DNA from: Oscillospiraceae bacterium
GTDB lineage: Bacteria; Bacillota; Clostridia; Oscillospirales; Ruminococcaceae
Direction of reading: 5' to 3'
DNA length: 64,000 nt
Assembly (NCBI GenBank): GCA_017461565.1
Contig: JAFTXQ010000004.1
Location: 186,001-250,000 of the forward strand
A program made the translations under genes and the position numbers. Below the pieces are notes generated by a model that was given only the letters and a program-made list of their open reading frames with translations, ran no database searches and had not been told where the DNA came from. Of this stretch, positions 1 through 64,000 are shown in pieces (within the stretch, counting starts at the first letter, position 1; each line of letters starts with the position of its first letter).

Positions 1-1603
1 CGTCCATACCAACGCCACGTCCACTGAACTCAGTAACCTGCTCGTTAGTAGAGAAGCCGGGAAGAAGAATAAGATTCTGGATCTCCTTCTCACTGTATTC
101 GCTCTCGGGCTTTGTAAGGATGCCCTGCTTTCTTGCCTTTGCAAGTATCTTCTCGGGATCGATTCCGGCGCCATCATCCTGTACAGTGATGATTACCTCG
201 CCTGAAGCATTCTGTGCAGAAAGCTTCAGTGTGCCCTTTTCAGGCTTGCCGGCATTTATTCTGTCCTGAACGTCATCTTCGATACCGTGGTCCATACAGT
301 TGCGGACAAGATGCATAAGGGGATCCTGCAGGCTGTCCACGATGGACTTGTCTACCTCGGTCTCCTCGCCCTCAATAACGAAGTCAACTTCCTTGCCGAG
401 CTTCTTTCTCATATCACGCACTATTCTGTTCATCTTCTGGAATACGCCTGCAAGGGGTACCATTCGGATGGACATTACCGTATCCTGAAGCTCGCTTGTC
501 AGCTTTCTGAGCTGTCTTGCAGCCTTGTTGAAGCTCTCAAGCTCCAGACCCTCAAGGTCGGGGTTGGATATTACCATAGACTCGGTAGTGATGATCTCAC
601 CAACGATATCATGCAGCGCATCCAGCTTTGCAAGATTTACACTGATAAGATTCTGCTTCTGCATACCGCTTGCAGCCTGTGCCTTTTCAACAGCAGCCTG
701 CGCCTTCTCAACGGAGGACTGCTCCTTTACCTCGGGGGCAGCAGGTGCAGCTACGGGAGCTGCAACAGGTGCTGAGGATGCCGCAACGGGAGCGGGAGCC
801 ACAGCCTTAGGCTCGGGAGGAAGCTCTGCAGCAGGAGCTGCGGTCGCAGCAGCAACCACCTCATAAGACTGAACGTTAAGAGCGTTCTCGATCTGCTTTA
901 ATACAAAGTCAACATTGTCAAGGGGCTTGAATGTGATAAGGAAGCCGTTGTCAATGATGGTCTTGGATGTTTCGGGATTTGTCTCTACGTCAGAAGGAGT
1001 GAACTCAAGGAACGAGCACTCTTCCTTGATGGTGTTGATGAGCAGGAATGCACGCAGATTTTCCATCTGGCAGCCATCCTCGAAGAACACCTTTACAGTA
1101 GTCTTATCAGAATCAGTCTCCACAGCGGGAGCAGCAGCGGCAGGCGTACCTGCAGCAGGTGCAACAGCATCTGCGGATGTCTCACCAAGAAGCACATCTC
1201 TTGCCTTAAGCAGCTTATTGATAAGATCGGTGAAATCCATGCTTTCGTATTCACCGTCAACGTGATTCTGGATAGCCTCGATCTGAGCCTTGTAAGAGTC
1301 GGAAACCTGGAACACCAGATCGTAAACAAAGCTTACATCTGTGATAACATCAGGATTTTCTCTGATAACAAAGAACATATCCTCTGCCTTATGAGCAAGC
1401 ACCGACAGATTGTCAAATCCCATCATTGCGGAAGAGCCTTTGATAGTGTGCATTATACGGAAGATCTCCTTAATGTCCTCACTGTCAAAGCAATTTGCCT
1501 GCTCCGTCCTCAACAGGATCTCATCAAGCTGCTCAAGAAGAGAGTTTGTTTCATAGAAGTACATGTCAAGCATAGCTTCCATGCCGGGTTCGATTCTTGC
1601 CAT
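1..1603 (-). CDS. cheA: Chemotaxis histidine kinase CheA, 3' end beyond the window
   Basis: The CheA kinase autophosphorylates on an Hpt histidine and passes phosphate to CheY and CheB in the chemoreceptor array. About 534 codons are visible. They encode an N-terminal Hpt (P1) domain with the MHTIKGSSAMMGF motif, a P2-like CheY-binding region, a long Ala/Pro linker, the P3 dimerisation helices, and the start of the ATPase domain (N box HLVRNCMDHGIE, G1 DDGAGID, G2 GRGVGMD). The C-terminal CheW-like part lies off the left edge. The ATG at 1603 follows AAGGA with about 7 nt spacing. It is divergent from the FliK-like gene. Confidence 0.95.
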   Translation of the reverse strand, partial: MARIEPGMEAMLDMYFYETNSLLEQLDEILLRTEQANCFDSEDIKEIFRIMHTIKGSSAMMGFDNLSVLAHKAEDMFFVIRENPDVITDVSFVYDLVFQVSDSYKAQIEAIQNHVDGEYESMDFTDLINKLLKARDVLLGETSADAVAPAAGTPAAAAPAVETDSDKTTVKVFFEDGCQMENLRAFLLINTIKEECSFLEFTPSDVETNPETSKTIIDNGFLITFKPLDNVDFVLKQIENALNVQSYEVVAAATAAPAAELPPEPKAVAPAPVAASSAPVAAPVAAPAAPEVKEQSSVEKAQAAVEKAQAASGMQKQNLISVNLAKLDALHDIVGEIITTESMVISNPDLEGLELESFNKAARQLRKLTSELQDTVMSIRMVPLAGVFQKMNRIVRDMRKKLGKEVDFVIEGEETEVDKSIVDSLQDPLMHLVRNCMDHGIEDDVQDRINAGKPEKGTLKLSAQNASGEVIITVQDDGAGIDPEKILAKARKQGILTKPESEYSEKEIQNLILLPGFSTNEQVTEFSGRGVGMD

Positions 1604-1680
1604 AATAACAGTCCTTTCCGATGCGCATTTCTGCACAAATTCCATTATTTTTTTGCTATGAAAATTTTTTTAAAAAATAC

Positions 1681-1709
1681 TTTATTATTCAGCGGTTTTA
1701 TGCTACAAT
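1681..1709 (+). promoter_or_regulatory. Putative sigma-A promoter of the FliK-like/FlhB-C operon
   Basis: TTTATT is followed after 17 nt by TACAAT, with an extended -10 TG at 1701-1702. It lies about 33 nt upstream of the likely start codon at 1742. No sigma-28 consensus was seen here, unlike the flagellin promoter. Confidence 0.5.
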
Positions 1710-1741
1710 AGTAACAGATACTATGAAGGGAAGTGAAGCCG

Positions 1742-3796
1742 ATGGCACAAATTCCGCAGATAAATAATCCCATAACCGCCAAAAACTATAATTACAGCTC
1801 ACGTCCTATGGACGCAAATACCGAGCCGTTTGATATAGTCAAGCTGACGGGTGTCGGTGGGTCTGGCAGCTCTTCCGACGCAGGAGCGAGAAGTAAGCTG
1901 GAAATGGGAAACCGAGAGCTTATACCGCTGTCGGTACAGGTTGCAAAAGATCCCACCCTCGCCGTTGAGACCCTTAAGGATCTGCTTAATGTAGAGGTAC
2001 TCAATCAGGCTCTTATCACCGGTCACACCGAGCTGTACGGCAAACTTGAAGATCTTGCAAGAGACCTTTATGTAACACCCGAACAGCTTGTTGAGGAGAT
2101 CCAGAATCAGGAACAGCAGAACACGATGTTCAGCGGCCATGAATTCTACGATGTTCTCCGTGAGGTTGCAAAGACCACGACCGATCCTTCCACCAAGGAG
2201 CTTATCGGAAGCCTGCTCAAATCACTAAACTTTGCACAGAATAAAAATGAGATACTCGGTGCGCTGAAAGCAAACATGAAGTTCCTGTCCGAATATTTCT
2301 CTCCGAATGAAAAGCTCTCGACAAAGCTCATGAGCCTTTCCAAGCAGTGGGGAGCGGAGGATGCCGAAAAATATTTCGACTATCTCAAGACAGAGACCCT
2401 GACGATCCTGAAGGATGTAAGCGGAAGTCTTCTTAATGACGATAAGACCCAGATGCTGATACCACTGATAATACATAATCTATCAAGGTACAACAACAGC
2501 CCTTACATGTGCAAGGAGTACTTCAACCTGCTGATGTCCCAGATATCATCCGGAACATTGAGAGAATCTTTGAAAAATTCTTTCACAAGACTTTACAAGG
2601 CTCTTTTCAATAAGCAGGATGTAAACAAACCGACTGCAAACATTCTGAATACTGACGATCAGACTTCAAACACCGGAAATGCAGAATATCCAAAAGCAAG
2701 TAATCCGACTGCAAACAATATGGGAGCTTCAAAAGAAGCGTCTTTAGATAATTATACTACAAATCTTTCACAAAATCAACCACTAACAGGCAATTTGACC
2801 GATAAAAATTTAAATAAAATGGGGTCTGAAAGTGATATTCAGCACATTGCTGAAAGCGCATCAGAAGATTTTGTAGAAAATAACGAAGAGTTTGAAGAGG
2901 AAACACTTTCGGGTTATAGAAAATTCCTGTTTGACAGCATGAGTGAAAAGAGTTTTATGCCACTTTTGAAGCACAGCGGCTATAATATCGAGCAACTTTT
3001 ATCTGCTTACGGCAGAGGAAAGTTCAGTGGAATGGAAACTTTACAGAATCTTGTAAAGGGACTTTTTGTACATGACGAAACAGGAGAGCAGTTTGAAGCC
3101 TTTCTTGCTGACTTTTCAAAAGTGAATACAGTACAGGAAGCAATCGACAAGCTTAACGAGCTTTTGCGCTCAATGCCTGATATCCCTATCAGAGAACGTC
3201 TTTACGGAGCGTTCGTGGATGTCATAGAGCAGATGGCGCTTAAAAACGAACTGCCACAGCACGGCGTCCGTCCACCTGTAAGCTCGACTCTTGACAGCCT
3301 TACAGAATTCATTCAGGAAAATATCAATCATCCCGCACTTAAATCGCTGGACAGCTTCAATGCAACAAATCTGCTGCAAAGCCTGTTAAATGCACCCGGT
3401 GTGTTTACTCCGCTTGCACACTATATACTGCCGCTTGATGTAAACGGAACAAAGGCATTCGGCGAGCTTTGGGTAGACAACGATGAAAATAATCCCAACA
3501 ACACACCGGGAACACAGCGTAACTACCATCTTTTCCTCACCTTTGATGTTGAAAGCATAGGCAGATTTGAGCTGGATATGTACGCCCTTGGTGAAGATGT
3601 AAACATTGCACTGCTTTATCCTCCACGATTTGAAAAGCAGATCGATCCTATGAAGGACCGTATCAATAAAATAATACGAAATATCGGCTATAATGCACGT
3701 ACTTTTGAAACTGCACCTCTTCAGAAGCCACATAATCTCATTGAAATATTCCCGAAGATAGTGGATAAGAGAACTACCCTCAACACAAGAGTATAA
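1742..3796 (+). CDS. FliK/YlqG-like hook-length-control-type protein
   Basis: A 684-residue cytoplasmic protein. The N-terminal half (to about residue 300) is helix-rich, a polar Asn/Ser/Thr-rich linker follows (about 300-390), and the C-terminus is compact. Its end has the strand pattern of the FliK C-domain (LTFDVESIGRFELDMYAL). Bacillus ylqG-ylqH pairs a similar large protein with an FlhB C-domain homologue, and here the next gene is exactly that. A role in export-substrate switching is inferred from family and neighbour. A GTG at 1733 is possible, but the ATG at 1742 sits better behind AAGGGAAG. Length and linker are compatible with a molecular-ruler protein. Confidence 0.6.
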   Translation: MAQIPQINNPITAKNYNYSSRPMDANTEPFDIVKLTGVGGSGSSSDAGARSKLEMGNRELIPLSVQVAKDPTLAVETLKDLLNVEVLNQALITGHTELYGKLEDLARDLYVTPEQLVEEIQNQEQQNTMFSGHEFYDVLREVAKTTTDPSTKELIGSLLKSLNFAQNKNEILGALKANMKFLSEYFSPNEKLSTKLMSLSKQWGAEDAEKYFDYLKTETLTILKDVSGSLLNDDKTQMLIPLIIHNLSRYNNSPYMCKEYFNLLMSQISSGTLRESLKNSFTRLYKALFNKQDVNKPTANILNTDDQTSNTGNAEYPKASNPTANNMGASKEASLDNYTTNLSQNQPLTGNLTDKNLNKMGSESDIQHIAESASEDFVENNEEFEEETLSGYRKFLFDSMSEKSFMPLLKHSGYNIEQLLSAYGRGKFSGMETLQNLVKGLFVHDETGEQFEAFLADFSKVNTVQEAIDKLNELLRSMPDIPIRERLYGAFVDVIEQMALKNELPQHGVRPPVSSTLDSLTEFIQENINHPALKSLDSFNATNLLQSLLNAPGVFTPLAHYILPLDVNGTKAFGELWVDNDENNPNNTPGTQRNYHLFLTFDVESIGRFELDMYALGEDVNIALLYPPRFEKQIDPMKDRINKIIRNIGYNARTFETAPLQKPHNLIEIFPKIVDKRTTLNTRV

Positions 3797-3808
3797 GGAG
3801 GAAAAAAT

Positions 3809-4120
3809 ATGCAGAGCAAACATCCCAAACCACCTGCAAACAACAAACGTATCTACGGACAGAATGCCGCAGTTGCATTGAAATATAATCCGGATATGAA
3901 CTATGCTCCCGTAGTAGTCGCTTCAGGTCTGGGCGAGCTTGCACAGCGTATAGTTAATATTGCTGATGAATCCGGCGTTCCCATCTATCGTGACGACAGC
4001 GTAGCAGCGCTGCTTGTAATGCTCAATGCAGGTGAAACTATCCCTAAGGAGCTATATCAGATAGTAGCTTCGATCTATGCAGAAGTGGTTTACACCGCCA
4101 ATGATATGAGAAAAAAATAA
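3809..4120 (+). CDS. Free-standing FlhB C-terminal domain homologue (YlqH-like)
   Basis: A 103-residue soluble protein matching the cytoplasmic domain of the export gate FlhB downstream of its autocleavage site: AVALKYNP near residue 22, then APVVVASGLGELAQRIV and the VPIYRDDSVAALL segment. The membrane part and an intact NPTH cleavage motif are absent. This fits the FlhB_C/YlqH group, which can substitute for the cleaved FlhB tail in export switching. AAGGAGG lies 8 nt before the ATG, 12 nt after the FliK-like gene, so the two form an operon. Confidence 0.85.
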   Translation: MQSKHPKPPANNKRIYGQNAAVALKYNPDMNYAPVVVASGLGELAQRIVNIADESGVPIYRDDSVAALLVMLNAGETIPKELYQIVASIYAEVVYTANDMRKK

Positions 4121-4155
4121 CGTGTATCTTTTTTCTCCTTACAGACAAAATAATA

Positions 4156-4191
4156 AAGACCGTTGTGACGCAAGGTCGCAGCGGTCTTTTT
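4156..4191 (+). terminator. Rho-independent terminator of the FliK-like operon
   Basis: Stem AAGACCGTTGTGAC pairs with GTCGCAGCGGTCTT (14 bp, two G-U pairs) around loop GCAAG, followed by a T run. Confidence 0.9.
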
Positions 4192-4231
4192 ATCGATATC
4201 CGACAGAAAATGAGAGAAAGGATGATGTATT

Positions 4232-4387
4232 TTGTTTCAGCCTTCCCCGGAAAAGATACGACGGATAAACAAACGTCTTGAGGGCCTTACCTCTATGGCG
4301 TCACCTGAAACCGATCCTCAGGGTATGTATACAGGCGTGCCTGACGACCCTTATGAGGTGCCAGTACAGGACGCTGACGACCTGTAA
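4232..4387 (+). CDS. 51-residue acidic hypothetical protein with TTG start
   Basis: An open frame from TTG at 4232 to TAA at 4387, with AAAGGATG about 8 nt upstream. The basic N-terminus (FQPSPEKIRRINKRLEG) is followed by an acidic, proline-containing tail (YTGVPDDPYEVPVQDADDL). It lies between two terminators in the flagellar block. The tail pattern (aromatic or Cys-Thr-Gly-hydrophobic-Pro, then acidic residues) loosely resembles the small protein at 42123. Function unknown. It is supported by RBS spacing, amino-acid composition, and the stop lying just before a terminator. Confidence 0.5.
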   Translation: MFQPSPEKIRRINKRLEGLTSMASPETDPQGMYTGVPDDPYEVPVQDADDL

Positions 4388-4393
4388 AAAATT

Positions 4394-4420
4394 ACAGCAG
4401 TCTGATCTCCAGACTGCTGT
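4394..4420. terminator. Bidirectional terminator between the small gene and flagellin
   Basis: A perfect 10-bp stem ACAGCAGTCT/AGACTGCTGT with a 7-nt loop. The plus strand continues TTTGTTTT and the minus strand AATTTTTT, so it can end both converging transcripts. Confidence 0.85.
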
Positions 4421-4429
4421 TTTGTTTTA

Positions 4430-5656
4430 TTATCCAAGAAGCTGAAGGATAGACTGCGGCTGCTGATTTGCCTGTGAGAGCATGGACTGAGCTGCCTGCT
4501 GAAGTATGTTAGCCTTTGTATAATTCATCATCTCAAAAGCCATATCAGTGTCACGGATAGTGGATTCAGCCTCTGTAATATTTTCCGCTGTGGATGTAAG
4601 ATTATCTATCTTGTGCTCAAGTCTGTTCTGCATCGCACCAAACGTCGCACGGACCATCGATACCTTATTGATTGCAAAATCGATCTGATCTATGGCTACA
4701 TTTGCCCCGCTCTGTGTTATCAGAGTCAGCTTATCTGTTTCAAGTCCTGTTGCGGAAACATCAAGATCTGCTTCAAGTCCGCCGATACCATCGGAATCAT
4801 ACTTAAATGTAAAATTAACGGCATCCTTTGAACGTGCACCTACCTGCAAAGCAATAGAAGATACGAACGTCATATCAGCCCGAGCATTTTCGTAAGAATT
4901 AGGTACAGAAACGCCATCAGCAGGATTTTTTAATAAAATGACATCGCCGTTTGAAAATGTAGTAATAGCATTTCCGTTTTCGTCTGTCACTGAAAAGGGA
5001 GGCGCAGCTACGGGAGTATTATTGTAATACCAACCCTTGACTGCAATACCTGTGCCAGCGATAACGCTGTCAATATATTCATATTTTCCAAGGTCTGTTG
5101 TTCCTGCTGCGACTTCAACGTCTATCTTTGCATGACCTGCCACACTGCCCGATCCGACAGGCTGTACAACTTTATTTGCAGCGGGATATGTGAACAATCC
5201 GTTGGAAGCAGCAACTCCGTCAGACATCGTACCACCGTTCAGAGAAATAACACCGTTGAAATCTGTATCAGCGATCTGATTAAGCTCATCATTCAGCTGC
5301 TCAAATTCAAGCTGTATAGCGTCACGGTCTGTCTTATCATTATATGTACCGTTAGCGGACTGTACAGCCAGTTCCTTCATCCTGTGCAGGATAGAATGAG
5401 TTTCCTGAAGAGCACCCTCATACGTCTGTATCATGGAGATGCCATCCTGAGAATTTCTCTTGGACTGATTAAGACCACGGATCTGGGTCCTCATCTTCTC
5501 GGAAATGGCAAGACCTGCCGCATCATCGCCTGCACCTGTTATCCTGTAACCGGAAGACAGCTTTTTGGATGACTTTTTAAGTCCTGCTATATTTGTACTC
5601 AATCTATTATAAGCATTGATAGAGTTCATGTTATGCTGTACTATCATACCTGCCAT
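4430..5656 (-). CDS. fliC: Flagellin
   Basis: Filament subunit of 408 residues. The conserved N-terminal D0/D1 helices (VQHNMNSINAYNRLSTN, then LSSGYRITGAGDDAAGLAISE) and C-terminal D1/D0 (RATFGAMQNRLEH; end ANILQQAAQSMLSQANQQP) flank a variable surface domain at about 135-330. AAGGAGG lies 9 nt before the chosen ATG, so translation begins MAGMIVQHN rather than at the usual MIVQHN. It has its own sigma-28 promoter and a long structured leader. The neighbouring fliB-type methylase probably methylates its lysines. Confidence 0.97.
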   Translation of the reverse strand: MAGMIVQHNMNSINAYNRLSTNIAGLKKSSKKLSSGYRITGAGDDAAGLAISEKMRTQIRGLNQSKRNSQDGISMIQTYEGALQETHSILHRMKELAVQSANGTYNDKTDRDAIQLEFEQLNDELNQIADTDFNGVISLNGGTMSDGVAASNGLFTYPAANKVVQPVGSGSVAGHAKIDVEVAAGTTDLGKYEYIDSVIAGTGIAVKGWYYNNTPVAAPPFSVTDENGNAITTFSNGDVILLKNPADGVSVPNSYENARADMTFVSSIALQVGARSKDAVNFTFKYDSDGIGGLEADLDVSATGLETDKLTLITQSGANVAIDQIDFAINKVSMVRATFGAMQNRLEHKIDNLTSTAENITEAESTIRDTDMAFEMMNYTKANILQQAAQSMLSQANQQPQSILQLLG

Positions 5657-5702
5657 AAATATTTTCCTCCTTGCAAATAAACGCCCTGAATAGAATTATA
5701 AT

Positions 5703-5753
5703 CAATAGCGCAGAAGTTATCTCTATAAAATGCGCCGGTTCAAAATACTATTG
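5703..5753 (-). promoter_or_regulatory. Hairpin in the flagellin mRNA leader
   Basis: In the leader of about 120 nt, the arms CAATAG and CTATTG enclose an inner GCGCA/TGCGC stem. A structured leader with a strong Shine-Dalgarno recalls CsrA-controlled hag mRNA in Bacillus. CsrA control here is inference; no csrA or fliW is in the window. Confidence 0.45.
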
Positions 5754-5784
5754 CTATTTTTATAAATACGATACCATATATATT

Positions 5785-5811
5785 ATATCGACGGCTATTC
5801 AAAAAAATTTA
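5785..5811 (-). promoter_or_regulatory. Sigma-28 (SigD) promoter of flagellin
   Basis: On the minus strand TAAA is followed after exactly 15 nt by GTCGATAT, against the consensus TAAA-N15-CCGATAT. It lies about 130 nt upstream of the flagellin ATG. It implies that sigD/fliA and anti-sigma FlgM are encoded elsewhere. Confidence 0.85.
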
Positions 5812-5855
5812 GTGTTTTGACATATATTTTATGTTATTTTTTATTAAGACCAAGC

Positions 5856-6827
5856 TTATTTCAATATAATTTCCATAAATTTTAAGTTGTTCAAATTATT
5901 GTTTTTAAGATACAGATATATTTTATTTAAACATTCTTTATCTGATAATAAAACTGAAACAAAATCACAAAAACTCCCTATCAGTTCTTCTTTCGATAAC
6001 TGCATACCGGTAAGCCCCTGCAAGGCAAGCCTTACCGAGGCAGCCAAAAAGCAAAAACAGCAGAAATTATCAGCCAACGGTATATCAAAATTGATACTAT
6101 TTACTGTCCACTCCAAATACAATGCTCTTATCACATTTTTATATACGAATGTATCTGAATAAGTATTTTTACTGTGTTTATCAACTATGATATCCCATCC
6201 GAATATACCTTTGAACACTTCTGATAAAGAAGCCGTTACATTTTTATCTCTTCTGACGCCAAATTTATCAGCAACATTAATCAGCTGCAGGTATGGCTCA
6301 TTACTCCATATTACAGGCTGTAACGTTCTGAAAAAATGAATTCTTGCCTGCACCTCTTTTTCAGAAGTTATCATAGCCGTAAGGCTATTTTCATAAGACA
6401 CTTCAAGCTGCATACAATTTTTATCATACAATAGCTTTTCTGTTGCTGCATAACAGGTCATTCTGCAGGTATATACAGCCATGTTCCCGATAAGACGCTT
6501 TATTCTCGGATATTCACGGCAGGTATACGAAAGATGATCTTCTCCCAGTTCCTTATGTATAATACATAACCCGTTTTCAAAAAAAGGACAATATCCGTCT
6601 TTATCAAGCTTTATCGGCGAATAAGACAGACCCGGCTCAAATGCAGTCTGTATTTTATCAGATAATTCAGCAGAACAGCAGCTTTTCTTAAGCTTCTGAA
6701 CTTCTTTACCTGTCCATATTATTGACCAGCCGCAGCAACAGGTAGCAGGACACTTGTCAGCAATACACTTAAACTCATCCGTTAATTTTGGATGAATAAA
6801 TTCAATTTTATCATATCTGTTTATCAT
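5856..6827 (-). CDS. fliB: Flagellin lysine-N-methylase (FliB family)
   Basis: A 323-residue protein with the cysteine cluster of FliB: CIADKCPATCCCGW near residue 21, CPFF with CIIHKE near 85-95, and the YTCREYPR segment near 105. Family members methylate surface lysines of flagellin. It lies directly upstream of flagellin on the same strand. GAGGAT precedes the ATG. The C-terminal half is less conserved and the protein is somewhat shorter than typical FliB. Confidence 0.85.
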   Translation of the reverse strand: MINRYDKIEFIHPKLTDEFKCIADKCPATCCCGWSIIWTGKEVQKLKKSCCSAELSDKIQTAFEPGLSYSPIKLDKDGYCPFFENGLCIIHKELGEDHLSYTCREYPRIKRLIGNMAVYTCRMTCYAATEKLLYDKNCMQLEVSYENSLTAMITSEKEVQARIHFFRTLQPVIWSNEPYLQLINVADKFGVRRDKNVTASLSEVFKGIFGWDIIVDKHSKNTYSDTFVYKNVIRALYLEWTVNSINFDIPLADNFCCFCFLAASVRLALQGLTGMQLSKEELIGSFCDFVSVLLSDKECLNKIYLYLKNNNLNNLKFMEIILK

Positions 6828-6875
6828 TTCTGTATCCTCAGAATAAAACGGCGATATACAATACCGCCGTCCGAT

Positions 6876-7463
6876 CTATTTTTCCGAACCCTCAAGAAAA
6901 TATGAAGCTTCCATGTCAGCAACAGAAAGCGCAAATGCCAGCGGAAACATCTCAAGTGCTTTTCCAATCGAATTTTTATCCTCTGCTCCGGAAAAACCCA
7001 TGTGCCAGCGTATTGCCATAGCCTCTTCACGGGAAAGTCTCATAAATCCACTTACCATATATACTGATTTTTCACCATGACCGTAGGGAAGAGTATCGTT
7101 TATCTCATAATAAGGTACCTTTTCCCATTGACCCGTTTTTTCATTTTTTGCGTTTCTGAAGCTCACTTTATAAAAATTGACCTTACATACATCATGAAGC
7201 AGTGCAACAATCGCAATCGTTTCAGCAGATGCCGAAAGCGAATACTGTTCCTTTACTCTTTGACGATCCATATAAGCACACATACACTCATAAACATTCA
7301 GTGAGTGACGAAGCAGACCACCCTCGAATGCATTATGATAACGTGTACTTGCAGGCGCTGTGAAAAAATCGCTTTTATTCTCCAGAAAATCAAGCAGCTT
7401 ATCAGCACCTTCTCTTTTTATATTTTCATTATAGATCTGTATAAATCTTTCCTTATCTGTCAT
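6876..7463 (-). CDS. HD-domain phosphohydrolase
   Basis: A 195-residue HD-superfamily protein. Metal-ligand motifs are seen as H in GLLRHSLNV (about residue 52), the HD pair in LLHDVCK (about 90), HGEKS (about 130), the H of RWHMG (about 150) and D of SVADMEAS near the end. The substrate is unknown; relatives act on nucleotides or RNA ends. It is 13 nt downstream of the lipoprotein gene and upstream of fliB, probably in one transcript. Confidence 0.8.
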   Translation of the reverse strand: MTDKERFIQIYNENIKREGADKLLDFLENKSDFFTAPASTRYHNAFEGGLLRHSLNVYECMCAYMDRQRVKEQYSLSASAETIAIVALLHDVCKVNFYKVSFRNAKNEKTGQWEKVPYYEINDTLPYGHGEKSVYMVSGFMRLSREEAMAIRWHMGFSGAEDKNSIGKALEMFPLAFALSVADMEASYFLEGSEK

Positions 7464-7476
7464 AGGTCATTCTACC

Positions 7477-8313
7477 TCAGTATCTTACTTTCTTTCGCAC
7501 AAGGCATCTGTTGTCAACATCAAATCTGTATTCAAATTTAAGTATCTCGTAATTTCCGTTTACGTTTGATGCAACTATATGCTGTGTCATAACACCGGGC
7601 TTATCCATTTCAAGATGCGTACCGTAAGGAGCCTTTTCAACTCCATCCTGATAAACAGGTACTTCCGACAGCTTTCCGTCAAATATCGCAAAAAAGCGTG
7701 CATACTGCGGAGTTTCTACCTCATTTATGATATGGAAATCCAATTGAATGAGATCGGGATATGTACGGTTATAAAAGCCTCTTTTGTTTGATATCAGCTC
7801 ACATCCGTAAGAGAGCCCATCCTTTACGCTCTCCAGTATCAGAAATCTGTCATCACGTGGTATATTTATTTTCAGTGTATCAATGATCTCTCCGGACCTC
7901 ATCAGATCCAGACGAAAATCGCCATATAATTCCCCATCTATATATGTGGTATCTATATCTATATCCGTTTCATCAGTGATCTTTATACCGGATATATCCA
8001 CTGTATAATATTCATCTTCTGAATATACATTTATAATAGTATACGACAACCTGTCCCCGTCTACCCTAGGAGTCTGTATTGCAGCAGGAATAACATCATC
8101 AATATCCAGATATGTTGAGGAAGCGGTAGTCTGACTTGAGGATACAGATGTAGTTGTTGTAGTCGTAGACGAAGTGATTTCCTCAGGAGAAGAAAACGAA
8201 GTTTCAGACTGCGACGCTTCAGAACTGTTAATATTAGGATCTTTATCCTCAAGCGCACATCCTGAAAATAACACCATAGCTGTCATGACTGATAACGAAA
8301 TAACTTTTTTCAT
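7477..8313 (-). CDS. Hypothetical lipoprotein
   Basis: A 278-residue exported protein. A basic signal peptide ends in LFSGC (lipidated Cys19), then a Ser/Thr-rich linker (about 25-65) and a beta-rich domain containing repeated acidic turns. AGGAGG lies 8 nt before the ATG at 8313; the upstream GTG at 8322 overlaps this site and is less likely. No enzyme motif recognised. It reads away from oriC. Confidence 0.7.
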   Translation of the reverse strand: MKKVISLSVMTAMVLFSGCALEDKDPNINSSEASQSETSFSSPEEITSSTTTTTTSVSSSQTTASSTYLDIDDVIPAAIQTPRVDGDRLSYTIINVYSEDEYYTVDISGIKITDETDIDIDTTYIDGELYGDFRLDLMRSGEIIDTLKINIPRDDRFLILESVKDGLSYGCELISNKRGFYNRTYPDLIQLDFHIINEVETPQYARFFAIFDGKLSEVPVYQDGVEKAPYGTHLEMDKPGVMTQHIVASNVNGNYEILKFEYRFDVDNRCLVRKKVRY

Positions 8314-8399
8314 ATACCGCACCTCCTTTTATTGTACTTATTATAATAAAAATAGTGCAAAAAATCAAGCATTTATTGACACAATTAAAAACTGAAGAT

Positions 8400-8930
8400 A
8401 AGTTTTTCTTTCAACAATAAACATAATTTTGTTTATAAAGTATATTTTCAATATTCAATCAACTTTTTTTCAACGCACTTTTCAAAGATTCAACAATTTA
8501 TTCGCATTGTATAAAACTGCGGAATTTTAACATTTTCAACTGACTTTTCAACCGAAATGAATGTTTTTATCTGTTTCAACGTTGATAAAATGCACTTAAA
8601 ACAGGTTGAAATGATGATGTTTAATTTTGTTTTAACTATAATATTAATAATCATTATTATTTTTTTGAGAATACACTTTTAACTTATGACTTATTAATAA
8701 TTTTACTGTATGTATAAATTTTAATATCAACGCAGATTAAACTTAATATTCAACCTTAACATTATCATAAAGGTTGAAAAACAAAAAATCAAATTTTTGA
8801 TTAAACAGCGCTTTTTTCACATTTTTAACTGGGTTTTCAACCAAAAAATAAGGTTTTTAATTATTTATACGCTAAGTTTTTATTAATTTCACGTTAAAAT
8901 GTTGAAAACTAGTTGAAACTGTGTATAAAT
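8400..8930. other. oriC: Candidate chromosomal origin oriC with TTTTCAAC-type boxes
   Basis: An intergenic, very AT-rich region upstream of dnaA. TTCAAC-core 9-mers lie on both strands at 8408, 8467, 8487, 8533, 8545, 8573, 8604, 8747, 8772, 8834, 8900 and 8911. Variants close to TTATCAACG lie at 8580 and 8724. Consensus TTATCCACA was not seen. The stretch 8630-8720 is almost only A/T and lacks boxes, so it may be the unwinding element. Position beside dnaA/dnaN and the box density make origin function likely. Confidence 0.8.
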
Positions 8931-8979
8931 TCACAAATATGAAACATAATAATGTTAAAATTTTATTTAAGGGGAAGCT

Positions 8980-9240
8980 ATGATAAAAGGTGTTACCAAA
9001 AACTATATTGAGATCAGATCCAGAAATAATGACGCTTTTGATAAAATAATCGTTATCCTGAAGGATGATCCAATTCCTCCGGATGAAAATGAACTTATTG
9101 AAACCGCTCTTCTGATGACCGCCAAGATTCCCAATTGTATAAAAAGAAATAATCACTCATTTATTTATTCTTTTTTAAGCGGACTTTTAGGATCAGCACT
9201 CACTGCAATGGTAATTATAGCCTGCTTTTGGTTTGTTTAA
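8980..9240 (+). CDS. Small C-tail-anchored membrane protein beside oriC
   Basis: An 86-residue protein. The hydrophilic N-terminal 60 residues contain a strand-helix-like segment (YIEIRSRNNDAFDKIIVIL, about 9-27). One hydrophobic segment closes the protein (SFLSGLLGSALTAMVIIACF, about 63-82). AAGGGG precedes the ATG. It lies between the origin boxes and the dnaA promoter, where most Firmicutes have no gene. Family and function not recognised. Confidence 0.7.
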   Translation: MIKGVTKNYIEIRSRNNDAFDKIIVILKDDPIPPDENELIETALLMTAKIPNCIKRNNHSFIYSFLSGLLGSALTAMVIIACFWFV

Positions 9241-9280
9241 TATTCACATATTGTCTTTAAATATTTATGTCGATTTGTGC

Positions 9281-9309
9281 TTGAAAAATTCAACATTTTA
9301 TGTTATCAT
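9281..9309 (+). promoter_or_regulatory. dnaA promoter with an embedded DnaA-box-like site
   Basis: TTGAAA, 17 nt, TATCAT. The spacer contains AATTCAACA (9287-9295), matching the origin boxes and suggesting DnaA autoregulation. Confidence 0.75.
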
Positions 9310-9346
9310 TAAATATGAACTTTTAAAATACATTACTGTGTCCTGT

Positions 9347-9373
9347 ATAATAATTAATAGTATTAATTATTAT
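9347..9373. repeat. 27-bp perfect palindrome in the dnaA leader
   Basis: Arms ATAATAATTAATA and TATTAATTATTAT flank a single G. It is entirely A/T apart from the centre and lies between the dnaA promoter and the start codon. It could be a regulator site or an mRNA hairpin. Confidence 0.75.
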
Positions 9374-9400
9374 GCTGAACATCCGTAAATAGAAAATGGA

Positions 9401-10777
9401 ATGGTGAAAATGATGGATTCTTTATCTTCTCTTTCGGATATCTATAACCTTGTAATAGATAATTGCGTAAAAGAATACGGAATTTCAGAATCTGCCCGGG
9501 AGCTGTGGCTGGATTCCCTCAATCCTATAGAAATGAAGGGAAATAAAGTTATACTTGCTACTGATCTGGAATTCAAACGTGATACACTCAATAACCTGTA
9601 TACTTCAAAACTTGAAGAACAGTTTACTCATATTCTGGGATTTCCTATCAATATAGAGATAATCGTAAATGGAGATAATCCTACGACAGCGTCAAAATTT
9701 GATAATATTAAAAATGATGAAAATATATCAAATAAGATAGAAAATATGGTAAATGACAATAAGATTACATATACATTTGATAATTTTATCGTAGGACCAT
9801 CAAACAATCTGGCATTTGCGGCAGCTAAAGCAGTTTCACAGAAGCAGCATGAAAAATATAATCCGCTGTTTATTTACGGAGACTCCGGACTTGGTAAGAC
9901 TCATCTGCTCTCAGCAATCCAGAATGAGATGAAGAAAAATTATCCCGGCATCAATATTATTTATATCTCTGCCGAGACATTCACAAATGAATTTCTTCAC
10001 TCAATATCTTCCAACAGCACAGAACATTTTGATGAAAAATACAGAAGCGCAGACGCTCTGCTTATAGATGATATCCAGTTTATTGCAGGTAAGGAGCAGA
10101 CAGAGGAAAAGTTTTTCCATATTTTCAATGAGCTTTATAAGCTGAATAAAGCTATCGTACTCACTTCAGACCGTCCCGCAAAGGAGATCAAATCTATTTC
10201 CGACAGACTCAAGACAAGATTCTCTTCAGGTCTTGCTGCGGATGTAAGAGCGCCTGAATATGAAACAAGACTTGCTATAATCCAGCGCAAAGCCGAGCTT
10301 CTTAATTTCAAGATACCTGATGATGTAGTAGATTTCATCGCCACTAAGCTGAAATCTAACATACGTCAGATTGAAGGCGTAGTTACAAAGATGAATGCTC
10401 TTTATATGGTATCCAATATGAAGCCTACTATCGTTGTAGCTCAGAATGTCATTAAGGATATCGTATCAGATCATCAGCCACTTCCTATAACCGTTGACAA
10501 AATAATCAACGAGGTGGCAGAAATATATAATGTCCATCCGGATGAAATGAGATCTCCTAAAAGATCTTCAAATATATCGGCTGCCAGAAAGGTAGCAATA
10601 TATGTGATCCAGGATATTACAGGTATGCCATACGAAAATATAGGTAAGGAATTCGGTGGAAGAGATCACTCAACAGTAGTTTACGCTATTAAAAACGTAA
10701 AGGAAACAATGGAGCGTGACAGCAGTACACGTTCTCTGATTGAAGATCTTATCAAGAACATTAAAGCTAATCAATAA
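9401..10777 (+). CDS. dnaA: Chromosomal replication initiator DnaA
   Basis: A 458-residue AAA+ initiator. Domain I is about 1-90, then an Asn/Asp-rich linker. The ATPase has Walker A GDSGLGKTH (about 160-168) and Walker B LLIDDIQF (about 220-227). The domain IV HTH ends in GGRDHSTV. The start is uncertain: ATGs at 9401, 9410 and 9413 are in frame, and GGTGA at 9403-9407 best fits 9413. Domain IV deviates at DNA-contacting positions (RPRQ of Bacillus/E. coli reads AARK; DHTT reads DHST), in keeping with the unusual boxes in oriC. Confidence 0.97.
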   Translation: MVKMMDSLSSLSDIYNLVIDNCVKEYGISESARELWLDSLNPIEMKGNKVILATDLEFKRDTLNNLYTSKLEEQFTHILGFPINIEIIVNGDNPTTASKFDNIKNDENISNKIENMVNDNKITYTFDNFIVGPSNNLAFAAAKAVSQKQHEKYNPLFIYGDSGLGKTHLLSAIQNEMKKNYPGINIIYISAETFTNEFLHSISSNSTEHFDEKYRSADALLIDDIQFIAGKEQTEEKFFHIFNELYKLNKAIVLTSDRPAKEIKSISDRLKTRFSSGLAADVRAPEYETRLAIIQRKAELLNFKIPDDVVDFIATKLKSNIRQIEGVVTKMNALYMVSNMKPTIVVAQNVIKDIVSDHQPLPITVDKIINEVAEIYNVHPDEMRSPKRSSNISAARKVAIYVIQDITGMPYENIGKEFGGRDHSTVVYAIKNVKETMERDSSTRSLIEDLIKNIKANQ

Positions 10778-10782
10778 GCTTG

Positions 10783-10875
10783 ATTTCAACTGAATTATCA
10801 ACAACTTTTTATAGTTTTTAAACAGAATGTTGGAAAAAAATCAGAATTCAACTTTTGAAAATTTTTTCAAAAGTT
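10783..10875. other. dnaA-dnaN spacer: box cluster and 26-bp inverted repeat
   Basis: Boxes ATTTCAACT (10783), TTATCAACA (10795, one mismatch from classical TTATCCACA) and AATTCAACT (10845). The inverted repeat has 12-bp perfect arms AACTTTTGAAAA/TTTTCAAAAGTT (10850-10875) with a 2-nt centre. Bipartite origins on both sides of dnaA are known in Bacillus, so this may be a second origin segment. Confidence 0.6.
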
Positions 10876-11024
10876 CCGTATTGAAAATTTTTAATAAAAA
10901 TTGGCTTTGCTTTGCGGTTTTTTATGATTTCCACAATTTAAACAGCCCTTATTATTATGATTAATATATAATTATTTTATTTATTCATTCATTTTTGTTT
11001 TTCATATTTTGAAAGGAGAACGTT

Positions 11025-12122
11025 ATGAAGTTTATCTGCCAGAAGGAAGTTATTTTAAGTGCAGTGCAAACAACATCCAAAGCAGCTGCGGGAAAATCCA
11101 GTATACCTGCCCTGGAAGGAATACTGCTGGAGCTTGAGGGTAATACGCTTACAGTTACAGGCTATAACCTTGATATAGGAATAAAGACTGATATTGAAGT
11201 AAATGGAATAGAAAGCGGTAATATCGTTATCAATGCAAGAATGGCAGGCGATATTATAAGAAAAATGCCTTCAGGCGATATAACCTTCTCATGTGATGAA
11301 AGTAATATGGCTACGATCGTAAGCCATGAAACAGAATTTTCTGTTATGTGCATGAGTGCAGATGATTATCCGGTTGTACCTCAGGTAAATCCCGAAACAA
11401 GCTTTTCTGTACCTCAGAAAATGATAAAGAGCATGATATCGCAGACAAAATTTGCTGTTGCAGTCACCGATACAAAGCCTGCACTTATGGGTTGTAAGTT
11501 TGAGATATCTGATAATATCCTCAGCGTTGTTGCAGTGGATGGTGTAAGAATAGCTCTCAGACAGGAGCCTGTTGTATATGATAATATAGAATTTATCGTG
11601 CCTGCAAAGACTCTCGATGAGTTAATTCATATACTATCTGATGATAATGATAAAAATGTTACATTCTGTATAGATAAAAATCAGATATCCTTCAGCGTTG
11701 ATGATTATATCATGATATCCAGACTTATCGACGGAGAATTCATTCAGTATAAAAATCACCTTGTATGTAATGATGAGGTATATGCAGAGGTAAACTGCCG
11801 TGATATGATCGATATGCTGGATCGTACCATGCTTATAATAAATGAGAAAAACAAGAATCCTATTCGCTGCGAGCTTAACGGTGATACCCTTACTATGAGC
11901 TGCACCACAGGTCTCGGTAAGATAAATGACAAGATAAATGTAAAGTACAGCGGTCAGCCTATTACTATCGGATTCAATGCAAAGTATATGCTTGATGCTT
12001 TCAAGGCTTGTGATACCGATGCTGTAAAGCTTATCATGAGCAGCTCTGTTGCGCCTATAATAATAAAACCGCTTTCAGGAGCTGAGTTTACATTCCTCGT
12101 GCTTCCTATGCGCCTTAAATGA
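11025..12122 (+). CDS. dnaN: DNA polymerase III beta sliding clamp
   Basis: A 365-residue clamp of normal length, three DnaN folds. It starts MKFICQKEVILSAVQTTSKAA and ends LVLPMRLK, the characteristic C-terminus next to the partner-binding cleft. AAAGGAG precedes the ATG. It follows dnaA after a 247-nt spacer, standard origin gene order. Confidence 0.97.
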   Translation: MKFICQKEVILSAVQTTSKAAAGKSSIPALEGILLELEGNTLTVTGYNLDIGIKTDIEVNGIESGNIVINARMAGDIIRKMPSGDITFSCDESNMATIVSHETEFSVMCMSADDYPVVPQVNPETSFSVPQKMIKSMISQTKFAVAVTDTKPALMGCKFEISDNILSVVAVDGVRIALRQEPVVYDNIEFIVPAKTLDELIHILSDDNDKNVTFCIDKNQISFSVDDYIMISRLIDGEFIQYKNHLVCNDEVYAEVNCRDMIDMLDRTMLIINEKNKNPIRCELNGDTLTMSCTTGLGKINDKINVKYSGQPITIGFNAKYMLDAFKACDTDAVKLIMSSSVAPIIIKPLSGAEFTFLVLPMRLK

Positions 12123-12208
12123 ATAGATCATTGGGAGAAGATATGCAATATAAGAATGGGTCTCCCTGAATAAATATAAAAGTAAAAACAATCGGAAGGA
12201 AAATAAAC

Positions 12209-12445
12209 ATGGAAGAAATAAAGATAGTTACACCTTTTATCAAGCTAGATCAGCTTGTAAAGTTTGCAGGTCTTGCTGAAACAGGTGCAAAGGCTAAAAT
12301 ACTTATTGAACTAGGTGAGTTTAATGTAAATGGTGATCTCTGCACCAAAAGAGGTAAGAAGATAAAGCCCGGCGATGTTATAGATTTCAAAAATAAAAAA
12401 TATAAGGTCGTTCTTGATGAAAATGCCGAGCTGACTGAAGAATAA
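12209..12445 (+). CDS. yaaA: S4-domain RNA-binding protein (YaaA type)
   Basis: A 78-residue protein that is almost only an S4 fold: IKLDQLVKFAGLAETGAKAKILIELGEFNVNG followed by KRGKKIKPGDVI. Its place between dnaN and recF is conserved in Firmicutes. It probably binds ribosomal RNA; the exact role is unclear. It is 3 nt from recF, so co-translated. Confidence 0.92.
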   Translation: MEEIKIVTPFIKLDQLVKFAGLAETGAKAKILIELGEFNVNGDLCTKRGKKIKPGDVIDFKNKKYKVVLDENAELTEE

Positions 12446-12448
12446 TTA

Positions 12449-13579
12449 ATGATAATTAAAAAGATATATGTACGGAATTTCCGTAATATAAAAGAAGCTG
12501 AATTGAGCTTCGATAAAGATCTGAATATATTTGTTGGGAAAAACGCACAAGGTAAGACTAATATTATGGAGGCGCTGTCCGTATGTCTGGGCGGCAGCTT
12601 CCGCCATGTGCGTTTTTCTCAATATATACCTGCTGATGATCCTAAAGCTGAAGTGTTTATCCGTCTTTATTTTACTGATGACGAGGGTGTACGTGAAAAT
12701 GCAGTGGAATATGTGATAAACGGAAGTAAAGTATCAGTAACATATAACGGACTGAAAATGAATGACGCTGCGGAATTATACGGAGTGTTAAAATATGTAG
12801 TTTTTATACCTGAACATTTAAATCTGATAAAAGGAAGTCCTGAGCTTCGCAGAAATTATCTTGATGATGTTGCTGTGATGCAGACAAAAACTCATTTAAA
12901 GAAATTATCAAGATATAACAGAGGGTTAAAACAACGTAATAATATACTTTCGTTTATCAATCAAAATGTTTCTAAAGCAGAATTGTCTGCACAACTCTCT
13001 AGCTGGAATGAGATTCTTGCGGGTGAAGGTATAAATGTAACTTATGGCAGAATAAAGTATTTTTCGTTTCTTAAAGAGTATGCTGCTGAAATGTATGAGA
13101 AGCTTACAGAAGGGTCTGAAAAGCTTGAAATGGATTATTACAGCTCAATATTTAAAACGGATAGTATAAATTTTGATAATGTAAACTATTTGTTTTCTGA
13201 ATATTTAAAAGAACTCGAAAAAAATCTTGAATCAGAGATGAAATTACATTATACTTTAAGTGGAATACACAGAGATGATGTGAATTTTTATATAAACGGA
13301 ATGGCAGCAAGAGATTTTGCTTCGCAGGGGCAGCTCAGAAGCGCCGCATTGGCACTTAAACTGTCTGAGGCGGAAATTATCCGCAGAAGGAATAAAACCT
13401 GCCCTGTGGTCATTCTGGACGATATTCTGAGCGAGCTGGATCAGGTACGTAGAAATTTTGTTATTAACAATATTGAAAAATCTCAGGTTTTTATAACTTG
13501 TTGTAATATTGATGATCTTTCTTCACTGAAAAATGGAAAGACATGGATAACTGAAAATGGTGTTTTTACGGAGGTCTGA
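12449..13579 (+). CDS. recF: DNA gap-repair ATPase RecF
   Basis: A 376-residue SMC-like ATPase loading RecA at gaps. Walker A GKNAQGKTN (about residues 30-38), signature SQGQLRSAALALKLSEAE (about 291) and Walker B VILDDILSELD (about 325) are intact. It starts 3 nt after the S4 gene and ends just before remB, one operon. Confidence 0.96.
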   Translation: MIIKKIYVRNFRNIKEAELSFDKDLNIFVGKNAQGKTNIMEALSVCLGGSFRHVRFSQYIPADDPKAEVFIRLYFTDDEGVRENAVEYVINGSKVSVTYNGLKMNDAAELYGVLKYVVFIPEHLNLIKGSPELRRNYLDDVAVMQTKTHLKKLSRYNRGLKQRNNILSFINQNVSKAELSAQLSSWNEILAGEGINVTYGRIKYFSFLKEYAAEMYEKLTEGSEKLEMDYYSSIFKTDSINFDNVNYLFSEYLKELEKNLESEMKLHYTLSGIHRDDVNFYINGMAARDFASQGQLRSAALALKLSEAEIIRRRNKTCPVVILDDILSELDQVRRNFVINNIEKSQVFITCCNIDDLSSLKNGKTWITENGVFTEV

Positions 13580-13580
13580 T

Positions 13581-13817
13581 ATGTTTCTGTTCCTTGGGGG
13601 AGAAGTAACTGTAAAAGAAAAAGATATAATTGGAATATTTGATATAGAAGAATGTTCTGTAAGCAGAATAACTGCAGATTATCTTAATTCATGTCAAAAA
13701 AAAGGACAGGTTGTATATGTTTCTCAGGATATGCCAAAATCATTCATCGTGTCCTCAGATAAGGTGTATATATCCAATATTTCAAATGATACAATAAATA
13801 AAAGAGCAAAAATATAA
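13581..13817 (+). CDS. remB: Extracellular matrix regulator RemB (DUF370/YaaB)
   Basis: A 78-residue DUF370 protein starting MFLFLGGEVTVKEKDIIGIFD, directly after recF as in Bacillus. GGAGG lies 6 nt before the ATG at 13581, and the ATG abuts the recF stop. Family members bind DNA as ring-like oligomers and activate matrix genes; targets here are unknown. Confidence 0.9.
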   Translation: MFLFLGGEVTVKEKDIIGIFDIEECSVSRITADYLNSCQKKGQVVYVSQDMPKSFIVSSDKVYISNISNDTINKRAKI

Positions 13818-13826
13818 TGATCTATA

Positions 13827-13859
13827 AGCCGTCTGAAGCAAAAACGCATACAGGCGGCT
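13827..13859 (+). terminator. Possible terminator of recF-remB
   Basis: AGCCGTCTG pairs with CAGGCGGCT (one G-U) around a 15-nt loop. The downstream T tract is weak (GATTTTTAAG), so moderate support. Confidence 0.55.
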
Positions 13860-13941
13860 GTGTTGATTTTTAAGAGATATTAAAGGCATTTTAATATACC
13901 ATGTTTTTTAAAATAAAAATAAAAATAAAGGGCAAAAACGC

Positions 13942-13970
13942 TTGAAATTTAAAGGTTTTTATGATATACT
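13942..13970 (+). promoter_or_regulatory. gyrB promoter
   Basis: TTGAAA, 17 nt, TATACT with an extended TGA before the -10. The start codon lies about 84 nt downstream of the -10. Confidence 0.85.
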
Positions 13971-14001
13971 ATATATAATATAGGCAATAATATATGTGAG
14001 A

Positions 14002-14037
14002 GGCGAGGGAGGCTGTTTCGTCCCCCTTGCCGATTTT
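14002..14037 (+). promoter_or_regulatory. Terminator-like hairpin in the gyrB leader
   Basis: GGCGAGGG-A-GG pairs with CC-CCCTTGCC (10 bp, one bulged A) around a 9-nt loop, followed by GATTTTATTT. It sits between the gyrB promoter and the RBS, so it may attenuate gyrB transcription. Confidence 0.55.
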
Positions 14038-14053
14038 ATTTGCGGAGGGTAAT

Positions 14054-16042
14054 ATGGCAGAAAATGAAAAGGCTTTGGACGTCAACTACGGCGCCGATGA
14101 TATTCAGGTCTTAAAGGGTCTTGAAGCTGTAAGAAAGCGTCCGGGTATGTACGTTGGTTCCTCGGGTGAGGGTGGTCTGCATCATCTTGTGTATGAAATA
14201 GTGGATAACTCTATTGACGAGGCTCTTGCGGGATACTGTACGGAAATTGATGTAGCTATACTCCCCGAAAATGTTATAAGAGTTATAGATAACGGTCGTG
14301 GTATTCCTACGGCTATAAACCATTCCGAGGGTATATCCGCTGCTACGGTAGTATTTACTATACTCCACGCAGGCGGTAAGTTCGGCGGTGGCGGATATAA
14401 GGTAGCAGGTGGTCTGCATGGCGTAGGTGCTTCGGTAGTAAATGCGCTTTCGGAGTGGCTTGAGGTAGAGATACATGATGGAAAGAATGTACATTTCCAG
14501 CATTTTGACCGTGGTGAATATAAAGAAGAAATAAAAATAGTAGGTTCTACCGACCATACAGGTACACAGGTTACCTTCAAGCCTGACAGCGAGATATTCC
14601 ATACAACAGAATTCAGATATGAAACATTACAGGAAAGATTACGTGAAAAGGCATTCCTGAATGGTGGACTTAAAATAGTTCTTTCTGATCTTCGTGATGC
14701 TGAAAATCCCATAAGGGAAGTAATGCAGTACGACGGCGGTATCATGAGCTATATCGAATGGCTCAATAAAAAGCGTGGAGCAGATGTTCTGCATCCGGAT
14801 GTAATTTATCTCCATGGCGAGATGAATGGTATCGATGTTGAGATAGCTTTCCAGTATACTACTGATTTCAACAGCGAGGTATTCCGTTCCTTTGCAAATA
14901 ATATCCATACCGGCGAGGGTGGTACACATGAGATAGCTCTCAAAAAAGCACTCAGTAAGGTCATTAACGACTATGCAAAGGCTTATAAGGAAGCTAATGA
15001 GAAAAATAAGGTAAAGAAGAACGCAAAGAAAAAGGAAGATGAAAAGCCATTTACAGGCTTCAGTGGTGAGGCTATAAGAGAAGCGATAAATGCTATTATC
15101 TCCGTAAAGCTTCCCGAGTGTGAATTTGAGGGACAGACAAAAGGTAAGCTCGGTAATCCCGAGGTACAGCCTGTTGTTTACAAGATAGCTACCGAGCAGC
15201 TTACTTACTATTTTGAGGAGCATCCCGAGACAGCCCAGATCATCATGAACAAGGCAATAAATTCTCAGGCTGCCCGTGACGCTGCAAAGCGTGCAATGGA
15301 AGCAAAGAGAAAGTCTGTAATGGACAGCAACGGTCTTCCCGGTAAGCTTGCAGACTGCTCCGAATCCGATCCCACAAAAACCGAGATATATATCGTAGAG
15401 GGAGACTCTGCGGGTGGTTCTGCAAAGAGCGGCAGAGACAGACGCTTCCAGGCTATACTTTCCCTCTGGGGCAAGATGCTGAACGTAGAAAAGGCGAGAG
15501 CAGATAAGGTTTACAATAACGATAAGCTGTCTCCTGTGGTAAAGGCACTGGGAACAGGTATTGCAGAGGATTTTGATATTACAAAGCTCCGTTATGGCAG
15601 AGTTGTTATCATGGCCGATGCCGATGTCGATGGTATGCATATAAGAACGCTGCTGCTTACATTCTTCTTCCGCTTCATGCGTCCGCTGCTGGAACAGGGT
15701 CATGTGTACTGTGCCCAGCCTCCGCTGTTCAAGGTGTGGAGAGGCAAGCAGGTGCGATATGCTTTCTCCGATGAAGAAAGAGATCAGTATATAGAAGAGC
15801 TTATGGGCGATAATCCTAACGCAAAGGTAGATGTACAGCGTTATAAAGGTCTTGGTGAGATGGATCCCGATCAGCTCTGGGAGACCACAATGAATCCCGA
15901 GACCCGTACGATGCTTCGTGTAAGTGTAGAGGATGCTGCAAAGGCAGATGAGATAATGACTATACTCATGGGTGATAAGGTAGAGCCTCGTCGTGAGTTT
16001 ATCGAAAAGAACGCTAAGCTTGCAGTAAACCTTGATATTTGA
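14054..16042 (+). CDS. gyrB: DNA gyrase subunit B
   Basis: A 662-residue ATPase subunit. The GHKL ATP site shows EIVDNSIDEA (about 41) and GRGIPT, then the transducer. The TOPRIM domain has EGDSAGGSAKSGRDR (about 440) and ADADVDGMHIRTL (about 522), ending in QRYKGLGEMDP. GGAGGGT precedes the ATG at 14054; the open frame extends to 14027, but that part is the leader hairpin. It works with gyrA downstream. Confidence 0.97.
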   Translation: MAENEKALDVNYGADDIQVLKGLEAVRKRPGMYVGSSGEGGLHHLVYEIVDNSIDEALAGYCTEIDVAILPENVIRVIDNGRGIPTAINHSEGISAATVVFTILHAGGKFGGGGYKVAGGLHGVGASVVNALSEWLEVEIHDGKNVHFQHFDRGEYKEEIKIVGSTDHTGTQVTFKPDSEIFHTTEFRYETLQERLREKAFLNGGLKIVLSDLRDAENPIREVMQYDGGIMSYIEWLNKKRGADVLHPDVIYLHGEMNGIDVEIAFQYTTDFNSEVFRSFANNIHTGEGGTHEIALKKALSKVINDYAKAYKEANEKNKVKKNAKKKEDEKPFTGFSGEAIREAINAIISVKLPECEFEGQTKGKLGNPEVQPVVYKIATEQLTYYFEEHPETAQIIMNKAINSQAARDAAKRAMEAKRKSVMDSNGLPGKLADCSESDPTKTEIYIVEGDSAGGSAKSGRDRRFQAILSLWGKMLNVEKARADKVYNNDKLSPVVKALGTGIAEDFDITKLRYGRVVIMADADVDGMHIRTLLLTFFFRFMRPLLEQGHVYCAQPPLFKVWRGKQVRYAFSDEERDQYIEELMGDNPNAKVDVQRYKGLGEMDPDQLWETTMNPETRTMLRVSVEDAAKADEIMTILMGDKVEPRREFIEKNAKLAVNLDI

Positions 16043-16061
16043 TGTCTGTGTTTTTTAAGGA

Positions 16062-16691
16062 GTGATAGTTATTTCCGGACTTATTCCTGATTTCAGCAGT
16101 GAAGCCGAAATGAAAAAGCCCGAGATAATAGCGCAGTTCAGTTATGATAATACGCTTGAAGAAATAGACTGCGCTATGAAAACTTATCAGGGCATTTTCG
16201 GCAAAAAGCGCAATATCGTTATGATAAGTGCTTACGGACTTCTCACGATAGCTTCTGTCGTGTTGATAATCCTTAATTACAGCAGTATTTTTCCTTATGT
16301 AGCTTTTCTTGTGTGCGTTTTCAGTCTTGTATATAATATCACAGATAAGAAACGTACAAGAAACAGGGTGCTTGACGCACTTAAGGGTATGAATCCCGAG
16401 GATTATAAAGCTACACTGTATCCCGAAAAGATTGAGATAGAAACCATAATCAAGCCTAAAGAGGATGATGAGGTAAAGCTCGAAAATGACGAGGATACGG
16501 AAAACATAGCTCCGATAAGAAGCATATTCATTTTTGAGCAGGATATGCTGGATTTTGCGGAAAACGAACAGTCTTTGCTGCTTTTTGTAGCAAGACGACA
16601 GACATATTGCTTCCCTAAGCGATGCCTTACAGAAGAACAGATTACTTCTGTAAGAGATTTTCTGAAAGAAAAGCTTGGAAGCATAGGCTGA
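16062..16691 (+). CDS. YcxB-like membrane protein between gyrB and gyrA
   Basis: About 206-209 residues. Two adjacent transmembrane segments (VMISAYGLLTIASVVLIIL, about 53-71; PYVAFLVCVFSLVYNI, about 78-93) precede a cytoplasmic domain with an acidic linker, the general shape of the YcxB-like family. The start is unclear: the GTG at 16062 overlaps AAGGAG, an ATT at 16071 has ideal spacing, and an ATG at 16110 has only a weak RBS. It lies 28 nt before gyrA, so co-transcription is likely. Confidence 0.65.
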   Translation: MIVISGLIPDFSSEAEMKKPEIIAQFSYDNTLEEIDCAMKTYQGIFGKKRNIVMISAYGLLTIASVVLIILNYSSIFPYVAFLVCVFSLVYNITDKKRTRNRVLDALKGMNPEDYKATLYPEKIEIETIIKPKEDDEVKLENDEDTENIAPIRSIFIFEQDMLDFAENEQSLLLFVARRQTYCFPKRCLTEEQITSVRDFLKEKLGSIG

Positions 16692-16719
16692 TATCATCAG
16701 TCTTTGATTTGGAGGAAAA

Positions 16720-19338
16720 ATGGATATAGATTTCAGTTCAGAAAAGCTTATAAATATCGACCTCGAAGAAACAATGAAGGACTCCTTCATACAGTATGCG
16801 ATGTCGGTAATCACATCAAGAGCACTGCCGGATGTACGTGATGGTCTTAAGCCTGTACACAGACGTATCATCTATACAATGAACGAGGCAGGAAACACCT
16901 CTGATAAGCCTACACGTAAGTGTGCCTATACAGTAGGTGAGGTGCTGGGTAAGTATCATCCCCATGGTGACGCTTCCGTTTATGATGCGCTGGTAAGACT
17001 TGCACAGGATTTCTCTCTGCGTTATCCGCTTATCACAGGTCAGGGTAACTTCGGTTCAGTGGACGGCGACCCCGCCGCTGCTTACCGTTATACAGAGGCT
17101 AAGCTTGCTAAGATATCCGATGAGATGATACGTGATATCAATAAAAAAGTTGTAGATTTTACAACAAACTACGATGACAAGCTTCAGGAGCCTGTTGTAT
17201 TACCCTCTCGTTTCCCTAATCTGCTGGTAAACGGCAGTAATGGTATCGCAGTAGGTATGGCTACAAATATCCCTCCCCACAATCTCGGAGAGATCATTGA
17301 CGCTATTCTGCTTATGATAGACAATCCCGAGGCTACCATCGAAGAGATAATGGGAGTAGTTCAGGGTCCTGACTTCCCAACCGGCGGTATAATTATGGGA
17401 TACAGCGGAATACGTTCCGCCTACTATACAGGACGAGGTAAGATAATCCTCCGTGGCAGAGCTGAGATAGTAGAAGAAAATAACCATACAAGAATAATCA
17501 TCAATGAAATACCTTATATGGTCAATAAGGCTCGTCTGCTTATGAGCATCGGTGAACTTGTACGTGACAAGCGTATCGAGGGTATCTCGGTAGTGCGTGA
17601 TGAGTCCGACAGAAACGGTATGCGCATCGTTATCGAGCTTAAGCGTGACGCAAATGCAAATGTTGTACTTAACAAGCTGTATTCCTATACACAGCTTCAG
17701 GATACAGTCGGCGTTATAATGCTTGCGCTGGTTGATGGACAGCCTAAGATCCTTCCTCTGCGTGATATGCTTGAAAAGTACCTCGATTTTCAGGTAGAAG
17801 TAGTAACACGCCGTACTAAGTATGATCTTGAAAAGGCTCAGGAGCGTGCACATATCCTCGAGGGCTTCCTGCTTGCTATCGACTTTATTGATGAGGTTAT
17901 TGCGATAGTTCGTCACAGCAAGACTCTTCAGGAGGCGAAGGAGCGCCTTGTAGAACGCTTCAGGAATGTCGATGTTTCAAGAACAGGTCTGTTCCCGTCA
18001 AATACCTATTCTCTTACTGAGGTGCAGGCTGACGCTATCGTGCAGATGCGTATCGGTCAGCTGACAGGTATGGAGGAGTCCAAGATCGCTGATGAGCTTG
18101 GCGAAAAGAGAGAGCTTATCAAGGAATATCTTGCTCTTCTGTCTGATCACAGCAAGATGCTGCACCAGATAGGATCTGAGCTTGAAGCTATCAAGAAGAA
18201 GTATAATGATCCCAGAAGAACATCTATCGAGCCTGTAAGCGGTGAGGTGGATATTGAGGATCTTATCCCCGAGGAGGATTGTGTTGTAACCTATACAAAT
18301 ATCGGTTATATCAAGCGTCAGCCTGTGGAGATATATAATATCCAGAAGCGTGGCGGACGCGGTGTATCGGGTATGAAGCAGCGTGATGAGGATTTTGTGG
18401 AAAATATGTTTATTTCTTCCAGCCACGAAAATATCCTATTTATCACAAACCAGGGTAATATGCACCGTATCAAGTGTTATGAGATCCCCGAGGGTGGCAG
18501 ACAGTCACGTGGTATGAATATCGTAAATCTGCTCCAGCTCAACGAGGGCGAACGTGTTGCTGCGATGATGACTACCAATGATTTTGCAGATAATAAATAC
18601 TTTATCTGTGTTACTAAGAATGGTATCGTGAAGCGCACAAACCTCTCTGAATATAAGAATATCCGCAAGAGAGGTCTGCGTGCAATTACCGTTGCTGAGG
18701 ATGATGAGATAGTAGGTGCATTCCTTACAGAGGGCGATTGTACTATTCTTGTAGCCACAAGAAACGGTATGGCGATCCGCTTTGATGAGACAAAGGTAAG
18801 ACCGCTCGGCAGAGGTGCAAGAGGCGTCCGTGCTATCAAGCTCCGTGAGGAAGATTATGTAGTTGGTGCTACCAAGATATTCGACGACCAGGCAACTATC
18901 CTCACTGTTACTGATAAGGGTATGGGCAGACGCTGCGCTATCCAGAGCTACCGTCTGCAGAATAGAGGAGGCTTCGGTCTTAAGAATTATCCTGTCAGTG
19001 ACGAAAAGGGTTATGTCTGCGGAATCAGGACTCTTGGTCCTGATGATGATGTTATCCTTATCAGCACAGATGGAGTTATCATTCGTTTCCGTGCAAATGA
19101 TCTCCGTACTATGGGCAGACCTGCTTCGGGTGTGCGTGTAATGCGTCTTGGTGAGGAAAGCACCGTTGCATCCTTCACAAGAACTGCACATGACGAGGAT
19201 GAGGAAACAACAGAGATCGAAAAGGTTTCGGATGAGGAGATCGCAGCTTCTCTCTCCGCTGAGGCCAGCGAGGTGCTTGAGCCCGATGTTGAGCCTAACG
19301 ATGATGAAGAAGCAGAAACCGCTGAAAATGAAGAATAA
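16720..19338 (+). CDS. gyrA: DNA gyrase subunit A
   Basis: An 872-residue cleavage-religation subunit. The winged-helix domain holds catalytic Tyr (AAAYRYTEAK, about 124), and the C-terminal beta-pinwheel has a GyrA box with QRRGGRG-like sequence (QKRGGRG, about 545). The quinolone region reads HPHGDASVYDA, so the usual Ser83 is Ala. An acidic tail (DDEEAETAENEE) closes the protein. GGAGG is 5 nt before the ATG. Confidence 0.97.
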   Translation: MDIDFSSEKLINIDLEETMKDSFIQYAMSVITSRALPDVRDGLKPVHRRIIYTMNEAGNTSDKPTRKCAYTVGEVLGKYHPHGDASVYDALVRLAQDFSLRYPLITGQGNFGSVDGDPAAAYRYTEAKLAKISDEMIRDINKKVVDFTTNYDDKLQEPVVLPSRFPNLLVNGSNGIAVGMATNIPPHNLGEIIDAILLMIDNPEATIEEIMGVVQGPDFPTGGIIMGYSGIRSAYYTGRGKIILRGRAEIVEENNHTRIIINEIPYMVNKARLLMSIGELVRDKRIEGISVVRDESDRNGMRIVIELKRDANANVVLNKLYSYTQLQDTVGVIMLALVDGQPKILPLRDMLEKYLDFQVEVVTRRTKYDLEKAQERAHILEGFLLAIDFIDEVIAIVRHSKTLQEAKERLVERFRNVDVSRTGLFPSNTYSLTEVQADAIVQMRIGQLTGMEESKIADELGEKRELIKEYLALLSDHSKMLHQIGSELEAIKKKYNDPRRTSIEPVSGEVDIEDLIPEEDCVVTYTNIGYIKRQPVEIYNIQKRGGRGVSGMKQRDEDFVENMFISSSHENILFITNQGNMHRIKCYEIPEGGRQSRGMNIVNLLQLNEGERVAAMMTTNDFADNKYFICVTKNGIVKRTNLSEYKNIRKRGLRAITVAEDDEIVGAFLTEGDCTILVATRNGMAIRFDETKVRPLGRGARGVRAIKLREEDYVVGATKIFDDQATILTVTDKGMGRRCAIQSYRLQNRGGFGLKNYPVSDEKGYVCGIRTLGPDDDVILISTDGVIIRFRANDLRTMGRPASGVRVMRLGEESTVASFTRTAHDEDEETTEIEKVSDEEIAASLSAEASEVLEPDVEPNDDEEAETAENEE

Positions 19339-19349
19339 CTAATAATAAC

Positions 19350-19388
19350 CGCCCGAGCAGGGGAGAACCCGTGTTCGGGCGTGTTTTG
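19350..19388 (+). terminator. Terminator after gyrA
   Basis: CGCCCGA/TCGGGCG outer stem with an inner GGG/CCC helix around AGAA, then GTGTTTTGT. It separates gyrB-gyrA from mnmG. Confidence 0.85.
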
Positions 19389-19392
19389 TGAA

Positions 19393-19408
19393 TGTTCCAC
19401 ATGGAACA
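19393..19408 (+). other. parS: parS-like site 1
   Basis: TGTTCCACATGGAACA: 7-bp arms TGTTCCA/TGGAACA around an asymmetric CA, close to the Firmicute parS (TGTTTCACGTGAAACA). It lies just upstream of mnmG. Confidence 0.8.
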
Positions 19409-19431
19409 CATATTATGTCGAAAGGAAGATC

Positions 19432-21321
19432 ATGATGGGATATACTCTTGAGGAGTATGATGTTGCGGTCATAGGTGCAGGCCATGCAGGCTGCGAGGCT
19501 GCGCTGGCTGCCGCAAGGCTTGGTTTAAAGACTGCGATCTTCACATTGTCACTGGATTGTATAGCAAATATGCCCTGTAACCCCTGTATAGGTGGCTCAG
19601 CGAAGGGTCAGATAGTTTGTGAGATAGATTCGCTTGGCGGCGAGATGGGAAAGGCGGCAGACGCTACCTTTATACAATCCCGTATGCTGAACAGAGGAAA
19701 GGGTCCTGCGGTGCATAGTCTGAGAGTGCAGAGCGACCGTATGAAATATCACGCCTATATGAAGCAGTGCCTAGAAAATACACCTAACTTATATATAAAG
19801 CAGGCTGAGGTGGTTTCTGTGGATGTAGAGGATGGAAAGATAACTGCAGTACACACAAAGCTTGGAGCAGTGCATCCCTGTAAGGCTGCTATTATTACAA
19901 CAGGTACTTATCTGAACGGCAAGATACATATTGGTGAGCTGAATTACTCGGCGGGGCCTGATAATGTTCTGCCATCGACAGGACTTACGGAATGTCTTAA
20001 AAAACTTGGATGTACTATGCGAAGATTCAAGACGGGTACTCCTGCGAGAGTCCACAAGCGTTCTCTTAACTTTGATGTGATGGAAAAGCAGGTAGGCGAC
20101 GATCAGATAATCCCTTTTGCATTTGACAATGAGGACAAGCTTGAAAATCTTGTGGAATGCTATGTTTCTTATACAAACGAGGAAACACATAAGGTAATAC
20201 TTGATAATCTGCATCGTTCACCGTTATATTCGGGCAGGATAGAGGGTATAGGTCCACGATATTGTCCCAGTATTGAGGATAAGATAGTGCGGTTTAAGGA
20301 TAAGGAGCGTCATCAGCTTTTCTTAGAGCCAATGGGACTCGATACGGATGAATATTACGTTCAGGGAATGAGCTCATCACTGCCTGAGGATGTTCAGCTT
20401 AAGTTCCTGCGTACCATACAGGGTCTTGAAAACGTTGAGATAATGCGCCCTGCTTATGCAATAGAATACGATTGCTGCGATCCTCTTGAACTGCTTCCTA
20501 CACTGGAATTCAAGAAGATATCCGGTCTTTACGGCGCAGGACAGTTTAATTGTACAAGTGGCTATGAAGAGGCTGCCGCACAGGGTATAATCGCAGGTAT
20601 CAATGCAGCGAGAAAGATACAGGATAAGGAGCCGATAATCCTCGACAGAGCTTCAAGTTATATCGGTACTCTTATTGATGATCTTGTAACCAAGGGCTGC
20701 ACCGAGCCTTACAGAATGATGACCTCACGCAGTGAATACAGACTTATTCTCAGGCAGGATAATGCTGCTGAAAGATTGATGCCGCTCGGGCATGATATAG
20801 GTCTGGTATCCGATGAAAGATATGAGAAATTCCTTGCAGAGAAGCAGCAGGTTCAGGATGAGCTTGAAAGAATAAAAATGACCGTGGTTCATCCCACAGA
20901 TGAACTTAATAAGCTTCTTACTGAGAAGGGAACGAGTCCTGTTTCTAACGGAATTAGGATGATAGAGCTGCTTAAGCGTCCGCAGGTGGCGTACGAGGAT
21001 CTTAAACCTTTCGATCTCAAGCGTCCTGAGCTTAAGTATTCGATCGTAAACAAAATTGAGATCGAGCTTAAATATTCGGGTTATATCAAAATACAGGAAG
21101 AACAGATAGAAAAAATGCGTAAGCTTGAAGCAAAGCTGCTTCCTGCGGATATAGATTATCGTGAGATCAAGGGATTAAGATTAGAAGCGCAGGAAAAGCT
21201 GAATAAATTCAGACCACTGAATGTAGGGCAGGCGGGACGCATCTCGGGTGTAAACCCTGCTGATGTTTCGGTGCTTCTCATCTGGCTTGCAGGAAAAGGA
21301 GGTAATAATGGACAGAATTAA
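19432..21321 (+). CDS. mnmG: tRNA uridine-34 carboxymethylaminomethyl enzyme MnmG (GidA)
   Basis: About 629 residues, normal length. The FAD-binding Rossmann motif is [15 protein letters not shown] (about 9-23), followed by [16 protein letters not shown] and, near residue 270, [15 protein letters not shown]. With MnmE it builds the wobble modification of several tRNAs. AAAGGAAG precedes two ATGs (19432, 19435). Gene order before rsmG is conserved. Confidence 0.95.
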
Positions 21322-22006
21322 GTATGTGGTAGATACTTTTGCCTCAGCAAAGATCGAAATAACCTCCGAGCAGGCTGAAAAGTATGTAAAACTCTGCGAT
21401 TTTATGGTTGAGTATAACAAGAATGTAAATCTTACTGCAATCACAGAATTCGAAGATGTTGTCATGAAGCATTTCGTAGATAGCGTGCTTCCTTTTACAA
21501 TGGTTGATATTGAAAATGGCGCTTCTTTTATCGATGTGGGTACTGGTGCCGGTTTTCCGTCACTTCCGCTACTGATATATCGACAGAATCTGAGGGGTAC
21601 GCTTTGCGATAGTTTGAACAAGCGTTGCGTTTATCTTGAAAAGGCTTGCGCTGAAATAGGTATCAAAGCCGAAATAATCCACGCACGTAGCGAAGAACTG
21701 GGACGTAAAAAACGAGAGCAGTATGACTTTTCGACAGCAAGGGCGGTTGCTTCTATGCCTGTTTTAATGGAATACTGTATGCCTTTTGTAAAAACAGGCG
21801 GCAGGTTCATCGCACTTAAATCTGTGAATGAGGATATGTCCTGTGCTGAGAATGCAGCTAAGCTTCTGGGTGGAAATAATCCCGAGGTAATTGATTATAA
21901 GCTCCCGAATGGGGATGACAGACGTCTTGTTATAACGAAAAAAGTAAAACAAACTCCGACAAAATATCCGCGGAGCACAGCAAATATAGCAAAGAAGCCG
22001 CTTTAA
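21308..22006 (+). CDS. rsmG: 16S rRNA m7G527 methyltransferase RsmG (GidB)
   Basis: 232 residues with SAM motif [16 protein letters not shown] (about 76) and the RsmG tail signature [14 protein letters not shown] (about 145). AAAAGGAGG precedes the ATG at 21308, which overlaps the mnmG end by 14 nt, so translation is coupled. Confidence 0.94.
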
Positions 22007-22019
22007 TGCGGCTTTTTTT
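21995..22019 (+). terminator. Terminator overlapping the rsmG stop
   Basis: AAGCCGC-TTTAAT-GCGGCTT followed by seven T. The rsmG stop codon lies in the loop. Confidence 0.9.
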
Positions 22020-22120
22020 GTATAAAAAAATAGTATGATGATGAATAATGCGAATTTTTATTGTGGAAATTATTTCCCGATAATGTTAAAATAAAATTAC
22101 AACATAATTCAGGGAAGGAT

Positions 22121-22957
22121 ATGGATACATATATGAATAATATATTCAAAACTAAAGAAAAACAGGTACAAAAGGTTGTAATGCTCCCGCTGGGGAATAT
22201 CGTACCTAACAAGTCGCAGCCAAGGAAGTATTTTGATGAGGCCGCTATATACTCGCTTTCGCAAAGTATTAAGGAGAACGGCATAATACAGCCGATATGT
22301 GTAAGAAAATCAGGCGCTTTATATGAGATTATAAGTGGGGAAAGACGTTGTCGGGCTTCAAAGCTCGCAGGACTTTCAGAAGTTCCGTGCATCATAATGG
22401 AGATCAATGATGAAAAGTCAGCTGTGCTTGCGTTGATTGAGAATATTCAGCGAAGTGACCTGAGTTTTTTCGAAGAAGCACTCGCAATCAATGAACTTAT
22501 ATCTGTTTATGGACTTACCCAGCAGGAGGCGGCGATAAGATTAGGGAAAGCGCAGTCAACTATTGCTAACAAGCTCAGACTGCTTCGGTTTACTGATGCT
22601 GAGCGAAATATTCTGGCTTGTAACAATATTCCCGAGCGTCAGGCGAGGGCACTGATAAGGATAGATGATCCATCACAAAGAATTAAGATGCTCAATGAGG
22701 TGATCAGACGTAAGCTTAATCTTGATCAGACCGAGCGACTTGTTAATGATCTGCTGACTGAAAAGAAAAGTGATAAAAAAATTGTTCGTGCTAATATTTT
22801 CAATATTCCTTTGCCAAAGATATACCTTAATAGCATCAATAAGATCGTAGATCGTATGAAAAGTGAAAATATCAGGTGTGAGACTGTAACCAACCAAAAC
22901 GGAAATTTCTTTGAATATACGATTAAAATACCTGTCACTGTCGATATGTGCAAATAA
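22121..22957 (+). CDS. noc: Nucleoid occlusion ParB-family protein Noc
   Basis: 278 residues. ParB N-domain with IVPNKSQPRK, the CTP-binding GERRCRASKLAGL (about 80) and ENIQRSDLSFFEEA (about 110), then an HTH (LTQQEAAIRLGKAQSTIANKLR). A short amphipathic start (MDTYMNNIFK) could act as the membrane anchor known in Noc. It is located between rsmG and soj as in Bacillus, and is a second ParB paralogue besides Spo0J. The start could also be the ATG at 22133. Confidence 0.85.
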   Translation: MDTYMNNIFKTKEKQVQKVVMLPLGNIVPNKSQPRKYFDEAAIYSLSQSIKENGIIQPICVRKSGALYEIISGERRCRASKLAGLSEVPCIIMEINDEKSAVLALIENIQRSDLSFFEEALAINELISVYGLTQQEAAIRLGKAQSTIANKLRLLRFTDAERNILACNNIPERQARALIRIDDPSQRIKMLNEVIRRKLNLDQTERLVNDLLTEKKSDKKIVRANIFNIPLPKIYLNSINKIVDRMKSENIRCETVTNQNGNFFEYTIKIPVTVDMCK

Positions 22958-22960
22958 TAA

Positions 22961-22976
22961 TGTTCCACATGGAACA
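22961..22976 (+). other. parS: parS-like site 2
   Basis: TGTTCCACATGGAACA, identical to the site upstream of mnmG, immediately after the noc stop. Confidence 0.8.
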
Positions 22977-22999
22977 TTTCGATAGAAAATGTCGAAAAT

Positions 23000-23015
23000 C
23001 GTTCCATGTGGAACA
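23000..23015 (-). other. parS: parS-like site 3, inverted
   Basis: CGTTCCATGTGGAACA: the same motif in opposite orientation with one changed end base, 39 bp from site 2 and about 40 bp upstream of the soj -10. Confidence 0.75.
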
Positions 23016-23052
23016 TTTTTTTGAGAAAGCCCTTTATTTTTCAACATAGATG

Positions 23053-23061
23053 TGATATACT
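23053..23061 (+). promoter_or_regulatory. Extended -10 promoter of soj
   Basis: TGATATACT, a good extended -10 with only a poor -35 (TTTATT at 23033). The nearby parS pair could allow Spo0J/Noc spreading to influence it. Confidence 0.6.
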
Positions 23062-23097
23062 TATAAAGTAACATACTATCGTAAAGGGGGAATAGCA

Positions 23098-23886
23098 ATG
23101 GGAATCGTCATTGGTGTAGTAAACCAGAAAGGCGGCGTCGGTAAAACGACAACAGCGGTCAATGTTGCGGCAGGACTCGGTGCAATGGGTAAAAAAGTGC
23201 TTATCGTAGATTTCGATCCTCAGGGAAATGCAACGACCGGATTTGGAATCAAAAAGAAATACTTAGAAGCAACTACATACGAAGTTATAATGGGGGAAAA
23301 GCGTCCGCAGGAAGCAATAATACCAACAAGATATAAAAATGTTAAGATACTCCCTGCAACAAGTCAGCTTTGCGAGGCAGAGCTCCAGCTGGCTGATGTT
23401 GAACAGAGAAATCATCAGCTGCGCAAGGTTATATTGCAGGTCAAAGATGACTATGACATAGTTATAATTGATTGTCTGCCTTCGCTTGGAATACTTGCAA
23501 TCAATGCTCTTATCGCAGTGGACAGAATAATAGTTCCTATGGTATGTGAACCTTTTGCACTGGAAGGCCTGGCACAGCTTATGCAGACAGTGAAAAAGGT
23601 TAAACGCACCTCAAATAAAGATCTTAAGTTCATGGGAATAGTATTCACAATGGTCGATAAAAGACTGCTTGCGAGCAATGAGATAATGAGGGATATAAGA
23701 AAATCGTTTGAGTCTGATCTTGTGTTCCAGACTGTGATACCTAGAAATGTGCGTGTAACAGAAGCACAGAGCGTAGGTGAGCCTATCATTTACTATGACA
23801 AGAACTCTAAGGGCGGAGACGCTTATGAGAGACTGGCTAAGGAAATATGGGCAAAATGCCGTGAAATGGAGAAGAAGAATGGCTAA
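23098..23886 (+). CDS. soj: Chromosome partitioning ATPase Soj/ParA
   Basis: 262 residues, with the deviant Walker A KGGVGKTT (about 11-18), VDFDPQGNATTGFG (about 40) and IIDCLPSLG (about 124). It forms a DNA-bound ATPase dimer, is stimulated by Spo0J, and in Bacillus also controls DnaA. Its end overlaps spo0J by 8 nt. Confidence 0.96.
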   Translation: MGIVIGVVNQKGGVGKTTTAVNVAAGLGAMGKKVLIVDFDPQGNATTGFGIKKKYLEATTYEVIMGEKRPQEAIIPTRYKNVKILPATSQLCEAELQLADVEQRNHQLRKVILQVKDDYDIVIIDCLPSLGILAINALIAVDRIIVPMVCEPFALEGLAQLMQTVKKVKRTSNKDLKFMGIVFTMVDKRLLASNEIMRDIRKSFESDLVFQTVIPRNVRVTEAQSVGEPIIYYDKNSKGGDAYERLAKEIWAKCREMEKKNG

Positions 23887-24730
23887 AAAAAGAATAAAAA
23901 GTGATTACAGTAGCATCTTTGACGACAACAGTCTGAAGGACGAGAACGAGAGCCTCAGTACTTTAAGGCTTGCGGAAATAGAACCAAATAAAAATCAACC
24001 GAGAAAGAATTTCGACAAGGAAGCACTGGAACAGCTTGCCTCTTCAATACGTGAAAATGGAGTGCTTCAACCGCTGCTGGTAAGACCTCTTGCTACGGGA
24101 AATTATCAGATAATTGCAGGCGAGCGCAGGTGGAGGGCTTCAAAGATTGCAGGGCTTATTGAGGTTCCTGTAGTTATCCGTGATGACCTTACAGAAGAAC
24201 AGGTGATGCAGATAGCACTTATAGAAAATCTGCAGCGTGAAAACCTCAATCCGATAGAAGAAGCACTTGGCTATAAGGAACTCATCGATAACTACAAGAT
24301 GACTCAGGATGAGGTTGCAAGGACTGTCGGAAAAGCACGTTCCTCAATTGCAAACAGCCTTGGTCTGCTGACGCTTCCCAAAACGGTAAAGGATCTGCTG
24401 GCGTCAGGTGAGCTTTCAACAGGGCACTGCAAGGCGCTGAAATCTATAAAGGATCCTGCACTTATGACGGAGATCGCACTCCGTGCAGCAGATGGAGAGC
24501 TTACGGTGCGTAGTATCGAAAACATCGCAAAACGTGAGGCAAAAAAAGAAGATCAGCAAACAGATGAGATCAAGCCAAGAATAGCATATTATACTGAGGT
24601 AGAGCTTTGTCTGGCTGAGCTTCTCGGAACAAAGGTAAAGATATCCGAGGGCAAAAAGACAAATATGCTTCAGATAAGCTTTGATAGCAAGGAACAGCTT
24701 GAGGGAATAATGAAAGAGCTGACAAAATAA
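23879..24730 (+). CDS. spo0J: Chromosome partitioning protein Spo0J/ParB
   Basis: 283 residues. ParB/Srx domain with [23 protein letters not shown] (CTP motif, about 83) and [14 protein letters not shown], an HTH ([22 protein letters not shown]), and a C-terminal dimerisation domain. It binds parS and loads SMC. The ATG at 23879 lies inside the soj end behind GGAG, so coupled translation. Confidence 0.95.
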
Positions 24731-24785
24731 CATAAATTCAGGCGAAAAACCTGTATAATACAGAAAATAAAGGAAGGCAAAGAAA

Positions 24786-26066
24786 ATGATAGACATCAAA
24801 TTTTTAAGAGAAAATCCCGATGCAGTAAAGGAAAACATCAAGAAGAAGTTCCAGGACGCAAAGCTGCCCCTCGTTGATGAGGTGATCGAGCTTGATGTAA
24901 ATTACCGTAAGGCGCTTCAGCGCAAGGAGTCCCTGCAGGCTGACAAGAACAAAATATCCAAGAGCATCGGTGGCTTCATGGCTAAGGGTCAGAAGGAAGA
25001 GGCAGAGGCTGCAAAGGCTCAGGTAAAGGCATTCTCCGAGGAGCTTGCAGAGCTGGATAAGACTGTTCCCGAGATGGAGGAGCGCATCAAGACCATCATG
25101 ATGACTATCCCCAACATCATCGATCCCTCTGTACCGATCGGCAAGGACGACAGCGAAAACGTTGAGATCACACGTTACGGTGATCCTGTTGTTCCCGATT
25201 TCGAGGTTCCCTATCATGCTGAGATCATGGAGAAGCTGAACGGTATCGATCTTGATAGTGCAAGAAAGGTAGCAGGTAACGGTTTCTATTATCTGATGGG
25301 TGATATCGCAAGACTTCACTCTGCTGTTATCTCCTATGCAAGAGATTTCATGATCGATCGTGGTTTTACCTATTGCATCCCTCCTTTCATGATCAGAAGC
25401 AACGTTGTAACAGGCGTTATGAGCTTTGCTGAAATGGACGCCATGATGTATAAGATCGAGGGCGAGGATCTGTATCTTATCGGTACATCCGAGCATTCTA
25501 TGATCGGTAAGTTCATCGATACAATCATTGATGAGGAAACACTGCCCCAGACTCTTACATCCTACTCTCCCTGCTTCCGCAAGGAGAAGGGCGCACACGG
25601 TATCGAGGAGCGTGGTGTATACAGGATCCACCAGTTCGAGAAGCAGGAGATGATCGTAGTCTGCAAGCCCGAGGACTCTCCTATGTGGTTTGAGAAGCTG
25701 TGGCAGAACACAGTTGATCTGTTCCGTTCCATGGATATCCCTGTAAGAACTATCGAGTGCTGCTCCGGTGATCTGGCTGATCTTAAGGTAAAGAGCTTCG
25801 ACGTTGAAGCGTGGTCTCCCCGTCAGAAGAAGTACTTTGAGGTAGGAAGCTGCTCCAACCTCGGTGATGCACAGGCAAGACGTCTTGGTATCCGTGTAAA
25901 GAGCACAGACGGTAAGAAGTACTTTGCTCATACACTCAACAACACTGTTGTTGCTCCTCCCAGAATGCTCATTGCATTCCTTGAGAACAACCTCAATGAG
26001 GACGGCACAGTAAATATCCCCGAAGTACTCAGACCCTACATGGGAGGCAAGTCTAAGATTGGATGA
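24786..26066 (+). CDS. serS: Seryl-tRNA synthetase
   Basis: A 426-residue class II synthetase: N-terminal tRNA-binding coiled coil (about 30-100), motif 2 region FRKEKGAHGIEERGVYRIHQFEK (shown in part) near 265, and motif 3 NTVVAPPRMLIAFLEN (about 391). GGAAGG precedes the ATG; a TATAAT at 24754 without a clear -35 may drive it. No T-box fits in the short spacer. Confidence 0.96.
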   Translation: MIDIKFLRENPDAVKENIKKKFQDAKLPLVDEVIELDVNYRKALQRKESLQADKNKISKSIGGFMAKGQKEEAEAAKAQVKAFSEELAELDKTVPEMEERIKTIMMTIPNIIDPSVPIGKDDSENVEITRYGDPVVPDFEVPYHAEIMEKLNGIDLDSARKVAGNGFYYLMGDIARLHSAVISYARDFMIDRGFTYCIPPFMIRSNVVTGVMSFAEMDAMMYKIEGEDLYLIGTSEHSMIGKFIDTIIDEETLPQTLTSYSPCFRKEKGAHGIEERGVYRIHQFEKQEMIVVCKPEDSPMWFEKLWQNTVDLFRSMDIPVRTIECCSGDLADLKVKSFDVEAWSPRQKKYFEVGSCSNLGDAQARRLGIRVKSTDGKKYFAHTLNNTVVAPPRMLIAFLENNLNEDGTVNIPEVLRPYMGGKSKIG

Positions 26067-26799
26067 TCGTGTTTTTTCCGAGAAGCACAGGGTGAATTTT
26101 TATAATGCAGATCAAAACGGAAACCTGCTTTTCTCCTCGTATCTTAACTGGTGCGGGGAGATTGCAGGCGCCCATCTTGAAACACGAGGCATAACAAGAG
26201 AGATAATGCTTGAGGACGATCAGGTGTTTCTGCTGACTAAGGTCGGATACAAGTGCTATAAGCCTGCAAAATATGGCGATATAGTAACGCTTAAGACATG
26301 GGAACACTCAATTAAAGGCGCACATTTTTATCGTTGCTTCGCTTTGGAGCGTGACGGAGAGCTTCTTTGCGAGTCCATAAGCGACTGGTCTCTGGTAGCA
26401 CCTAAGTCAAGAAAGATACTCCGTCCCAGCGAGTATAAGTATGAGTTTCTGCTTATTGAGCAGCCTACCTCGGCTCAGATAAATAAGATAAAGATTCCCG
26501 AGCTGTCTGCGACAGGTGAACATATCGTAACGTTTTCCGAAACCGATGGAAACGGTCACCTTAACAACAGCAATTACGGCAATTTTCTTGTAGATATGGC
26601 TCCTGCTGTTGTGGCTGAGGAGCTTTCCCGCGGCGGAGTGCTGCAAAGTGCAGATATCTCGTTTCTCAGAGAAGCACGTATGGGTGAAAAGATCAGCATA
26701 CATACTGATATGACAGACAACGGATACTATATGTATGGCTGTTTTGATGATGGCAGACGCTGTTTTGAGGCTGCTGCAGAGTTGATGGTTATGGGTTAA
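26059..26799 (+). CDS. Acyl-ACP thioesterase
   Basis: 246 residues of double-hotdog fold. The first hotdog begins VNFYNADQNGNLLFSSYLNW; the second has the catalytic-type ETDGNGHLNNSNYGNF (about 155-170). It releases fatty acids from acyl carrier protein. A TTG at 26059, 11 nt after GGGAGG, is the best start and overlaps serS by 8 nt; the next in-frame option is a GTG at 26092 that would cut the fold. Confidence 0.8.
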   Translation: MDDRVFSEKHRVNFYNADQNGNLLFSSYLNWCGEIAGAHLETRGITREIMLEDDQVFLLTKVGYKCYKPAKYGDIVTLKTWEHSIKGAHFYRCFALERDGELLCESISDWSLVAPKSRKILRPSEYKYEFLLIEQPTSAQINKIKIPELSATGEHIVTFSETDGNGHLNNSNYGNFLVDMAPAVVAEELSRGGVLQSADISFLREARMGEKISIHTDMTDNGYYMYGCFDDGRRCFEAAAELMVMG

Positions 26800-26806
26800 A
26801 TTGTAT

Positions 26807-26856
26807 GGCGGGACCGGAGCGTAATGTTGCAAAACGCTTCTGGTTCTGCCTTTTTT
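26807..26856 (+). terminator. Terminator after the thioesterase
   Basis: A long stem from GGCGGGACCGGAGCGT with a partner ending CTGGTTCTGCC (several G-U pairs), followed by six T. Confidence 0.85.
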
Positions 26857-26884
26857 GAAAAACAGTTTACAAAAATTGTAAACT
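26855..26884 (+). promoter_or_regulatory. Promoter with palindromic operator of the ABC operon
   Basis: TTGAAA, 18 nt, TAAACT. A perfect palindrome AGTTTACAA-AAA-TTGTAAACT (26864-26884) covers spacer and -10, as expected for repression by a dimeric TetR/PadR-type regulator. No such regulator lies next door. Confidence 0.6.
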
Positions 26885-26906
26885 TCGTCAATAACAAGGA
26901 GGAACA

Positions 26907-27608
26907 ATGGCATTTGTAACATTGGATAACGTATATAAGCGTTATCACATGGGTGAGGTAACAATAAACGCCGCTGACGGTATGACATTTGACATAGAAA
27001 AAGGCGAATTTGTTATCATAGTAGGTCCCAGTGGCTCTGGAAAGACGACAGTGCTTAATATGCTTGGAGGCATGGACACCTGCGATGAGGGCATCATAAG
27101 TGTTGACGGAGCACGTATCGATGGTTATAACCGCAAAAAGCTTACAGAATACCGTCGTCATGATATAGGCTTTATATTCCAGTTCTATAATCTGCTTCCT
27201 AACCTTACGGCAAAGGAAAATGTAGAGCTTGCGGTGCAGACCACTAAGGACTACATCCCTGCGGCAGAGATACTCGAAAAAGTAGGCCTTGGCGAGCGTC
27301 TGGATAATTTCCCTGCGCAGCTTTCGGGCGGTGAGCAGCAGAGAGTGTCCATCGCAAGAGCACTCAGCAAGCGTCCTAAGCTACTGCTGTGTGATGAGCC
27401 TACGGGTGCCCTTGACTATAATACAGGCAAGATGATCCTGAAGCTGCTTCAGGATACCTGCAGGAATGACGGAATGACAGTTATTCTGGTTACCCATAAC
27501 TCTGCGATCGCACCTATGGCAGACAGAGTAATAAAGATCAAAAACAGCAAGGTAAGCAGGGTTATCATGAATGAGAATCCTACTCCTGTTGAAGAGATAG
27601 AGTGGTAA
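26907..27608 (+). CDS. ABC transporter ATPase, MacB/LolD type
   Basis: 233 residues: Walker [10 protein letters not shown] (about 38), Q-loop FQFYNLLP, signature [15 protein letters not shown] (about 137), Walker [14 protein letters not shown]-loop THNS. It pairs with the FtsX-type permease starting 17 nt downstream. Such pairs export peptides or antibiotics or act in envelope processes; the substrate is unknown. Confidence 0.93.
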
Positions 27609-27625
27609 GCGGCGGAGGAAGTAAA

Positions 27626-30600
27626 TTGAAAGCAATAAATAAGAATATCTTCCGTGAGATAAGCCATTCAAAAGGCCGCTTTATGTCGATATTGCTGATA
27701 TGCACCATCGGTGTAGGCTTTTTCAGTGGTGTAAAAGCCACAGGAAATGACATGAAGATATCAGCGGATAATATGTATGACGAGCAGGAGCTGTTCGATC
27801 TTCGTGTGCTGTCGACCTTCGGACTTACCGAGGACGATGCTGCAGCGATCCTTGAGATCGACGGAGTGTCGGCTGTATACACCTCAAAATACTCCGATCT
27901 TGCAGTGCATTACGATGATAAGGAGTACCTTACACGTGTGTACTCCTGGAACAACGATGAAGTTAATAAGGTCTTTATCAACAGCGGACGTAAGCCTGAA
28001 AGTGAAAACGAGTGTATCATAAGTGGAAACAGACTTCAGGATGGTTTCAAGATAGGCGATACAATCTCGCTTGCCGATCTCACCGATGCCGATGAATTCC
28101 CGTTGGAGCACGAGGAATACACGATAGTAGGAACTTTTGACACTCCTATGTATATTTCCATGACCCAGAAGGGTAGTACAACCATCGGTGATGGTGCATT
28201 GGATGCTTTTATGTACGTTACAGAAAGTAATTTTACACAAGAAGTATACACTGAGATATATATAAGATCGGATGAGCTTACTGAAATGCAGAGCTATTCC
28301 GATGAATACGCAGAGCTTCGTGATGCTATTACAGAAAGACTGGAGGAGCTTGGAGTTCCTCGCAGCGAGATACGTTATGACGAGGTAGTGGGTGAGGCAC
28401 TCGAAGAGCTTGCAGACGGTGAGAAAGAGCTTGCTGATGCAAAGGCAGAGGGTGAGCAGGAGCTTGCTGATGCCAGAGCTGAGATCGAAGATGCGGAGCA
28501 GCAGATAATCGATGGTGAAAAGGAGCTTGCCGATGCAAAGGCAGAGCTTGATGATGGCGCAATTCAGTTGGAAGATGCTCAGAAAGAGCTGGATGATGCA
28601 TATCAGCAGATAGTTGATGGAAAAGCAGAGCTGCTGGCAAATCAGGGTACTATTCTGGATGCAGAGCGTCAGCTTCAGGATGCAAGGCTTGAAATAGAGA
28701 ATGGCGAGCTTGAGCTGCAGCAGGCGGAAAAGCTGTTGAAGGAAAGCAAGGAGCAGCTTGAATCAGGTCAGGCAGAGATCGACAAAAACCTTGCCGAAAT
28801 GGAATCAGGCAGACAGCAGATCGAAGCAGCAAAGCAGCAGATACAGCAGGCAGAATCTGAATACAACGCAGGCTATGCCCAGTACGAGCAGGGATTGGCT
28901 CAGCTTGAGGCAGGCGAAAAGCAGCTTCAGGAGGCTATTTTAATATACGGAGAGGATAATCCGCTGATAATTCAACAAAAAGGCGAGCTTGAAGCCAACC
29001 GAATTATCCTTGAACAGACAAAGCTTGCTCTTGAATCGGCGAAAGAGCAGATAGATGCAGGCAAGGCTGAGATAGAAGAAAACGAGCAGACTATCGCATC
29101 AGGTGAGGAGCAGATTAAGGCAGCTCAGCAGCAGATAGATGAGGGCTGGGCACAGTATAATGAGGGTCTTGCCGATTATCAGGCAGGTGTTGAGGCACTT
29201 GAGCAGGGCAAGGCAGACTATATAGTGGGCTATGAGGAATATCTTGAGGGTCTGGAGCTATATAATGACGGACTTGCGCAGATACAGGATGCAGAGCGCC
29301 AGTATAACGAGGGTAAGGCTACTCTTGAGGAAAAGCGTCTTGAATATGAGGATGGTGTTAAGCAGTACGAAGATGGTATCGCAGAGATAGAGGACGCGAA
29401 AATAAAGCTTGCAGACGGCAAGAAGGAATATGAGGACGGTCTTGCGACATTTAATAAGGAGATATCCGACGCAGAGCAGGAGATAGCTGATGCAAAGCAG
29501 AAGATTGCTGACGCAGGCGAAGCAAAGTGGTATGTCTTTACCCGTGACGATAATCCCGGCTACACTGAGTATTCCAGTAATGCGGAGCGTATCGATAATA
29601 TTGCAGCGATATTCCCTGTGTTCTTCCTGCTGGTTGCAGGTCTTGTGTGCCTTACCACCATGTCGAGAATGGTTGAGGAGAACAGAACTCAGGTGGGAAC
29701 GCTTAAAGCTCTTGGTTACTCAAATAACAGGATAATGGCGCACTATATGGCGTATGCACTTGTTGCAGCGGTGATTGGAAGTCTTATCGGTGCCTTCGGC
29801 GGTATGATATTATTCCCCAATGTTATTATCTACGCATATTCCATTATGTATATTATTACAGAAGTATACTGTGAGTTTAGCCTGTTCAACATTATTATTT
29901 CGGCAGGTTCGATGATTGCAGCTATTGCGCTGACAGTATTTTTCAGCTGCAAAAAGGTTCTGGCAGAAACTCCTGCAAGCCTTATGCGCCCGAAGGCTCC
30001 CAAAGCAGGCAAGCGTGTGCTGCTGGAGCGCATAGGTTTTATATGGAACAATATGGGCTTCTTTGCAAAGGTTTCGGGACGAAATCTTTTCCGATACAAG
30101 CGCAGGATGTTCATGACAGTGGTGGGTATCGCAGGCTGTACCGCATTGATGATGGCTGGTTTCGGACTTAAGAACTCAGTTTCTGATATAATCGATCTCC
30201 AATATGGAGAGATATACAATTACAGCGGATATATTGCAGTGGAGGATGACCGCACCGAGTCGGAGGAGCAGGCGCTCTACGATGAACTACTGGATTATGA
30301 GCCGTCTACGTTGTATACTCCTGCATTCATCAAGCAGTATACTCTTACAAGCGGAGAGAACAATGTGCAGGGATACATCACGGTTGCTGAGGACAGCGCA
30401 GTGTTCGAGGGAATGATAGACTTCCACAAGCGCATATCGGGCGAAAAGCTGAGCCTTGCAAACGGCACGATAATGACCGAAAAGCTGGCAAAGCTGCTTG
30501 GAGTATCAGAGGGCGATGAGATAACCATACAGATCAGCGACAGTAAGAGCAGTACGGTTACAGTCGGTGGAATAACAGAGCATTATGCCAGTCATTATCT

Positions 30601-31198
30601 CTATATGACAGAGGAGATGTTCAGTACCGCTTTTGGCAAAACACCCGATTACAACATGGTGTATTTCACCAATGGAATGTCAGAGGATGAAGCGGTGGCA
30701 GAAGATTTCTCCGAAAAGATGATGGCGTGCGATGGAGTGCTCAGTGTTATCCTCAATGCAAAGTCCTCTAATAGCTTCAGTGATATGCTGGGTATGATAG
30801 ATATGGTAATCGTTGTGCTTATCGTATCGGCAGGAGCATTGGCGTTTGTCGTTCTGTATAATCTGACTAATGTAAATATAACAGAGCGTATAAGAGAGAT
30901 TGCTACCTTAAAGGTCCTGGGCTTCTACGATCATGAGGTATCAACGTATGTGTTCAGAGAAAACATCATCCTGTCGCTTATGGGAAGTGCAGCTGGCTTA
31001 TTGCTGGGTATAGTTCTGTGCCAGTTCGTCGTGCAGACAGCAGAGATAGACGAAGTAATGTTCGGCCGAGAGATACACGCTATGTCTTATGTTTACTCGT
31101 TTGTGATAACGGTTGCATTCTCGCTGATAGTAAATCTGATAATGACAACAGTGCTTAAGAAGATAAGTATGGTAGAATCTCTTAAGTCGGTAGAGTGA
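27626..31198 (+). CDS. FtsX-family permease with a very long extracytoplasmic coiled coil
   Basis: 1190 residues. One N-terminal membrane helix (about 18-37), an extracytoplasmic MacB-like region, then a coiled coil of Glu/Ala/Gln-rich heptads (about 255-630, built of recurring ELADAKAEL-type units). Three FtsX helices follow (about 650-780), then a second extracytoplasmic domain and a final three-helix FtsX block (about 1060-1185). TTG at 27626 has GGAGG 8 nt upstream; the GTG at 27602 overlaps the ATPase gene and has no RBS. It partners the preceding ATPase. Confidence 0.85.
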   Translation: MKAINKNIFREISHSKGRFMSILLICTIGVGFFSGVKATGNDMKISADNMYDEQELFDLRVLSTFGLTEDDAAAILEIDGVSAVYTSKYSDLAVHYDDKEYLTRVYSWNNDEVNKVFINSGRKPESENECIISGNRLQDGFKIGDTISLADLTDADEFPLEHEEYTIVGTFDTPMYISMTQKGSTTIGDGALDAFMYVTESNFTQEVYTEIYIRSDELTEMQSYSDEYAELRDAITERLEELGVPRSEIRYDEVVGEALEELADGEKELADAKAEGEQELADARAEIEDAEQQIIDGEKELADAKAELDDGAIQLEDAQKELDDAYQQIVDGKAELLANQGTILDAERQLQDARLEIENGELELQQAEKLLKESKEQLESGQAEIDKNLAEMESGRQQIEAAKQQIQQAESEYNAGYAQYEQGLAQLEAGEKQLQEAILIYGEDNPLIIQQKGELEANRIILEQTKLALESAKEQIDAGKAEIEENEQTIASGEEQIKAAQQQIDEGWAQYNEGLADYQAGVEALEQGKADYIVGYEEYLEGLELYNDGLAQIQDAERQYNEGKATLEEKRLEYEDGVKQYEDGIAEIEDAKIKLADGKKEYEDGLATFNKEISDAEQEIADAKQKIADAGEAKWYVFTRDDNPGYTEYSSNAERIDNIAAIFPVFFLLVAGLVCLTTMSRMVEENRTQVGTLKALGYSNNRIMAHYMAYALVAAVIGSLIGAFGGMILFPNVIIYAYSIMYIITEVYCEFSLFNIIISAGSMIAAIALTVFFSCKKVLAETPASLMRPKAPKAGKRVLLERIGFIWNNMGFFAKVSGRNLFRYKRRMFMTVVGIAGCTALMMAGFGLKNSVSDIIDLQYGEIYNYSGYIAVEDDRTESEEQALYDELLDYEPSTLYTPAFIKQYTLTSGENNVQGYITVAEDSAVFEGMIDFHKRISGEKLSLANGTIMTEKLAKLLGVSEGDEITIQISDSKSSTVTVGGITEHYASHYLYMTEEMFSTAFGKTPDYNMVYFTNGMSEDEAVAEDFSEKMMACDGVLSVILNAKSSNSFSDMLGMIDMVIVVLIVSAGALAFVVLYNLTNVNITERIREIATLKVLGFYDHEVSTYVFRENIILSLMGSAAGLLLGIVLCQFVVQTAEIDEVMFGREIHAMSYVYSFVITVAFSLIVNLIMTTVLKKISMVESLKSVE

Positions 31199-31204
31199 TA
31201 ACAC

Positions 31205-31233
31205 TTGACGAAATTGACGGATTGTGATATCAT
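31205..31233 (+). promoter_or_regulatory. Promoter of the DtxR-family gene
   Basis: TTGACG, 17 nt, TATCAT with extended TGA. It begins only 7 nt after the permease stop codon. Confidence 0.75.
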
Positions 31234-31276
31234 AGTAGTATAAGAATAATGTCAGAAGGTTGAAAGGCGGTCCCGC

Positions 31277-31660
31277 ATGAAGCAGAAGATACTCGAATCA
31301 GGTGAAGATTACCTCGAAACTATACTTGTTCTCCAGAACAGAAACGGTGAAGTGCGTTCTATAGATATCGCAGAGGAAATGGATTTTTCAAAGCCGAGTG
31401 TAAGCGTTGCGATGAAAAATCTGCGTGAGCGTGAATGTATTACAGTTGATAAGAACGGATATATTACTCTTACGGAAAAGGGCAGGGAGATTGCGGAAAA
31501 GGTGTATGAGCGGCATATTCTGTTTACCGCATGGCTTACTTCTATGGGTGTTCCTGAGGATATTGCAGCCGAGGACGCCTGCCGTATAGAGCATTGTCTC
31601 AGTTCTGAAAGCTTTGAGGCAATAAAGCGCCATGTGAAAGGTGCATCTACGGAGAAATAA
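31277..31660 (+). CDS. DtxR/MntR-family metal-dependent repressor
   Basis: 127 residues: winged helix (VRSIDIAEEMDFSKPSVSVAMKNL, in part) then the metal-binding dimerisation domain with YERHILF and ACRIEH. The Cys-x-x-Glu-His pattern resembles iron-type DtxR rather than MntR. There is no C-terminal SH3 domain. Target genes are not evident; the ABC operon upstream is one candidate. Confidence 0.88.
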   Translation: MKQKILESGEDYLETILVLQNRNGEVRSIDIAEEMDFSKPSVSVAMKNLRERECITVDKNGYITLTEKGREIAEKVYERHILFTAWLTSMGVPEDIAAEDACRIEHCLSSESFEAIKRHVKGASTEK

Positions 31661-31665
31661 AGCAT

Positions 31666-31697
31666 AATGCCGTACTGCGGAAATGCGGTACGGCATT
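31666..31697 (+). terminator. Hairpin terminator after the DtxR-family gene
   Basis: A 13-bp stem AATGCCGTACTGC/GCGGTACGGCATT with a 6-nt loop. The T tract is short (TTTGT). Confidence 0.65.
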
Positions 31698-31726
31698 TGT
31701 ATAATACTGAAGATAGGGGGATATGT

Positions 31727-32575
31727 ATGAAGATCATCTGCCTTATTGAGAATACAACGGTAAATGAAAAGCTCAGCTTTGAGAACGGTTTGTCCTTGTT
31801 TGTTGAATACGGAGGCAAAAATTATCTGATAGATACCGGGCTTACGGGTAAAGCTGTGGATAATGCACGGCGTATGCGGCTTCCGATAGATAATATCGAT
31901 GCAGTAGTCATCACACACAATCATCATGCGCATATCGGAGGCATAGATGCGGTTATGCGCTTGAACCCGAAAGCAAAGATCTATCTGCGTGCGGGTGCAC
32001 AAAATGAGGTGTTCCGCAAGAGCGGATTTTTTAAATCGCCTGCCGGTATGGGAAGATCGTTTTTTAAAAGGTATGCTGATAATCTGATATTGTTCAATAA
32101 TTTTTCGGAAGTGACAGAGGGGTTTTATCTTGCATCATGTGAGGATCATGAAGAAAAGCAGATGAACCCTGATAACGGATACCTTGTCATGGATGGAAAG
32201 AAGAGCGTTTCGTTTGATCACAGCGACGAGAGCTTTGCGGTGATATTTCCTCAAAAGCGTAAGGCGGACGGTCTTGTACTTATTGGTGGATGCTTCCACT
32301 GCGGTGCTGTTAATATGCTTGAGACGGTGAGAAAACGCTGGCACGGTATACCTGTTCTGGCGGTGATAGGCGGATTTCATTTTTCCGGAAGCAATCCCAA
32401 AACACTCAATTGTTCTGCTGATCATGTTACAGCACAGGCTAGGGGACTGAAGCTCAGTGGCGCTGAAAAAGTGTATGCTTGTCACTGCACCGGCTTCCGT
32501 GGCTTTGATGTTATGGATGAAACGTTGGGAGACAGACTGATGTACCTCGGCGGTGGCGAAGAGCTGGATTTTTAA
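31727..32575 (+). CDS. MBL-fold hydrolase-like protein with altered metal motif
   Basis: 282 residues of metallo-beta-lactamase fold similar to the COG1237 group. The metal motif reads HNHHAHIGG (about 65) where HxHxDH is usual, so the Asp ligand of the second metal is Ala. Later motifs include GGCFHCGAVN (about 188), IGGFHFSG and CHCTG. AGGGGG precedes the ATG at 31727. It could bind one metal or be non-catalytic; substrate unknown. Confidence 0.8.
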   Translation: MKIICLIENTTVNEKLSFENGLSLFVEYGGKNYLIDTGLTGKAVDNARRMRLPIDNIDAVVITHNHHAHIGGIDAVMRLNPKAKIYLRAGAQNEVFRKSGFFKSPAGMGRSFFKRYADNLILFNNFSEVTEGFYLASCEDHEEKQMNPDNGYLVMDGKKSVSFDHSDESFAVIFPQKRKADGLVLIGGCFHCGAVNMLETVRKRWHGIPVLAVIGGFHFSGSNPKTLNCSADHVTAQARGLKLSGAEKVYACHCTGFRGFDVMDETLGDRLMYLGGGEELDF

Positions 32576-32604
32576 CTGATGTTTTATTTGTATTGAGAAA
32601 AATG

Positions 32605-32639
32605 CAAAATGGCAGGAGCTTATCCTGCCATTTTGTTTT
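32605..32639. terminator. Bidirectional terminator
   Basis: A perfect 13-bp stem CAAAATGGCAGGA/TCCTGCCATTTTG with 5-nt loop between the converging MBL and AraC genes. TTTT follows on both strands. Confidence 0.88.
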
Positions 32640-33412
32640 CAGATATTATTTTTACGATATTGCATAGCGGTGCAGTTGTGACGTTTTCTGAACTGCCGTA
32701 TAAAATGTACATCATTTTCATAACCGCATAATTCCGCTATACGGCTTATTGGCAGAGAAGTGTTTTTCAGATAGTATTTCGCCATTGCGTGACGTGCAGT
32801 AAGAATATCCTCGTAACAGCTTATTCCGAACTCCTTTTTATAAAGGTGCTGGAAATGCGAGGGACTCAACGATAGTGCTGCTGCCATATCATCAATGCAT
32901 TTCGACTGCGCCGGATTACGATATATCAACGCACGGAGCTCCTTAAGGGCGCCGCTGTGATGAGATGATTGCTCTATTTTCTGCCCGATACCGTCGGCAA
33001 GCTTTGTCAGCAGCAGACGCAGAAGCAGATCACAGCTTGCGTTTGAGCTTTTTGTCTCGGACAGAGCTTCCATGCTCAACAGATCGAGAATACGTTCAGT
33101 GGCGGATATGTCACAGGCTGGTATCAGGGTGTTTAGAGGCAGTCCTATGCGCTGTATAAATTCATCGCTGCCCTCGTCATCGAAATGTACCCAGTGATTT
33201 ATATATTCATCGCCATCAGCGGCATAGTGCTGATAATATTCAGGCGAGAATACAACAGCACTGCCTGCGGGGGCGTGCATAATATCATTGTTCAGCCTTA
33301 TCAGTGCAGGGGTCTTGAATATCAAAATAAGGCTATCTCCCGAGCCATTAGGTCTGTCAATAACAAAATCCCTGTCGTGATGATAGTCTATACCGAGCGT
33401 ATGCAGCTTCAT
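32639..33412 (-). CDS. AraC-family regulator divergent from GH51
   Basis: 257 residues: N-terminal cupin-like effector domain (PAGSAVVFSPEYYQHY, about 48-63) and a C-terminal double HTH (IDDMAAALSLSPSHFQHLYKKEFG, in part, about 170; ISRIAELCGYENDVHFIRQF, about 220). GGAGG precedes the ATG. Its promoter interleaves with the arabinofuranosidase promoter, so it very likely regulates that gene in response to a sugar. Confidence 0.92.
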   Translation of the reverse strand: MKLHTLGIDYHHDRDFVIDRPNGSGDSLILIFKTPALIRLNNDIMHAPAGSAVVFSPEYYQHYAADGDEYINHWVHFDDEGSDEFIQRIGLPLNTLIPACDISATERILDLLSMEALSETKSSNASCDLLLRLLLTKLADGIGQKIEQSSHHSGALKELRALIYRNPAQSKCIDDMAAALSLSPSHFQHLYKKEFGISCYEDILTARHAMAKYYLKNTSLPISRIAELCGYENDVHFIRQFRKRHNCTAMQYRKNNI

Positions 33413-33450
33413 ACTTTGCCTCCGTAGCAGGATATATCAGTTTTATTAGT

Positions 33451-33479
33451 ATGATACATCATTGAAAGCATATTGTCAA
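33451..33479 (-). promoter_or_regulatory. Promoter of the AraC gene
   Basis: On the minus strand TTGACA, 17 nt, TATCAT. It overlaps the plus-strand GH51 promoter by 18 bp. Confidence 0.75.
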
Positions 33480-33491
33480 GAGGTATATAAT
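33462..33491 (+). promoter_or_regulatory. Promoter of the GH51 gene
   Basis: TTGAAA, 18 nt, TATAAT, about 37 nt upstream of the start codon and interleaved with the divergent AraC promoter. Confidence 0.75.
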
Positions 33492-33528
33492 ATATACAAC
33501 AAATAAAATACGAAAGGACTTTTTGCTT

Positions 33529-35010
33529 ATGAAGACCTTAAAGCTGACCCTTAATCCTATGGACAGAAAAAGCCATATCAACCGTGAGATCTACGGAAAC
33601 TTTTCCGAGCATCTCGGTCGCTGCATCTATGATGGCATCTATGTCGGAGAGAACAGCGATATTCCCAATATCGAGGGCTTTCGTAAGGATGTCATCGAAG
33701 CGTTCAGACAGATCAAGCTTCCTGTGCTCCGCTGGCCCGGCGGCTGCTTTGCTGACGCATATCACTGGAAGGATGGTATTGGTGATAAAGAGACCCGTAA
33801 AAAGATGATAAACATCCATTGGGGAGGAGTTGTTGAGGACAACAGCTTTGGTACTCATGAGTTCCTGCGCTTCTGCGAGCTTGTAGGCTGTGAGCCTTAC
33901 ATCGCAGGAAATGTAGGAAGCGGTACTGTTGAAGAACTTGCCGAATGGATCGAGTACATGACTTTTGACGGTATCTCTCCTATGGCGGAGCTCCGCAAAA
34001 AGAACGGACGTGAGCAGCCGTGGAAGCTCAAGTATCTGGGTATCGGCAACGAAAACTGGGGATGCGGTGGAAATATGACTCCTGAATACTACTGTGACAC
34101 TTATCGCAAATACCAGAGCTACTGCCGTGATTTCAGCGGAAATAATCTGTACAAGATCGCCTGCGGACCCAATGCATTTGATTATAACTGGACGGAAGTC
34201 ACCATGAAGAACATCACACCCTGGCACATGAAGGGACTTTCGCTGCATTATTATACGGTTCCTTATGGCAATTGGGAGCACAAGGGTGACGCTGTTAAGT
34301 TCACCGAAGCAGAGTATTATGAAACCATAAATGCAACGTTGCAGATGGAAACGCTGGTTACTCGTCACTCTGAGATAATGAACCGCTACGATCCCGAAAA
34401 GAAGGTGGGTCTTATCGTAGATGAGTGGGGCTGCTGGTTCGACGTTGAAGAGGGAACAAATCCAGGCTTCCTGTATCAGCAGAACACAATGCGTGACGCT
34501 ATCGTGGCCGCAATCAACCTCAATATCTTCAACAGTCACTCTGACAGAGTGTTTATGGCAAATATTGCACAGGCAGTCAACGTACTTCAGTCTGTCCTGC
34601 TGACCGAGGGCGAAGTGACTGTAAAAACGCCTACATATCATGTATTTGATCTGTACAAGGGACATCAGGATGCAACACTTATTTACAGCCATATTGAAAA
34701 CGAAAAGACTGACAGCGAAAGCGGTGTTCCCTGTATCAGCCATTCTGCTTCCGTTGCAGAAAACGGCGATATTCTCGTTACTCTTTCCAACTGCGCACTC
34801 AACAAGGAGTTTGAGATAGACCTCGGCTCTGCATTTGGAGAGATAAAGAGCGCCGAGGCAAGAATGCTGTGCGGCGACGCTCATGATCACAACACATTTG
34901 ACAATACTGATAATGTAGTTATTCAGACACTTGAAGTAAAAACAGAGAACGGCAGGGCTTCTGTTGTTCTCCCTGCGTGCAGCGTTGCAGCAATCACACT
35001 CAAGGTATGA
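33529..35010 (+). CDS. abfA: Alpha-L-arabinofuranosidase, GH51
   Basis: 493 residues, no signal peptide, so cytoplasmic. Retaining GH51 with acid/base Glu in [11 protein letters not shown] (about 174) and nucleophile Glu in IVDEWGCW (about 293), plus [14 protein letters not shown] (about 70). It removes arabinose from arabinoxylan or arabinan oligosaccharides. The ATG at 33529 lies 10 nt after AAAGGA; a TTG six bases earlier is less well spaced. Confidence 0.96.
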
Positions 35011-35264
35011 TATATGGCAAAAAGCCCTGCGTCCGCTGTCTTTTGGAAGAAGCAGGAAGGCAGGATGTTTCGCAGTCGGTAAAGGCAGCAGTAGATAAGA
35101 TCCCTGACTCGCAGAAAACAGGCGAAATGGAATATGAAAAGCGGCTTGAGATCTGCCGTGAATGTGAGTTCCTTACGGAGGGCACTTGTCTTAAATGCGG
35201 CTGCTATGTGGAATTAAGAGCGGCAAGAAAGGACAGCAGATGTCCTTACAAGACAAAATGGTGA
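35007..35264 (+). CDS. Small cysteine-rich protein (DUF6171-like)
   Basis: 85 residues with CVRC, CREC and CLKCGC motifs and a last Cys (SRCPYK), suggesting one or two zinc sites. The start overlaps the GH51 stop (ATGA), so it is coupled to the arabinofuranosidase. Similar small proteins occur in other Clostridia; role unknown. Confidence 0.7.
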
Positions 35265-35285
35265 CATACCGGGCTGATCAACAAG

Positions 35286-35323
35286 AAAATCCCCGCCTGT
35301 TTACAAGCAGGTGGGGATTTTTT
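35286..35323. terminator. Bidirectional terminator
   Basis: AAAATCCCCGCCTG pairs with CAGGTGGGGATTTT (one G-U) around an 8-nt loop, T run on the plus strand and TTTTCTTG on the minus strand, between converging operons. Confidence 0.88.
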
Positions 35324-35333
35324 GTGCCTGTTA

Positions 35334-35540
35334 TCAGAAATAGAACAGCTCTTCAAACTTTTTGTCAAGAGCGATGCAAAGCACCAATGCAAGCTTTGCG
35401 GTAGGACTGAACTGTCCTGTTTCGATAGAGCTTATAGTATTGCGTGACACACCTACCATCTCAGCAAGCTGTGCCTGTGATAGCTTTTTCTCGGTGCGTG
35501 CTTCCTTAATGTTGTTTTTTAGTATCAGACTGTCTTCCAT
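35334..35540 (-). CDS. XRE-family HTH repressor
   Basis: A 68-residue, stand-alone Cro/CI-type HTH (KLSQAQLAEMVGVSRNTISSIE) of the short YozG/immR-like class. It is the last gene of a minus-strand operon after three DUF6442 genes. GAGGT precedes the ATG. It probably binds the operator array upstream of the operon. Confidence 0.92.
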   Translation of the reverse strand: MEDSLILKNNIKEARTEKKLSQAQLAEMVGVSRNTISSIETGQFSPTAKLALVLCIALDKKFEELFYF

Positions 35541-35552
35541 TTGTTACCTCGA

Positions 35553-35888
35553 TCATAAAGATGTGCTTGTATTAAAAAACATACCGACTGTTATTACAGT
35601 TGTAAAGATCGCCGCAATTGCCCATACTGCACCAAAGATTATAGATGATCTCTTTTTTAGCATTATGCCTTTATGGATACTGTTTACTGCGATATAGCTT
35701 GTCAATACTGCCAGCAAAGCGTAATTTCCTTTACCGGTGTTTAAAATTTGTGCCAAAAAAAGTATGAAACACAGATTACCGGCAATACTTCCTGCCAAAA
35801 GTTTGGATCTGTTCATTATTTCAAGCTCGACCAAGTCGATGTTCTTATTTTCCTGTCTGCTCTTTGCTAAGATCTCTTCTTTATTCAT
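35553..35888 (-). CDS. DUF6442-type membrane protein, copy 3
   Basis: 111 residues: conserved start MNKEEILAKSRQENKN, then about four hydrophobic helices. It is the most diverged of the three tandem copies. AAGGAG precedes the ATG; 12 nt before the XRE gene. Function unknown; a related protein/XRE pairing is common in Clostridia. Confidence 0.85.
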   Translation of the reverse strand: MNKEEILAKSRQENKNIDLVELEIMNRSKLLAGSIAGNLCFILFLAQILNTGKGNYALLAVLTSYIAVNSIHKGIMLKKRSSIIFGAVWAIAAIFTTVITVGMFFNTSTSL

Positions 35889-35905
35889 GACTTTTTCTCC
35901 TTGTG

Positions 35906-36241
35906 TTATAAAATAGTGGTTGTTGCGAAAAGACGATATATTGAATAAGTCAGCATGAGTAATGATATAGCGGCGTACATGATTCCCATTGCAAGTGTGG
36001 AATGTTTTCTGAGTTTTATTCCTTTATAGATGCCTACACCTGCATTGATTCCTGTCATAATGCCCCATAAACTGAAGTTTGTGTTCCCACAGACAAATAT
36101 TTCAAAGACAAAGAGTATTGTACAGATAATAACTCCTGTAAGCGCTCCCACTGTTGCGGATTTTTCGCTTATCTGAAGCTCGTATAGGTCTTGATTTTTA
36201 TTTTCCTGTCGGCTCATTGCTAAGATTTCTTCTTTGTTCAT
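35906..36241 (-). CDS. DUF6442-type membrane protein, copy 2
   Basis: 111 residues, same length as its neighbours, start MNKEEILAMSRQENKNQDLYE and four predicted membrane helices. It shares the CGNxNFxLW loop (about 51-59) with copy 1 and a C-terminal FATTTIL. Tandem duplication is the simplest origin. Confidence 0.85.
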   Translation of the reverse strand: MNKEEILAMSRQENKNQDLYELQISEKSATVGALTGVIICTILFVFEIFVCGNTNFSLWGIMTGINAGVGIYKGIKLRKHSTLAMGIMYAAISLLMLTYSIYRLFATTTIL

Positions 36242-36261
36242 GGCTTTATTCTCCTTGTATA

Positions 36262-36597
36262 TTATAAAATAGTGCTTGTTGCGAAAAGGTTGACGATTGC
36301 AGATACAGCTGCTATTACAAAAATGATCGCCCAGATCACACCTAGCGCAGTATGGTTTGCATTTTTTGATCTGATGCCCATATAAAGAAATTTACCTGCA
36401 ATAAATGCCGCTATGACGCTCCATAATCCGAAGTTCTTGTTTCCGCAGATCAAGATCTCTGCCATATACAGAACGGCGCAGACAATAGTGCTGGCTATTG
36501 AAGCTATTTCGGTTGCCTTTTTATTTATCTCAAGCTCATATAGATCCTTGTTCTGATTTTCCTGTCGGCTCATAGCCAGTATCTGTTCCTTATCCAT
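36262..36597 (-). CDS. DUF6442-type membrane protein, copy 1
   Basis: 111 residues from the ATG at 36597, preceded by ACGGAGG; a longer open frame upstream has no RBS and covers promoter DNA. Start MDKEQILAMSRQENQNKD, four hydrophobic helices, end FATSTIL. First gene of the operon. Confidence 0.85.
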   Translation of the reverse strand: MDKEQILAMSRQENQNKDLYELEINKKATEIASIASTIVCAVLYMAEILICGNKNFGLWSVIAAFIAGKFLYMGIRSKNANHTALGVIWAIIFVIAAVSAIVNLFATSTIL

Positions 36598-36648
36598 GAT
36601 TGACCTCCGTAATATGTATCGGTAATTATTGATGATTTCAGAACGTTC

Positions 36649-36777
36649 TGCCAAGTTTTCTTGACACCATGATTATAACACTGACAAGTTTACTTGTCAA
36701 TAGTTTTTGCACAGTTTTCTTGTCAAAACTCTTTTATGCACAATAAAACACAGGAGATTTGCAAAGAAAACTGTGCA
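36649..36777. promoter_or_regulatory. Four operator-like sites upstream of the DUF6442-XRE operon
   Basis: 18-bp dyads of the form TGNCAAG-4 nt-CTTGNCA at 36649-36666, 36682-36699 (perfect: TGACAAG/CTTGTCA), 36708-36725 and 36760-36777. The last two also form a 17-bp inverted repeat with each other (36705-36721 and 36764-36780). One dyad lies between -35 and -10. Likely sites for the XRE protein. Confidence 0.65.
36672..36700 (-). promoter_or_regulatory. Consensus promoter of the DUF6442-XRE operon
   Basis: On the minus strand a perfect TTGACA, 17 nt, TATAAT. The perfect dyad occupies the spacer and the -35, so tight repression is expected. Confidence 0.88.
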
Positions 36778-36804
36778 AAATAGACAGAGGATCATGTTTG
36801 TGGT

Positions 36805-36842
36805 AAAAACAAAACGCACCTGAAAGGGATACTTTCAGGTGC
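36805..36842 (-). terminator. Terminator of the efflux-adaptor gene
   Basis: An 11-bp perfect stem GCACCTGAAAG/CTTTCAGGTGC with loop of 5; the minus strand continues into TTTTGTTTTT. Confidence 0.9.
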
Positions 36843-36868
36843 ATAGTTCTTATGCAATTATATTGAGA

Positions 36869-37990
36869 TCAGCGTTCGGGACGTTCACCGTTCCACTCGC
36901 CGTTCCATTCACCGTTCCACTCGCCGTTCCATTCACCGTTCCACTCGCCGCCCCATTCGCCGTCGTTTTCGTCTTCCTTGAGGTCGGAGGTGAATGTGCC
37001 GCTTCCGTCTGCTATTACAAGGTCGCCCTCGGCGATGCCGTTGAGTATCTCGGTATAGCCGCCGAGGCTCTCGCCGATGCTGACGCTGAGTCTGAAGCGC
37101 TCTTCACCGTCAACCAAGGTCACGGAAGAGGAGGAGCCTACGGTTTTTACTGCTGTATCAGGTACAGCAAGCACATTTTTCTTTTCAGTGGTTGCGTATA
37201 CAGTTGCCCAGCCTGCTGAGATAGCAAGTGCGTTTTCTTCACGTATCTTATCCATCACGCCCTCACCAAGCTCAAAGACTGCTCTTTTTGCAGCACTGCC
37301 GCTGGCTGTGTTTGGGGCAATATCAGGTGCCATTACGCAGGTAGCTTCGTATTCCTCTCCGTCGATCTTTACTATAACATTCTGGCCGAAGCGGACTTTA
37401 TTTGCATCGCCGCCGTCTATGTAGATCGACACCTTGTCCTCTTCTGCGATAGTGCAGCAGACATCTCCGCCCTTTACCTCGGAGCCTGCGTTTGCACGGT
37501 TTATATAGGTGATTATTCCGTCGTAGGGAGCACGGATGACATATTTCTCTTTTTCAGCAAGCATCATATCAAGCTTGCTTTTTTCTATCTCATATTTCAG
37601 GCGTGCCGACTCGCTGGAATAAGCTGAGGCATACGCTGTATTGACTACTGTCTGCTGGTTGTTGATCTCGTAATCCAGGTCAGACGAATCCAGTTCGGCA
37701 AGGATATCGCCCTCAGCGACAGATCTGCCCTTGACTGCATTGAAGGAAATGATCTGTGCACCTGCGGGATAGTAAAGATTCTGAGCATAAGGATAGCCGA
37801 TGATAGCGCCCATGCTTTTTGTTTCGGAAATATCCATTGTCTGTGCGGTAGCCACTTCATAGCTGATCTCTTCTGCTCCGTAGATAGGAAGCATTATCTC
37901 GCCTTCGGTGGAGTTTCCACCCTTACAGCCAGTGAGTGTACAGCCGATCGTACAAAGCGCAAGGGCAAATGCCGCTGCTTTTTTTGTCAT
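36869..37990 (-). CDS. Efflux RND/HlyD-type periplasmic adaptor lipoprotein
   Basis: 373 residues. The signal peptide ends CTLTGC (Cys22). The lipoyl halves (PAGAQIISFNAVKGRSVAEGDILAELD, in part, about 80; APYDGIITYINRANAGSEVKGGD, in part, about 155) flank a short alpha-hairpin, then beta-barrel and membrane-proximal domains. The C-terminus is an unusual run of GEWN repeats. No ATPase/permease partner is adjacent; the gene follows the cellobiose epimerase by 29 nt. Confidence 0.85.
   Translation of the reverse strand: MTKKAAAFALALCTIGCTLTGCKGGNSTEGEIMLPIYGAEEISYEVATAQTMDISETKSMGAIIGYPYAQNLYYPAGAQIISFNAVKGRSVAEGDILAELDSSDLDYEINNQQTVVNTAYASAYSSESARLKYEIEKSKLDMMLAEKEKYVIRAPYDGIITYINRANAGSEVKGGDVCCTIAEEDKVSIYIDGGDANKVRFGQNVIVKIDGEEYEATCVMAPDIAPNTASGSAAKRAVFELGEGVMDKIREENALAISAGWATVYATTEKKNVLAVPDTAVKTVGSSSSVTLVDGEERFRLSVSIGESLGGYTEILNGIAEGDLVIADGSGTFTSDLKEDENDGEWGGEWNGEWNGEWNGEWNGEWNGERPER
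36882..36963. repeat. Tandem repeat encoding (GEWN)n
   Basis: A 12-bp unit in alternating variants (higher-order period 24 bp) encoding GEWG followed by five GEWN at the adaptor C-terminus. Near-identity of units suggests slippage-prone DNA. Confidence 0.85.
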
Positions 37991-38019
37991 GTGAACCTCT
38001 TTTCGCAGTGCGTTATGTG

Positions 38020-39198
38020 TTACTTTTCAAGTCTTCTGATCGCTTCTATGCACATTCTTCCGTTGTGATAGGGGCATTTCCACGGATCTACAACAGGCTT
38101 GAACTTTGCATAATTTCCGTTTTCGTCAAGCTGCGAGTGCCACTCGCCGCCCTCTCTGTCGTCAATTATATTGTTTTTGGTATAATCCCATACATTTGAA
38201 GCTATATCTAAATATTCTTCATTGCCGTAACCTTTTTCGTAAGCGTTAAGGAAGCCGACAACTGTTTCTGCCTGCACCCACCAGATGCGCCAGGTGTTTA
38301 TTTTGTCGTTTTCACGCTCGTTAAGAAGAGAGCCTGTTTCCTTATGGTATGCGATGTCGGCGATATTGCGGACGATACGCTTGTTCATTTCAGCGTATTT
38401 TGCAGTAAGCTCTGCGTCGCCGATGACTTCACAGGCACGGTCGATAAGCCATGTTGCTTCGATATCGTGTCCATAGGAGTGGATGTCGCCGATAACATCC
38501 ATGTTTCTGTCAAAGAACACCAGCAGTTTGTTTCCTTTACGGTCAAAGATCTTGTCGTATGTAAGCTGAAGCTGGAACTTCAGGCGCTCAAGGATCTTGT
38601 CGTTTTTGTCTGCAAGGTACAGCTCGGTATATGCTTCCATCAGATGGAGGGTGGTATTCATGGTTTTGTCTGCCATAAGCCCGTTTTCTGACAGCTCGTC
38701 GTTTGCAAGCTCGGTTGTCCAGTCACGGGACAGCTTTTCGAGATATGCTACATCGTCTGCCGAGTGGGATTCGATGAGCTCCACAACATCGTATGCAAGC
38801 TTCAGAGCGTCCTTGTTGCCACAGGCTCTGTAATAACTTGAAAGTGCATATACGAAGAAAGCCTGGCAATAGGTGTGCTTTATGTCATCCTTGACGCTGC
38901 CGTCGGAATTCATCGACCAGTATACGCCGCCGTATTCCTTATCCACACATTTTTCTGTCAGGAACTTATAAGCGTGTTCCGCATAGGAAAGCAGCGCTTC
39001 GTCCTTTAACAGCATATATGCGTTTGAGTAAAACCAGAGTATTCTGGAATGAAGTATTACGCCTTTTTCTCCGTTTTTGTCGATATTAAGGCTGCTGTCC
39101 ATAAATCCTGTAAAGCCGCCGTTGGCGTCGTCCTTAAGCTTGTTCCAGAAAGGAATTATGTGTTCAGTAAGCTCTTTTCTAAATTCTGTTGAGTTCAT
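38020..39198 (-). CDS. Cellobiose 2-epimerase
   Basis: 392 residues of (alpha/alpha)6-barrel AGE family, the length of Ruminococcus albus cellobiose epimerase. Motifs: GHDIEATWLI (about 245), WRIWWVQAE (about 305) and WKCPYHNGRMCIEAI (about 370). It converts cellobiose to glucosyl-mannose, feeding phosphorolysis. AGGTGA precedes the ATG at 39198; cytoplasmic. A terminator lies 20 nt upstream of the start, leaving little room for an own promoter. Confidence 0.9.
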   Translation of the reverse strand: MNSTEFRKELTEHIIPFWNKLKDDANGGFTGFMDSSLNIDKNGEKGVILHSRILWFYSNAYMLLKDEALLSYAEHAYKFLTEKCVDKEYGGVYWSMNSDGSVKDDIKHTYCQAFFVYALSSYYRACGNKDALKLAYDVVELIESHSADDVAYLEKLSRDWTTELANDELSENGLMADKTMNTTLHLMEAYTELYLADKNDKILERLKFQLQLTYDKIFDRKGNKLLVFFDRNMDVIGDIHSYGHDIEATWLIDRACEVIGDAELTAKYAEMNKRIVRNIADIAYHKETGSLLNERENDKINTWRIWWVQAETVVGFLNAYEKGYGNEEYLDIASNVWDYTKNNIIDDREGGEWHSQLDENGNYAKFKPVVDPWKCPYHNGRMCIEAIRRLEK

Positions 39199-39217
39199 TT
39201 GTTCACCTATATTTATC

Positions 39218-39253
39218 AACAATACCGCAGCGGTCTGCCGCTGCGGCATTGTT
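39218..39253 (-). terminator. Hairpin between secA and the epimerase
   Basis: CCGCAGCGG/CCGCTGCGG plus AACAAT/ATTGTT with one mismatch and a 4-nt loop. The T tract on the minus strand is weak, so partial read-through into the epimerase is possible. Confidence 0.7.
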
Positions 39254-39268
39254 ATTCAATTGTTGTTT

Positions 39269-41887
39269 TTAACCGTGGAGATCAGGATAATCTGCGTTGA
39301 TACGCTGTGTGGGCCTGTGTATTCTTACAGGGACTGTAAGCACCATTCTGACTGTCTCTTCACGGATTGTAGCGATCATTTCGTCGAACATCGCAAAGCC
39401 TTCGAAGCGGTATTCCACAACAGGATTCTTCTGGGCGAAGCCACGCAGATAAATACCACGCTTAAGTTCTTCCATTGCGTCGATATGATCCATCCAGTGC
39501 TTATCAACAGCATTAAGCAGACATATACGTTCTACTTCACGCATATTCTCGCTGCCCATATCGGCCTCTCTTGTTTTGAAGATGAGGTTTGCACGATCCT
39601 TGATAAACTGGATGATATCCTTTCTGGATACAGTGTTAAGCTCCTCGTTTGTGTAACGAAGATCTGTTTCCATCAGATAAAGATTCATATAGTGTGCTCG
39701 CAGGCCGTCGAGATTCCAGTTTTCCGCAACATGGTCGGCGCAGTACAGGTTTACGGTATCTTCGATATTGTCGTTCATCATCTTTTGGATGTTTTCGCTT
39801 ATGTCCTCGCCGTCCAGAACTCTTGAACGCTCGCTGTAAATGGTGGTACGCTGCTGAGACATAACATCGTCAAAGTCAAGTACATTCTTACGGATGGAGA
39901 AGTTTCTGCCCTCTATCTTCTTCTGAGCGGATTCAATGGTGCTGGACAGGAAGCCTGCTTCGATAGGCTGGGTCTCGTCAAAGTTCATGGTTTCCATAAC
40001 ACGCTGAACTCTGTCACCGCCGAACAGTCTCATCAGGTCATCTTCAAGCGAGATGTAGAAACGGCTTGCTCCGGGGTCGCCCTGACGTCCGGAACGTCCA
40101 CGAAGCTGGTTGTCGATACGGCGGCTCTCGTGTCGCTCGGTACCAATTATAAACAGACCGCCTGCCTCACGGACCTCTTCAGCCTCTGGCAGGATCTTGT
40201 CCTCATATTTTTTGTTCAGCGCCTGATATTTTTCTCTTGCTTCAAGTATCTCTTCGTTGTCGGTATCGGCAAAGCCGGTAGCCTCCTGGATCATCTTGTC
40301 GGTGTAGCCGAGCTTCTTCATCTCACGGATAGCAAGAAATTCCGCATTACCGCCAAGCTTGATATCGGTACCACGACCTGCCATGTTGGTAGCGATGGTG
40401 ACAGCTCCCTTCTTACCGGCCTGAGCAATAATCTCAGCCTCGCGCTCGTGGTTCTTTGCGTTGAGCACTTCGTGCTTTATTCCACGTGCCTTAAACAACT
40501 TGGAGAGCAGTTCGGATTTTTCGATAGTTACTGTACCAACAAGTACAGGCTGTCCCTTCTTGTAGCACTCTTCAACCTGATTGCAGACCGCCTGGAATTT
40601 GCCATGCTCATTCTTGTATACCTGATCTTGATTGTCGATACGGATTACGGGCTTGTTGGTGGGTATCTCTACAACATCAAGGCTGTATATCTCACGGAAT
40701 TCAGCTTCTTCAGTCATAGCTGTACCTGTCATGCCGGCAAGTTTGCCGTAAAGACGGAAGTAATTCTGGAAGGTGATAGTTGCAAGTGTTTTGCTCTCAC
40801 GGTTTACTTTTACGCCTTCCTTTGCCTCGATAGCCTGGTGCAGACCCTCGTTGAAGCGACGGCCGAACATGAGACGTCCTGTGAACTCGTCTACAATGAC
40901 GATCTCACCGTCCTTGATAACGTAGTCGATATCAAGCTTCATGATACCGTTAGCTTTGATAGCCTGATTTATGTGGTGCAGAAGTGTTGTGTTATCGGGA
41001 TCCATAAGGTTCTCGATACCGAAGTACTTTTCTGCTTTAGCTACACCGCCGGGGAGCAGGTTACAGGTCTTTTCCTTTTCGTCTATAATATAGTCGCCGT
41101 TGAACTGGGAGTCGTAATCATCCTTATCATCCAGCTCAACTACCTTATCCATAATAAGTGTCTTTGCAAATCTGTCTGCTTTTTCATACAGGTCGGTGGA
41201 TTTTTCTCCACGGCCAGAAATGATAAGGGGAGTTCTGGCTTCATCTATGAGGATGGAGTCCACCTCGTCCACAATGGCGAAGTTGTGTTCACGCTGTACC
41301 TTATCTCTCTTATGTTTGCACATATTGTCACGAAGATAGTCGAAGCCAAGTTCGTTGTTGGTTGCGTATGTTATATCGCAGTTGTATGCCTCACGGCGCT
41401 GATCGTTGTCTAGGTTGTGGCTGATAAGACCAACTGTAAGGCCAAGGAAGCGATGAACCTTAGCCATAAGCTCGCTGTCACGCTTTGCAAGGTAGTCGTT
41501 TACGGTTACGATATGCACGCCCTTGCCTGTAAGCGCATTAAGATAGGAGGGGAGAGCGGCAACGAAAGTCTTACCCTCACCGGTTTTCATTTCTGCGATA
41601 CGGCCCTGATGCAGTACGATTCCGCCAATGATCTGTACAGGGTAGTGGCGGATGCCGATGACTCTTGTGGAGGCCTCACGGCATACAGCAAATGCGTCAG
41701 GCAGGATCTGATCAAGCGTCTCGCCGTTTGCAAGGCGATCCTTCAGTATACCTGTCTGTGCCTTAAGCTCCTCGTCGCTCATTGCGCTGTATTTGTCTGC
41801 AAGGTCAAGCACAGCCTGCTTTATCGGCTCAATACGCTTCAACTCTTTTGAGGAGTATGTTCCGAATATAGATTTGAATAATCCCAT
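39269..41887 (-). CDS. secA: Preprotein translocase ATPase SecA
   Basis: 872 residues from the ATG at 41887 (MGLFKSIFG). DEAD motor with Walker [10 protein letters not shown] (about 100) and [18 protein letters not shown] (about 208), the second motor domain with [14 protein letters not shown] and [13 protein letters not shown]. The C-terminal metal-binding Cys tail of many SecA proteins is absent; it ends soon after the helical scaffold. AAAGGGA precedes the start. Confidence 0.96.
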
Positions 41888-42122
41888 TTTATTGTTATCC
41901 CTTTCTAAAGACATTTTGACTTATAAATACTCAAAATATATTATACATCAAGTCTTTGCTTTTGTCAACTGCGGTTATGCGATAATTATGTGAATTTTGG
42001 CAGCTGTATTTTGCTGAATTGAAATCTGATGATGTGACATAATATATTATTGTGAGGGCGACCTCATAATATTGTTATGATGTATCTGCAAATTATATCG
42101 ATTTGTGTAAAGGAGAGCGATT

Positions 42123-42311
42123 ATGACCGACGGTAATTTTTTTCCGCCTGAAAAGCAAAACCAGGAAACGGATGAATTTGATTCAGGCAGTGCTTCATTC
42201 GGTGAATGTACGGGACTTATTCCATCTGCCGTTTTGAATGATGATGAGTTCGAAAGCTATAACGAGGTGTACAATTTCATCACACGCCCAGATCATAAAA
42301 AGAATTTATGA
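42123..42311 (+). CDS. 62-residue acidic hypothetical protein
   Basis: AAAGGAG lies 7 nt before the ATG. Polar, acidic N-terminus, then CTGLIPSAVLNDDEFESYNE (about 29-48) and YNFITRPDHKKNL. The Thr-Gly-hydrophobic-Pro plus acidic pattern recalls the gene at 4232. No known domain; soluble. It is divergent from secA and followed by a hairpin. Confidence 0.7.
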   Translation: MTDGNFFPPEKQNQETDEFDSGSASFGECTGLIPSAVLNDDEFESYNEVYNFITRPDHKKNL

Positions 42312-42324
42312 TCTGTTAAATCGA

Positions 42325-42433
42325 AGCTGTTTTCAACAGGCTGTTAAAAGTCCGGTTGAAAACAGCTCACTTTTATTACTATATGGTGTATAGGGGATGT
42401 TTTTTCAACATATTGTTAACTTGTTGTTGAAAA
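42325..42433. repeat. Two inverted pairs of TTTTCAAC motifs; first pair is a hairpin
   Basis: AGCTGTTTTCAAC (42325) and GTTGAAAACAGCT (42355) are perfect 13-bp arms, possibly a terminator of the small gene. TTTTCAACA at 42402 and TGTTGAAAA at 42425 form a second pair. All four match the oriC boxes, 33 kb from the origin. Confidence 0.65.
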
Positions 42434-42766
42434 GTCGGAGAATATTACAATACTGTTTCCCGCTGTGTGCAATACAGATAGCAGGACTTGCCGGGAGTTC
42501 GGATATTCCAATTTCATTACCCATAGTATATTTCGCGTTTTGATTACTCGAAGTTTTGTAAATAACACGCCACTTTTCACATATAATTTTTCATCTCTGA
42601 TATAATACTTCAGCGAACGGAAATATAAATACCACCATGCGAGAAATATCACTGCTGCTGTTCCGGTGGCAATGGAGACTGACCATAGTCCGCATACTGC
42701 GGTAATCAAAGCAGGCAGTACGCAGACAGCTGCTGTTAAATAAAAAAACGTTTTGTTCTTTTGCGT
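42416..42766 (-). CDS. PH-domain (bPH2/YdbT-like) membrane protein with uncertain start
   Basis: From a possible ACG at 42766 the frame encodes 116 residues: two adjacent membrane helices (about 8-47), then a bacterial PH fragment (YYIRDEKLYVKSGVLFTKLRVI, in part, and IVIFSDF). There is no ATG/GTG in this part; the first usual codon is a TTG at 42709 that removes half of the first helix. AGGTG with 7-nt spacing precedes the ACG, as if an ATG had mutated. The C-terminus overlaps the TTTTCAAC repeats. Confidence 0.5.
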   Translation of the reverse strand, partial: TQKNKTFFYLTAAVCVLPALITAVCGLWSVSIATGTAAVIFLAWWYLYFRSLKYYIRDEKLYVKSGVLFTKLRVIKTRNILWVMKLEYPNSRQVLLSVLHTAGNSIVIFSDFSTTS

Positions 42767-42856
42767 ATTATATCACCTGCTTTTCACAAAGGAATATCAA
42801 TATCTTTCCATAAGTTGAGTATATTTATGCAATACGCTGAAATGCCGTCTGCCGCC

Positions 42857-42885
42857 TTGACAGCCTATTTATATAGTGTTAAAAT
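42857..42885 (+). promoter_or_regulatory. Promoter of marR-ABC operon
   Basis: TTGACA, 17 nt, TAAAAT. Downstream GTTATATAAC (42895-42904, palindromic) and TGTTAACA may be the MarR operator. Confidence 0.8.
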
Positions 42886-42947
42886 TAAAACAAAGTTATA
42901 TAACCGTGTTAACAAATATGTGTTATATGTCGGGGGGAGGAGATATC

Positions 42948-43481
42948 ATGTTCCCGATCATGACTCTGCTGAATGAGGATGTCCCTCACAGCTGCCGCAG
43001 ACTAAGCGAGGATGAGTATTCACGCTTTATTTTGGATCTGCAAAAGCTCTGCAATCTGGATCTGGGTTCTTTTATAATCGGAATGACTCCCGGCGAGCTT
43101 GCGCTCATGTATCATGCGGAGCTATACAGCAGGCTGAGCGGCGGAGGTATGCTTACCGTAGCGGAGATGGCTGAGCGACTGCACGTTTCGGTGCCTGCTA
43201 TCTCACGCACCCTTAAAAATCTTGAAAGCAAAGGTTTTGTAGAGAGGGTAGCGGATGAAAGCGACCGACGCAGCGTGCTGATATCGGTGATGGAAATTGG
43301 AAGAGAAATGCTTATGTCAAATCTTCGCAGAAGCGCCGATGTGATGGATAAGGCTCTTTCGAAATTCAGCGATGAAGAGCTACGTAGCATGGCAAGACTG
43401 CAGAATAAATTTGTGACTGAAATTTCGGATATATTGTCCGAAACAAATAGTATAACTGAGAAAGGAACCGACAATGCTTGA
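42948..43481 (+). CDS. MarR-family regulator
   Basis: 177 residues with winged helix (MLTVAEMAERLHVSVPAISR, about 65; then LESKGFVERVADESDRRSVL). GGGGGGAGGAG precedes the ATG at 42948. Its end overlaps the ABC transporter start by 8 nt, so it likely autoregulates the operon and responds to the transported compound. Confidence 0.92.
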   Translation: MFPIMTLLNEDVPHSCRRLSEDEYSRFILDLQKLCNLDLGSFIIGMTPGELALMYHAELYSRLSGGGMLTVAEMAERLHVSVPAISRTLKNLESKGFVERVADESDRRSVLISVMEIGREMLMSNLRRSADVMDKALSKFSDEELRSMARLQNKFVTEISDILSETNSITEKGTDNA

Positions 43482-46389
43482 AATCAAAAACATAACAAAG
43501 GATTATGTCACAGGCGACGAGGTGGTGCACGCACTGCGTGATGTTTCCATCAGCTTCCGTGAGAATGAGCTTGTGTCAATCCTGGGTCATTCGGGCTGCG
43601 GCAAGACCACACTGCTGAATATAATCGGCGGTCTTGATCAGTACACCTCGGGAGATCTTATTATCAACGGCAAGTCAACAACAAAGTACAAGTCCTCAGA
43701 TTGGGATACATACCGCAATCATTCTGTTGGCTTTATATTCCAGAGTTATAACCTGATCCCGCATCAGAGCGTGCTTTCCAATGTTGAGCTTGCACTGACG
43801 CTTTCGGGCGTATCCAAGGCGGAGCGTCGCCAGCGTGCTGTCGAGGCGCTTGAAAAGGTGGGTCTGGGTGATCAGATCAACAAAAAGCCAAATCAGATGT
43901 CGGGCGGACAGATGCAGCGTGTTGCGATAGCACGTGCGCTTGTAAATGACCCTGATATCCTGCTTGCGGACGAGCCGACAGGTGCGCTTGATACAGAGAC
44001 CAGCTTTCAGATAATGGAGCTTATCAAGGAGATAGCAAAGGATCGTCTTGTAATAATGGTAACGCACAATCCCGAGCTTGCGGAGCTGTATTCCACACGT
44101 ATCGTCCGTCTTGTCGACGGAAAGATAACTGCGGACTCCGATCCCTTTGACGGAAATGCGCCTAAGGAAAAGAAGTCTGAAGTGAAAAAGGGCAAAAAGA
44201 CTTCGATGTCCTTTGGCACGGCGCTTTCTCTTTCGCTTAATAACCTCATGACAAAGAAGGGCCGTACCTTCCTCACATCCTTTGCGGGAAGCATCGGTAT
44301 CATAGGAATAGCACTTATCCTTTCACTGTCCAATGGTGTACAGGCATATATCGACAGCGTGGAGCATTCCACACTCGCTTCATATCCTATATCTATCCAG
44401 CAGGAGACCATTGACTACACCAGCCTTATGACTTCGATGATGGGCATTGCGGAGGATGCTCAGACAGAGCGTGATCCTGACCTTATCTATACAAATGATA
44501 TCTCTACCGAGATGGTTAAATCCATGCTTTCAGAGATACAGACCAATAATCTTGCAGAGTTCAAGGAGTATATCGAGGGCAACCCCGACGGTGTGCTTGA
44601 CCATATAAGCGAGATCAAATACAGCTATTCTCCTAAGCTGTATATCTACGGCAACGATATTAACGGCGATCTGTTACAGGTTAATCCCTCCACTGTCATG
44701 ACTGCTATGATGGGCGACGATATGGCTTCAAATGTAGGCAGCATGGCGGACAGCTACTCCTCTCTTATGGGCGGAAGCAGCGGCAGTCCCTACGATGTGT
44801 GGACTGAGCTTCTCGGAACAGATACTCTCAAGGAGCAGTATGAAGTGGTTGCGGGTAAGCTGCCTGAGAGCTACAACGAGGTAGTGCTTATTGTAAACGA
44901 GCGCAACGAGCTTTCCGATATCACCCTGTATGCGCTGGGCCTTCGTGACCAGGATGAGCTTGGCGGTATGATGGATGCTATCATGGTCGGAGAAAGCTTC
45001 GATATTGAAACAGGCAATCTTACCTTCACTCATGATGAGCTGTTGGGTCTCAGCTTCCGTCTGTTTACTTCGCCCGATTTCTATGAAAAGAACGATGACG
45101 GAGTATGGGTAGACAAGCGCAGCGATGAAGAGTACATGACAAAGAAGATGGCGACTCTTCCCGAGATCAAGGTGGTAGGTATCATCCGTCCTTGCGGAGA
45201 CTCTCTTCTCAGCTCTACTGGACAGTCGGGCGGAATAGGCTACACCCATGCGCTGACAGAATTTATGATAGACAGCGTAAACAAGAGTGATATCGTTATT
45301 CAGCAGAAGGATGAACCTCTTGTAGACGTGTTCACAGGCGTTGAGTTCCCTGTTGACGATCCTGATGCGACAGCTCTTGAAAAGATCACAGAATACATCA
45401 GCGAGCTTTCTGAGGAAGAAGCTGCCATGATGCTTACACAGCTTGGCGGTTACATGGGTACAGACGCAACGGTTCCTGCTGAGCCTGCTGCACCTGAGCA
45501 GAGTGCTCCAGAAATGCAGATACCCGATGAGATAATGTCTATGCTCACGCCTGACGAGCTGATGGCACTCCAGACCATGACCGAGGATGAGCAGACAATG
45601 TTCCTTATGGGCAAGATGGCGGAGCTTGGTATGCTTCCATCTCAGGATGGTACTGCGGCTCCTGAGGTGCCGGTAATGTCCTCCAAGGATATCCTTCTTC
45701 AGGCTATCGGCTCTGCTCCTGAGTCTCAGCTTGAGATGATGCTCAAATATCTGCCTTCCACAGACGCAACTTATGACGGAAATCTTGAGACCCTCGGAGT
45801 TGCGGAGCTTTCCGATCCCAGCGAGATCAAGATCTATGCGAAGGATTTCGAGTCCAAGGAGTTCATAACCGACTTCATCAATAAGTATAACGAAAGAAAA
45901 ACAGCGGAGGAAAAGCAGGAGGATATTATCAATTACACCGACTACGTTGGTCTTATGATCTCCTCTGTCAGCGATATTATCGATTCTATTTCTTATATCC
46001 TTATCGCATTTGTTGCAATATCGCTTGTTGTTTCCTCTATCATGATTGGAATAATCACCTACATCTCTGTTCTTGAAAGAACTAAGGAGATCGGTATCCT
46101 GCGTGCTATCGGTGCTTCCAAGCGTGATATCTCCCGTGTGTTCAATGCAGAGACGCTCATCGTAGGCTTTGCGGCGGGCGCTATCGGTATCATCGTTACG
46201 CTGGTACTGATTATACCGATCAATATTATAATAGAGGCTCTTACCGATATCGCCAATATGGCGGCGCTGCCGTGGGTAGGTGCGGTTGTGCTGGTGGTCA
46301 TCAGTATGGTGCTCACCCTTATCGCAGGCGTGTTCCCGTCAAGGATCGCTGCTAAGAAGGATCCTGTTGAGGCACTCAGATCTGAATAA
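43474..46389 (+). CDS. ABC transporter, fused ATPase and MacB/FtsX permease
   Basis: 971 residues. N-terminal ATPase: Walker A GHSGCGKTT (about 38), signature MSGGQMQRVAIARAL (about 141), Walker [13 protein letters not shown] basic linker leads to the first permease helix (about 265-285), a large extracytoplasmic domain with a Met/Pro/Glu-rich insert (about 660-750), and three C-terminal helices ending FPSRIAAKKDPVEALRSE. Drug or peptide export is probable from the MarR control; substrate unknown. Confidence 0.92.
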   Translation: MLEIKNITKDYVTGDEVVHALRDVSISFRENELVSILGHSGCGKTTLLNIIGGLDQYTSGDLIINGKSTTKYKSSDWDTYRNHSVGFIFQSYNLIPHQSVLSNVELALTLSGVSKAERRQRAVEALEKVGLGDQINKKPNQMSGGQMQRVAIARALVNDPDILLADEPTGALDTETSFQIMELIKEIAKDRLVIMVTHNPELAELYSTRIVRLVDGKITADSDPFDGNAPKEKKSEVKKGKKTSMSFGTALSLSLNNLMTKKGRTFLTSFAGSIGIIGIALILSLSNGVQAYIDSVEHSTLASYPISIQQETIDYTSLMTSMMGIAEDAQTERDPDLIYTNDISTEMVKSMLSEIQTNNLAEFKEYIEGNPDGVLDHISEIKYSYSPKLYIYGNDINGDLLQVNPSTVMTAMMGDDMASNVGSMADSYSSLMGGSSGSPYDVWTELLGTDTLKEQYEVVAGKLPESYNEVVLIVNERNELSDITLYALGLRDQDELGGMMDAIMVGESFDIETGNLTFTHDELLGLSFRLFTSPDFYEKNDDGVWVDKRSDEEYMTKKMATLPEIKVVGIIRPCGDSLLSSTGQSGGIGYTHALTEFMIDSVNKSDIVIQQKDEPLVDVFTGVEFPVDDPDATALEKITEYISELSEEEAAMMLTQLGGYMGTDATVPAEPAAPEQSAPEMQIPDEIMSMLTPDELMALQTMTEDEQTMFLMGKMAELGMLPSQDGTAAPEVPVMSSKDILLQAIGSAPESQLEMMLKYLPSTDATYDGNLETLGVAELSDPSEIKIYAKDFESKEFITDFINKYNERKTAEEKQEDIINYTDYVGLMISSVSDIIDSISYILIAFVAISLVVSSIMIGIITYISVLERTKEIGILRAIGASKRDISRVFNAETLIVGFAAGAIGIIVTLVLIIPINIIIEALTDIANMAALPWVGAVVLVVISMVLTLIAGVFPSRIAAKKDPVEALRSE

Positions 46390-46456
46390 GACATTGTGTT
46401 TTGTTTGGTTTGCTTGACAGCCTGAAAGGCATTGAGCTGTTATGACCCTATAAGTG

Positions 46457-46502
46457 AATATGCACCTCAGAAGCTACTGACTTCTGAGGTGCATATTTTT
46501 GT
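46457..46502 (+). terminator. Terminator of marR-ABC operon
   Basis: A perfect 17-bp stem (starting AATATGCACCTC) with 7-nt loop, followed by TTTTTG. Confidence 0.92.
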
Positions 46503-46515
46503 GTATAGGATCGTC

Positions 46516-46562
46516 ATTAAAAACAGGAATGAGTCCGTTTTGCATTGAACTCATTCCTGTTT
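46516..46562 (-). terminator. Terminator of the kinase operon
   Basis: 14-bp arms AAACAGGAATGAGT/ACTCATTCCTGTTT; the minus strand continues TTTTTAAT. Confidence 0.8.
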
Positions 46563-46578
46563 GCATATCGTTTGGCTG

Positions 46579-47859
46579 TTATTCGGTGTATTCCTTTATC
46601 TCCAGCATTGCGCCGTTGATCGAAAGTCTTGTGCCTGTGAAAATAGGGGCTGCGGAATCGGGCGCTATCTGCTTTTCCTGTCCGTTAGGCAGAGTGCACT
46701 GCCATGTATCGGCGGTGTGGTTCTTGAGTCCCCATAGAGAGGGATTGAGCTTGTTGCGGACCACCTCGGCAGTCGCTGCGAGGTCATCGTCGTATATCCT
46801 TGTGCCGTCACAGAGAAGCACACGGCTTTTGCCGTCGGTTAGGCACAGCGGCGGCGCGAAGTGGGTGCCGCAGGGGCAGATAAGCTTTCCGTCCTCGTCC
46901 TTTTCGTAGGACTGCACGAAGCTCTGTCCGCCGCATGGGCAGGCGCAGATGTCGCTGCGAAGTCTTATCAGCAGGTCGAGCCACTGCTTTTCGATAAGTC
47001 GCTTTTCGGGCTGATGGAGACCTGTTGTGAACGAGTAAGTAAACGCTTCACGGATGTATTCGGGCATGATGCGCCAGAATTTGATTATGTTGTTGTGTAC
47101 ACCACGGACGGGACGGTTAGTAGCGTCCTCGGGGTCGTATACGAACATAGGCTCAAAGCCGTAGTGGCGACGTTCTGCCTCCTCGGTAAGGCACACGCTT
47201 TTCAGCACACGACTGCCCTCCAGCGGATCTCCACGAAGGAGCAGGCGAAATAGCAGCACCGCAAGGGAATAACGGTCGGTGAGCTTATCGGGCGCCTTTT
47301 CTCCACGCACTATCTCGGGGGCCATATAGCCTGGCTTTCCGGCTATTCCCAGATGGTCGCCATAAGGGGCAATGTTATCGCAGTCGCATATCTTAACATC
47401 ACCGTCAGTGGGGCGGATAAAGAAGCCGCCGTCGTTAAGATCCTGATAGCTCTTTCCGCTGTTGTGCAGCTCGCGGAACGCCATGGTTATACGGATCGCA
47501 GCATTTACGATGGAGTACAGTCCCGAAAATTTTACCCTTGCATTGAGGATATCCGAAAAGGGCTTGTAGTCAGATGGGATAAGCTCCATAAGAAAGCCGA
47601 AGCCGTCTCGTGTATCCTCGGTCAGCATCAGCGGCATAACAAAGCTGTTGTTTTCTATGCTGCATTCGGTAAGCGATGCAAGGTTCTCACGGAACAGCTC
47701 GGGACGCTTTAGCTTGTTTTTGAAATACATCTTAAGTGCGTATTCCTTATCTCGATATGCGGCACGGTAAACAGTGCCCTGCCCACCCGAGCCCAGGACT
47801 GCTTTTATATGGGCATATCCTCCCAGCTCCAGCGGGATGTTGTCACCGACTTTTATCAT
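46579..47859 (-). CDS. Ser/Thr protein kinase with C-terminal Zn ribbon (TerY-system type)
   Basis: 426 residues. Protein-kinase fold with GSGGQGTVYRA (glycine loop, about 22), Lys in EYALKMY, catalytic Asp in YQDLNDGGFFI (HRD position), DCD in place of DFG, and PGYMAPEIVRG. It is followed by a CPCG...CPCG zinc ribbon and a beta-rich end that may be FHA-like. The ATG at 47859 overlaps the TerY-C stop by one base. Kinases of this shape accompany TerY/PP2C stress modules; here those two partners are missing. Confidence 0.8.
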   Translation of the reverse strand: MIKVGDNIPLELGGYAHIKAVLGSGGQGTVYRAAYRDKEYALKMYFKNKLKRPELFRENLASLTECSIENNSFVMPLMLTEDTRDGFGFLMELIPSDYKPFSDILNARVKFSGLYSIVNAAIRITMAFRELHNSGKSYQDLNDGGFFIRPTDGDVKICDCDNIAPYGDHLGIAGKPGYMAPEIVRGEKAPDKLTDRYSLAVLLFRLLLRGDPLEGSRVLKSVCLTEEAERRHYGFEPMFVYDPEDATNRPVRGVHNNIIKFWRIMPEYIREAFTYSFTTGLHQPEKRLIEKQWLDLLIRLRSDICACPCGGQSFVQSYEKDEDGKLICPCGTHFAPPLCLTDGKSRVLLCDGTRIYDDDLAATAEVVRNKLNPSLWGLKNHTADTWQCTLPNGQEKQIAPDSAAPIFTGTRLSINGAMLEIKEYTE

Positions 47860-48212
47860 CAGAAGCCGCCTCCGGTGATGGAGTCGAATTTCTCTTCGGC
47901 AGCGGTTTCTGCGGAGTTTCCGCACCACTCGCAGACAGTTTCGCTCTCGCCGTTCCAGCAGGTAGTTTTGCCGCAGTCCGCACACTGGAAGAAGCCCTTT
48001 GCTCCGCAGTAAGGGCAGGTCGGATACTCGGTAGTGACATAGATGTTTCCGCTTATTTTGGTATCACCGAACTTTTCACGCTCAGCCGTACCCTCCGACA
48101 CCTTGAATGCCCATGTTGCATACCATGCACCGTCGTCACGCTGCTCGGTACGGATGCCGAAGAGCTTGTGCTCCTGTCTGCATTTTGTGAGAATAACTGC
48201 TGCTGTTAACAT
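47859..48212 (-). CDS. Stand-alone TerY-C zinc-binding domain protein
   Basis: 117 residues resembling the metal-binding C-terminal domain of tellurite-resistance TerY: a beta start (AAVILTKCRQEHKLFGIR), then CPYCGAKGFFQCADCGK and CEWCGN zinc knuckles (about 71-102). The vWA domain normally fused to it is absent. GGAGGT precedes the ATG, 25 nt after the Sel1 gene. It probably bridges the kinase and its substrates. Confidence 0.8.
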   Translation of the reverse strand: MLTAAVILTKCRQEHKLFGIRTEQRDDGAWYATWAFKVSEGTAEREKFGDTKISGNIYVTTEYPTCPYCGAKGFFQCADCGKTTCWNGESETVCEWCGNSAETAAEEKFDSITGGGF

Positions 48213-48237
48213 TGTGCTACCTCCGTTTTATTGTTGT

Positions 48238-49515
48238 TTATTTCATTTTTTCGAGGATCTTTGCTGCCTCGGCATGACCGTTTTCTGCTGCAAGGCGGAA
48301 ATAACGCTGTGCCTCATCTCGGTTTTTCTCGACATAAACGCCTTTCAGATACATTATGCCGAGATTGTATTGTGCTATATCCATGTTCTGTTCTGCTGCA
48401 CGTGTGAACCATGCAAAGGCGGCCGCAGGATTTTTTGCCGTTCCGCTGCCGAGATACAGACACTTTCCGTAGCTGCACTGTGCACGTGCGTGGCCCATTT
48501 CCGCAGCACGCTTATAGAACATTGCTGCGCCTTCATAGTCGTGCTCGGAGAGGCAGCGGCGAGCTGACTGATACAGTTCCTCGCCGTCGTCGGAAAGCGG
48601 CTGTGGTGTTTCAGTGCGCTCTTCCACATACTGCTCGGGTATTATTCCACTGCGCCATTTGGCTGCGATATCAGGATTTTTTGATACATACACGCCGTTC
48701 TCATAACACAGGGCGATAACGTTTATGGCGTCATCATATCCTGCCCTTGCAGCGTCCATGAACCAGTTGAAGGCTGCCTCCTCGTTTCTTTCGCAGAAAA
48801 TGCCCTCTGCAAGGAATTGTGCGGTCATATACTGTGCGGCAGGGACGCCGTTTTCTGCTCCACGCAGGAACCATTCCCATGCCTGCTCAACATCCTGTGC
48901 TCCGCCTCGTCCTTCAAGGCGATAAAAGCCGACATAATACTGAGCCTCGCCGCAGTCCTGCAGTGCCGACTGCTGGAACCAGTATATTGCACGGTCATAA
49001 TCCTTTATTCTGTCGAAATGGCGACCAAGGCTGTATTGTTCTGCGGCGTCCGTGATGTTCTTCTTGCTCTCGGTGACTGAAACGGGTGTTTCGGCAGGGT
49101 GCTTGAACGCTATCTCGCAGCCTAGCGCCTGTCCTATCGCCTCCACTGCGTCAGCGGCGCTTTTGCCTTTAAGACCTACGTCGTCACGAAGTGATCTTAC
49201 GCATCTGGCTGCCGCAGCGCAACGCACCTCGAAAGGCTTTCCGCACACTCCTGCCAGTTTTCTGGCACAGCCATCGTAAAGGGCGACATAGACAAGTCGC
49301 CGCACGGCGGTCTCTTTAGGGAACAGATCGGCTATCAGTGCGTCTGTCTTACGGCGATCCATGAGGACATCCTTGCCGAAACGCTGCACGATATAGCTCA
49401 CTATGCCGCCGATATCACGTATCGGATCGCCCTCGGGTGTATGGACTGTCTTGCAAAATCCGCAGTGATCCTGCATATCAAAGTCGAACTCACGACCGCA
49501 TCTTCCGCACTGCAT
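48238..49515 (-). CDS. Zn-ribbon/Sel1-repeat protein
   Basis: 425 residues. N-terminal zinc ribbon (CGRCGREF, then CGFCKT), an uncharacterised helical domain (about 30-130, with VALYDGCARKLAG), then Sel1/TPR-like repeats in two blocks (about 150-270 and 290-420; AQYYVGFYRLEGRG- and AQYNLGIMYLKGV-type). Such repeats are scaffolds. AAAGGAG precedes the ATG at 49515. First gene of the operon with TerY-C and kinase. Confidence 0.85.
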   Translation of the reverse strand: MQCGRCGREFDFDMQDHCGFCKTVHTPEGDPIRDIGGIVSYIVQRFGKDVLMDRRKTDALIADLFPKETAVRRLVYVALYDGCARKLAGVCGKPFEVRCAAAARCVRSLRDDVGLKGKSAADAVEAIGQALGCEIAFKHPAETPVSVTESKKNITDAAEQYSLGRHFDRIKDYDRAIYWFQQSALQDCGEAQYYVGFYRLEGRGGAQDVEQAWEWFLRGAENGVPAAQYMTAQFLAEGIFCERNEEAAFNWFMDAARAGYDDAINVIALCYENGVYVSKNPDIAAKWRSGIIPEQYVEERTETPQPLSDDGEELYQSARRCLSEHDYEGAAMFYKRAAEMGHARAQCSYGKCLYLGSGTAKNPAAAFAWFTRAAEQNMDIAQYNLGIMYLKGVYVEKNRDEAQRYFRLAAENGHAEAAKILEKMK

Positions 49516-49634
49516 ACGCCTGCTCCTTTCTGTCTGCAATTGTACTTATAATTATTTATATTTTATCACAAACGCAGATATATGTCAATCGAAAGAGTAT
49601 TTGAATTTATTTTTAAGTTTTTTTAAAAAAGCTC

Positions 49635-49663
49635 TTGACAAAGCGGATATCCTGTGATATAAT
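49635..49663 (+). promoter_or_regulatory. tRNA-Pro promoter
   Basis: Perfect TTGACA, 17 nt, TATAAT with extended TGA, 17 nt before the tRNA. Confidence 0.93.
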
Positions 49664-49679
49664 TATATGCGTTAGATAT

Positions 49680-49756
49680 CTGGGTGTGGCGCAGATTGGT
49701 AGCGCGCTACCTTGGGGTGGTAGAGGCCGCAGGTTCAAATCCTGTCACTCAGACCA
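49680..49756 (+). tRNA. tRNA-Pro (anticodon GGG)
   Basis: Cloverleaf of 77 nt including encoded CCA. Acceptor CTGGGTG/CACTCAG (one G-U), anticodon stem CTACC/GGTAG with loop TTGGGGT (anticodon GGG), T arm GCAGG-TTCAAAT-CCTGT. It reads CCC and CCU. Confidence 0.96.
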
Positions 49757-49764
49757 AACAGAAA

Positions 49765-49798
49765 ACCGCTTAGCTAAATGGCTAGGCGGTCTTTTTGT
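49765..49798 (+). terminator. tRNA-Pro terminator
   Basis: ACCGCTTAGC pairs with GCTAGGCGGT (one G-U) and is followed by CTTTTTGTTTT. Confidence 0.9.
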
Positions 49799-50070
49799 TT
49801 TATAAGCGGATATTATTGAAAAGCGGCAAGAGTGTGCTATAGTTGGATGTGATGGTGGCATTTGAAGTGTTTTGCCATATCTGTACTGTATTCGTATATC
49901 TTTGCGGATCATGAATCGTGCGCAGGCGGGAATGACAGCGGTTTTTCTTTGGTATATCCGCAGGGTGGATACTTGCAAAGTAAAAATCACGTTATTTGTG
50001 TGGTTGCATCAAAGCAGCACACAGATAACATCTTACGCAAAGCACTGTATTTCATGATTTTACTGAATAA
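49799..50070. other. Intergenic stretch without recognised gene
   Basis: Short open frames exist but none has a convincing RBS plus protein-like composition. No second tRNA, integrase or attachment repeat was seen after the tRNA. Confidence 0.6.
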
Positions 50071-50099
50071 TTGACATATCATGATTTTGAATATATAAT
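50071..50099 (+). promoter_or_regulatory. Consensus promoter of the GH42 gene
   Basis: Perfect TTGACA, 17 nt, TATAAT. The leader to the ATG is about 115 nt; no known riboswitch recognised in it. Confidence 0.88.
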
Positions 50100-50220
50100 A
50101 AAAATGTTACTGATGATAACAGCACGATGAAATGCTGCTGTTGTATTTATATGTCGCAAGGAGCATAGTAGGTAACCGGTGAATAAGATCAGCTGCTTGT
50201 AACAGACAAAAGGAGATTTT

Positions 50221-52170
50221 ATGAGGATAGGTGTTGATTATTATCCCGAAGCGTGGGATCGTTCTCTCTGGGAAGCCGATGCAGACCTTATGCAGCAGAC
50301 AGGTGTTGAGGTGGTCCGTCTTGCCGAGTTTGCATGGTGCAGGCTGGAGCCTGAAGAGGGTGTGTTTGATTTCGGATGGCTTGACGAGATCATCGGAATG
50401 CTTGCGGAGCGTGGTATCAGGATAGTGCTGTGCACTCCCACGAATTGTCCGCCGATGTGGTTTTATGAGAAATATCCTGATGCTGTGCAGACAGAAAAGG
50501 ACGGACATAAGACCCGCAAGGGAATACGTGGACACAGATGTATCAATAATGCTGATTTCCTGCGGTATGCAGAGCGTATCATAGAAACTATGACTAAGCG
50601 ATATGCCGATAATAAAGCGGTGATAGCATGGCAGATAGATAACGAGCTTGAAGCTAATTTCTGCTTCTGCGATACCTGCATAGGAAAATATCGTAGCTGG
50701 ATGAAAAATAAGTATTCCACCATTGAAGCGGTGAACAAGGCTTACGGTAATGTAATGTGGAGCGGCGAATACTCCTCCTGGGAGCAGATAGATCCACCGT
50801 TCGGTAGTTATCCAGATGCATGGCTTAATCCTTCGCTTATGCTGGACTTCAACCGTTATGCCTCCGACAGCGTTGTGGAACACATCAACTGGCAGGCGGA
50901 GCTTATCAGAAAAAACTGCCCCGACACCGGGATAACCACAAATGTGTGGTTTTGTCGTAATATGCCGAATTTCTACGATGAGTTCAAGGGGCTGGATTTC
51001 ATATCCTATGACAATTACCCTGTTACAAGGCTGCCTGACAATCCTGAGGAGTGCTATTCGCACGCATTTCATCTCGACCTTATGCGAGGTGTAAAGCGCA
51101 GCAGGTTCTGGATAATGGAGCAGCTAAGCGGCGGCCTCGGCTGCTGGGCACCTATGGGAAGAACACCCTCTCCGGGGATGATAAAGGGTTACTCGCTGCA
51201 GGCATTTGCTCATGGCGCTGATACTGTGGTGCATTTCAGGTGGAGAACAGCAGCAGGCGGTGCAGAAATGCACTGGCACGGTCTTATCGATCACTCTAAT
51301 GTTCCGGGCAGACGCTTTGAGGAGTTCGCTGAGCTTTGCGAAGAGGCAAAGACACTGAAAGCGGTATGCAATACCGAAATAAGATCCGACATAGCCATAC
51401 TTTACTCGCCTGAGGATGAATATGCTTTTAAGATACAGCCTCAGACAAATGGAATGTATTATATGGAGCAGCCTATGATGCTGCATTCCGCTTTCGTGAA
51501 GTGCGGTCTGAATGTGGATGTTATCAGCCAGCTGGAGGATGTTTCAGGGTATAAGGTGGTTGTTGCTCCGGAAATGTACATTACATACGATGCGGTTGCC
51601 AAGAAGCTTGAAAGGTTTGTAAAAAACGGGGGTACAGTCATCCTCACTAATCGCAGCGGTGTAAAGGATGAGTACAACAAGTGCATCATGCAGCAGCTGC
51701 CTGCTGCCTACCGTAGCCTTGTTGGTGCGTATGTCGAGGAATATGATCCTATTGGTTATGACTCTGCTGATATCAGGCTAACAGACGGCAGCGTGTATAA
51801 ATGCCGCCGGTGGTGCGATGTTATTCATCCTGAAACGGCAGACGTTCTGGCTGTGTATGACAGCGAGTTCTACAAGGGCAAGGCTGCGATCACCAGAAAC
51901 CGTTATGGCGGGGGAAACGCTTATTATATCGGCACAGTCTGTGAACAGAGTTTGTACAATAAACTGGCGAGGGATATTCTGAATGAAGCACAAATTGCGT
52001 TTGTTGAGGGGCTTCCCGACAATGTAGAGATCACTACCAGGACAAACGAAACTATGAACGTGCGCTTTATATTCAATAACACAAACAGGGAGCAACATTT
52101 CTGCATCGGCGATGAAGACATATCTCTGGCACCGTTTGAGATGAAGACAGATAAGAGCATCAGAGAATAA
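50221..52170 (+). CDS. Beta-galactosidase, GH42
   Basis: 649 residues, no signal peptide. TIM barrel beginning GVDYYPEAWD, acid/base Glu in WQIDNELE (about 140), nucleophile Glu in IMEQLSGG (about 300), then trimerisation and C-terminal beta domains. Cys residues at CFCDTC (about 148) fit the zinc cluster of GH42. It cleaves galactosides from pectic galactan or lactose-like sugars. AAAAGGAG precedes the ATG. Confidence 0.95.
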   Translation: MRIGVDYYPEAWDRSLWEADADLMQQTGVEVVRLAEFAWCRLEPEEGVFDFGWLDEIIGMLAERGIRIVLCTPTNCPPMWFYEKYPDAVQTEKDGHKTRKGIRGHRCINNADFLRYAERIIETMTKRYADNKAVIAWQIDNELEANFCFCDTCIGKYRSWMKNKYSTIEAVNKAYGNVMWSGEYSSWEQIDPPFGSYPDAWLNPSLMLDFNRYASDSVVEHINWQAELIRKNCPDTGITTNVWFCRNMPNFYDEFKGLDFISYDNYPVTRLPDNPEECYSHAFHLDLMRGVKRSRFWIMEQLSGGLGCWAPMGRTPSPGMIKGYSLQAFAHGADTVVHFRWRTAAGGAEMHWHGLIDHSNVPGRRFEEFAELCEEAKTLKAVCNTEIRSDIAILYSPEDEYAFKIQPQTNGMYYMEQPMMLHSAFVKCGLNVDVISQLEDVSGYKVVVAPEMYITYDAVAKKLERFVKNGGTVILTNRSGVKDEYNKCIMQQLPAAYRSLVGAYVEEYDPIGYDSADIRLTDGSVYKCRRWCDVIHPETADVLAVYDSEFYKGKAAITRNRYGGGNAYYIGTVCEQSLYNKLARDILNEAQIAFVEGLPDNVEITTRTNETMNVRFIFNNTNREQHFCIGDEDISLAPFEMKTDKSIRE

Positions 52171-52224
52171 CAGAGAGCAGTCTCGGCGGTATGGATACAC
52201 CTGTTTTTTGATTTATAAAAGTTA

Positions 52225-52250
52225 TGCCCGCAGACTTAAGCCTGCGGGCA
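52225..52250. terminator. Hairpin between GH42 and the solute-binding gene
   Basis: 9-bp stem TGCCCGCAG/CTGCGGGCA; T tracts are modest on both strands. Confidence 0.7.
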
Positions 52251-52284
52251 GTTGTTATGTAGTTTTGTGTGGTCGAAATATTTG

Positions 52285-53790
52285 TCAGACAGAATATTCG
52301 TCCACAAGCGCCTGAACCATAGGCATTACTTCGGCAGAGCGCTGCGCCCATGACTCTTCGCCGAAAGTGCAGTCTATTATCGATTGTCCGATGTATCCCT
52401 GCATTTCAGAGCCGAAGCCGTACAGATCCTCAAACACGAAGTCAAACACCTCGGGATCACGCATTTCCACCCACAGGTCATAAAGCTCCTCGTCCCATGT
52501 CATGCGCCATTTCTGCATACCTGCATATTTGCCTGCGGTATACGTGATCTTTTCGGGGGCGACATGATCCTTTCGCACCTGAGCCTGAATGGCTTCATCG
52601 GTGTCGAAAAGTCGGTTGCACATGATGAATTCAACGGCGCCGTCGGTGTTCTTGGCACCCTTGGGGATCATATAGCCAAAGCAGTTGGAGCCCTGATAAT
52701 AAGCGTCAGCCTCGGGATCCTTGGGATAAGGCACAAACGCAAAATCCGATATAGTGTCGTGGATATCATTCTCGACGCCTGTAAAGTTCTGCACGTTCTC
52801 TGTCATCGCAATATAGCCCCACTCGGGCTCAAGTCCGATAAACAGTATCTTGTCGCAGTGCTGAGAGAATACCTGAGGAGATACCCATGCGCCGTAAGGG
52901 TGACTGGTAGGGTAAAGCAGACCGCTTCTACCCATCTCAGCAAGGTATTCTACTGCCCTTGTAACATTGGAGTCGGACAGGTTGTTTTTAACATCGCCGC
53001 CAGGGAGATAGTCAATGCACACCGATCCTGTTGTGCAGACGAACGCATTTACATCTCCGTCTGTTGCGTAGTAACCGATATTCTCATCGGAAATATTACA
53101 GAAGTCTATCATCATCTGGCGCCATGTATCCCATGTCCATTCGCCTTTTTTATAAAGCTCGTAGGGATCTGTAAGTCCTGCGTCGGCGACGGTCCTGCGA
53201 TTGTACTCAAGACCTCTCCACGCAAGCATTCTGTGTGGGAACACATAATGCTGTCCTTTATAGTTGTAGGATTCAATGACATCCTTCATATCAGCCCACA
53301 AGGGAGAGTTGATATCAAAATGTTCATCAAGCGGCTGATACAGACCCTTGCTGACTCCGTAAGGGAATGCCTGCGGCTCTAATGTAAGCAGGTCGGGAGA
53401 ATCATCGGCAGCGATAAGCGTTGCCAGCTTGTCATAATAAGCGTCGCCGAACGTTGCGGAGATCCACTCGATCTTACCTCCGTATTTTTCTGTCTGGAAC
53501 ACATCCACCTGCTGCTTGCCTTTCTGGTCAACGGTTATGTCGTAGTATCCGAAATATTTAACCGTACCTGCATTTCCGCTGGGAACATAGGTGCTTGTGT
53601 CAAGCTCCTTTATCTCCTCGTCCGTTGCCGCGTTTGCATCGGGATCGGTGGTAGTATTCGCGCCTGTTCCCGTCGGCTGTGTGGAGATGCTTTCGCTGCC
53701 TGCGGAGGATGTGGCCTCATCGCAGGCTGTCATACCAAGCAGCATTGATGATACCAGCACTGCCGAAAGAATAGTTTTAAGCTTATTCAT
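52285..53790 (-). CDS. Extracellular solute-binding lipoprotein, family 1 type
   Basis: 501 residues: signal peptide with LGMTAC (Cys23), Ser/Thr linker to about 70, then a periplasmic-binding fold with IEWISATFGDAYYDKLATLIA (in part) and many Trp/Tyr typical for oligosaccharide binding. It starts 13 nt after the GH43 stop, so same operon. Its permease and ATPase genes are not nearby and must be encoded elsewhere. Confidence 0.9.
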   Translation of the reverse strand: MNKLKTILSAVLVSSMLLGMTACDEATSSAGSESISTQPTGTGANTTTDPDANAATDEEIKELDTSTYVPSGNAGTVKYFGYYDITVDQKGKQQVDVFQTEKYGGKIEWISATFGDAYYDKLATLIAADDSPDLLTLEPQAFPYGVSKGLYQPLDEHFDINSPLWADMKDVIESYNYKGQHYVFPHRMLAWRGLEYNRRTVADAGLTDPYELYKKGEWTWDTWRQMMIDFCNISDENIGYYATDGDVNAFVCTTGSVCIDYLPGGDVKNNLSDSNVTRAVEYLAEMGRSGLLYPTSHPYGAWVSPQVFSQHCDKILFIGLEPEWGYIAMTENVQNFTGVENDIHDTISDFAFVPYPKDPEADAYYQGSNCFGYMIPKGAKNTDGAVEFIMCNRLFDTDEAIQAQVRKDHVAPEKITYTAGKYAGMQKWRMTWDEELYDLWVEMRDPEVFDFVFEDLYGFGSEMQGYIGQSIIDCTFGEESWAQRSAEVMPMVQALVDEYSV

Positions 53791-53802
53791 ATTTACCTCT
53801 CC

Positions 53803-55122
53803 TTATTTCATAAATACAAAGCTCTCAAGCTCAAAAAGACATCTGTCCTTATACCAGTCAACGAACCATCCTTCGTAATTGTGTTCGATCACGAAATATA
53901 CCGAGTGTCTGCCTGTGACGTTCTGCACTACTGCGGAATACTCGCCGCTTGCAGCGCCTATAACGCATCTTCCTATCTCGGTACCATCCTCTCCGTCTAT
54001 CAGTATCCTGATGGTCGCATTACAGCCTGTGCCACGCACCTTTGCAGCAAACTCCATCGTCTTTGAGCCGAAGTCCTCTCCGAAATCGTAGTATTTATAG
54101 CCGATCACAGCGCCGGGCTTTATGTTGACAACAAGCCTTGTAAAGTGGTCGAGCTCTGTCACAAAGCAGCCGCCTTTAAGCACGCAGGCGATATCCGCAT
54201 TGGTGATCCTGTACGGATCCAGCGACTCTTCAAAGCCCAGCGAGGTCATCTCGACCTGTGGAATGGTTCCGTCGGGAAGTATCTCAATGCGCTCTACGCA
54301 GGCACGTCTTGAGGTGATCGTGGCGTTTGTCATCCTGTGATAGAAGATATACCACTGCCCGTTTATGCAGCATATCGAGCCGTGATCGTTTCCTGCAGGG
54401 TAATCTATGCCGTTATCGATTATCGTGCCCCTGTATGTAAACGGTCCTGTCGGGGAGGCAGAGGTCATGTAGTCCAGTCTGTTGCCTTTATTCGGGGAAT
54501 AGATCAGATAATAGGTATCGCCGACTTTACGCATGGAGCAGGCCTCAAAAAAGCCCTTTTCATCCTCCTTATCGGCAGGAATGATATCACGGATATAGCT
54601 TTCGGGAATGATCTCATACATATTGCTTTTCAGCTCTGCCATATACGAACGCTCAAACCCGCAATAGATATACACTCTACCGTCATCGTCCACAAGCACG
54701 CCGGGGTCTACAAATGCGCCGCCCTCAACAAGATCGTCGGGGAGATCGTACTTGTACTGCGACAGCAGCCTGAAAGGTCCCTCAGGCTTGTCGCTTACCG
54801 CAACGCAGCCCTTGTTCCATAAAATATAGCAGTAGAGATAATATTTTCCGTCCTTTTCCACTGCATCGGGGGCATACAGCGGATGATCGGTCCAGTCAAC
54901 GTCAGAGGGATGATCTCTGTCGGGACGTGTGTGGAAGATGTCGCCATGACAGGTCCACCTTGAAAGGTCGTTCACGGGTGCCGACCACACCTTGAGCTTA
55001 TAGTCGCAGAAGCTGTCGGAGCCTGCGTTGTCGTGAGAGCCGTAGATATACACTCTGTCGCTGAAAACTCTCGGCTCGCCGTCGGGGATGTATTCCCACA
55101 GAGGGAGAAATGGATTAGCCAT
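53803..55122 (-). CDS. GH43-family glycosidase with CBM6-like C-domain
   Basis: 439 residues, no signal peptide. Five-bladed propeller with early Asp (IPDGEPRVFSDRVYIYGSHD), Asp in LYAPDAVEKDGKYYLY (about 85) and acid Glu in GFFEACSMRKVGDTYYLIYS (about 190). The C-terminal 130 residues form a CBM6-like beta domain. Likely alpha-L-arabinofuranosidase or beta-xylosidase; exact specificity not readable. Confidence 0.9.
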   Translation of the reverse strand: MANPFLPLWEYIPDGEPRVFSDRVYIYGSHDNAGSDSFCDYKLKVWSAPVNDLSRWTCHGDIFHTRPDRDHPSDVDWTDHPLYAPDAVEKDGKYYLYCYILWNKGCVAVSDKPEGPFRLLSQYKYDLPDDLVEGGAFVDPGVLVDDDGRVYIYCGFERSYMAELKSNMYEIIPESYIRDIIPADKEDEKGFFEACSMRKVGDTYYLIYSPNKGNRLDYMTSASPTGPFTYRGTIIDNGIDYPAGNDHGSICCINGQWYIFYHRMTNATITSRRACVERIEILPDGTIPQVEMTSLGFEESLDPYRITNADIACVLKGGCFVTELDHFTRLVVNIKPGAVIGYKYYDFGEDFGSKTMEFAAKVRGTGCNATIRILIDGEDGTEIGRCVIGAASGEYSAVVQNVTGRHSVYFVIEHNYEGWFVDWYKDRCLFELESFVFMK

Positions 55123-55157
55123 GATATCAACTCCTTGTTCGTAATATTCTGATGTTC

Positions 55158-55188
55158 ATTATATTGACTTATTACGGCGAAGTCAATA
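55158..55188 (-). promoter_or_regulatory. Promoter and operator of the GH43-SBP operon
   Basis: Minus strand TTGACT, 17 nt, TATAAT. A dyad ATTGACTT-9 nt-AAGTCAAT (55163-55187) spans the promoter. The segment 55167-55188 nearly repeats the one at 57488-57512 in front of the regulator gene. Confidence 0.75.
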
Positions 55189-55235
55189 ACATATATTCGG
55201 ATAATCCACCTATTGTTTAAAATGTGAACTTTTAC

Positions 55236-55268
55236 ATACAAAAAGGAGCAGAGAACTGCTCCTTTTTT
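55236..55268. terminator. Terminator after the sensor-regulator gene
   Basis: AAAAAGGAGCAG-AGAA-CTGCTCCTTTTTT with T runs on both strands. Confidence 0.88.
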
Positions 55269-55359
55269 CTTATAGAAAAGTTTGTTGTCGGATGAAATAA
55301 AGACCGTGCTGTGAACAGGCTTCCTGCCTCAATAGAATGGAAACGATGCAGATCACGCT

Positions 55360-57459
55360 TTATCGGCAGTTCCTGTTCCTGTACTGCATGGGAGAGCAAC
55401 CGATATTCTGTCTGAACTGTCTTGCAAAGTATTTCTCATCCTCATATCCGCAGCTTACTGACACCGCATAAATGCTCATCGCCGTTTCCGAGAGAAGACA
55501 GCACGCTTTCAGCAGGCGGGCGTTTATGCAGTCCTGATTGTAGCTGACACCGAAGCATTGTTTATAGACCGTGCGGAAATACCCCTCGCTGACGCACAGC
55601 CTTTTCGCTGCCTTTGACAGTGTCAGTGCTTTTTCGGGTGCCCTCATGACATCGCTGCGGATATCTGCAAGTGCGTTATAATGCTGCATTTCCGTTCTTT
55701 CTGAATGTTCGGCCATATCCTTCAGGCTTTTTTCCGTAACTGCGGTACAGAGCGGTTCGACGGAGTTTCCGCCAACGGCATAGCTTATGATCACCTGACG
55801 CTCGTCATAGCTGCCGCATATCTCGTTATGCAGCATCATACGCACACGTTCTGCGAAAATGCTGCCATCACCTTTGCAAAGGATAAGGAATATATCGTCA
55901 TTCGTGCGGCAGCAGACCTCGTGTCCAAGGCAGGAACGCTTTATAGCCTTTGCCGCTGCGGCGATGATGTCACTTCGATAGTTTTCGCCGTATAAAAACT
56001 CGCCGTCGGTGGGAAAGCTGAGCTTTACAGCCTGCATGGAGCACCCCTCGCCTGCGGCTTCGATGATGCGGGTGAACTCACGAAGATTGTAGAAGCCTGT
56101 AAGTGCATCGTACAGCGACGACTCACGCTGACATTGTTTCAGATAATGTATGTCATTCTTCATGCGGAGAAATTCCAGCGTATCAGCCACTGCCTTGCTC
56201 CAGTCACGGAAGCTGAAATCATAGCAGGTGGGATAATGATAGGAAAGCACCGTGTATCCGAAAAGCCTTTTCTGAAAGCATATCGGACTCAGGCAAAACA
56301 GCTGAGGTGCTTTGCGCTCCTCGGAAAACACTGGAGGCAGGTCACGGTAGCTTACGGGTGGGATATCCTTTCCTATCTCGCAGCACAGGAATTCCTCGCC
56401 TGCGTATCCGGCGCTGTTCCATGCTGTGTCAAGGCACAGATACAGCTTGTCCGCACCGTGAAGCAGGTAGCGGTATTCCGATAGAACAGAAGTGTATTCC
56501 GCAAGGGTACGGCACATCGTAAGTTTACTGGAAAGCTGAGCTACGTTGCTCATCATGGCGTGATACTGTCCGATTCTCTCGGAGGTAAGCTCCCCGATAA
56601 GCTGTGAGTGCTCGGCTCCGCAGGCGCAGGTGTTGCCGTGTACAAGCCTTTCGGTGTCTTCGGGAGCATAATTGCAACCAAGAATTCTATTTACCGCCCT
56701 ATATCCCATAGCGCATCTGTTCCTGCGATATGAGGTCAGCAACGGATAGTGGTATATCCTGCCGCCCGTATAGTCGTAGCCTGTAACTGCTACCCTGTCG
56801 GGGATAGCTATTCCTGCGGCTGTAAGTGCATCGCATAACCCGTATGCCATAAAGTCGTTAGTGCATATCACCGCCTGCGGCAGTGGAAGCTCGCCGCTGA
56901 TATACCGCTGTGCTAGCGCCTCGCCCGAGTCGTTCCAGAAGCTTCCGTAATGAAGCTTTTTGTCATCGAACACGATGCGATGCTTTTCAAAGGCACGTTT
57001 GCAGCCCTCAGCTCGTCTGATAGCTGTCGCATCTCCCTCGTAACCTGTAAGTATATCTATATCCGTATATCCGTGTACCGTGATAAGATGATCTGTTATC
57101 GCTTCCATATCCGCCTCGTCATCGGAATATACGCTGACAAAGCCGTCCGTCTCTCCTCCTATGATCGCAGTGAGTAGCTTTGCTTTTTTCAGCTTTCCAA
57201 TTACTTCATCAAGCACAGAGATATCCCTGAACGCCTCTGCCGTGATTATTGCTCCGTCAAAGTGGCATGGCTCGAACAGGGAGTATATGATATTCTCATA
57301 ATTGAGCTGCTCGTCATCCACCCAATGATTATAGATATTAGAGTACACCGCAACATCTGCATCTGCGGCAAAAGCCGCCTCGGCTATGCCACAGATTATC
57401 TCTTTCTGCTCGGCGTCGTCTGCTCTTGCGGTGATGACCGCTATCCTTTTACGTGGCAT
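55360..57459 (-). CDS. Sugar-sensor regulator: LacI-type sensor, degenerate GGDEF, AraC HTH
   Basis: 699 residues. About 1-280 is a periplasmic-binding/LacI sensor fold (KRIAVITARADDAEQKEII start, VAVTGYDYTGG near 240) without a LacI HTH. A middle region is GAF-like. About 455-570 resembles GGDEF (LYDALTGFYNLREF) with the active motif reduced to RTNDD. The end is an AraC double HTH (LTLSKAAKRLCVSEGYFRTV; AVSVSCGYEDEKYFARQFRQ). It shares an operator with the GH43-SBP operon and lies between two GH43 genes. Confidence 0.85.
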   Translation of the reverse strand: MPRKRIAVITARADDAEQKEIICGIAEAAFAADADVAVYSNIYNHWVDDEQLNYENIIYSLFEPCHFDGAIITAEAFRDISVLDEVIGKLKKAKLLTAIIGGETDGFVSVYSDDEADMEAITDHLITVHGYTDIDILTGYEGDATAIRRAEGCKRAFEKHRIVFDDKKLHYGSFWNDSGEALAQRYISGELPLPQAVICTNDFMAYGLCDALTAAGIAIPDRVAVTGYDYTGGRIYHYPLLTSYRRNRCAMGYRAVNRILGCNYAPEDTERLVHGNTCACGAEHSQLIGELTSERIGQYHAMMSNVAQLSSKLTMCRTLAEYTSVLSEYRYLLHGADKLYLCLDTAWNSAGYAGEEFLCCEIGKDIPPVSYRDLPPVFSEERKAPQLFCLSPICFQKRLFGYTVLSYHYPTCYDFSFRDWSKAVADTLEFLRMKNDIHYLKQCQRESSLYDALTGFYNLREFTRIIEAAGEGCSMQAVKLSFPTDGEFLYGENYRSDIIAAAAKAIKRSCLGHEVCCRTNDDIFLILCKGDGSIFAERVRMMLHNEICGSYDERQVIISYAVGGNSVEPLCTAVTEKSLKDMAEHSERTEMQHYNALADIRSDVMRAPEKALTLSKAAKRLCVSEGYFRTVYKQCFGVSYNQDCINARLLKACCLLSETAMSIYAVSVSCGYEDEKYFARQFRQNIGCSPMQYRNRNCR

Positions 57460-57481
57460 TATATCACCTCTTTGTAAGTAG

Positions 57482-57512
57482 AGTATAACTTATTATCGCT
57501 GCAAAGTCAATA
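57482..57512 (-). promoter_or_regulatory. Promoter and operator of the sensor-regulator gene
   Basis: Minus strand TTGACT, 17 nt, TATACT. 57488-57512 carries ACTTATTA, CG and AAGTCAATA in the same order as the GH43-SBP promoter, suggesting autoregulation. Confidence 0.7.
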
Positions 57513-57561
57513 CGAAAAGTGCAGATTATGATTAAAAAGTGGAGTTTTCGAATATCGGCTA

Positions 57562-57590
57562 TTGCTTTTCTGTGTTTTCGTATGTATAAT
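57562..57590 (+). promoter_or_regulatory. Promoter of the GH43 lipoprotein
   Basis: TTGCTT, 17 nt, TATAAT, about 60 nt upstream of the ATG. Confidence 0.7.
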
Positions 57591-57650
57591 GAGAACAAGA
57601 AATCCATAGCACAGATATTCGCACTGATACCTGTCTTGAAAGGAGTAATT

Positions 57651-59747
57651 ATGAAAAAGAAGATATTTGCTTTATTATGTGCGGCGTCAATGCTGCTGAC
57701 GGCGGGCTGCTCGGGCAACGAGAGCAGCGACAGCACCGAAACCGCTGCGGCAGAAAGCACTGAAAATTCAGACATCAACGATGTCGTCACCGAAGAGGAG
57801 ATACTGGACAGCCTTAACAACGGGATCGTGATCGATGAAGTCAGCGGAAATGTCTACAAGACCGAGCGCAACGCAAACCCCATTTCGGGCAGTATATTCT
57901 GCGCAGATCCCACATCCGTTGAACACGAGGGCAGGCTGTATGTCTACGGTACCAACGACACCCAGCAGGCAGAGCAGGACACAGTAAACGACTATGACCA
58001 GATAAAGTCGCTGGTAGTATTCTCCACCGACGATATGGTGAACTGGATATATCACGGCAGGATAGAAACAGGCGAGATCGCACCGTGGATATATAACTCA
58101 TGGGCACCCTCCATCGTTTCCCGTGTGGAGGATGACGGACTTACTCACTTCTATCTTTATTTCTCCAATAACGGCTCGGGCGTGGGAGTCATCACCTCCA
58201 CCGACCCTGTAACAGGCTGGACTGATCCCCTCGGCGCACCGCTGGTATATCAGAACATGCCCGGACTCGAAAACTGCCCCGCACCCTTTGACCCAGGCGT
58301 ATGCATCGACGAGAACGGCACAGGTTGGCTCGCTTTCGGCGGTGGTACTCCTGCTTCGGGTGCAAAGGTGCACACAAATATCCCGAAGATAGTAAAGCTC
58401 GGCGAGGATATGCTATCATTCGACAGTGAGTTCGTATCCATAGACGCACCCTACTTCTTCGAGGCGAGTGAGCTAAACTATATTGACGGCACGTATTATT
58501 ATACATACAGCACCGACTGGCAGACAAGAGGAGCAGGCTGGGATTACGAGGGTATCTCCGCACCGCCCACCTGCAGTATGGCTTATCTCACCACAAAAAC
58601 GCCCCTTGAAACGGCAAGCTGGGAGTACAGGGGCGCATACTTCTACAACTCTGGTCAGAACGAAAAGGGCGAGTCGGGTCTGCGCTGGGGCAACAACCAC
58701 ACCCACTTCTGCGAATATCAGGGCACCAATTACATTCTGCATCATACTCTCCTTTTAGAGGAGCTTATGGGCGGCACAGCGGGCTTCCGCAGCATGATGG
58801 CAGACTATCTGCCTATGGACGCTGCAACAGGCGAGATCCCCATAACAGCGGCTTCAAGAAAGGGTGTAGCGCAGATAAAGCTGCTTGATCCGTATGCAGA
58901 AAACAGCGGCGCAGTGATGTTCACTTCCGCTGACATCGGATATACAGCAGGTTCAAACCCCGCCGCTGAAAGCAATGCAGACGGCGCATGGATATATGTG
59001 AGAGGTGCCGATCTCGGTTATGGTGCGTCTGAGTTCACAGCAGCAGTAAAAGGAAAGGGACGTATCGAAGTCCGCCTTGACGACCTTTCAAACGAAGCAG
59101 TCGCTTTCATTGAATTTGACAATGCTGATTTCGCCAAGGTGCGCTCCACAGAATTCAAACAGTTCGACGGCAGAAATCACAATATTTATCTGGTGTTCTC
59201 GGGTGCGGATATCCAGCTCAGATCGTGGCAGTTCACAAAGGGCGAGGATACGCTCCGTCCCGAGGAGGATATCTCCTCCACCGAAACAGCATACGAGACT
59301 CTTGTCATTTCGGCACAGGCTGAAAATCCCGGACCCAGTCCATCTGCGGTACTTGAAATGACAAAAGACGGCGACTACTCCGTAAAGTCCTCCGCTTTTG
59401 CAAGCGAGAGCGAGGTACTCAATCTCGGGTTTGTCAACACCGATCCTGAAGCGACATATAAGGTGTATATGAAGTCGCTCGGGCTTGAAACAGAAACTGG
59501 TATGATAGAAATTGCTGTAAATACGGAGCTTGACCCGACAAGCACTTCTGCCAACGGCCTAGAAAACGGCTGGAAGGGCGCAGAGATCGGTTCTGTGGTC
59601 TATGGTACGGAGGAGTGCGGTCTTGTTGCGGCAGAAACGACGATAAGCTGGATAGGGTATCGTCTGGCGTTGATGGTGAACGGAGAGGAAGTTCCTTATA
59701 CATCAATAACCTATAATCTTTCTATCAGCGGACTTACATTTGAATAA
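57651..59747 (+). CDS. Surface GH43-family lipoprotein with beta-sandwich domains
   Basis: 698 residues: signal peptide with LLTAGC (Cys20), acidic linker, GH43 propeller with FCADPTSVEHEGRLYVYG (about 83), an APSIV blade and acid Glu in FFEASELNYIDGTYYYTYS (about 270). Then a CBM6-like domain (about 410-550) and another beta domain. AAAGGAG precedes the ATG at 57651. It would cut arabinan or arabinoxylan outside the cell; sequence is slightly more GC-rich than the origin block. Confidence 0.9.
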   Translation: MKKKIFALLCAASMLLTAGCSGNESSDSTETAAAESTENSDINDVVTEEEILDSLNNGIVIDEVSGNVYKTERNANPISGSIFCADPTSVEHEGRLYVYGTNDTQQAEQDTVNDYDQIKSLVVFSTDDMVNWIYHGRIETGEIAPWIYNSWAPSIVSRVEDDGLTHFYLYFSNNGSGVGVITSTDPVTGWTDPLGAPLVYQNMPGLENCPAPFDPGVCIDENGTGWLAFGGGTPASGAKVHTNIPKIVKLGEDMLSFDSEFVSIDAPYFFEASELNYIDGTYYYTYSTDWQTRGAGWDYEGISAPPTCSMAYLTTKTPLETASWEYRGAYFYNSGQNEKGESGLRWGNNHTHFCEYQGTNYILHHTLLLEELMGGTAGFRSMMADYLPMDAATGEIPITAASRKGVAQIKLLDPYAENSGAVMFTSADIGYTAGSNPAAESNADGAWIYVRGADLGYGASEFTAAVKGKGRIEVRLDDLSNEAVAFIEFDNADFAKVRSTEFKQFDGRNHNIYLVFSGADIQLRSWQFTKGEDTLRPEEDISSTETAYETLVISAQAENPGPSPSAVLEMTKDGDYSVKSSAFASESEVLNLGFVNTDPEATYKVYMKSLGLETETGMIEIAVNTELDPTSTSANGLENGWKGAEIGSVVYGTEECGLVAAETTISWIGYRLALMVNGEEVPYTSITYNLSISGLTFE

Positions 59748-59753
59748 GAAGAA

Positions 59754-59788
59754 CGCCGGGCAATTTTTTCTGCCCGGCGCTTAGTTTT
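59754..59788 (+). terminator. Terminator of the GH43 lipoprotein
   Basis: CGCCGGGCA/TGCCCGGCG with 8-nt loop, then CTTAGTTTT. Confidence 0.88.
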
Positions 59789-59868
59789 CGGTATACTGTC
59801 TAAGCGGATGAACTATTACACATGAATTGCAAAGATACATTATACAATAAACAAGGTAATATATATCA

Positions 59869-59897
59869 TTGAAAATCTCGTTATAAAGTAGTATAAT
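59869..59897 (+). promoter_or_regulatory. Promoter of the esterase
   Basis: TTGAAA, 17 nt, TATAAT, 26 nt before the ATG. Confidence 0.82.
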
Positions 59898-59923
59898 ATA
59901 AAAAAGCAATATGGGGGTATGGC

Positions 59924-60922
59924 ATGAAAAAGAAAATGTTGTGGCTTTTTCTGATGACGGTTGCTTTGATGCTTACAGGCTGCGCCGCACCATCGGCAGA
60001 TCAGGCGCAGATGACATCGGATGAAGCGTCACAGATGCAAACAGAAACAGAGGGTCTGTTGGAATCGGCCGAAACTCAGGAGATAATACAGGAGGTGCCT
60101 TATATGCAGCAGTTTGAAAACAATATCACAGAGCTTATGCCGGAGGGGGCTGAGGCGGAGCGAGAGAGCATTATCTATCCCGAGTTTGAAAAGTATACGT
60201 ATTTTTCAACCACAGCAGGGCGGGATACAAATGTTAATGTATTGCTCCCGCCTGATTACAGTGAGGATAAGGAGTATCCTGTGCTGTATATCATGCACGG
60301 CTTTTATGATAACGAGACCTGGATGGCAAGACCTGTGGTTGCTCTTAACATGATCTACAATAACCTGCTTGCTGATGGCGAAGCCCGGGAAATGATAATA
60401 GTGCTTCCGTATATATTCTGCGACAAGGATATGCCGTATTGTACGGGAATGGATCTTAAAAATTGTCTTGCCTATGATAATTTTATAAATGATCTTACCA
60501 CCGATCTAATGCCGTTTATCGAAAGCGAGTTTTCTGTTGCAAAGGGTCGAGAGAACACCGCAATAACAGGGTTTTCTATGGGCGGCAGAGAGTCTCTTTT
60601 TATCGGGTTTGAACGTCCTGACCTGTTCGGGTATATCGGTGCGGTATGCCCTGCACCGGGGCTTGTTGAGGTGCCCAATTCGCCAATGCACCCGGGTCAG
60701 ATGGCGGCTGAAGAGATGACGTTTCCTGACAACGAGCCTTTTGTAGTGTTTGTAAGCTCTTCAGAGTCCGATGGGGTTGTGGGTAATAGTCCTGACAGCT
60801 ATCGGGCTATAATGACAGAAAACGGCGTGAAATATCTTTCCCACGTAATGGAATGCACAGGTCACGATCATACCAGTGTAAAGCCTCATCTTTATAACTT
60901 CCTGAAAATGCTCTTTAAATAA
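59924..60922 (+). CDS. CE1-like esterase lipoprotein
   Basis: 332 residues: signal peptide with LMLTGC (Cys20), Gln/Glu/Ser-rich linker to about 60, then an alpha/beta-hydrolase of the esterase-D/CE1 group. Seen: LYIMHGFYDNETWM (oxyanion region), nucleophile in GFSMGG (Ser about 219), Asp in SSESDG and His in GHDHTSVKPH near the end. It probably removes acetyl or feruloyl groups from hemicellulose at the cell surface. Confidence 0.88.
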   Translation: MKKKMLWLFLMTVALMLTGCAAPSADQAQMTSDEASQMQTETEGLLESAETQEIIQEVPYMQQFENNITELMPEGAEAERESIIYPEFEKYTYFSTTAGRDTNVNVLLPPDYSEDKEYPVLYIMHGFYDNETWMARPVVALNMIYNNLLADGEAREMIIVLPYIFCDKDMPYCTGMDLKNCLAYDNFINDLTTDLMPFIESEFSVAKGRENTAITGFSMGGRESLFIGFERPDLFGYIGAVCPAPGLVEVPNSPMHPGQMAAEEMTFPDNEPFVVFVSSSESDGVVGNSPDSYRAIMTENGVKYLSHVMECTGHDHTSVKPHLYNFLKMLFK

Positions 60923-60928
60923 TAAGGT

Positions 60929-60966
60929 ATCCGCCCATGAAATAAAAATGGGCGGATGTTGTTTTT
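60929..60966 (+). terminator. Terminator of the esterase
   Basis: 10-bp stem ATCCGCCCAT/ATGGGCGGAT followed by GTTGTTTTTG. Confidence 0.88.
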
Positions 60967-61010
60967 GTTTGAACGGTCTTTTGTCTTGCTGCAAATGTAT
61001 CGAATGCACA

Positions 61011-61481
61011 TCATGTTTTGTGCGCCTTGCAGCAGAACTCCTCAGCGGTCAGTTTGAGGATAGCTACGTTGTTGAGTGCTTGCTCGCTGTATTTGTGCTC
61101 GCCTGCTCCTGCGTACTTGTTCATTATCGAGTTAAGACCTGTAAGCTTTTCTATGCCGTTTATAATGTCTATTGTGCCTTTGCCAGTAATGCATTCATAG
61201 GCAGCGGAGAAACTGCAGGCGGTGTCGCCCTGGATTATCTCGCCCATTTTGTCGATCTCGAATGCGGCGTTATTGTTGGCTTTTATAAGGTCTATCTTTT
61301 TGCCTTGCGGTGCGCTGTGAAAATACAGCACCAGCTGGTCGCCCTCTAAGGTGTAACCGAAGCACATCGGGATCATATAGGGGAAATCCCCATCGTGCAG
61401 TGCTATACGGCAGACCTGTGCTTCTTTAAGTATTCTTTCTATTTCGGTTATGTCGGTTATTTCTCTTTCTGATCTTCTCAT
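61011..61481 (-). CDS. Pyridoxamine 5'-phosphate oxidase-fold flavoprotein
   Basis: 156 residues of split-barrel fold: EREITDITEIERILKEAQVCRIAL start, DFPYMIPMCFGY (about 33), LYFHSAPQGKKIDLIKAN (about 52-69), then SAAYECITGKG. This resembles the Nim/PNPOx-like group that binds FMN or haem; substrate unknown. Start ATG 61481 has AGGGG upstream. A stem-loop (61504-61527) sits before its RBS. Confidence 0.85.
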   Translation of the reverse strand: MRRSEREITDITEIERILKEAQVCRIALHDGDFPYMIPMCFGYTLEGDQLVLYFHSAPQGKKIDLIKANNNAAFEIDKMGEIIQGDTACSFSAAYECITGKGTIDIINGIEKLTGLNSIMNKYAGAGEHKYSEQALNNVAILKLTAEEFCCKAHKT

Positions 61482-61535
61482 AGATGTCTTCCCCTTTCGT
61501 GTCGCCCCTGGTTTCACTTACAGGGGCTTTTGTCT

Positions 61536-61574
61536 ACACAAAAATAAGCACCCGCCTGCAATAGCGAGCGGGTG
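61536..61574 (-). terminator. Terminator of rpsT
   Basis: CACCCGC/GCGGGTG with 12-nt loop; the minus strand continues TTATTTTTGTG. Confidence 0.82.
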
Positions 61575-61590
61575 AAGTTCCAATTGGAAA

Positions 61591-61836
61591 TTATGCAGAT
61601 GCGTTAGCCTTCTTAGCGAGCTGGCTCTTGAGGCGGGCAGCCTTATTCTTGTGGATGAGGCCCTTACCTGCAGCCTTGTCTACGCTTACAACAGCGGTCT
61701 TGATAACCTCTGCCTCTGCACCCTCTGCACGTGCCTTCTTCAGAACAGTTCTGAGTCTTGTCTTGGCAGCCTTGTTAGCTTCTGTTCTCTGCTTTGCAAC
61801 GAGAACTCTCTTCTTAGCAGACTTAATGTTGGGCAT
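61591..61836 (-). CDS. rpsT: Ribosomal protein S20
   Basis: 81 residues, Lys/Ala-rich three-helix protein: MPNIKSAKKRVLVAKQRTEA start and GLIHKNKAARLKSQLAKKAN end. GGAGGTG precedes the ATG. It is divergent from gpr, an arrangement known from spore-formers. Confidence 0.97.
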   Translation of the reverse strand: MPNIKSAKKRVLVAKQRTEANKAAKTRLRTVLKKARAEGAEAEVIKTAVVSVDKAAGKGLIHKNKAARLKSQLAKKANASA

Positions 61837-62051
61837 TATGATTCACCTCCGTATCAAAATTACGAGCAAAAGATCCTGTATTTTTACGCAGTCTATGGGA
61901 AATCTATCTATATTCACCAAAAAAACTGCTGTAAAGTTTGAAATTTTATAAGCTCGGTTTATTTTTTCTCATAATACACTTAATTATATCACAACCGAAA
62001 ACAAATTGCAATAGTTTTTTTAAATTTTTATTCAAATTAAGGAGAAATTTT

Positions 62052-62780
62052 ATGTTCAGAACCGGACTGGCCGTTGAGACGGCAGAGTATGCGGAGGGTC
62101 TTTGTGGAACGAGGATGACGAGGCGAAGGGTAGGAAGGGTCAAGGTAACGGATATCAGGATAAGCGAAAAAGACGCTGATCGTCTTGGAAAGAACGCAGG
62201 CCGATATATCAGCATTGAGGGTGATCCGCAGGAGCGCATGATGCCGATGCTTGTGTGCAAGGCGCTTGAACAGCTGATACCACACAGGGGGACCATACTT
62301 GTGGCGGGGCTTGGCAATCCTGATGTGGCTTATGACAGTCTTGGCTCGAGGTGTGTGGGAATGATCGACAGAAAAAATGAGCACAGGAAGATCGCTGCAA
62401 TAGAAACAGATGTAGCGGCAAAAACGGGTATCGATACTGCTTGTATGATAAGAGCGGTTGCACGGGAGCTTGAGGCATCGTGCGTTATTGCGGTGGACGC
62501 TCTCGCTTGTCGTGAACCACTGCGGGCGGGCAGCACGATACAGATATCCGATACCGGACTTCAGCCCGGATCGGGGGTGACAGAGCAAACGCCTGTTCTT
62601 GACGCCGATTTCGTGGGTGTTCCTGTGATAGCGGTCGGCGTACCGATGGTGAGCGAGCTTTGGGCGATCACCCATAACAATATGCATAAGGGTATACTTG
62701 CGGCGCCTGCAAATGTACCTATGTTGACAGCGGCGTGGGCTGGGGTTATATCCGCCGCCATCAATGATATTATATTATAA
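62052..62780 (+). CDS. gpr: Germination protease GPR (peptidase A25)
   Basis: 242 residues, shorter than Bacillus GPR (about 370). Conserved parts: LAVETAE, GLGNPDVAYDSLG (about 82), IETDVAAKTGID (catalytic-type Asp, about 118), VIAVDALACREPLRAGSTIQ (about 144; second Asp) and ISDTGLQPGSGV. It degrades small acid-soluble spore proteins during germination, so the organism is inferred to sporulate or descend from a spore-former. AAGGAG precedes the ATG. Confidence 0.9.
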   Translation: MFRTGLAVETAEYAEGLCGTRMTRRRVGRVKVTDIRISEKDADRLGKNAGRYISIEGDPQERMMPMLVCKALEQLIPHRGTILVAGLGNPDVAYDSLGSRCVGMIDRKNEHRKIAAIETDVAAKTGIDTACMIRAVARELEASCVIAVDALACREPLRAGSTIQISDTGLQPGSGVTEQTPVLDADFVGVPVIAVGVPMVSELWAITHNNMHKGILAAPANVPMLTAAWAGVISAAINDIIL

Positions 62781-62937
62781 TAGTATATTTGCGTTTTGCG
62801 GGCGCAAAAATATACAGATAGGATAATTGGGGGGCGATATTTCGCATTGTACTGCGATTTTTTGAGGTTTTGTGCAAGATGCATAAAAAACAGGTGAAAA
62901 TATCTGCAAAATTCTCTTGGAGCTGCGGAATTAGTTC

Positions 62938-62966
62938 TTGCAATTGGCTTAAGGATGTGGTACAAT
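62938..62966 (+). promoter_or_regulatory. Promoter of the S10 ribosomal operon
   Basis: TTGCAA, 17 nt, TACAAT; leader of nearly 290 nt follows. The stretch 62781-62937 holds only a weak TTTTGC/GCAAAA hairpin after gpr. Confidence 0.7.
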
Positions 62967-62972
62967 TATTTT

Positions 62973-63256
62973 TGCGGGTGTGTAGCTATAACTATGCACC
63001 ATAATACAAACGGCATAGGCGTAGATGTCGGAGGTTGCGCAGTTTCTGCGGTAATTTCGACGGAGCAGGTCCGGTTTTAAATCGGGCGCAGAAGATTTAC
63101 AGAAAACGTGATGTTTACGGCTGATTCCGCTGTTAAAGTGTCCGAAAGGTTTCGGATAACTAACGGTGAGTTGATGTTAAGATGAAACACACGGTACAGT
63201 GGATTTTTCAAAATAAGCTTTTGCCAGTATCAAACTACAGAAGGAGTTGAAAAATC
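62973..63256 (+). promoter_or_regulatory. Structured 5' leader of the S10 operon
   Basis: About 285 non-coding nt. A hairpin CGCAG-TTT-CTGCG lies inside a weaker GTCG/CGAC stem (about 63029-63062), and TCCGAAAGGTTTCGGA at 63141-63156 is a second. Long leaders before rpsJ commonly mediate autoregulation by a ribosomal protein (L4 in E. coli); the ligand here is unknown. Confidence 0.55.
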
Positions 63257-63568
63257 ATGGCAGCAAACGAGAAGGTAAGAATCAAGATCAAGGGTTACGA
63301 GCACAGCGTAGTTGACGCAGCAGCTAAGAAGATCGTAGAGACTGCAACTCGCACAGGCGCTAGAGTAGCCGGCCCCGTTCCGCTCCCCACAAACAAGGAA
63401 GTTATCACAATCCTGAGAGCGGTTCACAAGTACAAGGACTCCCGTGAGCAGTTCGAGCTGAGAACTCACAAGCGTCTTATCGACGTTATCCGTCCTTCCG
63501 CAAAGACTGTTGAGGCTCTGCAGACACTGGAGCTTCCCGCAGGCGTAGAAATTTCAATGGATATCTAA
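63257..63568 (+). CDS. rpsJ: Ribosomal protein S10
   Basis: 103 residues, typical: [20 protein letters not shown] start, [20 protein letters not shown] middle and [12 protein letters not shown]. Also NusE in antitermination. AAGGAG precedes the ATG. First gene of the S10 operon. Confidence 0.98.
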
Positions 63569-63686
63569 TTATAGATCATTGGAGTTATGTTGGCGAAAGC
63601 CAACCACTAACCACGCACCGTTAAAGGTGCTGGTCAAGTTGGAGTGATAACACTTCAACCAATAACCAAAAGGAGGAAAAGCCGAA
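63569..63686 (+). promoter_or_regulatory. Three consecutive hairpins between rpsJ and rplC
   Basis: GTTGGC-GAAA-GCCAAC (63589-63604, GNRA tetraloop), GCACC/GGTGC (63615-63630) and GTTGGAGTG-ATAA-CACTTCAAC (63638-63659) fill the 118-nt spacer before the rplC RBS. No T tract, so not terminators; perhaps protein-binding or processing signals. Confidence 0.6.
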
Positions 63687-64000
63687 ATGACAAAGGCAAT
63701 CATCGGCAAGAAGATCGGCATGACGCAGATCTTCGACGAAGCAGGCAAGGTTGTTCCCGTAACAGTAATCGAAGCGGGTCCCTGCGTAGTAGTTCAGAAG
63801 AAGACAACCGAAAATGACGGCTACGAGGCTGTTCAGCTTGGTTTCGGAGATGTATCTCCCAAGCACGTTAACAAGCCCGAGGCTGGTCACTTCAAGAAGA
63901 ACGATATCGCGTTCAAGAGAACCCTTAAGGAGTTCCGTTTTGATGACATCTCCGCTATGAATGTTGGCGATGTTCTCAAGGCAGACGTTTTTGCTGAGGG
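63687..64000 (+). CDS. rplC: Ribosomal protein L3, 3' end beyond the window
   Basis: The first 104 codons are present: [20 protein letters not shown] start, [14 protein letters not shown] and FRFDD. AAGGAGG precedes the ATG. The rest lies off the right edge. Confidence 0.96.

Follow-up and report, generated by a model that had tools for sequence, protein, structure and literature searches.

A three-gene zinc-ribbon operon that is probably one half of a two-locus TerY-P-like phosphorylation switch

We analyzed a stretch of 64,000 nucleotides from an Oscillospiraceae bacterium (contig JAFTXQ010000004.1, positions 186,001 to 250,000), here called the window. Genes for a Sel1-repeat protein, a TerY-C protein and a Ser/Thr kinase are present on the minus strand at positions 46579 to 49515, with the coordinates and domains noted in an earlier, sequence-only reading. 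That reading had described three minus-strand genes with zinc knuckles, and the coordinates, the Pfam matches and the paired Cys motifs in all three products (in the Sel1 protein at its N terminus) bear this out. The features of the locus are as follows.

49560..49588, minus strand: promoter-like site, TTGACA-17-TAAAAT, with TG ahead of the second hexamer (consensus match, 11/12 bases)
48238..49515, minus strand: Sel1-repeat scaffold gene P0003, 425 aa (Pfam; AGGAG ahead of the ATG)
49453..49509, minus strand: N-terminal zinc ribbon of the scaffold, C3, C6, C18 and C21 (from the sequence)
49087..49428, minus strand: helical adaptor domain of the scaffold, residues 30-143, no Pfam match (hhalign)
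48253..49053, minus strand: Sel1 repeats, about residues 155-421 (Pfam Sel1; limits approximate)
47859..48212, minus strand: stand-alone TerY-C gene P0002, 117 aa (Pfam; GGAGG ahead of the ATG)
47889..48032, minus strand: stretch matching PF15616 TerY_C (Pfam)
46579..47859, minus strand: Ser/Thr kinase gene P0001, 426 aa, with kinase domain, zinc ribbon and C-terminal region (Pfam, alignment)
46870..46941, minus strand: zinc ribbon of the kinase, C307, C309, C328 and C330 (Cys invariant in a 9-sequence alignment)
46582..46842, minus strand: C-terminal region of the kinase after the ribbon, predicted to be beta-rich, without a convincing Pfam family
46521..46562, minus strand: terminator hairpin 3' of the kinase, followed by a T run (z -5.18; 0/200 shuffles equally stable)

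Promoter-like sites in the region numbered 9, with 4.7 expected. With a strong terminator hairpin 3' of the kinase gene, the transcription unit is probably limited to these three genes. A tRNA-Pro gene and, judged by eye, an ABC-transporter-like gene lie outside this unit, and no TerD gene was recognized by eye among the ORFs around it. A phage origin was rejected: at E 1e-5, none of 50,697 phage records matched the kinase. The TerY-C stop and the kinase start overlap by one base (TGATG), which to the sequence-only reading had suggested a fixed complex. The junction is not conserved, however: among 33 distinct TerY-C genes examined (a set that leaves out one chance row, the second L009 row), only 15 overlap the kinase gene in this way, and in 6 further genes TGATG couples TerY-C to another gene, by eye a HAD-type hydrolase in the 4 of these 6 whose sequences were inspected.

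The TerY-C protein scored 36.6 bits against PF15616 (TerY_C; cut-off, 28.4), the match covering only positions 71-121 of the 129 in the profile; a Prevotella relative matched positions 42-116. Its Cys residues are C66, C69, C77, C80, C85, C94 and C97, together with a C11 and an H15 that are invariant in 30 sequences, and the C-terminal tail GGGF was invariant in 30 TerY-C sequences from the genus. PF15616 exceeded its cut-off in 1 of 398 phylum genomes, the window's own, a count that is a lower bound because the model performs poorly on this branch; one other phylum genome gave a weaker match in a 340-aa frame. Around distant relatives of the kinase, 34 of 83 loci have a TerY-C gene without a vWA domain. 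Of these 34 ORFs, 26 are 118-123 aa long and the others are longer by the first-start rule; 29 have Gly-Gly within the last eight residues, often with a GGGF or GGGY ending, and 22 lie directly upstream of the kinase gene. The protein is thus genuinely stand-alone, as had been proposed, and its relatives are not always fused to a vWA domain. We ruled out a truncated TerY that had lost its vWA domain by local damage, since the gene stands alone across the genus and at the distant loci. A second TerY-C-like match in one genus genome (G015; E 4.6e-4) proved by eye to be a different zinc-ribbon protein.

The three genes are also co-conserved. Among 37 genomes of the genus, including the window's own, the Sel1 scaffold was present in 35, TerY-C in 35 and the kinase in 35 (33 in one piece, one of which is cut at a contig end, and G025 and G033 in two pieces); some of the gene counts for the genus include pieces at contig ends. 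One genome (G003, 69% complete) was without the scaffold and TerY-C and had only a 55-residue piece of the kinase, and another (G006, 90% complete) was without all three. Identity to the window proteins within the genus was 77-97% for TerY-C, 47-84% for the scaffold and 67-85% for the kinase, small pieces aside. The order Sel1-TerY-C-kinase was kept wherever the compared stretch permits a view, except in G015, where the kinase is on another contig. Some species carry insertions that leave this order intact, by eye a HAD-type hydrolase 3' of TerY-C and, ahead of TerY-C, lipoprotein-like and iron-sulfur membrane proteins. Conservation across the genus excludes a chance arrangement.

The sequence-only reading had assigned the kinase and TerY-C to a TerY-P-like phospho-signaling system, which our results support, and had added that the vWA domain and the phosphatase were missing. 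Both are in fact encoded in the same genome, at a second locus (G000:C16) with a vWA protein (P0008; VWA, 35.7 bits against a cut-off of 23.8) and, directly after it, a PP2C phosphatase (P0009; PP2C_2, 114 bits), in which we recognized by eye the MIDAS and the metal-binding Asp motifs, respectively. From the contig ends, at least ~101 kb separate the window operon from this locus. Across the genus, 34 of 37 genomes have the vWA of this type (four as pieces) and 34 of 37 have the PP2C, with identities of 84-97% (one damaged piece aside) and 57-77%, respectively. On a Prevotella plasmid, genes for TerY-C, a kinase (38% identical to the window's), a vWA protein and a PP2C are contiguous, and a search of the window genome with the plasmid vWA found the C16 vWA at 47% identity.

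Apart from the C16 pair, the window genome encodes a full canonical TerY-P triad (C6), accompanied by TerD- and YceG-domain proteins, whose kinase and vWA are 25% and 28% identical, respectively, to those of the window system over the aligned part. At the 83 distant kinase loci, and limited to ORFs under 700 aa, all vWA proteins (82/82) scored higher against the C16 protein than against the C6 triad, as did all PP2C proteins (72/72), and all kinases (85/85) scored better against the window kinase. These scores argue that the C16 pair, and not the C6 triad, is what belongs with the window kinase.

Contiguous versions of the system are found outside the genus. In a sample of the family, a kinase of this type was present in 31 of 247 genomes at E <= 1e-25, and 27 of those 31 came from 17 other genera, with identities of 34-52%. 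Of the 27 loci, we compared 20 that represent 14 genera, mostly the better-scoring ones. At 17 of the 20, genes for a helical protein, the kinase, vWA and PP2C lie in this order on one strand (at one of the 17, L278, the kinase is in two ORFs); of the remaining 3, two are cut by contig ends and one is a kinase alone. The profile used for TerY-C found it at none of the 20 loci. A phylum sample yielded the kinase in 2 of 299 genomes at E <= 1e-20, one being the window's own. The TerY-P-like switch thus occurs in a minority of sampled phylum and family genomes, yet it is near-universal and split in one genus. Beyond this sample, the named scan confirmed 552 relatives, and the best 80 of these were considered. 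The best kinase among those 80 is 48% identical to the window's, compared with at least 67% inside the genus, small pieces aside, so none of them appears to be of this genus. In the stretch examined at the 83 distant kinase loci, vWA was found at 77 and PP2C at 73.

Both halves of the system were present in 33 of the 37 genus genomes (G033 counted with PP2C only), and in no assembly of these 33 did the scaffold/kinase half adjoin the vWA-PP2C half. The halves lie on different contigs in 29 of the 33, where fragmented assemblies cannot prove distance, and on one contig in four, at ~3.6 kb (G024), 4.3 kb (G009), 27 kb (G034) and 108 kb (G031). With the genes contiguous in family relatives and adjacent in no assembly from the genus, the arrangement suggests an inherited operon, later split, with a stand-alone TerY-C gene and with Sel1 repeats in place of leucine-rich repeats. 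In trees built without the same-family sequences from other genera, the genus formed clades with a support of 1.0, and the sister group, weakly supported, was not the same for kinase, vWA and PP2C.

We therefore weighed two readings of the split. The one that we favor, and hold to be probable, is a TerY-P-like phosphorylation switch of five components that occupies two loci and of which the window operon encodes one half. The other is a reduced module, in which the scaffold, TerY-C and kinase function by themselves, the vWA-PP2C locus having some other purpose. The lack of adjacency in all 33 genomes fits the latter. In a distance-matrix co-evolution test on 25 genomes, cross-locus pairs were not singled out (mean partial correlation of 0.20; pairing with the canonical triad gave 0.15 and 0.12). 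We nevertheless regard a reduced module as quite improbable: vWA, PP2C and a kinase orthologous to those here are contiguous at 17 of the 20 same-family loci, the orthologous operon is linked at most of the 83 distant loci, all components are kept across the genus, and in two genomes the halves are only a few kilobases apart. The suggestion in the sequence-only reading of a "reduced or rewired" module was therefore wrong in its first part, since vWA and PP2C are kept at the second locus and Sel1 is not a substitute for them, and partly right in its second, given the split locus, the presence of TerY-C and the different repeats. Because the switch is split in this genus, a view confined to neighboring genes misses half of it.

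The kinase matched Pkinase at 62.1 bits (cut-off, 31.7), and Lys43, Asp140 and Asp159 are invariant in nine aligned kinases. The catalytic-loop Asn, by contrast, is replaced by Gly in 31 of 31 distinct genus kinases. The same-family loci have Gly at this position in 18 of 20 (16 contiguous loci and the two cut by contig ends), Asn being kept in L277 (the kinase alone) and L278 (contiguous), whereas 85 distant kinase ORFs have Asn in 79 and Gly in 1 (L209), with the pattern unmatched in 5; the position was assigned by reading of the motif. The comparison exposes a kinase family with Gly for the catalytic Asn. That the substitution resulted from the locus split was ruled out by its presence at the 18 same-family loci; Gly at contiguous loci suggests that it probably predates the split. 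With the catalytic Asn absent, kinase activity is not assured, and it is possible, though in our judgment somewhat doubtful, that the substitution ended catalysis and left a pseudokinase scaffold that binds only nucleotide or partners. The near-fixed Gly in the genus and at the same-family loci, set against the Asn of the distant kinases, speaks for such a loss, which would be compatible with the two-locus switch; the invariant Lys43, Asp140 and Asp159 and the retention of the system's PP2C in the genome speak against it. For the C-terminal region of the window kinase, Pfam gave only a weak zinc-finger match, in a scan of kinase C termini that took in 64 of 70.

The scaffold matched Pfam Sel1 at E 1.5e-39, and the Cys pattern of its N-terminal ribbon was seen by eye in the 25 rows inspected, and a pattern match found it in 14 of the 19 helical proteins from the same family. 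Between ribbon and repeats lies the adaptor domain, which we call helical from its sequence. Residues 30-143 aligned by hhalign to a domain of proteins encoded beside distant kinases (Prob 98.9, E 2.8e-17), and the domain was found at 55 of the 83 distant kinase loci. No Pfam family matched more than 2 of 51 members, in a comparison that took in 50 of the 51 distant helical domains. The sequence-only reading had supposed that the Sel1 scaffold takes the place of vWA and phosphatase; this did not hold, as in other genera and phyla the helical domain belongs to a scaffold whose gene lies beside those for kinase, vWA and PP2C. A zinc-ribbon-like Cys pattern lies ahead of the domain in 9 distant proteins, one of them an ORF cut by the end of the locus. 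The same-family helical proteins mostly appear to consist of a zinc ribbon, the helical domain and BspA-type leucine-rich repeats; two scanned singly both matched LRR_5, and that of L278 differs in being without the ribbon. Judged by these matches, Sel1 repeats stand in the window genus where most family relatives have leucine-rich repeats. Among the families listed for 53 proteins (the window's and 52 of the 55 distant-locus helical proteins), the modules after the helical domain were LRR_5 in 10, Sel1 in 6 (window included), WG in 4, MORN in 3, ankyrin in 2 and FGE-sulfatase in 1. An adaptor domain without a Pfam match thus connects a single kinase-phosphatase core with scaffolds whose repeats differ widely.

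Passing from anatomy and descent to mechanism, we reason from the protein classes. The products of both loci would act together, with the kinase and the PP2C setting opposite phosphorylation states on common targets. The vWA protein and TerY-C, both expected metal binders, may gate the kinase and PP2C or hold the complex together. The scaffold would recruit targets via its repeats and dock on the switch via its helical domain and zinc ribbon. We tentatively extend this model, with rather low confidence, as follows: the undescribed helical adaptor may define a modular family in which one kinase/PP2C/vWA/TerY-C switch has its inputs changed by swapping of the repeat module; in the window genus, the switch would have settled into a fixed housekeeping pathway encoded at two separate loci; there, the free TerY-C would regulate the kinase with the Gly substitution, and its conserved Gly-rich tail, in many cases with an aromatic last residue, may serve as a gating peptide.

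As to function, an anti-phage or conflict system would be a conditional switch whose recognition repeats can be exchanged, comparable to the effector-associated-domain (EAD) systems. The varied repeats behind one helical domain would suit it, as would the plasmid copies of relatives, the BrxL gene that adjoins three linked loci directly upstream of TerY-C-kinase and points to defense there, and the report of TerY-P-like modules as antiphage in the part of PMC11090510 available to us. We consider this unlikely here: the genes are near-universal in the window genus, and in PADLOC the kinase had only generic kinase matches and vWA, PP2C and TerY-C had no match at all. By analogy with Ter systems, a housekeeping response to metal, redox or envelope stress is the most likely role, rather than that of a patchy anti-phage cassette: nearly every genome of the genus has the genes, and they lie on large, presumably chromosomal contigs. 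The stress reading would also be supported by TerD proteins beside linked loci: among the families listed, 10 of 83 neighboring proteins matched TerD (two checked singly), in a scan that took in 83 of 145 neighbor rows, duplicates included. We conclude that the system is probably a variant of the TerY-P-like phospho-switch that belongs to the core of the genus, occupies two loci and has a role in stress. Its adaptor domain and Gly kinase family open direct tests of TerY-P-like sensing and of phosphorylation targets.

TerY-P triads are already known; the split form and the helical scaffold family appear undescribed, no description having been recognized from titles and abstracts in the open-licence literature. 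EAD systems, in the portions of PMC7159879 and PMC8195603 consulted, have a small N-terminal domain that recurs in several proteins per locus, joined to variable modules. The helical domain resembles this in being a small N-terminal domain followed by variable modules, a candidate likeness; the core here is kinase/PP2C/vWA, whereas the EAD systems in those portions have MoxR-vWA. The GAP1-N2-associated system of actinobacteria is described (in the text available of Kaur 2020, PMC7159879) as a kinase with a zinc ribbon and a beta-rich domain, a PP2C and a stand-alone vWA, together with a GTPase; it shares with ours a kinase with a zinc ribbon and a further C-terminal domain, a PP2C and a separate vWA. 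A GTPase was not noticed among the genes of the window operon. The antiphage TerY-P-like module (Gao 2020, via the excerpt seen of PMC11090510) has an OB-fold C-terminal to the kinase. The TerY-P triad itself, credited to Anantharaman 2012, is given in that excerpt as a TerY-like vWA, a PP2C and a Ser/Thr kinase with a C-terminal zinc ribbon. The window system differs from it in being split, with its kinase, vWA and PP2C not together at one locus, in its stand-alone TerY-C and in the helical domain of its scaffold. It is like the triad in that the same three protein classes are present in the window genome (vWA and PP2C at the other locus), and the window kinase also has a C-terminal zinc ribbon. 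TerD adjoins some relatives, and none was recognized by eye around the window operon.

In five species (loci L032-L036), the coupling between the TerY-C and kinase genes is interrupted by a gene of 209-211 aa, which, read by eye, would encode an HAD-type hydrolase. At these loci, TerY-C overlaps the intervening gene by one base (TGATG), as it does the kinase gene in the window. Adjoining the kinase terminator in the window is a second hairpin on the opposite strand:

Window 46456-46498, plus strand: 18-pair stem followed by a T run

This stem is likely the terminator of the upstream plus-strand ABC-transporter-like gene.

Three loci, from source records named Prevotella, Bacteroidales, and Porphyromonadaceae, carry a BrxL-type ATPase gene immediately upstream of TerY-C and the kinase:

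L161:4522-6609: BrxL-type ATPase
L162:4426-6492: BrxL-type ATPase
L167:4479-6590: BrxL-type ATPase

These ATPases have BrxL_N and BrxL_ATPase domains, plus a C-terminal MIT_C phospholipase-D-like domain.

In genus genome G015 (loci L130 and L045), Sel1-TerY-C and the kinase lie on separate contigs, which may mean either that the system has been split once more or that the assembly is faulty; a gene that by eye appears HSP90-like lies downstream of Sel1-TerY-C. The vWA-PP2C pair of this genome is immediately upstream of rpoB (L131:5889-11604). A Ruminococcus flavefaciens MAG has a window-family kinase immediately upstream of rpoB, without adjoining vWA or PP2C (L215:6995-12502). A protein of ~267-287 aa is often encoded downstream of vWA-PP2C (L126, L127, L129, L132, L133, L134, L136, and L137), and both of those scanned (L126 and L132) matched the SseB N- and C-terminal domains.

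The window's own genome also carries a canonical TerY-P system on contig C6:

L065:6936-13730: complete canonical TerY-P triad, then TerD-domain and YceG-domain proteins

This triad is separate from the system comprising the window kinase and the vWA-PP2C pair on contig C16. Canonical-triad-type vWA matches were found in 35 of the 37 genus genomes, with 28-31% identity to the C16 vWA protein (P0008).
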